Source: a virus. From it: a stretch of DNA of 24,267 bases. Below the pieces are notes generated by a model. The model made no database searches, was not told the DNA's origin, and saw nothing but the letters and a program-made list of their open reading frames with translations. The position numbers and the translations under genes were made by a program. Positions 1 to 24,267 of the stretch are shown in pieces (the first letter of the stretch is position 1; every line of letters begins with the position of its first letter). Where the stretch lies: positions 1 to 24,267 of the IMG/VR virus record IMGVR_UViG_3300015371_000170. One strand, written 5' to 3'.

Positions 1-288
1 GCCAATCACTCGGTGCCTGCGGTCCGTTCCCGACGTGAGCACCGCCTGACCGCAGCGCCGCAATCCGTCTGCCGTCGAGCGGTGGACCTCGCCGAGAGCA
101 TCGCGCCGTACCTATGGCCTGGAGCCAGCCTGTGCCGGGGCGAATCAGGCGGCTACTCACACGCACCGGCAGGACGCGCCTCCCTGAGCGGCCGCTCGGT
201 CGCGCCGGGGAAGTTCGGCGTACTCGCTGCGGCCCGGTAGCGAAGTGGCATTGCGCCGCCGGAACCACCTGACGACTGACGCACGCCG
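1..288. other. GC-rich left end with no supportable gene
   Basis: This stretch is visibly richer in G and C than the rest of the window. Open frames exist on both strands, but their translations are rich in Arg, Ser, Gly, Pro and Ala with no motif, as expected from GC-rich non-coding DNA. I see no tRNA, repeat array or hairpin terminator. It could be the end of the phage early region, a recently acquired segment, or a poor contig end. The neighbouring gene may also be frameshifted. Confidence 0.5.
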
Positions 289-597
289 CTACGCCGACAT
301 GCCCTGAGCACACGCCAGTTCGTCGCATAGCGCCTTGCGCATCGTAGGGTGTCCTCCGGGCATCCAGCATCGAAGTACGCAATGTCGATCTGCGCTGTCA
401 GACCCTGGGTGAAGTTCTGACACCGCATTTCGATCGGTCGACTCGGCCAACTCCATCGATGCCGCCGACCGATCCTTGACGCATTCTTCCTCGACCTTCT
501 CAGTGAGATCCTCGGTGTCCTCACCACGCTCGATTGCAGCCTCCTTTTCGAGCTGCATCTGCTTGATCTTGTCCGCTTCTGTCTCGTTCTTGGTCAT
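289..597 (-). CDS. Small hypothetical protein, possibly frameshifted
   Basis: The function is unknown. This is the most downstream gene of the leftward cluster. The ATG is preceded by AGGAGAAGTCA, a good ribosome site. The first ~55 residues are strongly charged (Lys/Glu-rich, helical) and look like real phage protein. The second half is Cys/His/Ser/Pro-rich and less convincing. A neighbouring frame, entered near 430-445, instead gives a more protein-like segment containing QIDIAYFDAGCPEDTLRCAR, with regularly spaced cysteines. Either the gene carries a frameshift (biological or sequencing error) or the C-terminus given here is correct. The N-terminal part is fairly secure and the C-terminal part is not. 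Confidence 0.5.
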   Translation of the reverse strand: MTKNETEADKIKQMQLEKEAAIERGEDTEDLTEKVEEECVKDRSAASMELAESTDRNAVSELHPGSDSADRHCVLRCWMPGGHPTMRKALCDELACAQGMSA

Positions 598-696
598 TGA
601 CTTCTCCTGATGATGATGAGAATTGTGGCCACTTCGGGAAGTCTCTCCTCCCTATCGCCATAGCAGCCGCTGGCGCTCCTACCCGGAGAGGGACCG

Positions 697-1140
697 TCAA
701 ATCTTCTCGAACTCTCCACCGAACCCGGTAACAGGCTCGGAGCTGGTGACAGCCGAAAGCGGTGCCCAGTCGTCAATCTGGTTCCGCGGTTTGTCCGTGC
801 CCGACTTCCCACGGCTCGTAACGATGTGAGCCATGACCTTCTTCCCGACCTGGACTTCGAAGTCGTAGTCGGGGTCGATGCCTTCCTCCTCCGTCACTCT
901 TCCTCCCGTCGCCTTCACAAACGGAATGGCTCCCTGAGTGAACTTCTCGGAGAACCACGTCGGGACCGGAACTCCCATTGCATCGCCTTCGAGACCCTCG
1001 ACGTCGACCCTGGTATTCATGCTCTCCTTGTCGGAGGCGACTTCCTGCTTGACCTCCTTGATCTCGACGGGATACCAACCGGGCCGCACGATCTTCTGTG
1101 CCTTGACGTCTCGGGGCGTGATGTTCATTCTGATTGGCAT
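697..1140 (-). CDS. DUF669-like / ssDNA-binding-like recombination accessory protein
   Basis: This 147-residue acidic protein opens with a PGWYPVEIKEVKQE segment and has a short central strand region followed by a WFSEKF motif. That layout resembles phage DUF669-type proteins, which usually sit next to Sak4/RecA-like ATPases and are thought to bind or escort single-stranded DNA. Its immediate upstream neighbour here is such an ATPase, which supports the call. The ATG is preceded by AAAGGACAAACAA. The spacer before it is an unusual A/C-rich run, similar to the leader of the gene at 3932-4144. No catalytic motif is visible. The family assignment rests on pattern and context, and another small beta-barrel protein is possible. 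Confidence 0.55.
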   Translation of the reverse strand: MPIRMNITPRDVKAQKIVRPGWYPVEIKEVKQEVASDKESMNTRVDVEGLEGDAMGVPVPTWFSEKFTQGAIPFVKATGGRVTEEEGIDPDYDFEVQVGKKVMAHIVTSRGKSGTDKPRNQIDDWAPLSAVTSSEPVTGFGGEFEKI

Positions 1141-1175
1141 TTGTTTGTCCTTTGGTGTTGTTACTTGTTGTTTGT

Positions 1176-2003
1176 TTACTTTTGTTCCGTTACGGCTTCT
1201 TCTTTCTCCCCAAGCTTGACATTATGGGTCGCACAGTATTTCTGAAGAATCGGATACAGTGGCTTGTTCGTAATGTCAATTCGAGGCGGTAATGGGAGAG
1301 CGGTCTTTGCCATGTCTCTCCCGGTGGGTTGCGTGAGGATGAATCTCTGGGCTGGCTGGTCTGGAGCGGTAGGAGGTTCCACTCCAAACTGATATATCTC
1401 GTTGAAGTAGATTGGTATGAGAGAAGGAGTCTTGGTCCCGTAGGCTGCCAGTGATCTAGCCTTCTTCAAAGTTCCTCCCCCTGCATCTACGCTCTTATCG
1501 ACTGGGTGAGCGGTGCAGACTACATTGCAGGGGAGAATCTTGGAGACATCGAGAATCTGTTGGACGACCGAAGTCTCTCCGTTGAATTCATCCCAACTAG
1601 GAACCTGGATTCCAGAGGAGAGCTTCTTACCTTTCCCCTCTTTGCTCTTGATTCCAAGCTGAAAACCAACGGCAGTCGCAGTTAGGGCAGTGAATGAGTC
1701 GATGACCACCGTTGCCCACGGACATCTGTCTTGAAGATCCTCATACTCGCGTGCAAATTCCATGAATCCGATGCAACCGGGGAAATTTCCAGTTGGCCTT
1801 TGTGATTCAATACCTACGATGTCGTAGCTGATATCCTTTCTGGTTGGATAGAACAGCTTTATTGGCTGCATCCTCCCGTCAAAATCGTAGAACTTGATAG
1901 GTCCGGGAAAGGAACCAGCTGCAACTGTCTTTCCATTCCCATTGTCAGAAATGAACAGAGCCATTATCCGACCGCCGAGAACTATATCGTAGGTGCTAGG
2001 CAT
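1176..2003 (-). CDS. Sak4/RecA-like ATPase (single-strand annealing / recombination)
   Basis: This is a 275-residue P-loop ATPase of the RecA/AAA_24 kind found in phages and called Sak4. The Walker A motif is SDNGNGKT at residues ~19-26, close to the N-terminus as usual for these short RecA cores. Walker B is VVIDS near residue 100, and a sensor-like VCTAHP lies near 160. Sak4 proteins promote strand annealing or exchange and work with a single-strand binding protein, and a DUF669-like gene follows directly. The ATG abuts the stop of the gene upstream and has AGGAG about 8 bases before it. With the PD-(D/E)XK nuclease two genes upstream and the SNF2 helicase further up, it forms the recombination set of the early cluster. 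Confidence 0.8.
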   Translation of the reverse strand: MPSTYDIVLGGRIMALFISDNGNGKTVAAGSFPGPIKFYDFDGRMQPIKLFYPTRKDISYDIVGIESQRPTGNFPGCIGFMEFAREYEDLQDRCPWATVVIDSFTALTATAVGFQLGIKSKEGKGKKLSSGIQVPSWDEFNGETSVVQQILDVSKILPCNVVCTAHPVDKSVDAGGGTLKKARSLAAYGTKTPSLIPIYFNEIYQFGVEPPTAPDQPAQRFILTQPTGRDMAKTALPLPPRIDITNKPLYPILQKYCATHNVKLGEKEEAVTEQK

Positions 2004-2303
2004 TTACTTTTCTCCTAGGAGAGCATTCAAGTTCTTGAGGATCGCATCTACCTCTTCGACGCCTACCTTGTCCTTCTTCGAGCGTGTGCACGCAATACAA
2101 TGTGGTTTCTTCTGATCGAGATGAGAAACTTTCATCTCAAACAAAACTCCACATCTGTTGCAGACACAGAACTGTCCAACGACCATGCGATCGATGAGGT
2201 AGTGCCGACAATTTGGTAGCACACATCTCCAGAGAATACGTCCAGTTGGCTTCCTCGGATCTACCCTCTGGTATCTATGAATATCGTGACCCCACTTACT
2301 CAT
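2004..2303 (-). CDS. Zinc-ribbon protein
   Basis: This 99-residue protein has three metal-binding knuckles: CVLPNC near residue 28, CVCNRC near 46 and HCIAC near 69. Each is flanked by basic and aromatic residues. The HYL...VVGQFCVCNRCG layout recurs in small phage proteins of unknown function, and DNA or RNA binding is likely. I chose the ATG whose ATGAGTAA overlaps the stop of the nuclease gene, because the protein then starts just before the conserved part. An in-frame ATG at 2327 has an AAGGG upstream and would add eight residues. The gene lies between the nuclease and the Sak4 ATPase, so a role in the recombination complex is possible but unproven. Confidence 0.7.
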   Translation of the reverse strand: MSKWGHDIHRYQRVDPRKPTGRILWRCVLPNCRHYLIDRMVVGQFCVCNRCGVLFEMKVSHLDQKKPHCIACTRSKKDKVGVEEVDAILKNLNALLGEK

Positions 2304-3192
2304 TTGGCTGCTCGGTTTTGGTCTCATCTTTGTTATCCCTTGTGTGCGGACTCCAAGGGTCTCCCTGATAATAGTGACTTTGAAGTTTGAAATCTCTCAC
2401 CTGAGGTATTGAGGAACAGACCTGCTCGTATATGCAACCTGAATACTTATCACAGGACGTGAAGTTAGGAGGGAAGTAATCCTGCTCTATGTAACCCACG
2501 AGGACATGGACCCAATAGACTGCTTGTTGGACCCATTCCTTTATGAGTTCTCTTTCGAAGCTGAGGAATTGTCTCTGGAATCTTTCGCTTGCTGAGAGGG
2601 TCTTTTGGAATCCAATTTTGTTGACTATCACCTGATTCATCCCAAGCGCCCAGCAATAGCCCATAAACTGATTACTTAGCTTGCGAGCTTCTGCCCTTCG
2701 GGATGATGTCTTGTGGTCAACAACATAGATTCCATGAGGCGAAGGATGCTCTACAACTAGGTCAATGATACCCTCGTAGAGAATCCTCAAGCCCTCCCTC
2801 TCTGGCGTATCTGGTCGCTCGTAAAGAACTTTGGAGAAGCTCCTCTCGACGTCCAGGATACGCCAGCCATCTCGTTGCCAGTAGAGGATGTTTTCCTTGA
2901 ATTGCCTAATATCTTCCTCTGCTGTCATGATTGACAATTGCATCGGGAGTGCCTCTTTCCTTCCCTCTGCAATTGCCTGTGCGATGAGAATAGCGTGGCT
3001 CTTGTCTGCTTTGGTCAGCCCCTCCTTTTTACCCCTGTAATAGTGAGCCAACATCTTGTGCATCAAATCTCCCTTTTCGAGAGCCTCTGCTTTCTCGGTA
3101 GGACGCCAATTGTCAACGAACATGAACTTCGTTTTGCGCCCACACGATTGCAGAGTATTGAAAATCTGGGAGTCGACGGCTATGACTTTCAT
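2296..3192 (-). CDS. PD-(D/E)XK superfamily exonuclease, Cas4/RecB-like with Fe-S cysteines
   Basis: This 298-residue nuclease carries the superfamily core. There is a GDLMHKML segment near residue 41, then GIIDLVVE (catalytic Asp) and YVVDHKTS (Asp and Lys of the D...xHK motif) at roughly 140-165. QFMGYCWAL follows as the QxxxY helix. One cysteine near residue 17 and a CDKYSGCIYEQVC cluster near 245-257 match the four-cysteine iron-sulphur ligand pattern of Cas4/AddB-type nucleases. Such enzymes resect DNA ends to expose single strands for annealing, so pairing with the nearby Sak4-like ATPase makes sense. The start has AAGGG five bases upstream. There is no Cas1, Cas2 or repeat array nearby, so it is a phage recombination nuclease and not part of a CRISPR system. 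Confidence 0.85.
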   Translation of the reverse strand: MKVIAVDSQIFNTLQSCGRKTKFMFVDNWRPTEKAEALEKGDLMHKMLAHYYRGKKEGLTKADKSHAILIAQAIAEGRKEALPMQLSIMTAEEDIRQFKENILYWQRDGWRILDVERSFSKVLYERPDTPEREGLRILYEGIIDLVVEHPSPHGIYVVDHKTSSRRAEARKLSNQFMGYCWALGMNQVIVNKIGFQKTLSASERFQRQFLSFERELIKEWVQQAVYWVHVLVGYIEQDYFPPNFTSCDKYSGCIYEQVCSSIPQVRDFKLQSHYYQGDPWSPHTRDNKDETKTEQPNE

Positions 3193-3199
3193 AATACCC

Positions 3200-3421
3200 T
3201 TAATTCAAATGACTCGTCTTGAAACGAATGAGAGCCATGCGAGCCTGTGCTACGTCAGGAGGAATCTGCTCAGCCGGATGAAGCTTCAAGTCCTTGTCAA
3301 ACGTAAGGACTCCAAAGCAATAACCACAGATGGTGTAGTCCCCAGGTCTCGGCTCGATGAGAAGGTTATCTCCTGGTAGAAATGCATCCAGCACCTTCTG
3401 ACAATAGGGGCAGTTGCTCAT
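3200..3421 (-). CDS. Small two-knuckle zinc-ribbon protein
   Basis: This 73-residue protein begins with SNCPYC and has a second knuckle, CGYC, about 30 residues on, so one zinc site is likely. The function is unknown. The frame is open 16 codons further upstream, but the ATG used here overlaps the stop of the gene before it in an ATGA (3418-3421). That indicates translational coupling and gives a start right at the zinc ribbon, so I prefer it. The gene lies 7 bases ahead of the nuclease gene in the same transcript. Confidence 0.65.
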   Translation of the reverse strand: MSNCPYCQKVLDAFLPGDNLLIEPRPGDYTICGYCFGVLTFDKDLKLHPAEQIPPDVAQARMALIRFKTSHLN

Positions 3422-3684
3422 TTTCGTTCTTCGATCTTGATGGAACCGTGAGCCAGGGTCAGGAGCCAACCATTCAGCTCGATCGTCGTAGCACCGAGAA
3501 CAACCTTCTCAGGCTTTGTCTTCAAGGCGCGCGCAACGATCTTCTCAGCTTTGGTCTTTTTGGGGTGACCACGCTTTCTTCCTCTCTTGATGATCTTGGT
3601 GACCATCGCAGAGAGCTTCGCCTTGTTTTCCGGTCTCTGTGTCCAGTGTGTTCCTGGCTTATACTTGAATCCTACATTCGCCAT
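3418..3684 (-). CDS. Small basic hypothetical protein
   Basis: This is an 88-residue, strongly basic protein. Its centre (KIIKRGRKRGHPKKTKAEK) is a run of Arg and Lys with helical spacing, which suggests nucleic-acid contact. The C-terminal third looks like beta strands. I do not recognise the family. It overlaps the preceding gene by 13 bases and the following one by the ATGA at 3418-3421, so it is translated as part of the chain. A role as a DNA- or RNA-binding accessory protein is inferred from charge alone. Confidence 0.6.
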   Translation of the reverse strand: MANVGFKYKPGTHWTQRPENKAKLSAMVTKIIKRGRKRGHPKKTKAEKIVARALKTKPEKVVLGATTIELNGWLLTLAHGSIKIEERK

Positions 3685-3932
3685 TTTGATAATCCTCTCT
3701 CTCGCGTTACTCTACCATCCCTAACTCGACGCTCCCATTCCATTCTGAGAAGCGTGAGCCAAGCTACTCGTGTCTTGTTATCTGCAACACACTCCTGATA
3801 ACCCATCCCTATCAGAAACAAAGAAATGTTCCTCAGATGGTTGTTATCGAGATGCTGAATTGGGATAAGCTCTCCCTCTTTCGTCTTCCAGCAGAGCTGA
3901 CCAATTCTGTCCTCCATCAGCTCGAAGTCCAT
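3672..3932 (-). CDS. Conserved small phage protein (WKTKEGELIPI type)
   Basis: The protein has 86 residues. The segment WKTKEGELIPIQHLDNNHL followed by a hydrophobic helix and a basic tail matches a short protein type I know from many phage early regions (W-T-x-x-G-x-x-I-P-I then H-L). Its function is unknown to me. The ATG shares its A with the TAA stop of the gene upstream (TAATG at 3930-3934), a coupling typical of this cluster. No metal-binding or catalytic motif is visible. Confidence 0.65.
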   Translation of the reverse strand: MDFELMEDRIGQLCWKTKEGELIPIQHLDNNHLRNISLFLIGMGYQECVADNKTRVAWLTLLRMEWERRVRDGRVTRERGLSKWRM

Positions 3933-4144
3933 TATGATGCCTTTCTTCTCGGCTTGTAATCGTAGAAGGTCGGTTGCTCCTTGATGTGAAAAGCATCAGC
4001 TAAAATGGTCGCAACAACCCATGACTTGGAAACCCCATGAGTCCTTGCCAATGCCTCTACCTTCTCCTCGATCGAATACAGGACGGATGGAGTCAGGTGA
4101 GCACGACCACCTTTGATTGCCGGTTGCCGACGGATCTTCTTCAT
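3932..4144 (-). CDS. Ribbon-helix-helix-like DNA-binding protein (putative regulator)
   Basis: The protein has 70 residues. After a basic N-terminus, AHLTPSVLYSIEEKVEALAR plus THGVSKSWVVATILADAF has the strand-helix-turn-helix pattern of CopG/Arc-type ribbon-helix-helix proteins, including the G-V-S-x-S turn before helix 2. These form dimers that bind operators. It is the only protein here that looks like a sequence-specific regulator, so it is a candidate partner for the repeated boxes near 12.4-14.0 kb, although nothing links them directly. The leader upstream is A/C-rich, with AAGGA about 6 bases before the ATG. Confidence 0.55.
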   Translation of the reverse strand: MKKIRRQPAIKGGRAHLTPSVLYSIEEKVEALARTHGVSKSWVVATILADAFHIKEQPTFYDYKPRRKAS

Positions 4145-4152
4145 GATTGTCC

Positions 4153-4380
4153 TTAGTTTGTTGTTGGTTTGTCAGCCGGATGATTTCGACGCCACCGGAT
4201 AGCTGCCTGTCTTATTGATTCTGCCATCTCTCCCTTAAACATGATTCGATTGATACCTGTCATTTTGTTTGACATCTCCAAGGCACAGATTCCACAGACA
4301 GGTTCTGTATAATTCCCACTAATGAATAGTTGATGTAGAAAGCTTTCAGGATACTTCCATCCGCACTCAGCGCACCGCAT
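4153..4380 (-). CDS. Zinc-finger protein, conserved small phage type
   Basis: This 75-residue protein begins with CAEC at residues 3-6 and has EPVCGIC near residue 28, making one four-cysteine zinc site. The C-terminal half is a basic helix (GEMAESIRQAAIRWRRNHP). The layout CxxC, then SGNYTEPVCGICAL, then a GE-AE-x-x-R helix is one I recognise from many phage genomes, always without a known function. It starts within the end of the short frame upstream (stop at 4367). Nucleic-acid binding is likely from the fold alone. Confidence 0.7.
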   Translation of the reverse strand: MRCAECGWKYPESFLHQLFISGNYTEPVCGICALEMSNKMTGINRIMFKGEMAESIRQAAIRWRRNHPADKPTTN

Positions 4381-4507
4381 TAAGCCACCTCACGAGATCC
4401 ATTACAAGGTTGGTCACGATTTGGTCGGTGATCCAACAGTGCTCTAGCTCAGCAATCAAAGCGTTTGCTTGGCGAACACTTATGGAGTAGCTACCCGGAA
4501 TGTCCAC
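4367..4507 (-). CDS. Putative 46-residue protein with GTG start
   Basis: Downstream of the stop at 4491, a second frame gives a compact, helix-rich peptide (SYSISVRQANALIAELEH, then a hydrophobic helix ending LVRWLNAVR) that looks coding. The frame is open upstream to 4711, but that part is the antiregister of the convincing gene at 4491-4979 and reads as Ser/Thr/Lys noise. The nearest in-frame start is GTG at 4507, inside the end of the preceding gene, and it has no good ribosome site. Coupled reinitiation or a frameshift fusion with the preceding gene would both explain it. No function is visible. Confidence 0.4.
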   Translation of the reverse strand: MDIPGSYSISVRQANALIAELEHCWITDQIVTNLVMDLVRWLNAVR

Positions 4508-4979
4508 AGTTGTTGCAAGTGAATCCATCCCACTTGTCTCCACAGCTCGGACAGTTTTTGGCAGTTGTGACTCGCTTTGTCCCGGTGCTTCTGTGAACAG
4601 TAGCTCCATCTCTTTTGTTCGAGATGTCTCCCCAGATTCTGAAGTAGTTTTCCGGTGTGCTTTGTGCGAGTCTCTCAGCTTCGGCCTCCGACCAGTTGTG
4701 CTTTTTGGCATAGAGCTTAATCCACCATTCTCTCGGAAGGTCTCTCACGAAATGGAAACGCGCACAGCAAACCTCAGCTCGCAAACCTAGAGATAGGTCG
4801 GGCATTCTGTCTCGTTTGCCGACCGAATAAATCGACCAAGGATACAGCACGATCAGGTAGTTCTTGTCGTGACACTCTTGGCAACATGAACCGGGAAAGT
4901 CTGAACAAAAGAACACCCACGGTCCTTCCTCAGACTTAAAGCCTACCGATGATCCTGCTCTAACCTCGATTGGCTGCAT
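4491..4979 (-). CDS. Cys-rich zinc-ribbon protein
   Basis: This 162-residue protein has an N-terminal cysteine group (CCQECHD), a middle segment with EVCCARFHFVRDLPREWWI and HNWSEAEAERLA, and a classical C-terminal zinc ribbon (NCPSCGDK then CNNCGHSG). The combination resembles phage proteins of unknown function with two metal sites. The ATG at 4979 lies behind AGAAAAGAGCAAA and gives a 20-base overlap with the short gene upstream. An ATG nine codons earlier is also open. Protein or RNA binding is more likely than catalysis, as no active-site motif is seen. Confidence 0.7.
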   Translation of the reverse strand: MQPIEVRAGSSVGFKSEEGPWVFFCSDFPGSCCQECHDKNYLIVLYPWSIYSVGKRDRMPDLSLGLRAEVCCARFHFVRDLPREWWIKLYAKKHNWSEAEAERLAQSTPENYFRIWGDISNKRDGATVHRSTGTKRVTTAKNCPSCGDKWDGFTCNNCGHSG

Positions 4980-5118
4980 TTTGCTCTTTTCTAAAGATGA
5001 TAGCATCGTAGAGAGCTTGAACCTGTGCCTCCGATAAAGGAAGCTGACGAATCAGCTCACACAGATCCTTTACTATCGTCTCTGTGGGTATCTGTTTCAC
5101 CTTTGGTAGAGGTTCCAT
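4960..5118 (-). CDS. 52-residue hypothetical protein (small, overlapping)
   Basis: This short gene fills a gap between two clear genes. The ATG at 5118 follows GGAGAAATATCAGA, giving a plausible ribosome site inside the preceding gene. The product runs from MEPLPKVKQIPTETIVKD through a helix with LCELIRQLPLSEAQVQALYD to a TAG at 4960. The Leu/Ala/Gln helical pattern with the L-S-E-x-Q turn is much more protein-like than chance. It overlaps its upstream neighbour by 62 bases and its downstream neighbour by 20, in different frames. The function is unknown. Confidence 0.6.
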   Translation of the reverse strand: MEPLPKVKQIPTETIVKDLCELIRQLPLSEAQVQALYDAIIFRKEQNAANRG

Positions 5119-5290
5119 TCTGATATTTCTCCAGCATTTCTGCCATGTCGTCCAGGTCAGCCTTCAGCTCATCGACGAATGCGTTGATGCTCTGGGTGAT
5201 ACGAATCTGCATCTCGTCGAGGCCGAGTATCCCTCGATCGAAGTTACCGATGTGCGTGTCGACTTGATCGTGCAGGTCTGCTCTATTCAT
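5057..5290 (-). CDS. Small acidic helical protein
   Basis: This is a 77-residue acidic protein. Its centre, from about residue 25 to 57, is a long amphipathic helix rich in Asp, Glu, Leu and Met, likely coiled coil. The tail is Thr/Ser/Asp-rich and disordered. The ATG overlaps the stop of the zinc-ribbon gene upstream in an ATGA (5287-5290). No family is recognised. The last 60 bases also encode the start of the 52-residue protein in another frame, so the C-terminal tail may be under dual constraint. Confidence 0.6.
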   Translation of the reverse strand: MNRADLHDQVDTHIGNFDRGILGLDEMQIRITQSINAFVDELKADLDDMAEMLEKYQNGTSTKGETDTHRDDSKGSV

Positions 5291-5502
5291 TTTGTCTCCT
5301 CAGGAAATACTTTCTTCCAACATGGGTCACAGATTCCAGTTACCATTGCCTCCCTTTGGGTGCGAGTAAGCTCCGGGAATGCCTCTTGAACTAAGGCACC
5401 CCGGAGCCACTTGTCCCAACGAATTGAGAACTGCTGCTCCGTATATGGGAACTCAGTGTTGAAGTCCCTTTTACAGACCATGCAGTGGTGTTTGAAGAAC
5501 AT
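5287..5502 (-). CDS. Zinc-ribbon protein
   Basis: This 71-residue protein has knuckles HCMVC (near residue 7) and GICDPC (near residue 57), with an aromatic, charged middle segment. The ending, in which T-x-x-Q-R-E-A precedes TGICDPCWKKVFPEE, is a recurring pattern in small phage zinc proteins. The function is unknown. The gene is coupled to the next gene by ATGA at 5287-5290 and starts 1 base after the stop of the gene upstream. The zinc site most likely holds two distant parts of the chain together. Confidence 0.65.
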   Translation of the reverse strand: MFFKHHCMVCKRDFNTEFPYTEQQFSIRWDKWLRGALVQEAFPELTRTQREAMVTGICDPCWKKVFPEETK

Positions 5503-5503
5503 C

Positions 5504-5689
5504 CTAGTCTTTTGGGCACCGAGTTTCGTAAATCTTGTTGAGCGAGTCGATTTGGTCTTTCGAAATCCACCCGCGCACCTTGAACTGACCGATGATGGAC
5601 TTAATGAAGTTCTGTTCCCAAACAGTCAGTCCAAGCCCCTGATCCTGAATCTTAGTGATTCTTTCCCGAATCTGTCCGTAGTCCGGCAT
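5504..5689 (-). CDS. Conserved small phage helical protein
   Basis: The protein has 61 residues. The pattern is helix, then GLGLTVWEQNFIKSIIGQ, then WISKDQIDSLNKIYE. I recognise this L-T-x-W-E-x-x-F...L-S-x-x-Q-x-x-x-L-x-x-I-Y-E form from many phage early genes as a short helical protein of unknown role, sometimes present as a domain of larger replication-associated proteins. It overlaps the gene upstream by 38 bases in another frame and lacks an obvious ribosome site, so coupling is likely. Confidence 0.65.
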   Translation of the reverse strand: MPDYGQIRERITKIQDQGLGLTVWEQNFIKSIIGQFKVRGWISKDQIDSLNKIYETRCPKD

Positions 5690-5867
5690 CTTTTGGAAAC
5701 TCCACGTTGACGATTACGCCCATCTGCTTCACAAATGCGTTGGGCAACCACGATACATTGCAGTTGTCACAACGCACGAATCCACGAACTAGCTCAAATG
5801 GCGAGCCGATCTTATTATTGCACTGAGGACAGCGGAGATACTTCGGAATGAAGTATACATCCGTCAT
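5652..5867 (-). CDS. Zinc-ribbon protein
   Basis: This 71-residue protein has YLRCPQCNNKIG and FVRCDNCNVSW, a textbook zinc ribbon with two CxxC knuckles about 20 residues apart, followed by a hydrophobic strand region. It probably binds nucleic acid or protein, and the function is unknown. The ATG at 5867 makes an ATGA overlap with the stop of the preceding gene. The frame is open 14 codons upstream, but coupling favours this shorter start. Confidence 0.65.
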   Translation of the reverse strand: MTDVYFIPKYLRCPQCNNKIGSPFELVRGFVRCDNCNVSWLPNAFVKQMGVIVNVEFPKDAGLRTDSGKNH

Positions 5868-6061
5868 CGCGGCTTCACCCGAATGGTCCTGCCCAGACCA
5901 TGAGACCAACCACCCGCCTCCGTGATGGTGAGGACCGAGCCTTCTTCGAGTTCATCGAGATGCTCGGCCCCATCGTCGATGATGACAGTGATTGGATCTT
6001 CCCGGTCGAATCCTTTCAAATCGTCCAGGAGATTCCCGATTGTGTAAGCCCTCTCGTTCAT
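5864..6061 (-). CDS. Small acidic hypothetical protein
   Basis: The protein has 65 residues and opens with TIGNLLDDLKGFDREDPITV. A hydrophobic/acidic strand (VIIDDGAEH) and GLGRTIRVKP at the end suggest a small alpha/beta protein. Short phage proteins with a 'L-L-x-x-L-x-x-x-D-P-x-x-x-V' opening are common and uncharacterised. The ATG at 6061 overlaps the upstream stop as ATGA. The open frame continues 44 codons further up, but that part is Arg/Ser/Cys-rich noise antisense to real sequence. Confidence 0.6.
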   Translation of the reverse strand: MNERAYTIGNLLDDLKGFDREDPITVIIDDGAEHLDELEEGSVLTITEAGGWSHGLGRTIRVKPR

Positions 6062-6525
6062 AGCTCCTCCTCTTCGACAACAACCTGAGACTTGAGTAGT
6101 TCGATGGTGCCCTGAAACGCGCGCTCCAAAAGCTCTGGCGGAAGCTTTAGAGGATAAACGCTGCCGCTGCGTCCCATTCCTGACATTACGCAATCTACGA
6201 TGTAATCAAGCACATCGATCAGATTCAGGTTGGCAGGAATACCATCCTCCTGTGTAAGATGATGACGATTGAGCTGCCGATGACGGTCCCACCATGTCGT
6301 CTGCTTGAACCCGGTCAGGAAATCGGCATGGAATCCGTCGATGTCTGTTATCTTGTCGTAGTCGTGGTCATTCATCGCGATTTTAATCAGGTCGATGAAA
6401 AACCGATGAGCCTCTCTCACGTCTTCAATGTGCTGTTTGGAGCTTTCTAGCAACTGCTCTCTTGAGACTTTTGTGAAGTCACACGTCCTTGTGTCTGCTG
6501 TTGAGCTTTTGCGAATCTTAATCAT
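6058..6525 (-). CDS. DUF5662-like protein with HD-type histidines
   Basis: This 155-residue protein has spaced histidines and aspartates resembling an HD-type metal site: QHIEDV near residue 32, NDHDYDKI near 52, WWDRHRQLNRHH near 78, and INLIDVLDYI-like NLIDVLDYIVDCV near 104. MSGMGRSGSVYPL follows. This arrangement matches phage and bacterial proteins of the DUF5662 kind as I remember them, and phosphohydrolase activity is possible but not shown. The short Glu-rich end overlaps the next gene by ATGA. The start overlaps the upstream stop by ATGA at 6522-6525. Confidence 0.65.
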   Translation of the reverse strand: MIKIRKSSTADTRTCDFTKVSREQLLESSKQHIEDVREAHRFFIDLIKIAMNDHDYDKITDIDGFHADFLTGFKQTTWWDRHRQLNRHHLTQEDGIPANLNLIDVLDYIVDCVMSGMGRSGSVYPLKLPPELLERAFQGTIELLKSQVVVEEEEL

Positions 6526-6728
6526 AGCTCCTCCTCTGGAAACGGGTCGTAAGCTCCCTCCAAAATTTCTCTGCGGCTATCCTGATGAATCTCGTTCCAC
6601 CTTTCTGCACATTCACGGCAGAGAGGCTCCCTCCTTCCTTTGTAGATTAGAGAAGGCACCCGACGCGGATTGAAAGAAAACGTCTTATGACACGCAACAC
6701 AGCAACCAACTACAAATGCGTATCCCAT
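6522..6728 (-). CDS. Conserved phage zinc-finger protein (GYAFVVG...FSFNP type)
   Basis: The protein has 68 residues. The opening MGYAFVVGCCVACHKTFSFN is followed by VPS, a basic patch, PLCREC and a C-terminal helix with YDPFPEEEL. I have seen this exact layout in many phages: CxxC, FNP, VPS, G-x-x-x-PLCxxC. It has no assigned function. The four cysteines (CVAC and CREC) make one zinc site. A GAGAGGG sequence lies upstream of the ATG, in the end of the preceding gene. Confidence 0.75.
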   Translation of the reverse strand: MGYAFVVGCCVACHKTFSFNPRRVPSLIYKGRREPLCRECAERWNEIHQDSRREILEGAYDPFPEEEL

Positions 6729-6730
6729 CT

Positions 6731-6922
6731 CTAGCCCTCTCTCAATCGTCTCTCATTCGCCAGTTCGATGTGGTCCAGTGCAGATGAAAGCGTTTCCCAA
6801 GCTGACGAGGCGACCTGAATCCATTCTCCATCAATCAGCTTCGATTCTGTGAGTTGATACACCTTGAGCTTCCCGACGTAGATCAGGCTCCATTGGTAGT
6901 CGAGTCGTTTGCTGTTCACCAT
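6731..6922 (-). CDS. Small conserved phage protein (W/Y-rich strand protein)
   Basis: The protein has 63 residues. Alternating hydrophobic and charged residues (WSLIYVGKLKVYQLTESK, then GEWIQVASSAWETLSSALDH) suggest a small beta sheet followed by a helix. The G-x-W...S-x-W-x-T-L-x-x-A-L pattern recurs in short phage proteins. The ATG at 6922 lies one base after the upstream stop with AGGGAT before it. An earlier in-frame start would overlap the preceding gene by 33 bases. The function is unknown. Confidence 0.6.
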   Translation of the reverse strand: MVNSKRLDYQWSLIYVGKLKVYQLTESKLIDGEWIQVASSAWETLSSALDHIELANERRLREG

Positions 6923-6923
6923 T

Positions 6924-7139
6924 CTATATCCCTGCAAGATTACACGCGCGCGTGGCAACTCTCAGGAGGTCTCTCGTCTGTTCCCTGATTAGCTTCCAAT
7001 CCTCGTAGTCCTTCGCGGAGCTTTGCCGAGCTATCAGGACGGTGAGGATGGCCTCGTATTCGACACGAATTGTCTCCAGCTTTCTCGCGATAACATCCTC
7101 AATCGTCATAATCTCCTCCACGCGCTCCTTCATGTCCAT
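6924..7139 (-). CDS. Small coiled-coil hypothetical protein
   Basis: This 71-residue protein is almost entirely helical, with heptad-like Leu/Ile/Val spacing from KERVEEIMTIEDVIARKLET through LTVLIARQ and a basic second helix. It probably forms a dimer or binds a partner. The ATG at 7139 is preceded by AAGGAGTAAGTTTG, one of the best ribosome sites in the cluster. A TTG just before it is also in frame but less likely. No family is recognised. Confidence 0.6.
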   Translation of the reverse strand: MDMKERVEEIMTIEDVIARKLETIRVEYEAILTVLIARQSSAKDYEDWKLIREQTRDLLRVATRACNLAGI

Positions 7140-7144
7140 CAAAC

Positions 7145-7360
7145 TTACTCCTTGTCCAGCAACATCTTCTCGATTGTCGCTGCAAGCTTATCGTAATTGT
7201 GTGCGAGCATTTCTCCGATTCCCTCCCGCATATGCTTGTCTGACAGCCCGATGCGGAAGGAGCCGATTGCGACTCGAAGTGTCATCGACTCGGCAAAGGT
7301 AAGCTTGTGCCCGTTGATAACTATGTCAGCTTCGGTCCATCCGGTCGTTGCGTCCTTCAT
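7145..7360 (-). CDS. Conserved small phage protein (INGxxLTFAESMTLRVA type)
   Basis: This 71-residue protein contains VINGHKLTFAESMTLRVAIG and a C-terminal helical part with HNYDKLAATIEKM. I recognise the N-G-x-x-L-T-x-x-x-S-M-T-L-R-V-A block from many phage early regions, where it is a stand-alone small protein of unknown function. It overlaps the gene upstream by 35 bases in another frame. The ribosome site is ambiguous, with AAGG about 8 bases upstream. Confidence 0.65.
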   Translation of the reverse strand: MKDATTGWTEADIVINGHKLTFAESMTLRVAIGSFRIGLSDKHMREGIGEMLAHNYDKLAATIEKMLLDKE

Positions 7361-7538
7361 CTCCTAATCCTTCTTCCTCATGAATATGCACCCTTATCTC
7401 ACCACTCTCGTTGTAGAATCCTTCGAGACGATAGAGGAATCCGTGGATCAACTCTACCCATCTCTCTTCCATCATGTCGTGAGCAGTGAAGAACTCAAGA
7501 CGGAAGAACTTCTTACGCTTTGGATTTATCTCGCACAT
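7326..7538 (-). CDS. Small hypothetical protein
   Basis: This 70-residue protein starts MCEINPKRKKFFRLEFF, with strand-like aromatic segments (FLYRLEGFY, IRVHIHEEE) and a charged tail. The ATG at 7538 follows GAGG by about five bases and sits one base after the preceding stop. A GTG five codons earlier is in frame but has no such spacing. The family is unknown. The tail overlaps the start of the next gene by 35 bases. Confidence 0.55.
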   Translation of the reverse strand: MCEINPKRKKFFRLEFFTAHDMMEERWVELIHGFLYRLEGFYNESGEIRVHIHEEEGLGDEGRNDRMDRS

Positions 7539-7539
7539 C

Positions 7540-7749
7540 TCAGCCTCGAACACGAGTGATAAAGACGACGCCGTTGCCGTCGAAGAAGTAGATCCGAGTA
7601 GCGATTGCGGTCTCCCTTTCTCCGTTAGGCCAGATGGCTCCGTATTCCATCGTGACCGCCCAGTTGGTGACCTTCATGACTGCCCACTGACTGAGGGTAT
7701 TTAAGGTCTCGCAGTCCTCAAGCGCGCGCTGAATTACTTTGTGACTCAC
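7540..7749 (-). CDS. Small hypothetical protein with GTG start
   Basis: This 69-residue protein reads from GTG at 7749, with AAGGTGG about six bases upstream. It lies 2 bases after the stop of the preceding gene. The sequence contains AMKVTNWAVT-like strands (WAVMKVTNWAVTMEYGAIWP) and ends FFDGNGVVFITRVRG, a small beta-rich protein. The frame is open back to 7995, but that part is antiregister to the gene at 7752-8066, so I reject it. The function is unknown. Confidence 0.55.
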   Translation of the reverse strand: MSHKVIQRALEDCETLNTLSQWAVMKVTNWAVTMEYGAIWPNGERETAIATRIYFFDGNGVVFITRVRG

Positions 7750-7751
7750 TT

Positions 7752-8066
7752 CTACCACCTTCTGCTCCTGAATGCTGGAACCTGACTCCTTTGGATGTCG
7801 TTGTAGGTCATGGGAACTCTGAAATCCCTCCCGGAGATGGATTCCGAACGACCCGGAACGCAGATGCAGAGTCGCTCGTAGAAATCTCTCTGTCTGTCGG
7901 AGAAAAACGGACCCCAATCGATTCTCATGGTGTCCCAGAGAGATTCGATCTTTTTGGGAGCAGGGACGAAAATCTTCTTCCGTCCAGGAACCCAAAGCGC
8001 GCGCTCCGGGTCAATCTCGAACTCGAACGGATCTGGAAACTGAACTTGACGATGCCTTTCGTTCAT
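7752..8066 (-). CDS. Hypothetical protein
   Basis: This 104-residue protein is rich in Pro, Trp, Phe and Arg. The middle reads LWDTMRIDWGPFFSDRQRD, and the end is basic. I recognise no family or catalytic motif. The ATG has AGGAGC about eight bases upstream. The last codons overlap the ribosome site of the next gene. The aromatic content suggests a compact fold and not an unstructured peptide. Confidence 0.6.
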   Translation of the reverse strand: MNERHRQVQFPDPFEFEIDPERALWVPGRKKIFVPAPKKIESLWDTMRIDWGPFFSDRQRDFYERLCICVPGRSESISGRDFRVPMTYNDIQRSQVPAFRSRRW

Positions 8067-8084
8067 GATTGATTGCTCCTCTCT

Positions 8085-8339
8085 CTACTTGTCCACCACC
8101 ATCAGAATCTGCTTGTCATCGAACAGCGGCAAAATATGACGACGCTGAAACACAGCGGGATATGCCCAGACTACCAGGCACCCACACGCGCACTCTCTGT
8201 AATGCCGGGGGGCAGAGGCGGAACCCCAAAGATGCCTCCAGTGTTTGTTGTCGTATTTGACCTCGCTCATCTTGAGTCCACAGTCAGGACACTTCGATGG
8301 CATGGTCTTGCGCGCGAATCCGAATCTTTGCTCGTTCAT
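8085..8339 (-). CDS. Zinc-ribbon protein
   Basis: This 84-residue protein has SKCPDCGLKM near residue 17 and ECACGC near residue 51, so one zinc site is likely (CPDC plus CAC/CGC). An aromatic/His-rich loop (KHWRHLWG) separates the knuckles. The ATG at 8339 follows GAGAAAGAA, and an in-frame ATG at 8303 would begin directly at the ribbon. The function is unknown. It is one of several unrelated small zinc proteins in this transcript. Confidence 0.6.
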   Translation of the reverse strand: MNEQRFGFARKTMPSKCPDCGLKMSEVKYDNKHWRHLWGSASAPRHYRECACGCLVVWAYPAVFQRRHILPLFDDKQILMVVDK

Positions 8340-8447
8340 TTCTTTCTCTCAAAAACGCTGGTCTCTCTACTTATCAGCTACCCATGCGAGATGTAGAGTC
8401 GTTACCGGGTGCCATGACCAGCCCAGAAGTGTTTGCGCTACGAACGC

Positions 8448-8612
8448 TTACTCGTTTGAGGGAACAAAGACCATCGTGGCCTGCCCACCTCTAACGATGG
8501 TGCGATACAGCCAGCCGCCGATGATCTTCAGTCTCTCGGTCTTGTCGGTTGAGTTCTCCTGAATGACTTCCCAATCGCGACGGGTCTCACTCTCGGATGG
8601 TGTCGATGGCAT
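8448..8612 (-). CDS. Conserved short phage protein (GGWLYRT...MVFVP type)
   Basis: This 54-residue gene sits in the gap before the helicase gene. The ATG at 8612 is preceded by AAGGAGTATCAGT, a near-perfect ribosome site. The product has RRDWEVIQEN, then LKIIGGWLYRTIV and MVFVPSNE. The W-x-V...L-K-x-x-G-G-W-L-Y-R-T...M-x-F-V-P pattern is one I know as a frequent stand-alone phage peptide of unknown function. The same frame stays open for 26 codons beyond the TAA (to 8367). Confidence 0.7.
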   Translation of the reverse strand: MPSTPSESETRRDWEVIQENSTDKTERLKIIGGWLYRTIVRGGQATMVFVPSNE

Positions 8613-8639
8613 ACTGATACTCCTTTTACTTTCGCAGGG

Positions 8640-10385
8640 TTATGCAGCCCACTTCTTCAGACCCTTGACGTGCAGGGTCATCGCGAGTTCCTTGATCAGC
8701 ATCGATTCATCCCACTTGGTTTGAATATTGTCCATCGTGGAATGTGTGATGCTTCTCTTGATCTCAACCAGCTCTGTCAGGAAGTCATCAATGGTCCCCG
8801 CTGCGATCAGGTAGGTAGCATTGATCTTATCTGCAAGCTGACCGGGCCTTGGGAATCTCGCTTCGGCTTGCTCTTCATTAGCAGGATTCCATTGCCGTTC
8901 CATGATCATGCAGTCAGCACAGAACTGAAGGTTGAGACCCTCGCCTGCTGCCAACGTGCTTGCGATTAGGATTCGATGATTCCTGCCAGTCGGCCTTTCT
9001 GTAATTACCGGCTTGCCATCCTCATCGTAGGTTCGCTCTTGCGTAACTCCTTTGAACTGGTTGATGACCTCTTGCCTCTGCTGCATTGAGAGCGAAGAGA
9101 CATACAAGAGAGGCTCATCGAACGCGCCATCTTCACAAGTCTTGAGAAGCGCATTGTAGAGCATGTTCCCGGTGTCTTTGTGGTGAACGAATATCACCAG
9201 CTTTCGGTCGGTAGAGAGAAGAAACTCCTCAGCAAATTCCTGTGCCGATTCGACCTTAGCCGCACCAGTAATACGACGCATCCTCGAGAAATACCCAAGG
9301 ATGTTCGTTATGTCTTTCATGGACACTTCGTCGACTTTGTCCATGAACTCCTGAAACTCTTTGACGACCGCTTTGTATTTCTCTAGCAGGTCGCCACCAA
9401 TCTCAGCATGTCGAAACATCCGAGATATTGCAGGGAGTTCAGGAAGCACCTCGGCTCTTGTGAAGCGTTGGATGAAACCCTTTGTTTTCTCGTGAAAGGC
9501 GTTGGGATTCCGAAGTCTGTATCGGTTCCCACTTCCAATCGCAATACAGTCCCGAGCGATAAAGCCGGTTTCGGAAGGGAACATTGTCGGATTGACCATG
9601 TGGAGAATGGGAGCGTATTCTGAAGCGTCGTTCTTGATTGGCGTTCCAGAAAGACCCATAATCTTCGGTCGCTCGGTCTGTGTTCTCTGCCAAGCCGATG
9701 CAATCTTCTTGATGGCCCTTGTTCGCGAGGCATCAGGATTCTTGATTAGCTGGCATTCGTCCATGATAATCATTTTGAACTGAGAACAGATTTCGTCAGT
9801 CCATTTGATTGACTTCGCCTTGAACTTCCGACCGTTGCGTGCGAACTCCTCACCGACCAAACCGGCTTCGTTCATCTTTTCCCACTCAAGGTCAATGTCT
9901 GGACGAACCAGACGAAGAGTATCGTAGGAAATGATCACGATTGGGAAGTAGTCGAGATAGGGAAGCTGGTTTCCGTTCTCGATGATCTGAGGAATCAACC
10001 CAGTCCATCGAACGAATTCGAGCCATGTCTGATAACGAAGCCCCGATTTGCAAACGAAGAGCATCGGAGTCATTTCCTCTTCGTTCCGCTTCGTCAGGAT
10101 GGCTGAGATGACCATCTTCCCGACGCCCATCTCATGAGCCATGATGCCGTTCAGTCCGGCTTCCTCGAAGAACTTCGCGCTCTCTAGCTGATAGTGATAC
10201 GGTGTTCGTCCATCCTTTGAAACGATGATGTCTTCAAGCGGCGTTTCGATCTTGTCCTGAACCAGAGAATGGCCGCACTCAAGCATCACGAAAATCTGCT
10301 TGCCAAGCTCCTTTCGATACTTCTCGACCGCGACCTTGCCGCAGAAATTGCAGTTCTGTCTGAGTGTTGCGATTGGCTTGCTCAT
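8640..10385 (-). CDS. SNF2-family DEAD/H-box helicase/translocase with N-terminal zinc site
   Basis: This 581-residue protein has an N-terminal zinc knuckle (C12, C15, C37, H39). Two RecA-like lobes of an SNF2 ATPase follow. They carry motif I HEMGVGKM at 84-91, motif II MDECQ near 211, motif III LSGTPIKN near 250, motif V ASTLAAGEGLN near 478 and motif VI ARFPRPGQ near 513. It would use ATP to move along or remodel double-stranded DNA, probably in replication or recombination with the Sak4 and Cas4-like partners downstream. Motif I ends in Met where family members usually have Thr/Ser, and motif VI reads RFPRPGQ where R-x-x-R-x-G-Q is usual, so activity may be altered. The ATG overlaps the preceding stop as ATGA at 10382-10385. 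Confidence 0.85.
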   Translation of the reverse strand: MSKPIATLRQNCNFCGKVAVEKYRKELGKQIFVMLECGHSLVQDKIETPLEDIIVSKDGRTPYHYQLESAKFFEEAGLNGIMAHEMGVGKMVISAILTKRNEEEMTPMLFVCKSGLRYQTWLEFVRWTGLIPQIIENGNQLPYLDYFPIVIISYDTLRLVRPDIDLEWEKMNEAGLVGEEFARNGRKFKAKSIKWTDEICSQFKMIIMDECQLIKNPDASRTRAIKKIASAWQRTQTERPKIMGLSGTPIKNDASEYAPILHMVNPTMFPSETGFIARDCIAIGSGNRYRLRNPNAFHEKTKGFIQRFTRAEVLPELPAISRMFRHAEIGGDLLEKYKAVVKEFQEFMDKVDEVSMKDITNILGYFSRMRRITGAAKVESAQEFAEEFLLSTDRKLVIFVHHKDTGNMLYNALLKTCEDGAFDEPLLYVSSLSMQQRQEVINQFKGVTQERTYDEDGKPVITERPTGRNHRILIASTLAAGEGLNLQFCADCMIMERQWNPANEEQAEARFPRPGQLADKINATYLIAAGTIDDFLTELVEIKRSITHSTMDNIQTKWDESMLIKELAMTLHVKGLKKWAA

Positions 10386-11242
10386 ACCGGCAAGCCTTTC
10401 TTGACCCGCTGTGCTCTCACACCAGCGATTGCGTCATCGAGCGTTTCGAACATCCCGTTGTCCAGAAGAGCCTGCGCGCTTTTCTTAATGTCGTTCTGAA
10501 TCTTCGCAGTCGCCGTTTCCAAGCCCCGCTCGGATTTGATTCTTTCGGCGACCTTCTGGTTCTGGGCAACTGTCCAATCCTTGTCTAGTTCCTTGATGCG
10601 CGCACGGTCCTTAGTGGAATAGAGCTTCTCGACCAGACCAGCCTTGATCCCCTGTTGATGATTCCTGAGCTTCGAAATCGCTTCGTCGATGTCGTGAAAC
10701 TTCTTGATGACCTCGTCGATGGTTGCCGCGGTCACTGCGAAATTGCGCCCGTTGATGTAAACGTTGTTGAGCGATTCAGGGGCGCGCACCTCTTGAGTCT
10801 CGCTCAGGTGCTTCGTTTCCGCTCCACCGGGCCATACGACGGTTTCCACGCTGAGCAGTGTCTTGTAGTCCGGAATCGAATCAGGCGGCTGATATGGTGG
10901 AGCTTCAGCCGTGACATTCGGAGCTACAGGATGAGCCGCAGGGTCACTTGGAGGAGCTGGGAGATTCGTGTATGGAGCCTCTTTCCACCAAGTCTCCTCT
11001 TTTGGCTTTGCGGGTTGAGAAGCAGGTTCGACACTTGAGGTTTTCGGTGATTCGTCCGTTTCGGCCACCTTTTCGGATGACTTTTCGGACGAGCTGACCT
11101 CCGCATCTCCGGCAAATCTTTTCCATTCGTCTCCATCTCCATCTTTCGATTTGGTTGCGAGGAAGTCGTCGAAGCTGCCAAATTGCTGGGCCTCGCGATC
11201 TACCTCATTTACGAGTTCTTCCAATCTGTCTTTCTGTTCCAT
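10382..11242 (-). CDS. Hypothetical early protein with C-terminal shared module
   Basis: This 286-residue protein has an acidic N-terminus (1-45) and a Ser/Glu/Pro-rich disordered linker (45-130). A small folded part with VYINGRNFAVTAATIDEVIKKF (~163-185) follows, then long charged helices (190-250) and a final ~32-residue module. That module, with LLDNGM, TLDDAIAGV and KKGLPV at the very end, is repeated with 21 of 32 identities at the end of the unrelated protein at 13034-13627. The family is unknown. Position directly ahead of the helicase, coupled by ATGA, suggests a replication accessory or adaptor. The start has GGAAA about eleven bases upstream. Confidence 0.65.
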   Translation of the reverse strand: MEQKDRLEELVNEVDREAQQFGSFDDFLATKSKDGDGDEWKRFAGDAEVSSSEKSSEKVAETDESPKTSSVEPASQPAKPKEETWWKEAPYTNLPAPPSDPAAHPVAPNVTAEAPPYQPPDSIPDYKTLLSVETVVWPGGAETKHLSETQEVRAPESLNNVYINGRNFAVTAATIDEVIKKFHDIDEAISKLRNHQQGIKAGLVEKLYSTKDRARIKELDKDWTVAQNQKVAERIKSERGLETATAKIQNDIKKSAQALLDNGMFETLDDAIAGVRAQRVKKGLPV

Positions 11243-11246
11243 TGTT

Positions 11247-11492
11247 CTACGCTTTCCTAATTGTTGCGTGGTTTCCGTTCCCTGAGCCGTTGATTCTGAG
11301 ATTCCAGATTTCAGCTAGGGCGATGATCGAGGCGCGCTCGAATTTCGTTAGCTCGAAGAAATTGGGATCGTTTTTGAATGCCGCGATCCTCTTCCTTCTC
11401 TTGATGATTTCGATGCTCAACCTCTCCGTTGGGAGAGATAAAGCTCGAAGCTTCTCGTTGCGATAATAGTCTCCGAAGCTCATTTGGTCCAT
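11247..11492 (-). CDS. Small hypothetical early protein
   Basis: This 81-residue protein begins MDQMSFGDYYRNEKLRAL and contains a basic helix (IEIIKRRKRIAAFKND) and a hydrophobic one (FERASIIALAEIWNL). The ATG at 11492 has AAAGGA five bases upstream, which decides against the longer frame starting at 11549. It precedes the 286-residue gene by 4 bases. I recognise no family. The basic helices would suit nucleic-acid binding. Confidence 0.55.
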   Translation of the reverse strand: MDQMSFGDYYRNEKLRALSLPTERLSIEIIKRRKRIAAFKNDPNFFELTKFERASIIALAEIWNLRINGSGNGNHATIRKA

Positions 11493-11564
11493 TTTTCCTT
11501 TCTGATCGCCAAGAATTAGGCCATCTGGAGGAGGTTCGAAAACCCCCACCGCATGGTCTAGTCT

Positions 11565-11786
11565 TTATCTGAGTTCATTCAAGGAACGTTCATACTGCGC
11601 ATATAACCAGCTCGCGTCGTCCCACAGCTCGCAGAGAGCATCAACATCACGATCCCATATAGCTTGGTAAACGCTGGCAATTAGGTCTGGAGGACATATT
11701 TCTACATTGTAACTGAGAGTAATATTCTTCCAACAAACATCGAGCCACGGACCACGAATTATTAACTGAAAATGCCTTTGAGCCAT
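11565..11786 (-). CDS. First gene of the leftward transcript, hypothetical
   Basis: This 73-residue acidic protein with many Trp (WLDVCWKN, IWDRDVDALCELWDDASWLY) is probably a small helical domain. No family is recognised. The ATG has AGGAG about six bases upstream and lies ~70 bases downstream of the predicted start of the promoter at 11864-11892, so it should be the first and perhaps earliest expressed gene. Tiny acidic first genes in phage early transcripts often bind host proteins, but that role is only inferred here. Confidence 0.55.
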   Translation of the reverse strand: MAQRHFQLIIRGPWLDVCWKNITLSYNVEICPPDLIASVYQAIWDRDVDALCELWDDASWLYAQYERSLNELR

Positions 11787-11863
11787 ATTTACTCCTGTGA
11801 CCAGAGCCAGAGCCTAGACCGGAATTGGTGACAAAGGACTGGCGAGGGTTGGTCCACCTAGGC

Positions 11864-11892
11864 ATTGTAGCATACCCCGGCAGGTAAAGCAA
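11864..11892 (-). promoter_or_regulatory. Leftward sigma70-type promoter for the early cluster
   Basis: On the minus strand, TTGCTT (11892-11887) is followed by a 17-base spacer and TACAAT (11869-11864), with a TG one base before the -10 (extended -10). The transcript would begin near 11857, about 70 bases before the first early gene. No other good promoter is seen before that gene. Confidence 0.6.
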
Positions 11893-12100
11893 TAGGGGCT
11901 TAAATGCTGCAAACAAAGGGGTTACGGCTTTTAGGGCATCAGACCCCCTTTCAGAATACAGTCTAGAATCTATATAGACCAGGAAGAAATAGATGAGAAA
12001 TAGAGCCTAATAATAGGAAGGTAGATACGAGGTCGGAAGCCGGGAAGCCTTGAAATGAGAAATCGTGCCAAATTTCCATCCAAAAATTTGAATAATGGCG

Positions 12101-12120
12101 ACTTTCGCCTACTTTCGCCT
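12101..12120 (+). repeat. Exact 10-bp tandem repeat
   Basis: ACTTTCGCCT occurs twice in tandem, directly in front of the left 11-bp array. With the preceding GGCGA it can also form a small stem (GGCGA/TCGCC, 3-base loop). Confidence 0.8.
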
Positions 12121-12180
12121 ACCTTAAATCTTAGTCAATTCTTAGTTAAATCATAGTTAAATCATAGTTAATTCTTGGTC
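12120..12180 (+). repeat. Left 11-bp tandem array (iteron-like)
   Basis: Four clear and two degenerate units of 11 bases follow one another, with consensus WTAGTTAAWTC: TTAGTCAATTC, TTAGTTAAATC, ATAGTTAAATC and ATAGTTAATTC, flanked by partial units. One unit per helical turn would put bound proteins on one face of the DNA. The same unit recurs inverted at 12501-12555, so the pair probably marks a replication origin or a looping regulatory site. Confidence 0.75.
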
Positions 12181-12250
12181 GCCCTAGGGTATTCGAGATC
12201 TCGGTAAAGCCTTGATCCAAAAGGGCTTAGCGCATTTTACCCTTCGATCA

Positions 12251-12265
12251 TCTCTCTCTCTCTCT
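12251..12265 (+). repeat. TC dinucleotide tract
   Basis: About seven TC units lie between the left array and the AT-rich dyad. This pyrimidine-only strand bias is common near origins but is not specific. Confidence 0.7.
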
Positions 12266-12322
12266 GTCTAGGGGCATGATCCGGGATTTTGGATCGGGGT
12301 TTTGAACGGGGGTCTTTTCTCT

Positions 12323-12361
12323 CTTGTCTATAATAATATATATAAAATTAGATAAGACAAG
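12323..12361. repeat. AT-rich dyad, candidate unwinding element
   Basis: CTTGTCT (12323-12329) and AGACAAG (12355-12361) are inverted around a 25-base core that is all A/T except one G. It sits near the middle between the two inverted 11-bp arrays, as expected for the easily melted part of an origin. A TATAAT inside it lacks a -35 at normal spacing, so I do not call a promoter. Confidence 0.55.
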
Positions 12362-12383
12362 AACCAAAACCAGATACCGCAAT

Positions 12384-12394
12384 AAGTGTTCGCC
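12384..12394 (+). promoter_or_regulatory. AAGTGTTCGCC box, copy 1 (operator candidate)
   Basis: This exact 11-base sequence occurs three times in non-coding control DNA: here, inverted at 12710-12720, and at 14001-14011. Copies 1 and 3 both continue into a [C/G]GGCA sequence and are followed by an exact ATTTACAGGGGC box. A protein-binding site is likely, though the protein is unknown. Confidence 0.5.
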
Positions 12395-12500
12395 CGGCAT
12401 ACAATTATCCAATGGCCTGCCACGGAGAGAGACAGGGTGCGCGCTTAGATCAATTTTCCGCGCCGTATTTACAGGGGCGATCAATTAAACCCTCGACCCA

Positions 12501-12555
12501 GAATCGACTATGATTTAACTAAGAATCGACTAAGAATTAACCAAGATTTAACCAG
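12501..12555 (-). repeat. Right 11-bp tandem array, inverted relative to the left
   Basis: Five adjacent 11-base units (GAATCGACTAT, GATTTAACTAA, GAATCGACTAA, GAATTAACCAA, GATTTAACCAG) are the complement of the left-array consensus. GATTTAACTAA is the exact complement of the left unit at 12142-12152. The two arrays face each other across about 320 bases. Confidence 0.75.
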
Positions 12556-12941
12556 GTGAGATACGGCTCAGCTAGGGGAGGTCTGCTCGCTAGGGTGATC
12601 CCAGAAAATCGTTCGTGGCCCCTAGAAATTGATCTAAGCGTTTTGGGATCTGCTTCGGCTACCCTTGGTCTCCTCGAAAATGCGCGCGTTAGATCAATAA
12701 TTTTCGGGAGGCGAACACTTTCGATTTGTCTAGTTCGCCTCCGGTCTAGAATCCGCCTCCGGTTTATGGTCCTGGGTCTCGGCGCTCGGCGAGGTCTTCG
12801 AGCCTGCGGTATCTGGGGAGGGTGAGGTCTAGAATGAATCCTTGACTATGGTCAAAAACGGGGGGTCTCAGGCCCGAAAATTGGGAAGCTGTAAAGCATT
12901 GCAATTCAAGCATTTACGGGCGAAAAAATAATTGAAAATAA
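12556..12941. other. Non-coding control DNA between the right array and the rightward promoter
   Basis: No gene is supported here. The only open frame (12556-12825) gives Arg/Leu/Gly-rich translation without motifs. The stretch holds two of three copies of TTAGATCAAT (12628-12637 inverted, 12689-12698), the inverted AAGTGTTCGCC box, a perfect 10-bp inverted repeat at 12707-12742, and two GGTCTAGAAT sequences (12743 and 12826). Confidence 0.6.
12707..12742. repeat. Perfect 10-bp inverted repeat
   Basis: GGAGGCGAAC (12707-12716) and GTTCGCCTCC (12733-12742) could pair around a 16-base loop. No T-run follows on either strand, so it is not a standard terminator. The left arm contains most of the inverted AAGTGTTCGCC box, so it may be an operator with dyad symmetry. 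Confidence 0.65.
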
Positions 12942-12972
12942 TTGCTGCAAAACCTTGATCCTATGGTATTCT
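12942..12972 (+). promoter_or_regulatory. Possible rightward extended -10 promoter for the 13034 gene
   Basis: TG-G-TATTCT (12964-12972) is an extended -10. The best -35, TTGCTG (12942-12947), is 19 bases away, which is long. An ATTTACGGGC sequence resembling the late-promoter box lies 20 bases further upstream. The late promoter has the same ATGGTA preceding its -10. Confidence 0.4.
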
Positions 12973-13033
12973 GTAGTTCGGTTCGGCGCTGGCGGCAAGC
13001 CAAAAACGGCGAGCGGGTGACCGAGGTTCGGAG

Positions 13034-13627
13034 ATGAGAACGATGGCAAAAAAGAACGGCGGCGGGAAAGTTAACCTCGTATCTAACGGAGCAGTGAAAA
13101 TGACTACAGAAGTAGTGGCAGAACCGAAGGCGGAAACGAAAGGCGAATTGCGCGGAACGTATGCGGCAACGGCGGTATACAACCTGAGCGCAGATGCAAT
13201 CGCAGCGGCAATCGCGGAGAAGCTGATCGCGAACGTGGGGACCACGGCGGTAACGATCAGCGCGAAGATCGCCGGAACGAAGATCGATCAGTTCGTGAAT
13301 TACGAGAAGCTGATCGCGCTTACGGCGGAAGGTCAGAAGCTTCTCGCGGGTGGCAAGATGGAACCCGCTACCGATGCGCCGGAATCCGGTAAGGATGAAC
13401 GGACAGCGGAGCAAAAGGCGAAAGGCGCCTGCGATCATTTCAATTACGGATTCGATCTTGAGGTCAAGCGCGATCTTCGCGGCAAGCTGGCGGAGATGAT
13501 CGAAGGTCCGGCGAAGGCGATCGCGAAGGCTGCTCAGGTCATGCTCGACAACGGGATGGCCGATACGCTGGATGAGGCGGTTGCAATGGTGAAGGCATCG
13601 CGCGCGAAGAAAGGACTTCCGGTCTAA
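13034..13627 (+). CDS. Unknown Ala-rich protein with C-terminal shared module
   Basis: This 197-residue protein is the only sizeable gene of the central rightward unit. The N-terminus is basic and flexible (KKNGGGKVNL). The middle is Ala/Ile/Val-rich, with TYAATAVYNLSADAIAAAIA and a VTISAKIAG strand pattern. The last 32 residues repeat the C-terminus of the early protein at 10382-11242 (LDNGM, TLD-E/D-A, KKGLPV). Codons are more GC-rich and uniform than in its neighbours, which can indicate high expression or a different origin. A start at 13043 (MAKK) is equally possible. A weak extended -10 lies upstream and an intrinsic terminator downstream, so it is transcribed separately. No function is recognised. 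Confidence 0.7.
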   Translation: MRTMAKKNGGGKVNLVSNGAVKMTTEVVAEPKAETKGELRGTYAATAVYNLSADAIAAAIAEKLIANVGTTAVTISAKIAGTKIDQFVNYEKLIALTAEGQKLLAGGKMEPATDAPESGKDERTAEQKAKGACDHFNYGFDLEVKRDLRGKLAEMIEGPAKAIAKAAQVMLDNGMADTLDEAVAMVKASRAKKGLPV

Positions 13628-13698
13628 TGTCGGCGGTCACATTGGCCGTGTTCTTCGCGGTGGCAATGCTGGACTACTGGATACACCGCAAGCGATAG
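13627..13698 (+). CDS. 23-residue membrane peptide
   Basis: The ATG shares its A with the TAA of the preceding gene (TAATG), so translation is probably coupled. The product begins MSAVTLAVFFAVAMLDYW and ends IHRKR: one hydrophobic helix followed by a positive tail, consistent with an inner-membrane peptide with its C-terminus in the cytoplasm. It lies between the shared-module gene and the terminator. It is short enough to be chance, but the hydrophobic-then-basic pattern and the coupling argue for a gene. Confidence 0.5.
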   Translation: MSAVTLAVFFAVAMLDYWIHRKR

Positions 13699-13703
13699 CA
13701 AGG

Positions 13704-13738
13704 GGACCGTGGCTCGAAGGGGTCACGGTCCTTTTCTT
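13704..13738 (+). terminator. Intrinsic terminator
   Basis: GGACCGTG (13704-13711) pairs perfectly with CACGGTCC (13724-13731) around a 12-base loop, followed at once by TTTTCTT. It ends the short rightward unit 13034-13698 and separates it from the late cluster. Confidence 0.85.
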
Positions 13739-14045
13739 GTCCAAGAGCTTTGACCTACCAAGTAATTTATAAGCCCACCTAATTTTTATTACCAAGGACT
13801 TTGCATCACAGAGTCCTTGCTTCCCCCTAGTCCTTTAGCGCGCCCAGTCCAGGGTAGTTTGGGTCCCATATACCCGGACCCGGGGGTGGTAGCCAACTCA
13901 TATCTGGAAATCTTTTCTAATCTGTAAAATTTTTCCGATTCGGATTTCTTCTTCGACTAGGATTTTGGACTCCTGTCTAATTGTTCTTCCCCAGATTGAA
14001 AAGTGTTCGCCGGGCAAACTCTTTTTTCCTGGGATTTACAGGGGC
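13739..14045. other. Non-coding region upstream of the late promoter
   Basis: I find no gene here. It contains a perfect 8-bp hairpin (13793-13800 with 13812-13819), a GGGTCCCATA at 13861 that recurs twice in the next gene, the third AAGTGTTCGCC box (14001-14011) and an ATTTACAGGGGC box (14034-14045) that abuts the late promoter. Confidence 0.6.
13793..13819. repeat. 8-bp perfect hairpin
   Basis: CAAGGACT and AGTCCTTG pair around an 11-base loop. No T-run follows on either strand, so it is more likely an operator or an RNA processing signal than a terminator. Confidence 0.5.
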
Positions 14046-14074
14046 TTGACACCGTAATTGTTCGATGGTAGGAT
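14034..14074 (+). promoter_or_regulatory. Late promoter with adjacent operator-like box
   Basis: TTGACA (14046-14051), a 17-base spacer and TAGGAT (14069-14074) with an extended TG form the strongest sigma70-type promoter in the window. An ATTTACAGGGGC box, also found exactly at 12467-12478, directly abuts the -35. The transcript would start near 14081. The open frame beginning at 14065 would therefore start inside the promoter, and its real start must be further down. Confidence 0.75.
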
Positions 14075-14100
14075 CTACCCCTACCAGACATCTCTATCAA

Positions 14101-14904
14101 ATGCTTATCTCCAAAGAGGAGTCTGATCGTCGTCTATCGACCTTTAGATTAGAGATCGGGAACCCTTCTGTCTTTCCTGATTCCTTTCCTCTTCCTCCCA
14201 AAATTTCTCCTGTTGAAAATCCAGAAAAGGGTCCCATATCTCCTTCTTCTGAGGAAAAGGGTCCCATAAAAGAAGAAGAGAAGAAAACCTACCAGGAGAA
14301 AACGATAGATCAACTTCTCTCGGATGATCCTATAAAGGCTGAAAACGCCCTTGCTCGACTCCTCTCTGATAAAGCTTTCTCCTACGCAGGATCTGGAACG
14401 AAAGCTCTCCACCGGGATACGCAAGCGGCTATTGGGGTCACGGCTTCTCTCCTTGGCACGACCAAAGCTTCCCGGTTAGGAGACGTTGCAATCACTCAAG
14501 CGCACTCCTACGAGAGAGGCTTTACCGGACCAGCAGATTTAGCAGATCCCACCAAGACTCCCAAAGCAGACCTACAGAATAGAATCATCGAGGGGCACGG
14601 CATTGTCGTCTCCAAATGCTTCAATCGGCTCCTCAAAACTCTCGACCTCCTCGACGATGGTAAGCTTGAGAAAGTTCAGAAAGCTACCGACCTGTCTATA
14701 ATCGCCAAGAATCTCTCCTCCATCGTCGGGCACGCTGCTTCTGTTACTCAGGATAAAGTTGTTGACGCTTCTGAAAAATCTGTGCACTTCCATATCATGC
14801 GACCGGAGCAGGGTTCAGATGCGGATTACCCAACTATCAACATCTCTCCCCAGAATTCTCCTGACTATAAAGATGATAGTGCTGGACCTCCTGAAACTTC
14901 CTAA
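14101..14904 (+). CDS. First late gene, hypothetical protein (possible packaging accessory)
   Basis: I start this 267-residue protein at the ATG at 14101, because the earlier one (14065) lies within the promoter. No clear ribosome site is seen and the leader is only about 20 bases. The N-terminus (1-75) is Pro/Ser/Glu-rich and disordered, with a doubled EKGPI. The folded part, ~75-235, is helical and contains KASRLGDVAITQAHSYERGF and DLQNRIIEGHGIVVSKCFNR. The end has VHFHIMRPEQ then DYPTINI. A terminase small subunit is possible from position and helical content, but no helix-turn-helix is evident, so this is a guess. The family is not recognised. Confidence 0.65.
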   Translation: MLISKEESDRRLSTFRLEIGNPSVFPDSFPLPPKISPVENPEKGPISPSSEEKGPIKEEEKKTYQEKTIDQLLSDDPIKAENALARLLSDKAFSYAGSGTKALHRDTQAAIGVTASLLGTTKASRLGDVAITQAHSYERGFTGPADLADPTKTPKADLQNRIIEGHGIVVSKCFNRLLKTLDLLDDGKLEKVQKATDLSIIAKNLSSIVGHAASVTQDKVVDASEKSVHFHIMRPEQGSDADYPTINISPQNSPDYKDDSAGPPETS

Positions 14905-14980
14905 GATTGAAAAAGGCTCTATTTCGGAGCGCGCGCTAGAAAACATCCTCATTAAAACCGAAAGCGAGATTGAAGAGTAA
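14873..14980 (+). CDS. 35-residue peptide bridging two late genes
   Basis: The ATG at 14873 lies inside the end of the preceding gene. The product reads MIVLDLLKLPKIEKGSISER followed by an acidic helix to the TAA, which shares its A with the next ATG (TAATG). The ribosome site is weak (AAAG). The spacing without gaps and the coupling suggest a real short gene or a translational bridge to the cold-shock gene. Confidence 0.45.
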   Translation: MIVLDLLKLPKIEKGSISERALENILIKTESEIEE

Positions 14981-15267
14981 TGTATCCTGAAAATCTACCG
15001 CTCATGAGGGGCAAAGTTCGTAAGCTTAAAGAAGGATTCGGCTTCATATCTGGAGACGACGGACGCGATTACTTCTTTCATTGGACGGCCTTACAAAGAA
15101 CGACGAAGAGCTTTACCGACTTACAGATTCTCGATCGAGTCGAAGGTTCTATAATCGAATCCTCAGAGCATCGGGGGCCGCGCTTGATCGAGATTCGTGT
15201 TATTGATGATAGACCTCCTTCTCATCCCTCCTTTGATCCTTCTCTTCCTCCTCCTTCTCGGGCTTAG
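14980..15267 (+). CDS. Cold-shock-domain protein (CspA-like)
   Basis: This 95-residue protein has an OB-fold RNA/ssDNA-binding domain at residues ~9-75. RGKVRKLKEGFGFISGDDG carries the RNP1-type K-x-G-F-G-F-I, and DYFFHWTAL is the RNP2-like strand, where cellular proteins usually have V-F-V-H. The last 20 residues are a Pro/Ser-rich tail absent from cellular CspA. Cold-shock proteins bind single-stranded RNA and melt structures, so here it may affect phage or host mRNA translation. It is coupled to the peptide before it by TAATG and belongs to the late accessory group. Confidence 0.85.
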   Translation: MYPENLPLMRGKVRKLKEGFGFISGDDGRDYFFHWTALQRTTKSFTDLQILDRVEGSIIESSEHRGPRLIEIRVIDDRPPSHPSFDPSLPPPSRA

Positions 15268-15278
15268 AGGGTTTCATT

Positions 15279-16841
15279 ATGGATTCCGTAGATAGCAATA
15301 AAATCCGCGAATATCTTGCTACCGCTAGAGAAGCTTTGGATGGCATCGAGAACGAACTTCCTCCTCCCTCTCCCGAGCCTCCTCCGACCAATGTTATCCA
15401 TGTCGAGCCGGGCGATGATCTTCCCTCCGCCATCGAATCCCTTTACGAGACGGGCGGAATCATAGCCTGTGCTCCAGGAGATTACCCTTTCCAGTTCTGG
15501 CACAAGGAAAGAGCTGGGAATGCCGGTATCGTCATCACTACAGACACTCAGAACCTTCCCGAGCCGGATTCTCGAATTACTCCCGAATACCTTCCTGACC
15601 TAGCTATCTTACGTTCCGATAACGGTCTGGATTCCGTCATTACAGCAAACCGACGATCTTCCGGTTTAACCTTTCTCGGCGTCGCGTTTGGTCCTCAGCA
15701 ATTCGACCGAACCGTAATCTCCCTCGGCGACGATACAGCGACCCTAGCATCTGACCTCCCGACCAATTTCATCTTCGACCGATGCTACTTCTACGGTGAT
15801 CCCGAGAATGGACAGCACCGTGGAATCATGGCGCACTGCAACGGTCTGGTCGTCAACGGTTGCTACTTCCAGGACTTCCACGAGGTCGGTCGGGATTCTC
15901 AATGTATCGCCGCGTGGAACGGGGGACGGAATATCGTCATCGACAACAATCATCTCGAAGCCGGAGCGGAGAACGTCCTTATCGGGGGATCGCCCGCGCT
16001 ATCTTTGGAGATGATTCCTCAGGATTGGAGAATCACTCGTAACTTCTTCCTGAAACCAGAGAGATGGCAGAGCTTGGAGAATCTTCCCTCTATCAAATGT
16101 CTCTTCGAACTCAAGAACGTTCAGAGATGCTGGGTCGAGGGGAACATCTTTGAAGGCTGCTGGAGCAGTTCGAAGCCTGGAGGATCGTGGGGTTCCGGTG
16201 TTGCAGCCGCGCTCAAGGTTTCTCCTAATGGGAGTCAGTTCACGAAGAACGAAGATACGACCTTCATTCGCAACGTAATAAGAAACGTCGGCTCCTTCAT
16301 TACCGTAGTCGGGGAGCATGATGGCGGAGAACCTTCTGACGTAATGCTGCGTCTCGTCATTGAAGGGAATCTCGCCTATCTCATCAACGTTCCTGGCTCT
16401 CCATATCCTGGCGATGGGAAGTGCCTAGCTAACGGGCGACCTCCCTATGGGATGAAGTTCAATCACAATACCGTTTTCAATCCTGGCACCCTATTCGACT
16501 GGTGGTGGGATTCTCCCGATGAGACAGGAAAGGCTTTCGTATTCACCAACAACGTCGTCCATCACGGAGAATACGGAGTCAGAACTTCCTCAGCTTCTGG
16601 AACTCCTGCTCTCGACCTCGGATGGCCGCAAGAATACAATTTTACCTCCAACGCTATCAAGAGGCATCCTGACCGAACTGTCAAGCTCCCTCCCGGAAAT
16701 TTTGTAATCGAGGAAGAGGATTTCGATATCAGCTTCGACGAGGATTATCGAGTCCTCCCAGGCTCAGCGGTTTCCAACGTCCCTACAACCGACGGATTAA
16801 TGGTCGGTGCCAATATCGACGCTCTACCTTCGGAACCCTAA
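15279..16841 (+). CDS. Right-handed parallel beta-helix protein (pectate-lyase-like fold)
   Basis: This 520-residue protein has a short helical N-terminus and a Pro-rich linker (~28-37). From ~40 it shows repeated short strands with N/G turns typical of parallel beta-helices: DRCYFYGD, then RGIMAHCNGLVVNGCYFQDF, then IVIDNNHLEAGAENVLIGG, FELKNVQRCWVEGNIFEGCW and others. The set resembles proteins I know from soil bacteria such as Acidobacteria. No signal peptide is present. It could be a tail-spike/depolymerase, or an auxiliary polysaccharide-acting enzyme released on lysis. The active site cannot be identified by eye. GAGG lies about nine bases before the ATG. Confidence 0.8.
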   Translation: MDSVDSNKIREYLATAREALDGIENELPPPSPEPPPTNVIHVEPGDDLPSAIESLYETGGIIACAPGDYPFQFWHKERAGNAGIVITTDTQNLPEPDSRITPEYLPDLAILRSDNGLDSVITANRRSSGLTFLGVAFGPQQFDRTVISLGDDTATLASDLPTNFIFDRCYFYGDPENGQHRGIMAHCNGLVVNGCYFQDFHEVGRDSQCIAAWNGGRNIVIDNNHLEAGAENVLIGGSPALSLEMIPQDWRITRNFFLKPERWQSLENLPSIKCLFELKNVQRCWVEGNIFEGCWSSSKPGGSWGSGVAAALKVSPNGSQFTKNEDTTFIRNVIRNVGSFITVVGEHDGGEPSDVMLRLVIEGNLAYLINVPGSPYPGDGKCLANGRPPYGMKFNHNTVFNPGTLFDWWWDSPDETGKAFVFTNNVVHHGEYGVRTSSASGTPALDLGWPQEYNFTSNAIKRHPDRTVKLPPGNFVIEEEDFDISFDEDYRVLPGSAVSNVPTTDGLMVGANIDALPSEP

Positions 16842-16860
16842 TTTCAACAGGAGAGAAATC

Positions 16861-17082
16861 ATGATCGACAAGCCCTACGCCTACCACAAGCCTTCTCCCG
16901 TTGGTCTCGACAAGATCAACAAGCTTCGCGCGCACTTCTCAGAGGGTGAACGGCTGATGAGGGAGATTTGCCCCGAATCCCGTCAGCTCTCCGTCGCCCT
17001 CACGAACAATGAAACAACGGCAATGTGGGCAATCAAGTCGGTCGTATTCAACGACCCGAAGAGTGAGGTCGAGAAAGGGTAG
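16861..17082 (+). CDS. Acb2/Tad1-hook-like cyclic-nucleotide sponge (anti-CBASS candidate)
   Basis: This 73-residue protein has the pattern PYAYHKPSPV near the start, a helix with INKLRAHFSEGERLM, then CPESRQLSVALT and ETTAMWAIKSVVFND. The block C-P-x-S-R-x-x-S-x-A-L-T...M-W-A...N matches the Acb2 family, small oligomeric proteins that bind cyclic di- and trinucleotides and so block CBASS and related host defences. The usual L-E-E before the M-W-A is N-E-T here, so binding preference could differ. The ribosome site AGGAGAG is strong. It sits in the accessory segment before a small membrane protein. Confidence 0.75.
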   Translation: MIDKPYAYHKPSPVGLDKINKLRAHFSEGERLMREICPESRQLSVALTNNETTAMWAIKSVVFNDPKSEVEKG

Positions 17083-17088
17083 GAAGAA

Positions 17089-17232
17089 ATGCCTCCTGTA
17101 ATCCATCTCATCCTTCTCGTCTTTGCCCTAGTCTGCTTCATCCTAGCAGCCTGGGGTATTTCTCCTCCCAACTGGAACCGTCTTGTAGCAGCCGGATTAG
17201 CTTTTCTTGCGGCCTCGATGATTACTTGGTAG
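17089..17232 (+). CDS. Two-helix membrane protein (47 residues)
   Basis: This short gene is seen by direct reading. The ATG follows AGGAAGAA, and the product reads MPPVIHLILLVFALVCFILA, then a loop with ISPPNWNR and a second helix LVAAGLAFLAASMITW. Two close membrane spans with a Pro/Asn/Arg loop resemble short phage membrane proteins, and holin-like roles are possible. No lysin lies beside it, so I do not call a holin. It begins 6 bases after the Acb2-like gene and ends 4 before the protease-like gene. Confidence 0.7.
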   Translation: MPPVIHLILLVFALVCFILAAWGISPPNWNRLVAAGLAFLAASMITW

Positions 17233-17236
17233 GGAG

Positions 17237-17893
17237 ATGCCTCAGCGTCTAGGTTCGCTATACGGGAAGCTAACTCCAGAGGAGGAGAGGATACGAGATT
17301 ATCTTTCTCCTCCCACTCCTATCAATCCTGAGCATCCTGAACCTCCTCCGATGTTCCGTCCCGATCCTAACGTGATAGGTGATACAGCATTTAATAGACA
17401 GGTTTGGGATCTTCTTCACGTTGCCCCAGAACTAAGGGGGAAGATCAGAACTTTTCAGCAAGCTCCTAATAGTGCGGTTAATCGGCTCTATTCTCTTCTG
17501 GGTGTAGATCCTAATATCGCAGCAGAGCAAGGAACTGGTGGGCTTTTGGGGCAATGGGATGACGAAAATAAATCAGTCTACATTCGTCCTCGAATGCAGG
17601 GTGACGATGAATTCCGTCCTCAAACATTAGCTCACGAGTCAGCTCACGCGCGCGGCTATTCTCATGAATCTGGGGTTCCTCGATTGATGGCACGATTGGG
17701 AGCTAAAAGCACTAATACTCCCTATCTAGAGGACATAAACGAAAATGTTCCTGATCTTCCTCTTGCCGAAGGACCGACTCGTCGACCAGATATAAATCTT
17801 CCATACGAGGGTGGTTTGAAGCGGACAGGCACGGAAGCGGGAGAACCTGTTTATACTCTTCCTCTTCCAAGTTTAAGAGCTAGGAGAAGGTAA
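17237..17893 (+). CDS. Small protein with metzincin-type HExxHxxGxxH zinc motif
   Basis: This 218-residue protein contains LAHESAHARGYSHESG, in which H133, E134, H137, G140 and H143 fit the extended zinc signature of metzincin metalloproteases. The region before it (90-132) has short strands as in such folds, and a Met-turn candidate (LMAR) follows closely. The N-terminus (20-50) is Pro-rich and the C-terminus is basic, so virion or DNA attachment is possible. No signal peptide is evident. Position before the terminase group could mean structural processing or a host-directed activity. Catalysis is inferred only from the motif. Confidence 0.65.
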   Translation: MPQRLGSLYGKLTPEEERIRDYLSPPTPINPEHPEPPPMFRPDPNVIGDTAFNRQVWDLLHVAPELRGKIRTFQQAPNSAVNRLYSLLGVDPNIAAEQGTGGLLGQWDDENKSVYIRPRMQGDDEFRPQTLAHESAHARGYSHESGVPRLMARLGAKSTNTPYLEDINENVPDLPLAEGPTRRPDINLPYEGGLKRTGTEAGEPVYTLPLPSLRARRR

Positions 17894-18039
17894 TGGCTGC
17901 CGTTTCCGGTTCTCAATATCGTCTCATGCAAGCCGCGCTCCACGGTTCCTCCTCAAAGGTTCCCAAAGGTGTGGCGCGTGAATTCGTCGACAAAACTCCT
18001 CCAGCGAAAAGAAAGATGTTTTCCAAGAAGAAAGGATAG
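17893..18039 (+). CDS. Small basic phage protein (48 residues)
   Basis: The ATG shares its A with the preceding TAA (TAATG). The product starts MAAVSGSQYRLMQAALHGSS, continues with a KGVAREFVDKTP segment and ends in a Lys/Arg-rich tail. The pattern of a S-x-x-Q-x-R-x-M-x-A-x-x-H-G start followed by V-A-x-E-F and a basic tail is one I associate with small proteins found near head genes of many phages. The function is unknown. Confidence 0.65.
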   Translation: MAAVSGSQYRLMQAALHGSSSKVPKGVAREFVDKTPPAKRKMFSKKKG

Positions 18040-18047
18040 GAAAAGAA

Positions 18048-18773
18048 ATGGCTGAACTAGGAACAAAGACCTTGCCTCCGACTTCTCCTCCTCACGTCCC
18101 TCTTCCTCCCACCCGGAGTTCTCCGTTGAATGTTCCGCCTCCTCCGGCACCGACTCAGACCATGACTCAGGAAGAGATCGATGCTGCGAACGAAGCGGAG
18201 AAGTTGGCTCAGGCCCAGGATCTCGAAGATGCCAAGGCTGAGGAGCAAGCTTCCAACGCGGCTATGGCGGCTCTCGAAGGAGCTTTCGTCCCGAACGGAA
18301 TCACACGGCATCGCGGGGTTGGTCCCATTCAATACGAGACTCGCCGGGGATTGATCAAGGTTTTCCCAGGCGACCTCGTTTGCCGAGTCACCGGACCAAC
18401 GAATCCCGACGACCCTCCTGAGGATTGGATTCTCGAAGAGGATTTCATCATCTGCTCTCAGGTGATCCTCACGGCCCTTCTCTTCACCGTTCCTCCCGAG
18501 CACTTTCCCGACGTTCTCGAATACCGGGCCGCTCGAATCGGGGAAGAGAGGCGAAAGGCCGCCGCTGAAGCTCCCGAGGAGCCCCCAGTTGCCCTGTCCA
18601 GGAAGGAAGGGGAGAGTGACGAGGACTTCAGGAAGCGCCAAGCAGAGGACCGAAAGAAGCGAGACGAAATTGCCAGGAAGAAGCGCGAGGATGCAGCGAA
18701 GAAGAGGGCAGAGGGTAGAGGAAAGCCTACTCAACTCCCGGCTCCGAAACCCACTCCTCCAACGTTCAAGTAG
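18048..18773 (+). CDS. Pro-rich and Lys/Arg/Glu-rich hypothetical protein
   Basis: This 241-residue protein has residues 1-40 Pro/Thr/Ser-rich and 40-75 an Ala/Glu helix. A small folded domain (~75-150) contains GPIQYETRRGLIKVFPGDLV and a hydrophobic helix. Residues 150-230 are a highly charged Arg/Lys/Glu helix, probably coiled coil, with a Pro-rich end. I recognise no family. It directly precedes the terminase gene, its stop abutting the next ATG, so a packaging or head role is likely. The ATG has AGGAAAAG upstream. Confidence 0.65.
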   Translation: MAELGTKTLPPTSPPHVPLPPTRSSPLNVPPPPAPTQTMTQEEIDAANEAEKLAQAQDLEDAKAEEQASNAAMAALEGAFVPNGITRHRGVGPIQYETRRGLIKVFPGDLVCRVTGPTNPDDPPEDWILEEDFIICSQVILTALLFTVPPEHFPDVLEYRAARIGEERRKAAAEAPEEPPVALSRKEGESDEDFRKRQAEDRKKRDEIARKKREDAAKKRAEGRGKPTQLPAPKPTPPTFK

Positions 18774-20420
18774 ATGATTCAAGTCTCGAGCCCCTTAGAC
18801 AAGATATGGGAGCCTCATAAAAAGCAAATCGAGTTTATCAGGCTCCCGTTCTCCATCTTCGAGGCTCTTTACGGAGGTGCGGCAGGGGGAGGTAAGAGTG
18901 AACTCCTCCTGATGCTCCCGATTCTATATGGATTCCACGAGCACCCTGGTTTTCACGGCGTTCTGTTTCGTCAGACTTTTCCTCAACTCGAAGAATCTCT
19001 TATCCCGAGAAGTCACGGATTTTATAAGCATCTTGGTGCTACTTATAACGATACCAAGCATTTTTGGACTTTTCCTTCTGGGGCACGAATTCGCCTTTCA
19101 TATCTTGATACTGAGAAAGACGCGCGCGAGCATGATACAGCCGAGTATCATTACGTCGGTTTCGATGAGCTAACAGCATTTATCGAATTTGTTTACCGAT
19201 ACATTACTTCTCGTGTTCGTTCTACTATTTCTGGGGTTCCTCCTCTTATTCGGAGTGCGAGTAATCCGGGAAATCGCGGCCATGTTTGGGTCCGAACTCG
19301 ATTTGTAGCACCCGCGCCGGAGGGTGGAGCTAGACTTTTCGATTCCTTTACACAAACATACAGGTTCTTCGTCAGGGCGCGTCTTACCGACAATCCCTTC
19401 CTGATGAAGAAGGACCCCGGATATCTTAACAGACTCCGGATTCTCCCAGAGGCTGAACAGCGTGCAAAAATCGACGGAGATTGGTGGGTATTCTCGGGGC
19501 AAGTCTTCAACGAGTGGCGCGACCCGTTCATCGGGGCGGCATTCCACGGCGAACCTGGGAACGCGTGTCACGTTATTCCAGATTTCGAGCCACCTTACTG
19601 GTGGCCTCGAATCATTTCAGCTGACTGGGGCTATACGGCTAAGACGTGGGTCGGGTGGGGTGCTGTGGCACCGGACGGTCGGCTCTTTCTATATCGTGAA
19701 TACGCGCGTGAGAAAACTAGTATCGAAGAGTGGGGCGCTGACGTCCGACGCATTTCTCAGTTTGAGCTGCCTAATCTTGGCTGTGCTACTCTAGACCCTT
19801 CTGCATGGGGAAAGCGTGGAGAGGCCAAGACGCTCGAACAGCAGATTACCGAGGCGACTGGCATCAGATGGGACCCAGCAGATAACGATAGATTAGGAGG
19901 CAAGCTTCTGATGCACGAAATGTTGCGTTGGAAGCCACGACCTCCTCGCTACATCCCTGCTGAAGGATTCAACGAGGAAACTGCTCAAAGAATCCTCCGA
20001 ATGCAGGGTCCAGGAATCTACGATGAATACCTCAAGATGTTCCAGCCTGAAGAACCGGAGAGAAATCTCCCCAAGCTCCAGGTCTGCCGCTCTTGTGAGT
20101 ATTTCAGGGAAGCCATCCCAGCGTGCATTTACGAGCAGAGGGATGGGAAGAATACAGAGGACGTAGCCGATTTTGATGGTGATGACCCCTACGATGGTGG
20201 TCGTTACCTCATTAAGGCTTACAATCGATACGTTCGGGAGAGCAAGACCAAGCACGAAAAGCAAGTCGCTCTCGGTGGTATTCTAGAGAAATTAGCAGAA
20301 ACCAACGATTATAACGAATTTCATCGTCGAATGTATCATTATGAGAAGAAGTTTCTGGGGAAGAGTCATTCAGTCTATCGAACGCGCGCCAGAACCAGAG
20401 CTCAACGTTTCAGAGCCTAG
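18774..20420 (+). CDS. terL: Terminase large subunit (DNA packaging ATPase/nuclease)
   Basis: This 548-residue protein has a Walker A GGAAGGGKS at ~34-42, Walker B YVGFDE near 130 and a coupling motif SASNPG near 163. The nuclease domain starts with SADWGYT near 280, with further acidic residues at LDPSAW (~342) and DPYDGG (~470). This is the normal order for terminases that pump DNA into proheads and cut concatemers. Length and motif spacing are typical. The ATG follows the preceding stop directly without a visible ribosome site, suggesting coupling. The basic C-terminus overlaps the next gene by 80 bases. Confidence 0.95.
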   Translation: MIQVSSPLDKIWEPHKKQIEFIRLPFSIFEALYGGAAGGGKSELLLMLPILYGFHEHPGFHGVLFRQTFPQLEESLIPRSHGFYKHLGATYNDTKHFWTFPSGARIRLSYLDTEKDAREHDTAEYHYVGFDELTAFIEFVYRYITSRVRSTISGVPPLIRSASNPGNRGHVWVRTRFVAPAPEGGARLFDSFTQTYRFFVRARLTDNPFLMKKDPGYLNRLRILPEAEQRAKIDGDWWVFSGQVFNEWRDPFIGAAFHGEPGNACHVIPDFEPPYWWPRIISADWGYTAKTWVGWGAVAPDGRLFLYREYAREKTSIEEWGADVRRISQFELPNLGCATLDPSAWGKRGEAKTLEQQITEATGIRWDPADNDRLGGKLLMHEMLRWKPRPPRYIPAEGFNEETAQRILRMQGPGIYDEYLKMFQPEEPERNLPKLQVCRSCEYFREAIPACIYEQRDGKNTEDVADFDGDDPYDGGRYLIKAYNRYVRESKTKHEKQVALGGILEKLAETNDYNEFHRRMYHYEKKFLGKSHSVYRTRARTRAQRFRA

Positions 20421-20793
20421 TTCTCCTTTTATCGATTACCTCATTCAGGAGAATCGTTCGTTGCGCGAACGAATTAGCTACCTAGAAAATGAGGATAAAA
20501 ACCTTCGAGAAATGCTCCTCCGGCGTGTCGGTTTGGCTCTCTCGGAATCCAGAGCTGAATCTGGGAAAGAGTATAAACCGATAAAGAAGACCGTGCTCCC
20601 ATGGTCTCAACAGGCTGCCAAACTCGAAGCCGATTCGAGAGAGAAGTATTGGAAGAAACAAATCGAATTGAGAGAGCAACCTCAGGAGGTTCGTAGAGAG
20701 AAAGCTGAGCATCCTGATTCTAATCCTAAGCCAGAGGATGATTTCGATAAAGATATGGCGGAACTAAACGATGTTTCCTCCAACAACTCTTGA
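20341..20793 (+). CDS. Coiled-coil hypothetical protein before the portal
   Basis: The protein has 150 residues. A basic start (MRRSFWGRVIQSIERAP) overlaps the end of the terminase gene. A helix with heptad spacing (LIQENRSLRERISYLE continuing to LREMLLRRVGL) follows at ~33-65, and the rest is a charged tail. Small coiled-coil proteins between terminase and portal are frequent in phages and are often of unknown role. The start is uncertain because of the 80-base overlap and weak ribosome site, and a later start would keep the coiled coil. It overlaps the portal start by 23 bases. Confidence 0.6.
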   Translation: MRRSFWGRVIQSIERAPEPELNVSEPSSPFIDYLIQENRSLRERISYLENEDKNLREMLLRRVGLALSESRAESGKEYKPIKKTVLPWSQQAAKLEADSREKYWKKQIELREQPQEVRREKAEHPDSNPKPEDDFDKDMAELNDVSSNNS

Positions 20794-23434
20794 GCCACTG
20801 GCTCCTAACAATTCTCCTGACCTCCTCCCTCCCGAGCTCCCTACCGGGCCGGATGAGAAGGAACATTTCTGCGACTCCGATGTCGCCAAGAATCTTGCCG
20901 ATATTATCGAGCATTTGGAGCAGCATGATCGTTTCAATCGAGACCGGCTCATCAAAAAGTGGCGGAAACAGATGTGTTATTGGGACAACATCCAATACAT
21001 CTGGTGGTCCGAGTTCGCTTTCGATTGGAGAACTCCCGAGCAGATTAAAGAGGAAGATCCGCAATCTGATATAGACCCGGCTCTCTACGCCAAAATCATA
21101 AACATCTACCGAGCTTACGGAGAGGTAATCATCGCTGCGATGTCCGCAGCCCTTCCTACCGTTCCTTTCGTCCCTGACGACGCCGAGAATCCTGACGACA
21201 TCTCTACCTCCAAGGCATACACGAAGATTGGGATGCTCGTTCAGAAGCACAACTTTGCCGAGCTTCTCTTCATGAAATCCCTCTACATTCTGTATAACCA
21301 GGGTGTAGTCTTTGGTTACAACGAGAATAGAGCTTCCGCGAAATTCGGGGTCTACGAGAATCCCGTCGTAGCGGATCACAACGTAGTCACCCGAGAGTTC
21401 TACTGTGCGAACTGCGGATATTCTCTAGGCTCCTCCGAAGTTTCCTCCATGCCGATCGGTCAGCTTCCTCCTCAGCCTCCTCCTATCGACCAAAAAGAAG
21501 AACCCCTCAATGCTGAATCTTTCGGTTCTGAAGAACCCGCTCCTGAGAATCTTCCTGTCCCCGCTGGTCCTGGCGAGATGGGCAACACTCCCGGTGCGCC
21601 ACCGCCATCCATGCCTCCCATGAATCAGCAACCAGTTGGGGTGCAGAGGTGCCCACAGTGTGGATATGAGAACCTTCCTGAGTCAGATGATTTTGAGGAG
21701 CTTGTTCCTCGGATCGTTGGTTACGAAACGACTCCGAAGAATCGCGAGTGCCTTGAAGTTTATGGTCCTCTCAATGTCAAGATTTCTCCCTGGGCGACGC
21801 GCGTAGAAGATTTACCATACCTCATTCTCGAAACTGAGGAGCATTACGCCAAGCTCCAAGACATTTACCCTGAAATCGCGGAGAAAATTCAGCCGGTAAT
21901 TGACATCGATACGTTCGATCGTTCCATGCGAACGAACATAATGTATCGAGGCGACGTAGCTACTGATCTTTGCACTACTCGGAGAGTCTGGCTTCAACCA
22001 TGGGCTTTCAACGTCCTTGGAGTAAAGAATCGAAAAGATGATATCGATGAACTTCGATCCCTTTACCCCAACGGATGCTATTGTGTCATCATAAATCGTG
22101 ACCTTGTCGTCGAGGGCATTCCCGACATTCTCCAGGACCATTGGACTCTTACAGAACATCCTCTTGCCGAGTCTCTTCACGCCGAATCTACCGGAGCGGC
22201 TGTTATTCCAATTCAGGACATGACCAATGAAGGCTGGAATCTCACGCTCGAAGGAATTGAGTTTGGTATTCCTGAACTCTACGCCGATCCCGACGTCCTT
22301 GATTTCGACTCTTACGGTAAGTCAGAAGCGCGACCTGGTCAAGTTTCTCCAGCAAAAGCTCCATCTGGTAGATCCTTGGGTGAGGGGTTCTTCGAGGCGA
22401 AAACCTCCAGCATCTCACAGGAGATTGATAAATTCCTTAATCGTTTGGAGAGGGTTGGGCAGTTTGTCTCGGGAGCACTTCCAACAGTTTTTGGAGGCTC
22501 GATTCAAGGTGGTTCAGGGACTGCACGGGAATACGAGATGTCCCGCTCACAGGCTCTACAAAGACTACAAATTACCTGGAAAATCGTCAAGGTTTGGTGG
22601 GCAAAGATGCTTGCGAAAGCTGTCCGAAGCTTCGCCATCAATATGCTCCAGGATGAGAAATACGTAGAAAAGAGAGGAAGCGTTTATATCAATGTTTGGA
22701 TTCGTAAGATTCATCTGACTGGAAAGGTTGGTGAGATCGAGCCTGACGTAAACGAAAGCTTCCCGATCTCCTGGGCACAGAAGAGGGATATGATCCTGAA
22801 TCTGTTCCAAGGTGGAAACGAAGATGTGATGGCTGTCCTTCGTCACCCAGAGAATGCCGGACTAATCGCACTTATAATCGGTGTTCCAGAACTTTTCATT
22901 CCTGGTGATGATAGCCGGAATAAACAGCTTATCGAAATCGGGGAGATGATTACTCAGGAACCGATTTCGATTCCTCCTCCTGGACCTCAAGAGGGACCTC
23001 CTCCAGATATGCAGGGTGGAATGCCTCCTCCCGGACCTCCTCCTATGATGGGACCTCCTCCCGGACCTCCTCAGCAAGGACCACCTATGCCTCCTCCCGG
23101 TCCTCCATCTCCAGGTCCGCAAGAGGGTCCGAATCAGCACGCTCCTAACGAGGCTCCTGGTGGACCTTCTCCATTTGGTCCTGAACCGGCTTTGGAATCC
23201 TCCGTGCGTATCGAGCCGACTCTTGATGATCACGAAGTAGAGATGGTCACCTGTCAAGCCTGGCTCCGCTCTGAGGTAGGATTGCAATACAAGAAGGAGA
23301 ATCCTGGGGCGTATCTCAATGTTCTGCTCCATATGCAGGCGCACCAGAAATTCGCTGCGATGAACGCGCAGGCTCAGGATCAGCAGGATCAGCAAGGTCA
23401 GGATAATCAACCTCCTCCTAAGGAGAAGAAGTAA
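20771..23434 (+). CDS. Portal protein with inserted zinc ribbon and Pro-rich tail
   Basis: This 887-residue protein carries portal features. A helical N-terminal part includes WRTPEQIKEEDP and DPALYAKIINIYRAYGEVII, and the crown/stem-like region has FEAKTSSISQEIDKFLNRLE and SGTAREYEMSRSQALQRLQ, typical of podovirus-like portals. Unusually, a split four-cysteine zinc ribbon is present: CANCGYS near 215 and CPQCGYE near 296, about 75 residues apart. A Pro-rich loop lies between the knuckles. After about residue 730 come repeated PPPGPP stretches, then a short helical end. The portal ring is the DNA gate, and the extra parts may be surface-exposed decorations. Confidence 0.85.
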   Translation: MFPPTTLEPLAPNNSPDLLPPELPTGPDEKEHFCDSDVAKNLADIIEHLEQHDRFNRDRLIKKWRKQMCYWDNIQYIWWSEFAFDWRTPEQIKEEDPQSDIDPALYAKIINIYRAYGEVIIAAMSAALPTVPFVPDDAENPDDISTSKAYTKIGMLVQKHNFAELLFMKSLYILYNQGVVFGYNENRASAKFGVYENPVVADHNVVTREFYCANCGYSLGSSEVSSMPIGQLPPQPPPIDQKEEPLNAESFGSEEPAPENLPVPAGPGEMGNTPGAPPPSMPPMNQQPVGVQRCPQCGYENLPESDDFEELVPRIVGYETTPKNRECLEVYGPLNVKISPWATRVEDLPYLILETEEHYAKLQDIYPEIAEKIQPVIDIDTFDRSMRTNIMYRGDVATDLCTTRRVWLQPWAFNVLGVKNRKDDIDELRSLYPNGCYCVIINRDLVVEGIPDILQDHWTLTEHPLAESLHAESTGAAVIPIQDMTNEGWNLTLEGIEFGIPELYADPDVLDFDSYGKSEARPGQVSPAKAPSGRSLGEGFFEAKTSSISQEIDKFLNRLERVGQFVSGALPTVFGGSIQGGSGTAREYEMSRSQALQRLQITWKIVKVWWAKMLAKAVRSFAINMLQDEKYVEKRGSVYINVWIRKIHLTGKVGEIEPDVNESFPISWAQKRDMILNLFQGGNEDVMAVLRHPENAGLIALIIGVPELFIPGDDSRNKQLIEIGEMITQEPISIPPPGPQEGPPPDMQGGMPPPGPPPMMGPPPGPPQQGPPMPPPGPPSPGPQEGPNQHAPNEAPGGPSPFGPEPALESSVRIEPTLDDHEVEMVTCQAWLRSEVGLQYKKENPGAYLNVLLHMQAHQKFAAMNAQAQDQQDQQGQDNQPPPKEKK

Positions 23435-23652
23435 TGCCTGTCGAACAGATTCCATTTGGCGTCCCCGTGACGATGGTTCAGAACGTCGCCTACGCAATTC
23501 CTACCGCTGCCGGGGTCATCTATTCCACGGTGGCACTCGAAAGCGGTCCAACTGCTACAGGACCGTGGACTGCCGTAGTAGCGGGTCAGCTTCCGAACTC
23601 CTTTATCCGGTGCCCAACCGGAGCATCTGTAGTAACTATCCGAAAGAGCTAG
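23434..23652 (+). CDS. Small putative structural protein
   Basis: This 72-residue protein is almost all beta-type, rich in Val, Ala, Thr and Gly (FGVPVTMVQNVAYAIP, then STVALESGPTATGPW). Short phage proteins of this composition between portal and scaffold genes may be head or decoration components, but I do not recognise a family. The ATG shares the A of the preceding TAA. It lies in the conserved portal-to-scaffold interval. Confidence 0.55.
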   Translation: MPVEQIPFGVPVTMVQNVAYAIPTAAGVIYSTVALESGPTATGPWTAVVAGQLPNSFIRCPTGASVVTIRKS

Positions 23653-23659
23653 GTGAGAT

Positions 23660-24267
23660 ATGTTCCGTAAAATTTTCCTTCTCTTCTCCCCAGATGACGC
23701 TCCAGGAGCCGGTGATGGTGCGGATGACTTCGCGCAAGACATGGCAGTCCTTAACGCAGAGGAAACTGGAGCTAAAGGAGAGAAAGAAGGCGACGAGACT
23801 CCGGAAGAAAGTGATGAAGAAAGTCCGGAAGATACTGGAGAAGGCGATGAAGAAGAGAAACGCTTCACAGAAGAAGATGAGGAAGATGAGGAATCCCGAG
23901 AGCGAGATTCCGATGAAGAAGAAGATGATGACGAAAAAGAATCCGAAGAGGAAGAGGTAGTCGCAGGTCATCGAACCTCCATCCGGGACGTTAAGAAAGC
24001 TTTCCCCGGTATCTTCAAGAAGTTCCCGGATCTCAAGACTTCATTCTTCAGGGATGGTGAATTTTCTAAAGTTTATCCCAGTCCTGAAGATGCAGCCCTT
24101 GGTGCTCAGAAGGCTGAAAATTACGACCTCCTCGAAGGTTCTTTGGTCCAAGGCAATCCTCAACTCCTGATGAAGGAGCTTTCGGATAACAATCCCAAGG
24201 CGTTCAAGCAGGTCGTTGAGAATTGGCTCCCACAACTTCGCGCGATCGATGACAAGCTTTACATCGC
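23660..24267 (+). CDS. Acidic scaffolding-like protein, cut by the window end
   Basis: The frame stays open to the last base (202 codons seen), with no stop, so it is partial. The ATG follows GGTGAGAT. After a short start (MFRKIFLLFSPDDAPGAGDG), residues ~20-98 are dominated by Glu and Asp. A folded part with SIRDVKKAFPGIFKKFPDLK and an alternating helix region follows. An acidic N-terminal extension plus a helical core after the portal gene is typical of phage scaffold proteins that guide capsid assembly, and a capsid gene would be expected next. The first residues are hydrophobic, which is a little unusual. Confidence 0.7.
   Translation, partial: MFRKIFLLFSPDDAPGAGDGADDFAQDMAVLNAEETGAKGEKEGDETPEESDEESPEDTGEGDEEEKRFTEEDEEDEESRERDSDEEEDDDEKESEEEEVVAGHRTSIRDVKKAFPGIFKKFPDLKTSFFRDGEFSKVYPSPEDAALGAQKAENYDLLEGSLVQGNPQLLMKELSDNNPKAFKQVVENWLPQLRAIDDKLYI

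Follow-up and report, generated by a model that had tools for sequence, protein, structure and literature searches.

Why should two phage proteins that are encoded on opposite strands, and that look dissimilar over most of their length, end in nearly the same residues? An earlier note on this DNA had pointed to such a pair, here called P286 and P197, and had proposed that their common C-terminal segment could serve as a docking, assembly or delivery signal. The window analysed here is an entire virus record of 24,267 bases. As related records reach ~48 kb (48.7 kb for G005 and 47.6 kb for G012), the window probably represents about half of a genome.

Gene layout and related genomes

The P286 and P197 genes are in two divergent operons that flank a control region without clear genes. 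Genes of the leftward operon resemble those for DNA metabolism: an SNF2-type DNA helicase (phrog_62; 8640-10385, minus strand), an exonuclease with a PD-(D/E)XK domain and a Sak4-like annealing ATPase. The stop codon of P286 (286 aa; 10382-11242, minus strand) overlaps the helicase start codon within the sequence ATGA. The rightward operon begins with the gene for P197 (197 aa; 13034-13627, plus strand), and the large terminase subunit (TerL) is encoded further downstream. By our reading, the 887-aa protein encoded after TerL, which had no PHROGs match, looks like a portal protein.

Scans of IMG/VR viral contigs with single proteins or with alignments of two to three rows yielded few relatives, whereas a TerL-based scan was successful. 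Using P197, TerL and improved alignments as queries, we identified P197 orthologues in G001, G002, G005, G007, G008, G012, G013, G015, G016 and G017. The P197 sequences of G005, G007, G008 and G015 were identical, leaving eight distinct sequences with the window included. Seven of the eight keep a MAKK start, which corresponds to the second ATG of the window gene (13043); this is probably the true start, such that the protein would have 194 aa and the listed open reading frame would be three residues too long. P286 orthologues were found in G001, G002 and G003 (the latter two identical), G005/G007/G008/G015, G012 and G013. The G001 protein is truncated by the contig end and its C-terminus is not visible. 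We also noted that G003 (28.9 kb) and G010 (20.0 kb), which come from the same metagenome (3300045952), may be two pieces of one ~49 kb virus near G002: the G010 TerL is that of G002, and the P286 and helicase of G003 are those of G002.

Inspection of the control region revealed two arrays of an 11-bp repeat (TTAAATCTTAG-like) at 12118-12185 and 12506-12562. The arrays are in opposite orientation, with arms that are 84% complementary, and the 312 nt between them include an AT-rich stretch. Repeats with an 11-bp period were present in the corresponding region of seven related lineages, weakly in G017; in six of the seven no period ranked above 11 bp, and in the other it came second to 22 bp. 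The repeated sequence itself differs in most lineages (TTCCAAGCTGA, AGACCTGTTAA, AAAGATACCAG, CTGAGCCAATA). The arrays resemble a phased site for a co-evolving binder, for instance an origin, an operator or a partition site; their inverted layout sets them apart from parC of plasmid R1, where the repeats are direct. A 70-aa protein encoded at 3932-4144 on the minus strand, which appears ribbon-helix-helix-like by eye, is a candidate binder.

P286 and P197 share a C-terminal module

Residues 252-286 of P286 (10385-10489, minus strand) and 163-197 of P197 (13520-13624, plus strand) align in exact C-terminal register with 23 identities in 35 positions (66%), and with 21 identities over the last 32. 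The Smith-Waterman score of the P286/P197 pair was 118, whereas the scores of 2000 shuffles averaged 35 and peaked at 70. A tblastn search of the module against the whole window gave an E-value of 1.1e-12, and a hidden Markov model (HMM) built solely from the five closest P197 orthologues recovered the P286 end at E=1.7e-15. The regions before the module were unrelated, as the best local score between them (28) was lower than the mean obtained on shuffling the full-length proteins. Thus, the coordinates, reading frames, 21 of 32 identities and common KKGLPV end reported in the earlier note were all correct, as was its view of the upstream parts; the likeness that it described is also far above random level.

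The DNA identity of the two module copies was only 64%, with dN of 0.33 and dS of 1.56, indicating that the copies are not recent duplicates. The inference that the module is not a recent DNA copy was therefore sound. The supporting claim that the shared codons differ everywhere outside GACAACGGGATG was mistaken, since 12 of the 21 shared residues are specified by the same codon.

The module is constitutive in the P197 family

The module forms the C-terminus of each of the eight distinct P197 sequences, from which we conclude that it belongs to P197. The five closest lineages end in KKGLPV or RKGLPV. The three most distant orthologues have lost KKGLPV and carry eroded versions, the G016 protein ending in AAGLDI; matches of their ends to the five-lineage HMM were weak (1.6e-4 for G016, 0.0016 for G017 and 0.095 for G012), but these ends align at the same place in the full-length alignment. 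On these comparisons, the module is native to and constitutive in the P197 family only, within a group of uncultured phages with ~48 kb genomes.

No significant match to the module was found in Pfam, PHROGs, NCBIfam, PDB, plasmids, cultured phages or GTDB genomes, and the GTDB genome contigs contained neither P197 nor the module. Plasmids gave no match. Cultured phages yielded nothing for P197, P286, two distant P197 orthologues or a 109-aa protein described below, and matched the module only at E-values of 0.2 or worse. Two phage matches were dismissed as chance, one lying in the middle of a TM4 protein and the other, which was non-significant (E=6), near a C-terminus in E. coli phage HSE2. 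No Pfam, PHROGs or NCBIfam match for P197, P286 or the module had an E-value better than 0.006, and each was confined to one or two members. PDB sequence matches at 0.007 or worse (muconate cycloisomerase and others) were also treated as chance. The module and the P197 and P286 families are new to the libraries searched. A scan of viral contigs with the module only, using one peptide pattern that would miss divergent carriers, returned P197 carriers only. Inspection of 14 whole records (including G003, G005, G008, G012, G013 and G015-G017) revealed no further copies beyond the carriers named in this report.

Replacement of the native P286 tail

In the complete P286 orthologues, similarity to the window protein stops at about residue 240-264 and gives way to a tail of their own (GAGIKLADVYADVMG...KKFKGAK or relatives) of 46-47 residues that is mutually conserved. 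This native tail was seen in three lineages besides the window: G005/G007/G008/G015 with G013, G002/G003, and G012. An HMM of the tail matched P286 orthologues only, and the window protein was not among them; in the window the module occupies the place of the tail. We considered whether the native tail might be a distant version of the module, and rejected this on finding no similarity between the two in a profile comparison. The earlier note had named homologues without the module as evidence against its proposal, and the P286 orthologues with visible C-termini are such homologues.

The helicase gene directly follows P286 in the lineages checked, and the overlap between the P286 stop and the helicase start is present in the window, G002, G005, G012 and G013; it was thus retained through the swap. 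In a tree of the P286 body the window grouped with G005/G013 (support 95/95), whereas in an outgroup-rooted TerL tree it was nested inside the group with G001, G002, G012 and relatives (97/100). Mosaic genomes would produce such a disagreement over the nearest clade. Because native-tail lineages surround the window in both trees, tail replacement on the branch leading to the window is the simplest history, and from these sequence comparisons it is very probable that P286 of this line exchanged its native tail for a P197-type module. With 20-23 identities in 38 positions, comparison of the P286 module with those of P197 singled out no donor lineage.

Two other explanations of the shared end fared poorly. 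A chance likeness of helical ends or an assembly artefact might be entertained in view of the short segment, the metagenomic origin of the record and the single genome known to carry the swapped P286. However, the E-value of ~1e-12 and the shuffle test argue against chance, while a misassembled copy would not be expected to share only 64% DNA identity with its source or to leave the P286 frame running intact into the ATGA overlap with the helicase gene, and we regard this explanation as highly improbable. The suggestion that P197 and P286 are paralogous along their whole length and have diverged in all parts but the end, which the earlier note had set against its own proposal, accounts for the exact register of the ends but has next to no likelihood, given that the orthologues carry another, conserved tail and that the two bodies differ in both sequence and predicted structure.

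A third carrier in the G005 sub-clade

In G005, G007, G008 and G015, a gene ~130 bp downstream of P197 encodes a protein of 109 aa (MAKKYDGGGYG...) whose C-terminus is a divergent version of the module. Its module matched that of P197 with a blastp E-value of 5e-5 (within its own locus) and the P197-only HMM at 2.7e-5. In G005 the gene (L067:1393-1719) is on a clean insertion of ~500 bp between P197 and the next gene. The corresponding G013 locus (L060) does not contain the ~500 bp and is otherwise collinear, with 79-88% DNA identity in the flanks, indicating that the 109-aa gene is a recent gain or loss. The N-terminal part of the protein had no match in other related loci or in cultured phages. 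It is not a shrunken P197, as the bodies are unrelated and scored at shuffle level.

The earlier note had asked whether the module always sits at C-termini and in at least two genes per genome. The first was true of all three kinds of carrier. The second was not, as the second carrier depends on the lineage: P286 in the window, the 109-aa gene in the G005 sub-clade and none found elsewhere. A tagged pair on either side of the control region is not supported as a standing feature of these phages.

Predicted structure and constraint

In the AlphaFold2 prediction of P197, a long helix (133-157) leads into the module, which consists of two helices (residues 159-172 and 179-192) with pLDDT near 90; the overall values for P197 were pLDDT 72.5 and pTM 0.57. 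The P286 model was poorer (pLDDT 60.6, pTM 0.22), although its module (77-88) scored above the rest of the protein. The predicted order in P286 is N-terminal helices, a disordered middle, a long helix and the module. The fold search covered P197 only, as the P286 model was too poor, and found no fold match; Foldseek matches with E-values of 0.5 or worse were treated as chance.

Across the five P197 lineages, 22 of the 38 module positions were invariant, and P286 keeps 16 of these 22. Invariant positions made up 25 of 34 in the long-helix segment (125-158), 18 of 33 in the module helices and 17 of 75 in the alpha/beta part. Five of the last six residues were invariant even though they are predicted to be coil. 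Because predicted coil is conserved at the extreme end, we favour a contact surface here, probably for a partner. By prediction, the module folds autonomously as a small domain of two helices joined by a turn and followed by the conserved coil KKGLPV.

Possible roles of the module

Our model is that in the line leading to the window a copy of the module took the place of the native P286 tail, probably through recombination at the boundary of the domain that was either nonhomologous or guided by short homology, and that another copy came to sit on the separate inserted gene after P197 in the G005 sub-clade. The module would mediate protein-protein assembly, either by self-association or by binding the partner of P197, and a protein that gained it would join the P197 complex. 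P286 of the window, a protein of the helicase operon, would thereby be tied to P197. We consider this combination of a swap with an assembly role for the module to be reasonably likely, and we cannot choose firmly between self-association and a common third partner. A more specific version, in which P197 forms a multimeric structure through the module and different lineages recruit different proteins (P286 or the 109-aa protein) by grafting this plug onto them, is tentative. Of the docking or assembly signal proposed in the earlier note, a discrete, old C-terminal module stands, for which partner binding is the most natural reading; a general docking code for two proteins is not supported.

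Alternatively, the module could be a docking or delivery tag for one third partner, such as the capsid, the portal, a replication centre or a host protein, in which case the carriers need not touch each other. The strictly C-terminal position in three kinds of carrier would fit such a tag, as would the KKGLPV coil after helix 2, which is invariant in the five closest P197 lineages (apart from one K/R change) and in P286. On the other hand, at most one second carrier was found per lineage, and in most none, the larger contigs searched whole (G005, G008 and G012) gave no additional copies, and 35 residues with two helices constitute a small domain rather than a tag. We therefore think this alternative rather unlikely.

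It is more doubtful still that the module binds nucleic acid, for instance to hold P197 and P286 on the control region that separates their genes. The module end is slightly basic (net +1 to +2), P286 is part of a DNA-metabolism operon, and arrays of 11-bp repeats lie in the control region that separates the two genes. However, no DNA-binding fold was matched, and most lineages have wholly different repeat sequences, a turnover not seen in KKGLPV or the core of the module. We consider this role improbable.

Relation to known systems

The sharing of fragments between otherwise unrelated phage proteins has been described as domain mosaicism by Smug et al. 2023 (PMC10684548). Their criteria were that the fragment makes up no more than 50% of either protein, that identity reaches 30% (50% for contemporary events) and profile-profile probability 95%, and that the fragment is 50 aa or longer (PMC10684548); recent shuffling was reported in some core replication proteins as well (PMC10684548). 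The case described here lies within the coverage limit (35 of 286 and 35 of 197 residues) and the identity limit (66% over 35 residues). At 35-38 aa it falls below the 50-aa cut-off of that survey (PMC10684548), but it is the same kind of event. It differs in that a single genome contains both carriers, whose families have no assigned function and no PHROGs match. Judged by its sequence, the swap appears to be a clear and fairly ordinary instance of the shuffling of phage protein parts known as domain mosaicism.

Small C-terminal docking elements have precedents. The scaffolding protein of phage P22 binds the coat protein through a C-terminal helix-turn-helix, and the P197 module would likewise be a small two-helix element at a C-terminus. 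The likeness is one of predicted shape. P197 opens the rightward operon and adjoins no identified capsid gene. Encapsulin cargo-loading peptides are C-terminal signals on unrelated proteins that bring them to one partner; these are short peptides, whereas the module is a helix pair, but both are found at the C-termini of unrelated proteins.

Taken with its relatives, this locus offers a before-and-after view of a phage protein that swapped its C-terminal domain for that of the product of a nearby unrelated gene. If the module does act as a recruitment plug, it would be a small tag, of ~38 residues, and would provide a direct way to find what the conserved P197 protein assembles with.

Follow-up and report, generated by a model that had tools for sequence, protein, structure and literature searches.

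What function is served by two mirrored rows of 11-bp units located in the gap between divergent gene blocks of an uncultured phage? The window analysed here is the whole stretch of 24,267 bases from an IMG/VR virus record and is part of a phage genome. Its leftward block encodes a Sak4-like protein, a PD-(D/E)XK exonuclease, an SNF2-type helicase and the products of many small genes, and its rightward block encodes the large terminase (TerL) and a large protein that had no family match and that we take, from gene order, to be the portal. A preliminary description of this DNA had placed a candidate replication origin between divergent gene units, a location that is borne out by the gene map: the arrays sit in the gap separating the leftward and rightward blocks. 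Neither the DNA of the region nor the portal-like protein matched any of 50,697 named phage records, and the best matches among those listed for the helicase and TerL have 27% and 37% identity, respectively. By these comparisons, the phage group is one without a close relative among the 50,697 records.

Anatomy of the arrays and the core

The main parts of the locus are the following:

12124-12178, + strand: left array of five 11-bp units (TTAAATCTTAG / TCAATTCTTAG / TTAAATCATAG / TTAAATCATAG / TTAATTCTTGG)
12498-12552, − strand: right array, again of five 11-bp units but in the opposite orientation to the left array
12316-12375, no strand: A/T-rich core and candidate DNA-unwinding element, located near the midpoint between the arrays and less stable than any other 60-mer of the window

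The description of left and right arrays of 11-base units in opposite orientation was confirmed, far beyond what shuffled sequence yields. The four-unit period-11 self-identity of the left array is 0.85, compared with 0.43 on average and 0.58 at most among 200 shuffles, none of which reaches the observed value, and the two arrays rank first and second for period 11 in the window, the next site scoring 0.50. So strict an 11-bp period is compatible with one protein per helical turn, such binding being putative. The core has a computed stability (not a measured melting value) of −1.08 kcal/mol per step, against a window mean of −1.41 with a standard deviation of 0.08. Tandem short repeats and an adjacent AT-rich stretch that computed stability predicts to melt easily, as in iteron-type origins, are both present.

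Other parts described at the same time fared unequally. The TC tract between the arrays is present at 12251-12269. The 10-bp tandem repeat before the left array also exists (ACTTTCGCCT, 2.2 copies, 12101-12122), but it is conserved in none of the ten relatives scanned and was rejected as part of the element. The CTTGTCT/AGACAAG dyad was likewise found but rejected as a conserved part, since 7% of local shuffles are as good, leaving it not clearly beyond chance, and since it is not conserved in relatives.

Conservation among related phages

Relatives were found by protein searches, and their records include the homologous gap. In clade 1 (11 records representing 10 sequence types), none of 200 shuffles matched the period-11 signal of any record, and 11 was the best or tied-best among periods 7 to 16 in 10 of the 11, the exception being the weaker array of L088. 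A matrix search with the left array recovered a second array on the opposite strand, 305-340 bases onward, in all six clade-1 records that have both sides, and no comparable same-strand copy of the left array in any of these six. For a held-out set we used as bait a cold-shock-like protein unrelated to the first baits, whose gene lies about 2.4 kb to the right of the arrays. It gave 11 new clade-2 loci reaching the gap (L111-L117 and L119-L122, about seven types). An 11-bp array is present in all 11, and two inverted arrays are present in all 10 loci with both sides; L113, which starts inside the gap, has the right array only. No array was found in L118, L123, L124, L125, L021 and L104. Of these, L125 is a distant 104-kb record and the others, which start within about 1.6 kb upstream of the match, would not be expected to extend as far as the gap. 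An array is thus carried by 17 of 17 related types (10 from clade 1 and about seven from clade 2) that are readable on at least one side, and this check of conservation found the arrays kept and their sequences largely different.

The geometry is also constant. Among the 11 records measured, 280-319 bp separate the two arrays, and within this interval the least stable 40-mer is 99-136 bp away from the inner edge of the left array and 132-151 bp away from that of the right array. The least stable 60-mer falls in the core in the window and in three of four long relatives (G003, G020 and G022), the core ranking second in the fourth (G009). The anatomy of the element, its conservation and the computed instability of its core are thus observations.

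At the sequence level, the units differ widely between phages. Those of the ten clade-1 types nevertheless share a weak core (4.99 bits, compared with a maximum of 4.38 among permuted units, 0 of 40), as if one fast-changing protein family bound units of all types. Clade-2 units match units like those of G001 only when flipped, so that the inverted order of the arrays is kept but their polarity relative to the core is not. The information is 4.46 with one polarity, 5.04 with clade 2 flipped and 5.20 with orientation left free; the free fit groups the window and G005 with clade 2, although the gain is small and the polarity uncertain. It therefore seems that array symmetry rather than direction is kept, with polarity relative to the core varying across phages, which argues against a simple model of polar loading.

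Several accessory motifs and promoter-like sites surround these parts:

12205-12231, + strand: 27-bp element (TAAAGCCTTGATCCAAAAGGGCTTAGC), with two mismatches in 21 specified bases, the best site in the whole window
12381-12404, + strand: partial palindrome (AATAAGTGTTCGCCCGGCATACAA); in relatives, palindromes resembling GTTCGNNNNCGAAC lie directly right of the core
12445-12487, no strand: two GATCAAT-type sites of the dispersed GAWCA motif group (TTAGATCAAT at 12445-12454 and GCGATCAATTA at 12477-12487)
12628-12722, no strand: three further sites of the GAWCA group (ATTGATCTAA at 12628-12637, TTAGATCAAT at 12689-12698 and GGCGAACACTT at 12710-12720)
11864-11872, − strand: extended -10 promoter-like site of the leftward unit (TGCTACAAT), outside the arrays and pointing away, with a counterpart in 6 of 6 records whose left side was scanned
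12964-12972, + strand: extended -10 promoter-like site of the rightward unit (TGGTATTCT), outside the arrays and pointing away, with a counterpart in 7 of 8 records

One or two copies of the 27-bp element lie near the arrays in many relatives, and none near those of G004, L049 and L075. Short GAACA/GATCA motifs recur in relatives; the GAWCA alignment supplies site positions only, and enrichment rests on a k-mer test in which AGTGTTCG, GGCGAACA and AATTGATC are the enriched 8-mers (GGCGAACA with 7 copies in four types, compared with 0.25 expected). A pyrimidine-rich stretch lies left of the core in most records, G018 being without one.

A probable origin and its alternatives

We consider it probable that 12124-12552, with a right flank extending to about 12720, is the phage's replication origin, where an initiator complex nucleated by the arrays would open the core, and that an origin of this kind is common to the members of an uncultured phage group with genomes of about 48 kb. 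A putative phage-encoded protein would occupy the 11-bp units at one per helical turn, and each set of five units would thereby line one face of the DNA with protein. The two mirror rows, about 300 bp apart, might then come together or strain the intervening DNA, and the A/T core midway between them would open. Phage replication proteins, including a DUF3987 primase/helicase-like protein and a family-A polymerase fused to uracil-DNA glycosylase, would assemble at the core, and forks would leave. We infer the protein binding, melting, initiation and fork direction of this scheme from the sequence and its conservation.

Such a replication gene set is encoded by the relatives, in which the DUF3987 protein matches primase/helicase families of PHROGs. 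In G009, positions 31692-37131 (L054:11692-17131) encode the DUF3987 primase/helicase-like protein and the uracil-DNA glycosylase fused to a family-A DNA polymerase, together with an N6/N4 DNA methyltransferase that carries a fused ParB-N domain. The rightward block of the same genome includes the gene of a radical SAM protein (22058-23254; L054:2058-3254), with homologs in G003 and G022.

The claim of a candidate origin is partly supported. It gains much from relatives keeping the arrangement and from the core being the least stable DNA in the window, whereas neither the dyad nor the 10-bp repeat is conserved and GC skew agrees only in part. The skew minimum coincides with the arrays in G009, is no more than about 2.5 kb from them in G022 and lies about 5 kb off in G020, and the cumulative skew of G003 and G004 agrees only if their contig ends adjoin. 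Because genes run away from the locus, the skew, although partly compatible with initiation of DNA synthesis at this site, is confounded by gene direction and cannot decide.

Which protein might read the arrays? Two proteins flank them in the window:

10382-11242, − strand: 286-aa protein, whose family lies left of the arrays beside the helicase gene in clade 1
13034-13627, + strand: 197-aa protein, the product of the first sizeable gene right of the arrays

The 286-aa protein, whose family evolves fast in clade 1, is a possible binder and, with ribbon-helix-helix proteins, one of the candidates for a cognate initiator. It had no fold or family match (predicted structure pTM 0.26), and no homolog was found in the clade-2 record G022. 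The predicted structure of the 197-aa protein has a pLDDT of 72. PDB fold searches gave no match for either protein at E <= 0.001, PDB sequence searches gave nothing convincing, and profile comparison did not show the two to be related. Three otherwise different proteins, namely these two and one encoded at 1297-1722 of G009 (L053), have similar terminal tails of about 30 residues (LLDNGMFETLDDAIAGVRAQRVKKGLPV and MLDNGMADTLDEAVAMVKASRAKKGLPV in the window pair); profile comparison did not show them to be related. Ribbon-helix-helix genes were found in G009, G003, G005, G020, G022, L076, L119 and L122 and are not clearly present in the window, G001, G002, G004, L088, L111, L112 and L116. A ribbon-helix-helix protein was therefore rejected as universal binder. 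Positions 3932-4144 of the window encode a 70-aa ribbon-helix-helix-like protein with no family match and a weak hit (E 2.3) to the relatives' model.

Alternatively, the locus might be a divergent control region in which a phage regulator uses the arrays as operators, loops the 300 bp between them and times both promoters, replication starting elsewhere. The position between divergent units, the promoter-like sites on both flanks and the ribbon-helix-helix gene encoded nearby in several records agree with this alternative; constant spacing and inverted arrays suit looping, and polarity-independent symmetry fits array pairing. However, the promoter-like sites of the window are some 250 and 410 bp beyond the outer edges of the arrays, which do not cover them, and looping leaves the least stable DNA between the arrays unexplained. 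We regard a control region as the main rival to an origin, though as unlikely.

A packaging (pac/cos) site, at which rows of sites for the terminase small subunit would flank the cut, appears quite improbable. Helical-turn spacing is compatible with a ring-shaped small subunit, and contigs G002, G004, G008, L075, L083, L088 and L113 and the G009 junction end between the arrays. These ends are not at one position, however, and C-rich and homopolymer tracts can break assemblies; the G009 record appears circular, its ends overlapping by 123 bases, many records continue through the stretch without a break, and in the window the large-terminase gene starts 6.2 kb from the arrays. The contig ends cluster in the region homologous to window positions 12180-12490, mostly near C-rich or homopolymer tracts; they are probably assembly breaks but could be physical ends.

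The period and the unit number are those of parC of plasmid R1 (PMC9426499, PMC4949242), and some relatives have ribbon-helix-helix genes, but a partition centromere is very improbable here. Clusters of 5 + 5 units of 11 bp are present, whereas direct-repeat sets near a par promoter were not found and no par or parMR genes were recognised beside the arrays; the sets are instead inverted, with about 300 bp and a melting core between them. No ParA-type ATPase was found in 6 records (a search whose control gave a signal), and StbA_N / ALP_N actin-like ATPases gave 0 matches, with controls silent or weak. A partition system acting through ParA was rejected on these searches, and one acting through an actin-like ATPase was set aside more tentatively, given those controls. 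Tyrosine and serine recombinases were not found in the records searched either, and so there is no sign of a prophage state.

An RNA stem is hardly credible even though the arms (12124-12181 and 12494-12551) show 84% complementarity across 58 nt: this match follows from one unit in two orientations and is about equal in several registers, both promoter-like sites point away, and no Rfam family matched, so that the RNA-stem reading was rejected and the case named beforehand as refuting the origin proposal is disfavoured. Equally hard to credit is a recombination or att-like site; some integrases do have arm sites in the form of short repeats that flank a core, but tyrosine recombinases were found in none of 7 records (control 14/14) and serine recombinases in none of 6 (control 10/14), a scope that covers the partial genome of the window and relatives with records of 45-49 kb, and an integrase or resolvase att site was rejected.

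Relation to known origins and significance

We class the element of the window as origin-like, and not as a member of the ORB, lambda or parC types. The nearest in plan appear to be archaeal ORB origins, in which an AT-rich unwinding region is flanked by repeats and both the repeat sequence and the neighbouring initiator gene vary (PMC4010727). The likeness lies in the AT-rich core flanked by repeats; in contrast, the window has uninterrupted rows of 11-bp units in a phage element without an assigned initiator gene. Among the phages compared, lambda-type origins seem nearest, with O-protein iterons beside an AT-rich tract (PMC7466680). Those have their 4-6 iterons in a single group next to the tract, within gene O, whereas the window has two mirrored rows of 11-bp units that are intergenic, with the core in the middle. 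In repeat length and number, the nearest is R1 parC (ParMRC), with its two sets of five 11-bp repeats (PMC9426499, PMC4949242). Set and unit counts are the same, but the sets of the window are inverted, about 300 bp apart around a core, and ParM or ParA was not found.

The main feature of the locus is its 11-bp arrays, in which it differs from the origin of satellite phage P4; no P4-type alpha protein was recognised, and the DUF3987 protein of the relatives matches primase/helicase families. P4 type I iterons are GGTGAACA octamers bound by the alpha protein. The 8-mer GGCGAACA, which is enriched near the arrays, and GCTGAACA-type motifs there resemble this octamer, any binding being putative.

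In the open-access literature, we found no paper describing such a phage origin. It is conceivable, though we hold this only tentatively, that the element represents an origin of new design, in which mirrored rows of initiator sites span a constant distance of about 300 bp with the core near the centre. Because the rows stay inverted while polarity and sequence change, symmetry would be what selection keeps. Should the locus prove to be an origin, it would supply such a map for a phage group that has no close relative among the named records. It would also be a system whose repeats drift in sequence under fixed spacing, symmetry and core position. Swaps of arrays between relatives could then reveal the protein that reads them.
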